Shown: positions 1 to 12,356 of the stretch, in pieces
Layout of the letters: each line of letters opens with the position of its first letter
Position numbering within the stretch: position 1 is the first letter of the stretch
Source: an uncultured Clostridia bacterium
GTDB lineage: Bacteria > Bacillota > Clostridia > Oscillospirales > Ruminococcaceae
Direction of reading: 5' to 3'
Assembly (NCBI GenBank): GCA_947165805.1
Contig: CAMVBT010000039.1
Coordinates: 1 to 12,356 of the forward strand
DNA: 12,356 bases
Made by a program: the position numbers and the translations under genes
Notes under the pieces: generated by a model
What the model was told of the DNA's origin: nothing
Databases searched by the model: none
The model's input: only the letters and a program-made list of their open reading frames with translations

Positions 1-1122
1 GGTATGAATAGTGCCGAGAAACAGATAGAAGCAGGCGGAGAGCTTTAGCGCCGTACCGCCTATGTTTATAACTTCCGCGTCGTCAACGAAAATGTTTATG
101 ATCCTCTCACTCAGCAGTATGAACAGAACAAGCATCACTCCCGAGAAAACAGCCATTGCCGTCATCGAGCGGCGGTAACCCTTTATACATCTGTCGAGCT
201 TCCCGGCGCCGAGATTTTGACCTACGAAGGTCGAAAGCGCGGCTCCGAGCGACGCGAAGGGCTGCTGTATAAGCTGTTCGACACGCATTGTCGCTGTATA
301 TGACGCTATTACAGTATCTCCGAACAGATTTGCCGTTCTCTGGAGATATATCATAGAGATTGAAATGAACGCATTCTGTACAGCTATCGGAACGCCTTTG
401 GATATGCAGTTTAAAGCGGCTTTCCTGTTAAAACAAGCGGTCTCGCGGTCAAATCTGAACTGAGGGAATTTGGCGGCAGCGAAGATGATACAGCTCAGAG
501 CAGATACGCCCTGCGCAATTATCGTCGCAAGCGCTGCTCCGTTAACACCCATACCGAATCCCATAACAAATAGCAGATCGAGGCCAACGTTGAGAATGCT
601 TGCTATAATAAGGAAAATCAGCGGTATCTTTGAGTTCCCGAGAGAGCGCATGACCGAGTTTATCCAGTTGTAGGCAGCTACGGCTACCGTGCCTGCGCAG
701 GCTATGCGCATATAACCGACCGATGTTTCAAATATCGTGTCCGGAGTCTCGAGAAGCCGCAGGACCGCAGGCGCAAAAACCACGGCAAGAAGCGAAAGAA
801 CCACGCCGAACGCTCCTATTACATAAGCGGAATTGGCTATGTATCTCTTTACCTCGTTCTCATTCCCCGCCCCGAAGTGCTGTGATATAATAATACCGGC
901 GCCGAGGGATATTCCGATACAGAACGCATAGAAGAAAAACGTGACAGAGCCTGTAGCGCCCACAGCCGCAAGCGCCGAGCTGCCGAGATACTGCCCCACT
1001 ATCACCGAATCCACGATGTGGTACAACTGCGGAAAGAGATTTCCGAGCAGCAGCGGAAGAGTGAACCGGACTATATTCCCGAATTCGCTGCCCTCTGTCA
1101 TTGATCTTGTATATCCGGACAT
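1..1122 (-). CDS. MATE family efflux transporter, 3'-truncated by window edge
   Basis: This is an integral membrane exporter of the multidrug and toxic compound extrusion family, expected to expel cationic drugs or metabolites using a sodium or proton gradient. The visible 374 codons begin MSGYTRSMTEGSEF and run straight into long hydrophobic helices. The N-terminal family signature is clear: LPLLLGNLFPQLYHIVDSVIVG around residues 22-43, with the conserved Asp at 38 and VG at 42-43, followed by LAAVGATGS near 51-59. A second glycine-rich stretch (ASLGAALSTFVGQNLGAGKL) marks the start of the C-terminal half. Full-length relatives have about 440-460 residues and 12 helices, so roughly 70-90 residues are missing off the left edge. 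The ATG at 1122 is preceded by AGAGGA at good spacing and by a consensus promoter, so it is probably the only gene, or the first gene, of its transcription unit. The substrate cannot be told from the sequence. Confidence 0.93.
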   Translation of the reverse strand, partial: MSGYTRSMTEGSEFGNIVRFTLPLLLGNLFPQLYHIVDSVIVGQYLGSSALAAVGATGSVTFFFYAFCIGISLGAGIIISQHFGAGNENEVKRYIANSAYVIGAFGVVLSLLAVVFAPAVLRLLETPDTIFETSVGYMRIACAGTVAVAAYNWINSVMRSLGNSKIPLIFLIIASILNVGLDLLFVMGFGMGVNGAALATIIAQGVSALSCIIFAAAKFPQFRFDRETACFNRKAALNCISKGVPIAVQNAFISISMIYLQRTANLFGDTVIASYTATMRVEQLIQQPFASLGAALSTFVGQNLGAGKLDRCIKGYRRSMTAMAVFSGVMLVLFILLSERIINIFVDDAEVINIGGTALKLSACFYLFLGTIHT

Positions 1123-1160
1123 TATATGATTCCTCTTGATGTAAACGTTATATGTGAGAT

Positions 1161-1188
1161 ATTATATCATATTATCGGAAAATGTCAA
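1161..1188 (-). promoter_or_regulatory. sigma-A promoter for the MATE transporter gene
   Basis: On the minus strand a perfect -35 box TTGACA (1183-1188) is separated by 16 nt from a perfect -10 box TATAAT (1161-1166). A TG dinucleotide one base upstream of the -10 makes it an extended -10. Transcription should start near 1154, about 30 nt before the ATG. An imperfect dyad (TGA-n-ATA...TAT-n-TCA, 1155-1169) overlaps the -10 box and could be an operator, but it is too short and AT-rich to assign. Confidence 0.85.
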
Positions 1189-1192
1189 TACC

Positions 1193-1223
1193 AAAAAAAC
1201 GTCCCCGTTTACACGAGGACGTT
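1193..1223 (-). terminator. Intrinsic terminator downstream of metY
   Basis: The minus-strand RNA forms an 11-bp stem (AACGTCCTCGT with ACGGGGACGTT, one U-G wobble). It is closed by a GUAA tetraloop of the GNRA type and followed by seven consecutive U residues (1193-1199). It begins 15 nt after the metY stop codon. It separates metY from the MATE gene, whose -35 box lies only 4 nt beyond the U-tract. Confidence 0.95.
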
Positions 1224-1238
1224 GGTTGTTTTTTCCGG

Positions 1239-2519
1239 TCAGATCGCAGCAAAGCCCTTTTCGAGATCGGCGATTATATCGTCGATGTGCTCTGTGCCTA
1301 TCGAAAGACGGATAGTAGCCTGAGTTATTCCCTGATCCGCGAGCTCCTGCTCCGTAAGCTGTGAGTGAGTTGTTGTCGCGGGGTGGATAACAAGCGATTT
1401 GACATCGGCAACATTCGCAAGAAGTGAGAATATCTCAAGATTGTCGATAAATCTGTGCGCCTCGGCCTGACCGCCCTTGATCTCAAATGTGAAGATGCTT
1501 CCGCCGCCGTTCGGGAAATATCTCTGATAGAGCGCGTGGTCGGGATGATCGGGCAGCGACGGGTGATTTACCTTTGCTACTTTCGGGTGCTTCGAGAGGA
1601 ATTCTACTACCTTCTTCGTGTTCTCGGCGTGTCTTTCGAGACGCAGGGACAGAGTTTCCGTACCCTGCAGCAGCAGGAACGCCGCAAACGGAGATATTGT
1701 CGCGCCCTCATCGCGGAGCAGTATTGCTCTGATATATGTAACGAATGCAGCGGGACCTACCGCGTCCGCAAAGGAAATACCGTGGTAGCTGGGGTTCGGG
1801 GCTGCTATCGGAGCATATTTTCCGCTTGCCTTCCAATCGAACTTGCCGGAATCAACGATAACGCCGCCGAGGGTCGTTCCGTGACCGCCGATGAACTTAG
1901 TAGCGGAATGAACCACGATATCCGCGCCGTGCTCTATGGGACGGATAAGGAACGGAGTACCGAATGTGTTGTCTATGACGAGAGGTAAGCCGTGCTTGTG
2001 AGCTATCTCCGCAATAGCGTCGATATCCGGTATGTCGCTGTTCGGATTGCCGAGAGTCTCAAGATAGATAGCCTTTGTGTTGTCCTGAATGGCATTCTCT
2101 ACTTCCGCAAGGTCATGCGCGTCAACGAATGTGGTCTTTATACCGTACAGAGGCAGTGTATGTGCAAGAAGATTGTACGAACCGCCGTAAATGGTCTTCT
2201 GCGCTACGATGTGCTCACCTGCGGTCGCGAGAGCCTGTATAGTGTATGTTATTGCAGCGGCACCGGAGGCTACAGCAAGTGCTGCGACACCGCCCTCAAG
2301 AGCGGCTATCCTCTTCTCGAACACGTCCTGTGTCGAGTTCGTGAGTCTGCCGTAGATGTTGCCAGCGTCAGCAAGTCCGAATCTGTCGGCTGCGTGTTTG
2401 GAGTTCTTGAATACATACGATGTGGTCGCGTAGATCGGCACCGCTCTTGCGTCGGAGGCGGGGTCGGGCTGTTCCTGTCCTACATGGAGCTGTAAGGTTT
2501 CAAATTTATAGTTCGACAT
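1239..2519 (-). CDS. metY: O-acetylhomoserine sulfhydrylase (PLP-dependent, Cys/Met metabolism family)
   Basis: This cytoplasmic enzyme is predicted to condense O-acetylhomoserine with sulfide to give homocysteine, the direct sulfhydrylation route to methionine. Some homologues can also act on O-acetylserine. Its 426 residues match the usual length of the MetY branch. Visible motifs are IYGRLTNST (55-63, phosphate-binding Tyr/Arg region), GNPNSDIPDI near 158-166, VIDNTFGTP (181-189, Asp183 expected to contact the pyridine nitrogen) and SATKFIGGHG (205-214) with Lys208 as the Schiff-base lysine. The ATG at 2519 has AAAGGA upstream. It is monocistronic, lying between a promoter and leader ORF upstream and a strong terminator downstream. 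The protein contains no cysteine at all and no methionine beyond the initiator, which is very unusual for its length and suggests sulfur-sparing selection. Close alternatives are cystathionine gamma-synthase or methionine gamma-lyase, but the length and the N-terminal FETLQLHVGQEQPDP pattern favour MetY. Confidence 0.93.
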   Translation of the reverse strand: MSNYKFETLQLHVGQEQPDPASDARAVPIYATTSYVFKNSKHAADRFGLADAGNIYGRLTNSTQDVFEKRIAALEGGVAALAVASGAAAITYTIQALATAGEHIVAQKTIYGGSYNLLAHTLPLYGIKTTFVDAHDLAEVENAIQDNTKAIYLETLGNPNSDIPDIDAIAEIAHKHGLPLVIDNTFGTPFLIRPIEHGADIVVHSATKFIGGHGTTLGGVIVDSGKFDWKASGKYAPIAAPNPSYHGISFADAVGPAAFVTYIRAILLRDEGATISPFAAFLLLQGTETLSLRLERHAENTKKVVEFLSKHPKVAKVNHPSLPDHPDHALYQRYFPNGGGSIFTFEIKGGQAEAHRFIDNLEIFSLLANVADVKSLVIHPATTTHSQLTEQELADQGITQATIRLSIGTEHIDDIIADLEKGFAAI

Positions 2520-2546
2520 AATATTTATTTCCTTTCGTTTTGTGAA

Positions 2547-2601
2547 GATGTTGTTTTGTTGTAATGTGTTTTATTGTTTCTTACGCCTTATAAACAACAT
2601 C
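2547..2601 (-). promoter_or_regulatory. 10-bp inverted repeat overlapping the Cys codons of the metY leader ORF
   Basis: In the minus-strand transcript GAUGUUGUUU (plus-strand 2592-2601) is perfectly complementary to AAACAACAUC (2547-2556), with a 35-nt loop. The first arm covers codons 20-23 of the leader ORF, including both adjacent UGU Cys codons. The second arm ends 27 nt before the metY ATG, just upstream of its ribosome site. A ribosome at or near the end of the leader ORF would prevent this helix from forming. No U-tract follows, so this is not a simple terminator. Function is inferred only. Confidence 0.5.
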
Positions 2602-2659
2602 GGCACATTCGTCCGAAACGGAAATTCGCTCTTACGAGTTTTTCAAACGTGTTCTGCAT
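2588..2659 (-). CDS. 23-residue Cys-rich leader peptide upstream of metY
   Basis: This short ORF lies wholly within the metY 5' leader. It opens with ATG preceded by an excellent ribosome site (AGAAGGAGACAAT) about 32 nt after the predicted transcription start, and it ends with TAA 68 nt before metY. The peptide begins MQNTFEKLVRANF and ends RFGRMCRCCL, so its last six residues carry three cysteines and the preceding residue is methionine. It has five arginines, one lysine and no hydrophobic signal segment. Its position, strong translation signals and terminal run of Cys codons fit a regulatory leader peptide whose translation reports cysteinyl-tRNA supply. Short Cys-rich leader ORFs acting as cysteine-responsive attenuators are known in mycobacteria. 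The claim for this organism is inference. It is too short for ordinary gene finders and could be missed. Confidence 0.72.
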   Translation of the reverse strand: MQNTFEKLVRANFRFGRMCRCCL

Positions 2660-2673
2660 ATTGTCTCCTTCTC

Positions 2674-2693
2674 ATATCTAATTAGTAGGATAT
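2674..2693 (-). promoter_or_regulatory. Candidate operator at the metY transcription start
   Basis: A 20-bp imperfect dyad spans the predicted start site and early transcribed region. Its outer arms are ATATC (2674-2678) and GATAT (2689-2693), and it encloses the perfect palindrome CTAATTAG (2678-2685). On the minus strand the core reads CCTACTAATTAG, which resembles operators of Rrf2-family regulators (the CymR/IscR type) that control sulfur metabolism in Bacillota. The match is by eye and the regulator is not in the window. Confidence 0.35.
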
Positions 2694-2697
2694 ATAC

Positions 2698-2726
2698 ATT
2701 GTAGCACGCTTTTACTATTTTGTCAA
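2698..2726 (-). promoter_or_regulatory. sigma-A promoter for the metY leader transcript
   Basis: On the minus strand a perfect -35 box TTGACA (2721-2726) is followed after exactly 17 nt by TACAAT (2698-2703), one mismatch from the -10 consensus. Transcription should begin near 2691. Upstream of the -35 box is a very A/T-rich tract that may serve as an UP element. Confidence 0.88.
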
Positions 2727-2733
2727 TAGGTTT

Positions 2734-2761
2734 TATAAAAATTTTTTAAAAAATTTTTATA
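2734..2761. repeat. 28-bp perfect A/T palindrome upstream of the metY promoter
   Basis: The sequence consists of A5-T6-A6-T5 (2737-2758) flanked by TAT and ATA, and is perfectly self-complementary over 28 bp with no spacer. It lies 7 nt upstream of the metY -35 box and about 19 nt after the comF stop codon. Plausible roles are an UP element or bent DNA boosting the metY promoter, or a weak GC-free terminator for comF. It contains no GC pairs, so it is not a normal intrinsic terminator. Confidence 0.6.
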
Positions 2762-2779
2762 CGCTTGACTGAATATATG

Positions 2780-3535
2780 TTATAAATATTTTGAAACAAA
2801 ATCGGTATCGCTTATCTCATCCTCATATTCCGCCTCCGGTATATCGTCCGGAGGACTGCTGTGTTTGTTCGGAGTCTTTGCAAAGGAAGCGGCGTACACC
2901 TTCGCGGCACCGTTTTCTTTCAGGACACGCGCTGCTTCGGCAAAGGTGCTCCCGGTCGTGCATACATCGTCGATGAGCAGGAATGTCTTACCATTGATGC
3001 TTCCGTACTTCGGATCTGATGCAAACGCGTCCTTCAGATTTTTCGAGCGCTCTTCCCTGCCGAGTGACTTCTGCGCCGCGGTGTCGCGTATTTTTATAAG
3101 CACATTCGCATAGGGTACTCCTATCATATAGCGCAGTTCCTTCGCCATAAGCTCCGCCTGATTGTAGCCGCGCTCTTTCAGTTTCTTCTTTGACATAGGT
3201 ATCGGGACTATACAGTCTATGTCCTCCGGCATACCGGAGCTTTTCAGCGCCATTCTGATGCGGTACGCAAAGGCATAATAGCTGTTGCCGCGGTCGGTGC
3301 GCTTGAAACGAAGTATGACCGGCGATATATTCTTATCATAAACGCAGTACGCCGTAAATCTGTCAACAAAAGGTATATCCGCTGTTCCCTCATATACTGT
3401 CATGCTGTCCGCGCACTCCGGGCAGAAGTCATTGTTCCAGCCTATATAATTCCTGCATATCGGACAGCGATTCGGATAGAACCAGTCAAGGATATACCGA
3501 TAGACCTTATGTAGTTTTGATCTGTCAATATTCAT
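2780..3535 (-). CDS. comF: ComF family protein (ComFC-like, phosphoribosyltransferase fold)
   Basis: This belongs to the ComF/GntX family, which pairs a zinc ribbon with a type I phosphoribosyltransferase domain. In transformable bacteria ComFC helps bring single-stranded DNA into the cytoplasm. In orphan settings like this its role is unclear. From the ATG at 3535 it has 251 residues, normal for the family. Cysteines at 24, 27, 38 and 41 form the CPIC...CPEC zinc site. RGYNQAELMAKEL (about 122-134) and QKSLGREERSKN (155-166) are family signatures, and FLLIDDVCTTGST (185-197) is the PRPP-binding loop. The acidic C-terminal tail (PEAEYEDEISDTD) is not part of the core domain. The start is uncertain: neither the ATG nor an in-frame TTG at 3550 has a visible ribosome site, and the ilvC terminator sits directly upstream. 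No comFA partner is present in the window. Confidence 0.88.
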   Translation of the reverse strand: MNIDRSKLHKVYRYILDWFYPNRCPICRNYIGWNNDFCPECADSMTVYEGTADIPFVDRFTAYCVYDKNISPVILRFKRTDRGNSYYAFAYRIRMALKSSGMPEDIDCIVPIPMSKKKLKERGYNQAELMAKELRYMIGVPYANVLIKIRDTAAQKSLGREERSKNLKDAFASDPKYGSINGKTFLLIDDVCTTGSTFAEAARVLKENGAAKVYAASFAKTPNKHSSPPDDIPEAEYEDEISDTDFVSKYL

Positions 3536-3542
3536 AATATCA

Positions 3543-3573
3543 TAAAACAACGGCGGACATTCGTGTCCGCCGT
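3543..3573 (-). terminator. Intrinsic terminator downstream of ilvC
   Basis: In the minus-strand RNA a 10-bp GC-rich stem (ACGGCGGACA with TGTCCGCCGT) is closed by a CGAA loop and followed by a U-rich run UGUUUUAU. It starts 7 nt after the ilvC stop codon and is the first convincing terminator after the pyr-ilv gene series. Its U-tract runs into the 5' end of comF, within 8 nt of the likely ATG. Confidence 0.92.
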
Positions 3574-3580
3574 CAGTTCT

Positions 3581-4588
<1,008 letters not shown>

Positions 4589-4608
4589 TTATTACATCCT
4601 TTTCTATT

Positions 4609-5100
4609 TTATATTGTCAATGAAGCACTTCCGCGCTGGATCGCTATGGTTCCCGTTCTTACGATCTCCTTGATGCCGTAAGGACGGAGCAGCTCCTCGA
4701 AATTCTTTATCTTGGCACTGTAATCGGATAATTCGAGAGTTATCGAATTGACGGAGATATCCGATATCTTCGCTTCGGTGATCTTCGCTATGGATATCAG
4801 CTCCGAGCGCTGCGCGGGCGTGCAGTTCACCTTGACAAGAACAAGCTCACGCGTAAGCAGCTCATTCTCATTCACCGCGCGGACCTTGATAACATCTATC
4901 AGCTTGTTGAGCTGCTTTAATATCTGCTCGAGCGTGTAATCATCGCCGTCCGCGACTATCGTGATGCGCGAAACGTTCTCGTCGGCAGTGACACCTACCG
5001 CGAGGCTGTCAATATTGTACGCTCTGCGTGCGAACAGACCCGCGACTCTCGCGAGTACGCCCGCGTGATTTTCTACCAATATGGATATTGTATGTTTCAT
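4609..5100 (-). CDS. ilvN: Acetolactate synthase small (regulatory) subunit
   Basis: This is the regulatory subunit of acetohydroxyacid synthase. It activates the catalytic IlvB and usually confers valine feedback inhibition. The 163 residues have the standard two-domain layout. An N-terminal ACT domain (about 3-75) opens with SILVENHAGVLARVAGLFAR and contains YNIDSLAVG. A C-terminal domain (about 82-158) contains ELVLVKVNCTP and RPYGIKEIVRTGTIAIQRG. The Asn11 and Gly14 positions of the valine-binding loop are present, so feedback control by valine is plausible. The ATG at 5100 overlaps the ilvB stop codon as ATGA, with GAGGAAA as ribosome site inside ilvB. This indicates translational coupling and near-equal subunit synthesis. 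Confidence 0.96.
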   Translation of the reverse strand: MKHTISILVENHAGVLARVAGLFARRAYNIDSLAVGVTADENVSRITIVADGDDYTLEQILKQLNKLIDVIKVRAVNENELLTRELVLVKVNCTPAQRSELISIAKITEAKISDISVNSITLELSDYSAKIKNFEELLRPYGIKEIVRTGTIAIQRGSASLTI

Positions 5101-6722
5101 ATTATCGAATTTTCCTCTTTATCGACTATTACCTGCAGGAGATAAGGCTTCCCGGACGAGAGCATATTGTGTATCGCCGACTCCGCCTGCGAAATGTCGG
5201 TAACGGTCTCCGCCTTTATGCCGTAAGCCTGCGCTATTTTATCAAAGTCCGGGCTTCCTGTAAGATCAACGGCTATCTCTCTGCTGTATAACTTGTCCTG
5301 AAACTCGCGTACCATACCGAGACTTGTGTTGACGAACACGATCACTTTGATATCGATGTCATGCTGCATCACCGTGGCAAGCTCCATGAACTGCATCTGT
5401 AAGCTGCCGTCGCCGCATAACACCACTACCTGCCGGTCGGGACAGGCTTTCTTCGCGCCGATAGCCGCCGGCAGCGAATATCCCATAGTTCCCATACCCC
5501 CCGCGGTCAGGAATCTTCCCTCGGTCAGGTAAATGTTGTTTGCAGTCCATATCTGGTTCGAGCCTACATCGGAGACTACCACCGCGTCTTTTTCGAGCTG
5601 CCTGTTCAGCTCGCATATGAACAGCTTCGGGTTCACTGTGCCGGGTTTAGCGGCCGGAACGGGCTTTGTTTCACACTTCACGGCTTTCAGCTCGTTCATC
5701 CACTCGGTGTGCTTTTCGTCCTTCACAGTTTCAAGCAGCCTCTTTAAGATCACCTTTATATCACCGACGACCGGTGTTGTGACGTTCACGTTCTTGCCGA
5801 TCTCGGCGGGGTCTACGTCGATGTGGATAATCTCCACATTCTCAAGTCCGTCCATGGCAACTATGGCTCTGTCGCCCATTCTCGCGCCGAGCAGTATGAG
5901 AAGGTCGCAGTTCCTTACAGCGTGATTTGCCGCCTTTACGCCGTACATTCCCAGCATTCCGAAGAAATGCTCGTCGGACATATCGAGATTGCTGAGTCCC
6001 ATCATCGTATTGACGACAGGGATATCGCACCTGTGCGCAAGCTCTTTCAGTTCTGCCTTCGCGTCTGAAAGGAAAACTCCGCCTCCCGCACATATCAGGG
6101 GCTTTTCAGCCTTGAGTATCGAGTCGGCGACGCGCTTAATCTGGAGCTTGTTTCCCTCTGTGGTGGGCTTGTAGGAGCGTATCTCGACCTTTTCGGGATA
6201 ATCGAAATCGCACTCCATAAGCTGTACATCCATGGGAACGTCTATCAGTACGGGTCCGGGACGTCCGCTCTCCGCGATATAAAAGGCTTTCTTTATCACA
6301 TCACATATAACGGACGGATCCTTGACCATGTAGCTGTGCTTTACAAATGGCTCCGAAGCTCCGGTGATATCGGCCTCCTGAAAGACATCTCTGCCTATCT
6401 GGTCGGAATTGACCTGACCGGTTATCACAACTATCGGGATACTGTCCATATAGGCTGTGCCTATCGCCGTGATAAGGTTCAGGGCGCCGGGGCCGGAAGT
6501 GGCTATACAGACGCCCGCCTTTCCGGTCATGCGCGCGTATCCGCTGGCCGCGTGGCCGCCGTTGACCTCATGGCGCACAAGTATATGTTCGATCCCGGAC
6601 GAGATAAGCTCGTCATAAAAAGGACAGATAGCCGCGCCGGGATAACCGAAGACGTGCTTAACACCCTCGGCTTTGAGACATTCGACCATTGCCTTTGCGA
6701 CTGTCATTTTATTTTCGGACAA
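5097..6722 (-). CDS. ilvB: Acetolactate synthase large (catalytic) subunit
   Basis: This ThDP-dependent enzyme joins pyruvate with pyruvate or 2-oxobutyrate in the first common step of branched-chain amino acid synthesis. Numbering from the GTG at 6731, the ORF has 544 codons. The N-terminal ThDP domain has VFGYPGA (27-33) and catalytic Glu55 in RHEVNGGHAASGYAR. TSGPGALN (78-85) and TGQVNSDQIGRDVFQEADITGASEPFVK (about 104-131) follow. The C-terminal domain has the cofactor motif GDGSLQMQ (440-447) and VNTSLGMVREFQ (467-478). Several active-site positions differ from the usual anabolic pattern: HEV instead of HEQ, GALN instead of GATN, and REFQ instead of RQWQ. I place the start at TTG 6722 because AGGTGAT sits 4 nt upstream of it; ATG 6707 fits family length better but lies about 23 nt from that site, and GTG 6731 falls inside it. 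The partner ilvN overlaps downstream, supporting a biosynthetic role. Confidence 0.94.
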   Translation of the reverse strand: MSENKMTVAKAMVECLKAEGVKHVFGYPGAAICPFYDELISSGIEHILVRHEVNGGHAASGYARMTGKAGVCIATSGPGALNLITAIGTAYMDSIPIVVITGQVNSDQIGRDVFQEADITGASEPFVKHSYMVKDPSVICDVIKKAFYIAESGRPGPVLIDVPMDVQLMECDFDYPEKVEIRSYKPTTEGNKLQIKRVADSILKAEKPLICAGGGVFLSDAKAELKELAHRCDIPVVNTMMGLSNLDMSDEHFFGMLGMYGVKAANHAVRNCDLLILLGARMGDRAIVAMDGLENVEIIHIDVDPAEIGKNVNVTTPVVGDIKVILKRLLETVKDEKHTEWMNELKAVKCETKPVPAAKPGTVNPKLFICELNRQLEKDAVVVSDVGSNQIWTANNIYLTEGRFLTAGGMGTMGYSLPAAIGAKKACPDRQVVVLCGDGSLQMQFMELATVMQHDIDIKVIVFVNTSLGMVREFQDKLYSREIAVDLTGSPDFDKIAQAYGIKAETVTDISQAESAIHNMLSSGKPYLLQVIVDKEENSII

Positions 6723-6732
6723 ACCTATCACC

Positions 6733-7371
6733 TCAATGTTTTTTTCTTGCTATCGGTATCCTTATTACCGTTTTCAGCTTTTCCGCGGCCGTTTTCCGCG
6801 GGTCGCCGAGATATATCTCATGATGCCGGCGTGTTTCTCCTATATCGGTCTCAAAGCCCTGCGCTCCGATGAACTCATTCATTTTTTCAACGGTCGCAGG
6901 CTCGTCATCGTATGAGCCAATGTGCATACACTGCACACACAGCCTCTCATCGTAGGTAAAAAACTCCGCAGCGGAAAAATCACTTTTCTTCTTCGCCGAC
7001 GTCTCATTTACCGCCCAGTCGAAGTCAGCCTTCGTTACAAAATCGGGCAGTCTTATCATCGAGATCCACTCGAGCTTATCCTTGCGGGAATAGTCCATGC
7101 CGGCAATTCCCTCCTGCTGCCACAGACCTTCGAGCGGAGGCACTACAAAATCAAAATAGCCGTCTATCCGGTGATCTCCCTTTTTGCTCATTTTTATCAT
7201 ATAAGAAACACCGTACAGTATCTCCATGGCGCGTTTGTATTCGCCGTCAGGCTCGTTCGGATCACCTTTGCCGCGTACAGCGACGAAGTTCATCGCCGGT
7301 ACCGTGACAATAACGGGCTTGTCCTTCGGCAGATAGAATTCCCTGTATTCCTTTTTGTAATCAAACGCCAT
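6733..7371 (-). CDS. GyrI-like small-molecule-binding domain protein
   Basis: This 212-residue soluble protein belongs to the GyrI-like (SHS2/BacR effector-binding) superfamily, whose members bind small hydrophobic or cationic ligands and in some cases hydrolyse or sequester them. It has no DNA-binding domain, so it is not a full regulator. Family-typical stretches are PAMNFVAVRGKGDPNEPDGE (25-44), YMIKMSKKG (57-65), FVVPPLEGLWQQEG (75-88), ERLCVQCMHIGSYDDEPAT (141-159) and the C-terminal HHEIYLGDPRKTAAEKLKT. The ATG at 7371 has GGAG 6 nt upstream. Its TGA stop lies inside the ribosome site used by ilvB (TTGAGGTGAT), so the two genes are closely linked and probably translationally coupled. 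It follows pyrD by 68 nt with no terminator seen. The ligand is unknown, and the location invites the idea of a metabolite link between pyrimidine and branched-chain synthesis, which is only inference. Confidence 0.85.
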   Translation of the reverse strand: MAFDYKKEYREFYLPKDKPVIVTVPAMNFVAVRGKGDPNEPDGEYKRAMEILYGVSYMIKMSKKGDHRIDGYFDFVVPPLEGLWQQEGIAGMDYSRKDKLEWISMIRLPDFVTKADFDWAVNETSAKKKSDFSAAEFFTYDERLCVQCMHIGSYDDEPATVEKMNEFIGAQGFETDIGETRRHHEIYLGDPRKTAAEKLKTVIRIPIARKKH

Positions 7372-7439
7372 ACTATTCTCCGGTACAGTTATTTTATAAT
7401 TTCACAGTTAAGCGGATAGATCATGAGCCTGATGACAAA

Positions 7440-8354
7440 TCACCACGGCTTAACGGTCCCGACGATATCCGAGAGATTGTCTATGCCGTTGTCTTCCATA
7501 TACTTTTCAAGCCCGTCGATCACTTTGAGCGGAGCAAATGGGTCTGTAAATATCGCGGTTCCCATCTGTACAGCCTTCGCGCCCGCCATCATCATTTCTA
7601 ACGCGTCCTCTGCGGTGGTTATGCCGCCCATACCGACGACATCGACGTTTACAGCGTTCGCGACCTGCCATACCATACGCACGGCTACCGGGAATATCGC
7701 GGGGCCGGAAAATCCGCCGACGTTGTTGTGGAGAACGGGTCTGCGGGTCTTTATGTCTATCCTCATTCCGAGGAGCGTGTTTATCAGCGAGATGCAGTCC
7801 GCGCCCTCGGATTCGACGGCCTTTGCTATCTCGGTTATATTCGTCACATTAGGTGTCAGCTTTACCATGACAGGCTTTTTAGTCACAGCGCGGACGGCTC
7901 TTGTAACCGACGCGGCTCCCTCGCAGGTAGTCCCCCATGTAGCGCCGCCCTGCTTTACGTTCGGGCAGGAGATATTCAGCTCGATCATATCGACATCGGT
8001 AGCCTCGAGCTTCGCGGCAGCCGCCGTGTAGTCCTCTATCGTCGCCCCCGCGAGATTTGCAATTATCACATTGCCGGTCTTTTTCAGTTCAGGCAGATAC
8101 TTGTTTATGAACACATCTACTCCGGGGTTCTGGAGGCCGACGGAATTGAGCATACCGGCAGTTGTCTCGGCTATGCGCGGCGGGAGATTGCCCGCCTTTT
8201 CGCGGATAGTCGTCCCCTTGCAGGAAATGCCGCCAAGCCTGTTCAGCGGGTACAGAGGCGCGTAATCCTCTCCGAAGCCGTATGTTCCGGAAGCGGCTAT
8301 CACGGGATTCGGGAATGTCACTCCCGCTACCTTTACAGAAAGATCCTTGCTCAA
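7440..8354 (-). CDS. pyrD: Dihydroorotate dehydrogenase 1B, catalytic subunit
   Basis: This FMN enzyme oxidises dihydroorotate to orotate in de novo pyrimidine synthesis. In class 1B it forms a heterotetramer with PyrK and passes electrons to NAD+. The 304-residue length is normal. Diagnostic features are PVIAASGTYGFGEDY (17-31), Lys46 in ISCKGTT, MLNSVGLQNPG (68-78), and NISCPNVKQGG (127-137). Cys130 is the class 1 catalytic base that separates it from the Ser-using class 2 enzymes. MVKLTPNVTNI (163-173) and VVGMGGITTAEDALEMMMAGA are also present. The start is TTG at 8354, overlapping the pyrK stop as TTGA, and is strongly supported by AGGAGG 7 nt upstream. Together with pyrK it forms a complete type 1B enzyme. 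Confidence 0.96.
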   Translation of the reverse strand: MSKDLSVKVAGVTFPNPVIAASGTYGFGEDYAPLYPLNRLGGISCKGTTIREKAGNLPPRIAETTAGMLNSVGLQNPGVDVFINKYLPELKKTGNVIIANLAGATIEDYTAAAAKLEATDVDMIELNISCPNVKQGGATWGTTCEGAASVTRAVRAVTKKPVMVKLTPNVTNITEIAKAVESEGADCISLINTLLGMRIDIKTRRPVLHNNVGGFSGPAIFPVAVRMVWQVANAVNVDVVGMGGITTAEDALEMMMAGAKAVQMGTAIFTDPFAPLKVIDGLEKYMEDNGIDNLSDIVGTVKPW

Positions 8355-9124
8355 AACAATACCTCCTCCGCGTTGAATACGGGGCCGTCCTTACATACAC
8401 GGAGCAGCTTCTCTTCCCCGTTCCTGCTTATCCTCGCGACGCAGCCCACACAGGCTCCGACTCCACAGCCCATGCGTTCCTCCAGCGAGACCTCACAGAA
8501 TACGCCGTACTCCTTCGCCATATCGGCAACGGCGTTCAGCATTCTTGTCGGTCCGCAGGCAAACACCGCCGCGGCGTCTCCCTTTTCAAGCTCGCGTTTC
8601 AGCGGGACCGTAACTATCGCCTTTTCGCCGACGCTTCCGTCGTCGGTGCAGATCATAACATCACGGCAGACTTTCCCGAACTCGTCTGCGAGTATTATAT
8701 TACCGTAGCTGCGGAAACCAAGCACCGCAGTAACATTATCGAATTGTTTTGCCGTCTGGAGAAGCGGCGGCACACCGATACCTCCCCCGACAACGATCAC
8801 TCTGCCTCCCGCGGGTACTGACGATACGGAATAGCCGTTTCCGAGCGGGGCTATCATATCAACGTATTCACCCTCGTTTATCCTCGATATGGCTTTTGTT
8901 CCCTCGCCTTTAACGAGAAATACGACCCGCAGAGTTCCGGCCTTTCGGTCGATCTCACATATAGAGATCGGGCGGCGCAGCGTGAACCCCGGAGCGAGTA
9001 TATGGACGAACTGCCCGCACTGCGCGAGCTCCGCGGCCTCGGGACACTCTATCGTGAACGAATATATATTCTCCGCCAGCGCAGTTTTACTGATGAGTTT
9101 ATATTCTCCGCATCTGTAAGACAT
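8351..9124 (-). CDS. pyrK: Dihydroorotate dehydrogenase 1B, electron-transfer subunit
   Basis: This FAD and [2Fe-2S] subunit relays electrons from PyrD's FMN to NAD+. The 257 residues follow the ferredoxin-reductase plan. The FAD-binding motif is RRPISICEI (50-58), and GVLFLVKGEGTK-like sequence (here VVFLVKGEGTK, 67-77) follows it. The nucleotide-binding loop is VVGGGIGVPPLL (111-122), and ACGPTRML lies near 189-196. The iron-sulfur ligands are Cys220, Cys225, Cys228 and Cys244, in the spacing C-x4-C-x2-C-x15-C expected for PyrK. The ATG at 9124 has AGAGGATA upstream and starts 11 nt after the stop of the preceding membrane-protein gene. The 4-nt overlap with pyrD indicates coupled translation of the two subunits. 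Confidence 0.96.
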   Translation of the reverse strand: MSYRCGEYKLISKTALAENIYSFTIECPEAAELAQCGQFVHILAPGFTLRRPISICEIDRKAGTLRVVFLVKGEGTKAISRINEGEYVDMIAPLGNGYSVSSVPAGGRVIVVGGGIGVPPLLQTAKQFDNVTAVLGFRSYGNIILADEFGKVCRDVMICTDDGSVGEKAIVTVPLKRELEKGDAAAVFACGPTRMLNAVADMAKEYGVFCEVSLEERMGCGVGACVGCVARISRNGEEKLLRVCKDGPVFNAEEVLF

Positions 9125-9135
9125 ATACTATCCTC

Positions 9136-9678
9136 TCAATCTTCAACGATGTACTTCTTTTCGGCGGCTCCGGCCTTCTTCTCGGTCTCGCTCAGCGCGT
9201 CTGCCCTCATCTTCGTCAGTATCACTATGCCGACGATTATGAGCAAACCGATCACATAGGTAAGGTAGTTGATCTCCGACTGCCCCCACAGGATAAAATC
9301 GCTGTGTACGGAGCAGACGTTCCAGAGAAGAAGCAGTACCATAAGGCGAACAAGAGCAATACCCGTGTTGAGTGCGTTGTCGTATTTCACGACGTTATTC
9401 TCCGTGATACACAGCTTTTTCGGCTGCTTCTTTTTTCTGAACATCAGGAAGAACGACAGCCCCATTACCACGGCACCGAGAACTATCCATATTATCATCG
9501 GATACCATTCCTTGTGCAGCACATAGTCTGTCCTGTTCTGCCTGTCGAACCACTGAGCCCACTCGATATGAGCGCTCACTATAAGCAGAAATCCGAGCAG
9601 GACGACTGCGGATATGATATCAACGATTATCTGCGCGAGGGTGTATCTTCGTTTAAACGTGTATTCGCCGATCTTCAT
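9136..9678 (-). CDS. Uncharacterised four-helix membrane protein within the pyr gene series
   Basis: I do not recognise a family for this 180-residue protein. It starts MKIGEYTFKRRYTLAQ and has four predicted membrane helices at about 15-36, 59-80, 103-123 and 138-156. A basic loop RKKKQPKK after helix 2 and a charged tail after helix 4 (KMRADALSETEKK, then EKKYIVED) suggest that both termini face the cytoplasm. The loop between helices 1 and 2 (HIEWAQWFDRQNRTDYVLHKEW) is rich in aromatic and charged residues and would face outside. There is no cleavable signal peptide. The ATG at 9678 is chosen because GAGGAG lies 8 nt upstream, overlapping the carB stop; an in-frame TTG at 9693 has no ribosome site. 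It sits tightly between carB and pyrK (gaps of about 11 nt each side), so it is surely co-transcribed with pyrimidine synthesis genes. A transport or accessory role is possible but unproven. Confidence 0.8.
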   Translation of the reverse strand: MKIGEYTFKRRYTLAQIIVDIISAVVLLGFLLIVSAHIEWAQWFDRQNRTDYVLHKEWYPMIIWIVLGAVVMGLSFFLMFRKKKQPKKLCITENNVVKYDNALNTGIALVRLMVLLLLWNVCSVHSDFILWGQSEINYLTYVIGLLIIVGIVILTKMRADALSETEKKAGAAEKKYIVED

Positions 9679-9689
9679 TCCATGGCTCC

Positions 9690-12356
9690 TCAAATTTTCG
9701 TGATGTCCACCATTTCAACATCATCGATGCTCTTTTTCATCTCGATGCACTTTACAAGCGCCTCAGCGGTATCCACCGATGTAAGACACGCGATAGAGCG
9801 CTCGACTGCCTTGCGGCGCATCTTGACGCTGTCGCGGGCGGGAGAGCGTCCCGTCTCAGAGGTCGAGATAACGTAGTTTATATCGCCGCTTTCGAGCAGT
9901 GACATTATATTCGGCTCATTATGTTCACTTACACGGTATGTAAAGTTCGTGGCTATCATATTGCGGATAAGCGTGGAAGCCGTTCCGCTGGTAGCGTAGA
10001 TATCGAAACCGAGCTGCTCGAAGCGGCTGGCTATCTCGATTATCTCGGGCTTGTCCTCGTTGCGGACGGAGAACAGCACGCCGCCCTTGTCGTACATCTT
10101 AAAGCCCGCGGCGATAAGCCCCTTGAACAGCGCACTCTCAAAGCTGTGCGCTATGCCGAGGCACTCTCCGGTGGATTTCATCTCCGGACCGAGCTGGGTA
10201 TCGACGTCGTGCAGCTTCTCAAAGCTGAATACCGGGACCTTTACCGCCACATAGTCGCCTACGGGGTACAGTCCGGACGAGAAGCCCTGCTCCTTAAGGG
10301 TATGTCCCATCATTATCTTTGTCGCGATATCGACCATCTGCACGCCCGTTACCTTGGAAATGTACGGGACTGTGCGCGAGGAGCGAGGATTTACCTCGAT
10401 AACGTAGACCTCGTTGTTATATACGACGTACTGTATGTTAACAAGTCCGATGACGTTCAGAGATTTCGCAAGACGCTCGGTGTAGGCGGTTATGACGCGC
10501 TTGACTCTGTCGGTGAGGGTCTGTGCGGGATATACGGAGATACTGTCGCCGGAATGGACGCCTGCGCGCTCGATATGCTCCATGATACCGGGGATAAGGA
10601 AGTCGGTGCCGTCGCAGATAGCGTCGACCTCTACCTCGGTTCCCATGAGATATTTGTCTATGAGTACGGGGTTTTCGAGCTTGTGAGATGTTATGATCTC
10701 CATATACTCGGTAACGTCGCTGTCACAGTGCGCGATTATCATATTCTGTCCGCCGAGAACATACGAAGGACGCAGGAGCACGGGATAACCGAGCTCGTTC
10801 GCAGCCTTAAGAGCCTCCTCCGCGGTAAATACTGTATGTCCTTTCGGGCGAGGTATGCCGCACTTTTCAAGCAGCTCGTCGAACAGCTCTCTGTCCTCCG
10901 CGGCGTCTATGCTCTCTGCAGATGTGCCGAGGATATTCGCGCCGATCTCTTTCAGGTGCTTGGTAAGCTTTATAGCCGTCTGACCTCCGAACTGCACCAC
11001 AACTCCGTCGGGCTTTTCGGTGGCTATCAGAGAATCAACGTCCTCGGGGGTAAGCGGGTCGAAATACAGTCTGTCGCCCGTGTCGAAGTCCGTTGAAACG
11101 GTCTCGGGGTTATTGTTGCAGATAACGGTCTCATAGCCCATTTCCTTAAGCGCCCACACACAATGAACAGAGCAGTAGTCGAACTCAATTCCCTGTCCTA
11201 TGCGTATCGGACCGGAGCCGAAAACTATGACCTTTTTCCTGCCGGTGGAATGTTCCTCTATGAACTCCTCCGCCTCGTTCTCATCGTCATAGGTGCTGTA
11301 AAAATACGGGGTCTCCGCGGAGAATTCGGCTGCGCAGGTATCGACCATTTTGTAAACGGCCTTTCTGCGCTTTATGCCGCAGGCGTCTATCGACTGCCCG
11401 GAAATGCGCTCTATCGACTTGTCGAGGTAGCAGTATTTCTTCGCGGTATCATACTTATCCTGCGTGAGCGTGCCGTCAGAGAGCCACTTTTCAAGCTCCG
11501 CAAGGTTTTTGAGCTTGCAGATAAACCACTTGTCTATTTTCGTTATTTCATGTATCGTATCGACCGCGATACCGCGTTTCAGGGCTTCAAACACGCAGAA
11601 AGACCTGTCGGTGTCGATATCGTACAGCTTCTTTTCGATCTCTTCGTCCGTCAGCTTCTCAAAGTCGGGCTTCGTCATGGTGTCGAGCCCGAGCTCGATC
11701 GAGCGGACAGCCTTCATCATAGCCGCCTCAAATGTCGTTCCGATAGCCATTATCTCGCCCGTAGCCTTCATCTGCGTACCGAGCGTTTTCTTGGCATATA
11801 CGAATTTGTCGAACGGCCATTTCGGGAATTTTACGACCACATAGTCGAGAGCCGGTTCGAAGCAGGCGTAGGTCTTGCCCGTCACCTGATTTACGATCTC
11901 GTCGAGAGTGTAGCCTATCGCAATGCGGGTCGCGACCTTCGCTATCGGGTAGCCCGTAGCCTTTGAAGCAAGCGCCGAGGAACGGGATACTCTTGGATTG
12001 ACCTCGATCACGGCATACTCAAAGGAATCGGGCTTCAGCGCGAACTGACAGTTGCAGCCTCCCTCGACCTTGAGCGCCTGTATTATGTTCAGCGCAGCCG
12101 TGCGCAGCATTTGATATTCCTTATCGGCGAGAGTCACCGCGGGTGCGATAACTATGCTGTCGCCTGTGTGGACGCCTACGGGATCGAAGTTCTCCATGGA
12201 GCACACGGTAATGACGTTGCCCTTTGCGTCGCGTATTACCTCAAATTCTATCTCTTTCCAGCCGGCTATGCACTTTTCCACAAGTATCTGATGTATAGGA
12301 GAAAGCCGGAGTCCGTTCGTAGCTATCTCGTGCAGCTCGTCGTGATCATTCGCTAT
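9690..12356 (-). CDS. carB: Carbamoyl-phosphate synthase large subunit, 5'-truncated by window edge
   Basis: CarB makes carbamoyl phosphate from bicarbonate, two ATP and ammonia delivered by CarA, feeding pyrimidine and arginine synthesis. The frame is open to the right edge, giving 888 visible codons; full length is about 1070, so about 180 N-terminal residues lie outside. The fragment opens at IANDHDELHEIATNGLRL in the first ATP-grasp domain. VIEVNPRVSRSSALASKATG (116-135) carries its metal and ATP ligands. The oligomerisation region follows (about 230-345). The second synthetase half begins at VFGSGPIRIGQGIEFDY (378-394), with its matching VIEVNPRSSRT at 652-662. The last 130 residues form the allosteric MGS-like domain (YATSGTAST, then VISTSETGRSPARDS), the usual site of UMP inhibition. 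An internal GTG at 12281 is not the real start, because conserved sequence continues upstream of it. The stop overlaps the ribosome site of the next gene. Confidence 0.97.
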   Translation of the reverse strand: MANDHDELHEIATNGLRLSPIHQILVEKCIAGWKEIEFEVIRDAKGNVITVCSMENFDPVGVHTGDSIVIAPAVTLADKEYQMLRTAALNIIQALKVEGGCNCQFALKPDSFEYAVIEVNPRVSRSSALASKATGYPIAKVATRIAIGYTLDEIVNQVTGKTYACFEPALDYVVVKFPKWPFDKFVYAKKTLGTQMKATGEIMAIGTTFEAAMMKAVRSIELGLDTMTKPDFEKLTDEEIEKKLYDIDTDRSFCVFEALKRGIAVDTIHEITKIDKWFICKLKNLAELEKWLSDGTLTQDKYDTAKKYCYLDKSIERISGQSIDACGIKRRKAVYKMVDTCAAEFSAETPYFYSTYDDENEAEEFIEEHSTGRKKVIVFGSGPIRIGQGIEFDYCSVHCVWALKEMGYETVICNNNPETVSTDFDTGDRLYFDPLTPEDVDSLIATEKPDGVVVQFGGQTAIKLTKHLKEIGANILGTSAESIDAAEDRELFDELLEKCGIPRPKGHTVFTAEEALKAANELGYPVLLRPSYVLGGQNMIIAHCDSDVTEYMEIITSHKLENPVLIDKYLMGTEVEVDAICDGTDFLIPGIMEHIERAGVHSGDSISVYPAQTLTDRVKRVITAYTERLAKSLNVIGLVNIQYVVYNNEVYVIEVNPRSSRTVPYISKVTGVQMVDIATKIMMGHTLKEQGFSSGLYPVGDYVAVKVPVFSFEKLHDVDTQLGPEMKSTGECLGIAHSFESALFKGLIAAGFKMYDKGGVLFSVRNEDKPEIIEIASRFEQLGFDIYATSGTASTLIRNMIATNFTYRVSEHNEPNIMSLLESGDINYVISTSETGRSPARDSVKMRRKAVERSIACLTSVDTAEALVKCIEMKKSIDDVEMVDITKI

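Follow-up and report, generated by a model that had tools for sequence, protein, structure and literature searches.

Judged by sequence comparison, the short open reading frame (ORF) upstream of metY in the window (the whole analyzed stretch of 12,356 nucleotides) is real and conserved and is one member of a widespread, so far unnamed, group of Clostridia leader peptides that precede metY and MetQ/MetN-type genes. With a probability of about 0.6 we interpret this leader as a translational attenuator, which, according to the modeled folds, would be switched on by a ribosome pausing at Arg-Met-(Cys/stop).

Overall organization of the metY leader

The leader ORF, MQNTFEKLVRANFRFGRMCRCCL, comprises 23 codons followed by TAA and contains three cysteines (C19, C21, C22) and two methionines (M1, M18), at the place where a preliminary description of this DNA had put it. 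The near-consensus promoter and the good ribosome binding site claimed there were found as well (Table 1), and the ORF indeed stops 68 nt before the start of metY at position 2519. The metY product scored 632 bits against TIGR01326 (cut-off 495.1), which confirms its identity. A promoter scan returned three promoter-like sites versus 1.1 expected in shuffled sequences, so that the scan by itself lends the promoter weak support. A scan of window positions 2200–3000 found no intrinsic terminator (0 terminator-like sites). Transcription attenuation was rejected for the window leader, as no terminator-like site lies between the leader and metY.

Table 1. Features of the metY leader region (positions in the window).
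Feature	Position	Strand	Basis
Leader ORF	2588–2659	minus	Read from sequence; conservation in relatives
Shine-Dalgarno (SD) sequence of the leader ORF, AGAAGGAG	2665–2672	minus	Read directly; 5 nt before ATG
Promoter TTGACA-17-TACAAT, TG before second hexamer	2698–2726	minus	11 of 12 matches; block conserved in genus relatives
metY, O-acetylhomoserine/O-acetylserine sulfhydrylase, presumed regulated gene	1239–2519	minus	TIGR01326
CGA-ATG-TGC codons (Arg17-Met18-Cys19), near-invariant proposed pause site	2603–2611	minus	Comparison and folding simulation
Anti-SD segment in Asn-Phe-Arg-Phe codons, predicted to pair with metY SD region	2614–2625	minus	Predicted fold and permutation
Upper stem, 5' arm, Cys-rich tail codons, predicted to pair with 3' arm	2592–2601	minus	Predicted fold
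Upper stem, 3' arm, between leader stop and metY SD	2547–2556	minus	Predicted fold
metY SD region CGAAAGGAAAT, masked by the anti-SD in the predicted fold	2527–2537	minus	Predicted fold and permutation

The -35 region (2714–2730, minus strand) lies within a near-palindrome, which reads CCTATTGACAANATAGG in most relatives and is conserved in the genus (L036–L042, L056, L057). A similar promoter occurs at another host locus (L002), before a gene that resembles by eye a ThiS/MoaD-type sulfur carrier. Both observations suggest an extra sulfur regulator acting at the DNA level. Elsewhere in the window (6733–7371, minus strand), a 212-residue protein without NCBIfam match is encoded between ilvB and pyrD.

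Distribution and downstream genes

When 99 genomes were searched with the leader DNA, 12 gave matches, including the window's own. The preliminary description had looked to close relatives for conservation of the peptide, and its core indeed recurs there, upstream of metY in seven of the 11 other genomes (L036–L042) and before a lipoprotein gene in three (L043–L045; gene names assigned by eye in both cases). The last match (L046) was dismissed as an unrelated short match at metK. The metK leader of this same-genus genome resembles a SAM riboswitch by eye; the genus may therefore use both systems.

The back-translated pattern NFRFGRMC was found in 11 of 71 genomes of the genus (reversed control: 0) and in at least 119 stretches of a species-genome collection, five of which were judged to be chance matches and one of which is cut at the contig start. 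Among the matches listed, the record titles of this collection are mostly Clostridia; two convincing members (L075, L105) are in records whose labels are Spirochaetaceae and Treponema. Members from named strains include those of Eubacterium coprostanoligenes ATCC 51222 (L126) and Pseudoflavonifractor phocaeensis An858 (L133). Together, the two scans yielded at least 130 matches, which became 127 after removal of three duplicates; dropping the six chance or cut matches as well left a set of 121 leaders among the matches listed. A script located a downstream ORF for 119 of the 127 matches listed and none for eight (seven at the end of a stretch, and L088). Among the matches listed, these 119 ORFs comprise 94 metY-like genes (BLAST), 14 members of one lipoprotein cluster, two ABC ATPases, one permease, two cysteine-synthase-like genes (L132, L174) and one metF-like gene behind a metY remnant (L171); five of the 119 follow matches judged to be chance (L071, L090, L128, L161, L173). 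The five lipoproteins of the cluster that were scanned are all of NlpA/MetQ type (PF03180), and L101 matches MetQ models below their cut-offs. Both ABC ATPases carry a NIL domain; that of L148, the one scanned with NCBIfam, matched MetN below the cut-off (396.7 of 499.7 bits).

Of the 295 genomes of the order, 48 contain a wider pattern that ends at CGA-ATG, compared with none for the reversed control. In the class it was present in 22 of 391 genomes, of which 19 lie outside the order, and the reversed control hit two genomes. With a slightly narrower pattern, two of 398 genomes in a phylum sample were hit, namely the window and a probable chance match (L265). We read 20 class loci, of which 18 lie before metY and two before a MetQ-like lipoprotein gene (L348, L350; named by eye). 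One of them, L339, belongs to the order; the 19 others are divided 17 to two.

Several loci show unusual arrangements. At L174 and L171 the leader stands before a metY remnant: in the former its reading frame continues into the final metY codons, ahead of the cysteine-synthase gene, and in the latter metY breaks off after a few codons. In six loci (L068, L083, L095, L100, L121, L159) the leader ORF and the metY start overlap by 1 to 40 nt, so that ribosomes running on would cross the metY SD. At L299 and L300 the leader is followed by a small ORF, YezD/DUF2292-like by eye, and then by an SsuC-like permease operon. Starting at the pause site, the members of a long-tail subfamily (L087, L116, L120, L291, L293, L297) read approximately RMxx[SD]R[AT]xxMAGxxxAP, which gives their tails a further conserved motif.

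Selection on the leader codons and the CGA-AUG site

Residues outside the searched motif are kept in the 121 leaders among the matches listed (Arg in 120, Leu in 107, Phe in 104), with many synonymous codons. At positions where the first search left the codon free, the ratio of nonsynonymous to synonymous single-base differences between close pairs, which are not independent of one another, was 0.13 of the random expectation; a value of 0.04 is biased downward because it includes the searched codons. The synonymous bias anticipated as a sign of a genuine peptide is therefore present. By comparison, the leader codons are shown to be under protein-level selection, which supports a conserved, translated regulatory ORF.

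A second set of 113 metY upstream regions (53 + 60) was chosen by metY homology instead of the leader, with 24 lower-scoring metY places left out. In the 160 nt upstream of metY the commonest hexamer is CGAATG, found in 56 of the 113 regions; shuffled sequences gave 6.3 (maximum 13 in 200 rounds), so that part of the 56 occurrences is expected by chance. In some of the other 57 regions it lies farther up (L181, L184). The codon that follows CGA-ATG in the 56 regions is TGA in 23, TGC in 17, TGT in 10 and another in six. Among the matches listed, the Arg of Arg-Met is encoded by CGA in 118 of 121 leaders, in a search that allowed any Arg codon; in the downstream genes CGA accounts for 34 of 1284 Arg codons (2.6%). 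The tRNA-Arg genes found in the host carry the anticodons ACG, CCG and CCT, and no UCG was seen among the 20 tRNAs of this assembly, which is 80% complete.

The residues before Arg-Met range from NFRFG, NFRNG and NFRCG to the unrelated KQLND and QRRYC, and leaders with unrelated bodies (KQLNDRM-stop, QRRYCRM-stop, GTDRMC, GLWRMC) have Arg-Met alone in common. There are single exceptions to the site: L196 has RR in place of the RM of its relative L195, and L188 has GRM but no CGAATG. Cysteine makes up 101 of 435 tail residues (23%) versus 0.3% in the body, in agreement with the earlier statement that it is concentrated at the end. The first Cys is lost in the close relatives L040–L042, whose tails read RMRRC, RMRRC and RMYRC before the stop; it is thus dispensable, though one Cys stays.

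Predicted pairing of the leader with the metY SD

The window leader folds with a predicted energy of -33.5 kcal/mol (z = -2.7), a value reached by two of 200 shuffled sequences. In this fold the anti-SD segment is paired with the metY SD region, and the Cys-rich tail codons with the spacer behind the leader stop. For 145 of 161 loci, with leader and gene within 130 nt, SD-leader pairing was 0.489 with the native leader, 0.185 with a shuffled and 0.331 with a swapped one. In the 112 loci that remained when redundancy was filtered at 85%, the leader-SD duplex scored -8.18 versus -6.83 for mismatched pairs, which 0 of 10,000 permutations reached; for a control leader segment the count was 2838 of 10,000. 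Separated by type, it was 5 of 10,000 for stop-type leaders (12 loci) and 0 for Cys-type leaders (92 loci), and the pairing was weaker for leaders with other bodies (303 of 10,000; 21 loci). The pairing of tail and spacer is also locus-specific (0 of 5000 permutations, 109 loci).

These comparisons show the Asn-Phe-Arg codons to be a predicted anti-SD matched to each gene's own SD, and the tail codons to be matched to the spacer, in what would be one long hairpin. The 8-mer CGAATGTG is directly complementary to the spacer only weakly (92 of 5000 permutations), and hairpin pairing alone therefore does not explain its constancy. The suggestion that the peptide body itself matters holds in part: NFRFGRM is conserved, but some of the conservation of NFR is due to anti-SD pairing at the RNA level.

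Simulation of ribosome positions

We masked the footprint of a ribosome on the leader and calculated the openness of the SD by folding. Over 112 loci it was 0.36 for the free leader, 0.54–0.59 with P-site codons from -9 to +1 (Met), 0.48 at +2, 0.47 at +3 and 0.39–0.42 from +4 on. In the window, the SD is predicted to be unpaired at 0.24 in the free leader and at 0.65–0.86 for positions -8 to +1, with 0.77 when Arg or Met occupies the P-site; the values past Met are 0.42 (+2), 0.45 (+3), 0.24 (+4), 0.25 (+5) and 0.33 (+6). Arg-Met would thus be the last place where a paused ribosome keeps metY fully open. The scan sets this 3' limit in the model and does not single out Arg-Met as the pause place; a simulated pause at many earlier codons opens the SD as well.

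Proposed mechanism

Taking folding and comparison together, we suggest the following course of events. A ribosome with its P-site on the last codons up to and including the AUG would cover the anti-SD and leave the metY SD open; over the next two codons the SD would partly close, and from the third codon on the gain would be nearly gone. A shortage of methionine, and hence of Met-tRNA at the AUG, would cause a pause at Arg-Met and translation of metY. In Cys-tailed members such as that of the window, a shortage of Cys-tRNA at the next codon would also pause the ribosome. With plentiful methionine and cysteine the ribosome would run on and the SD would stay closed. CGA, which is presumably read by an inosine-bearing tRNA-Arg, may sharpen the pause.

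The pause signal is probably a shortage of methionine and/or cysteine. Methionine is favored by the constant AUG, the UGA-type leaders without Cys tail and the MetQ/MetN-type targets, and cysteine by the Cys content of the tails. An amino-acid ABC operon (L142) and the sulfonate-type permease operon (L299, L300), all named by eye, point to sulfur status in general. We place joint reading of both amino acids ahead of methionine alone or cysteine alone; sensing of methionine alone leaves the frequent UG directly after the AUG unaccounted for. Against the attenuator as a whole stand the weaker anti-SD statistics of the other-body leaders, the 57 of 113 metY upstream regions without CGAATG within 160 nt, the 247 of 295 order genomes without the wider pattern and the exceptions L196 and L188.

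A more specific proposal, to which we give somewhat less than an even chance, is that CGA-AUG-UGN acts as a programmed codon-level pause. With a weak inosine-A pair in the P-site, it would gauge Met-tRNA (and Cys-tRNA) at the codons that follow, for the most part independently of the nascent chain. Coupled to the anti-SD within the codons, it would stand in for SAM riboswitches and T-boxes at metY and metNIQ-type genes throughout Clostridia.

The odds of the competing readings overlap. An unlikely but serious one has the same SD hairpin as output and differs from the attenuator in the sensor only: FEKLVRANFRFGRM in the exit tunnel would stall the ribosome at Arg-Met on a small sulfur metabolite (e.g. 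O-acetylhomoserine, SAM or methionine). The conserved Phe, Leu and Arg upstream of the searched motif in the NFR group, whose codons vary at the low ratio given above, are in line with such nascent-chain arrest, as is the stop right after Met, which resembles arrest at termination. In the NFR group the peptide is conserved past the pause codons, but in the other-body leaders it is not; Arg-Met, the one element those leaders share, and the strict CGA codon, which a peptide alone leaves unexplained, argue against arrest. The preliminary description had instead favored control of metY by pausing at the tail Cys codons, taken here as the sole control. The strong enrichment of Cys in the tail fits this idea, and so does the simulation for a ribosome waiting at the first Cys (0.77) or, partly, at the second (0.45 versus 0.24). 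Waiting at the third Cys, however, opens nothing (0.24, as without a ribosome), the first Cys is absent from L040–L042, and the tail is no constant element, since among the 56 metY-centered leaders Arg-Met is followed by UGA in 23, by a Cys codon in 27 and by some other codon in six. We consider Cys-tRNA attenuation by itself rather improbable, although sensing at the Cys tail survives as a part of the attenuator proposed here.

That CGAAUGUG is a binding motif for a protein or RNA and the ORF incidental would agree with the constancy of this 8-mer while the bodies change. The mostly synonymous variation of the leader codons makes it very unlikely, as does the reading frame: all 22 leaders outside NF[R/K]xG, a few of which (such as L011 and L212) are clearly its relatives, have an SD and a start codon in the frame of the site, versus 0 and 1 for the other two frames. 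For the 111 NFR leaders a script gave 88 in frame versus 6 and 2. A frame-independent RNA motif was rejected on these counts. The alternation of TGA and TGY at one position would also be expected of a selenopeptide family with selenocysteine at the UGA after Arg-Met. This has next to no probability and is largely refuted by the scarcity of selA, which exceeded the cut-off in one of 18 genomes and gave any match in two, 14 of the 18 having been picked for stop-type leaders.

Comparison with known systems

Methionine genes of Bacillota are commonly controlled by SAM riboswitches and T-boxes. These serve the same kind of gene in the same slot, but, as previously stated for this leader, none was found: Rfam at gathering scores gave no match in the window, and neither element turned up in the 100 metY upstream loci tested out of 113, where the only matches were tRNA, L10 leader and cobalamin riboswitch, none of them in a metY leader. 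A leader known to Rfam was therefore rejected for the window and these loci.

In erm/cat-type attenuators, pairing of the leader hides the SD of the next gene and a stalled ribosome exposes it. Here, comparison points to a short leader ORF that is translated from an SD of its own. By prediction and permutation the leader would pair with the SD of the downstream gene and mask it, and in the simulation a stalled ribosome would uncover that SD. The present family differs in its methionine and sulfur targets, in the location of the anti-SD within the leader codons and in the fixed codons CGA-AUG-UGN. TnaC and SpeFL are leader arrest peptides that stall the ribosome in response to a small molecule. 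They share with this family a conserved leader peptide, which in many members ends directly behind its key residues, whereas across all bodies only Arg-Met, with a fixed codon, is common here.

Mycobacterial polycysteine leader ORFs have reportedly been described by Canestrari in 2020. They are likewise short ORFs that lie ahead of sulfur genes and have Cys toward the C-terminus, but 23 of the 56 metY-centered leaders here stop right after Met. PMC13236596 states the attenuator principle and places cysteine genes of M. smegmatis behind polycysteine leaders under translation attenuation. For Actinobacteria, Cys-codon leaders without clear terminator were predicted upstream of cys operons, an arrangement similar to that of the window; this is another phylum, and the relevant part of that article describes no anti-SD (PMC1262725).

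The actinobacterial NF042934 family (R-x-HVDLGRM) and a Streptomyces plasmid example (L261, RRHVDLGRMSSAICR) are in register by eye with R-x-NFRFGRM. The Arg codon of L261 is CGC, not CGA. Three family peptides had no NCBIfam or Pfam match with the HMMER filters on, which is harsh for peptides of 20 residues, and with the same filters gave 0 matches at E up to 10 to NF042934, NF042933, NF042936 and the Cys-rich leader families. In the host genome, the NCBIfam Cys-leader models produced one match below the cut-off, away from the window. As there is no model match and the Arg codon differs, we do not claim membership in the NF042934 family and reject it for the three peptides. The open-licence PMC literature yielded no mention of FRFGRM, of HVDL in cysteine leader peptides or of a Clostridia cysteine leader peptide tied to O-acetylhomoserine.

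The leader-peptide family is thus not represented among the tested models of Rfam, Pfam and NCBIfam. As a codon-level pausing site, CGA-AUG-UGN would have a sensing rule that is directly testable by synonymous changes. The family may explain how methionine and sulfur acquisition is controlled in many gut Clostridia in which no known riboswitch was found.
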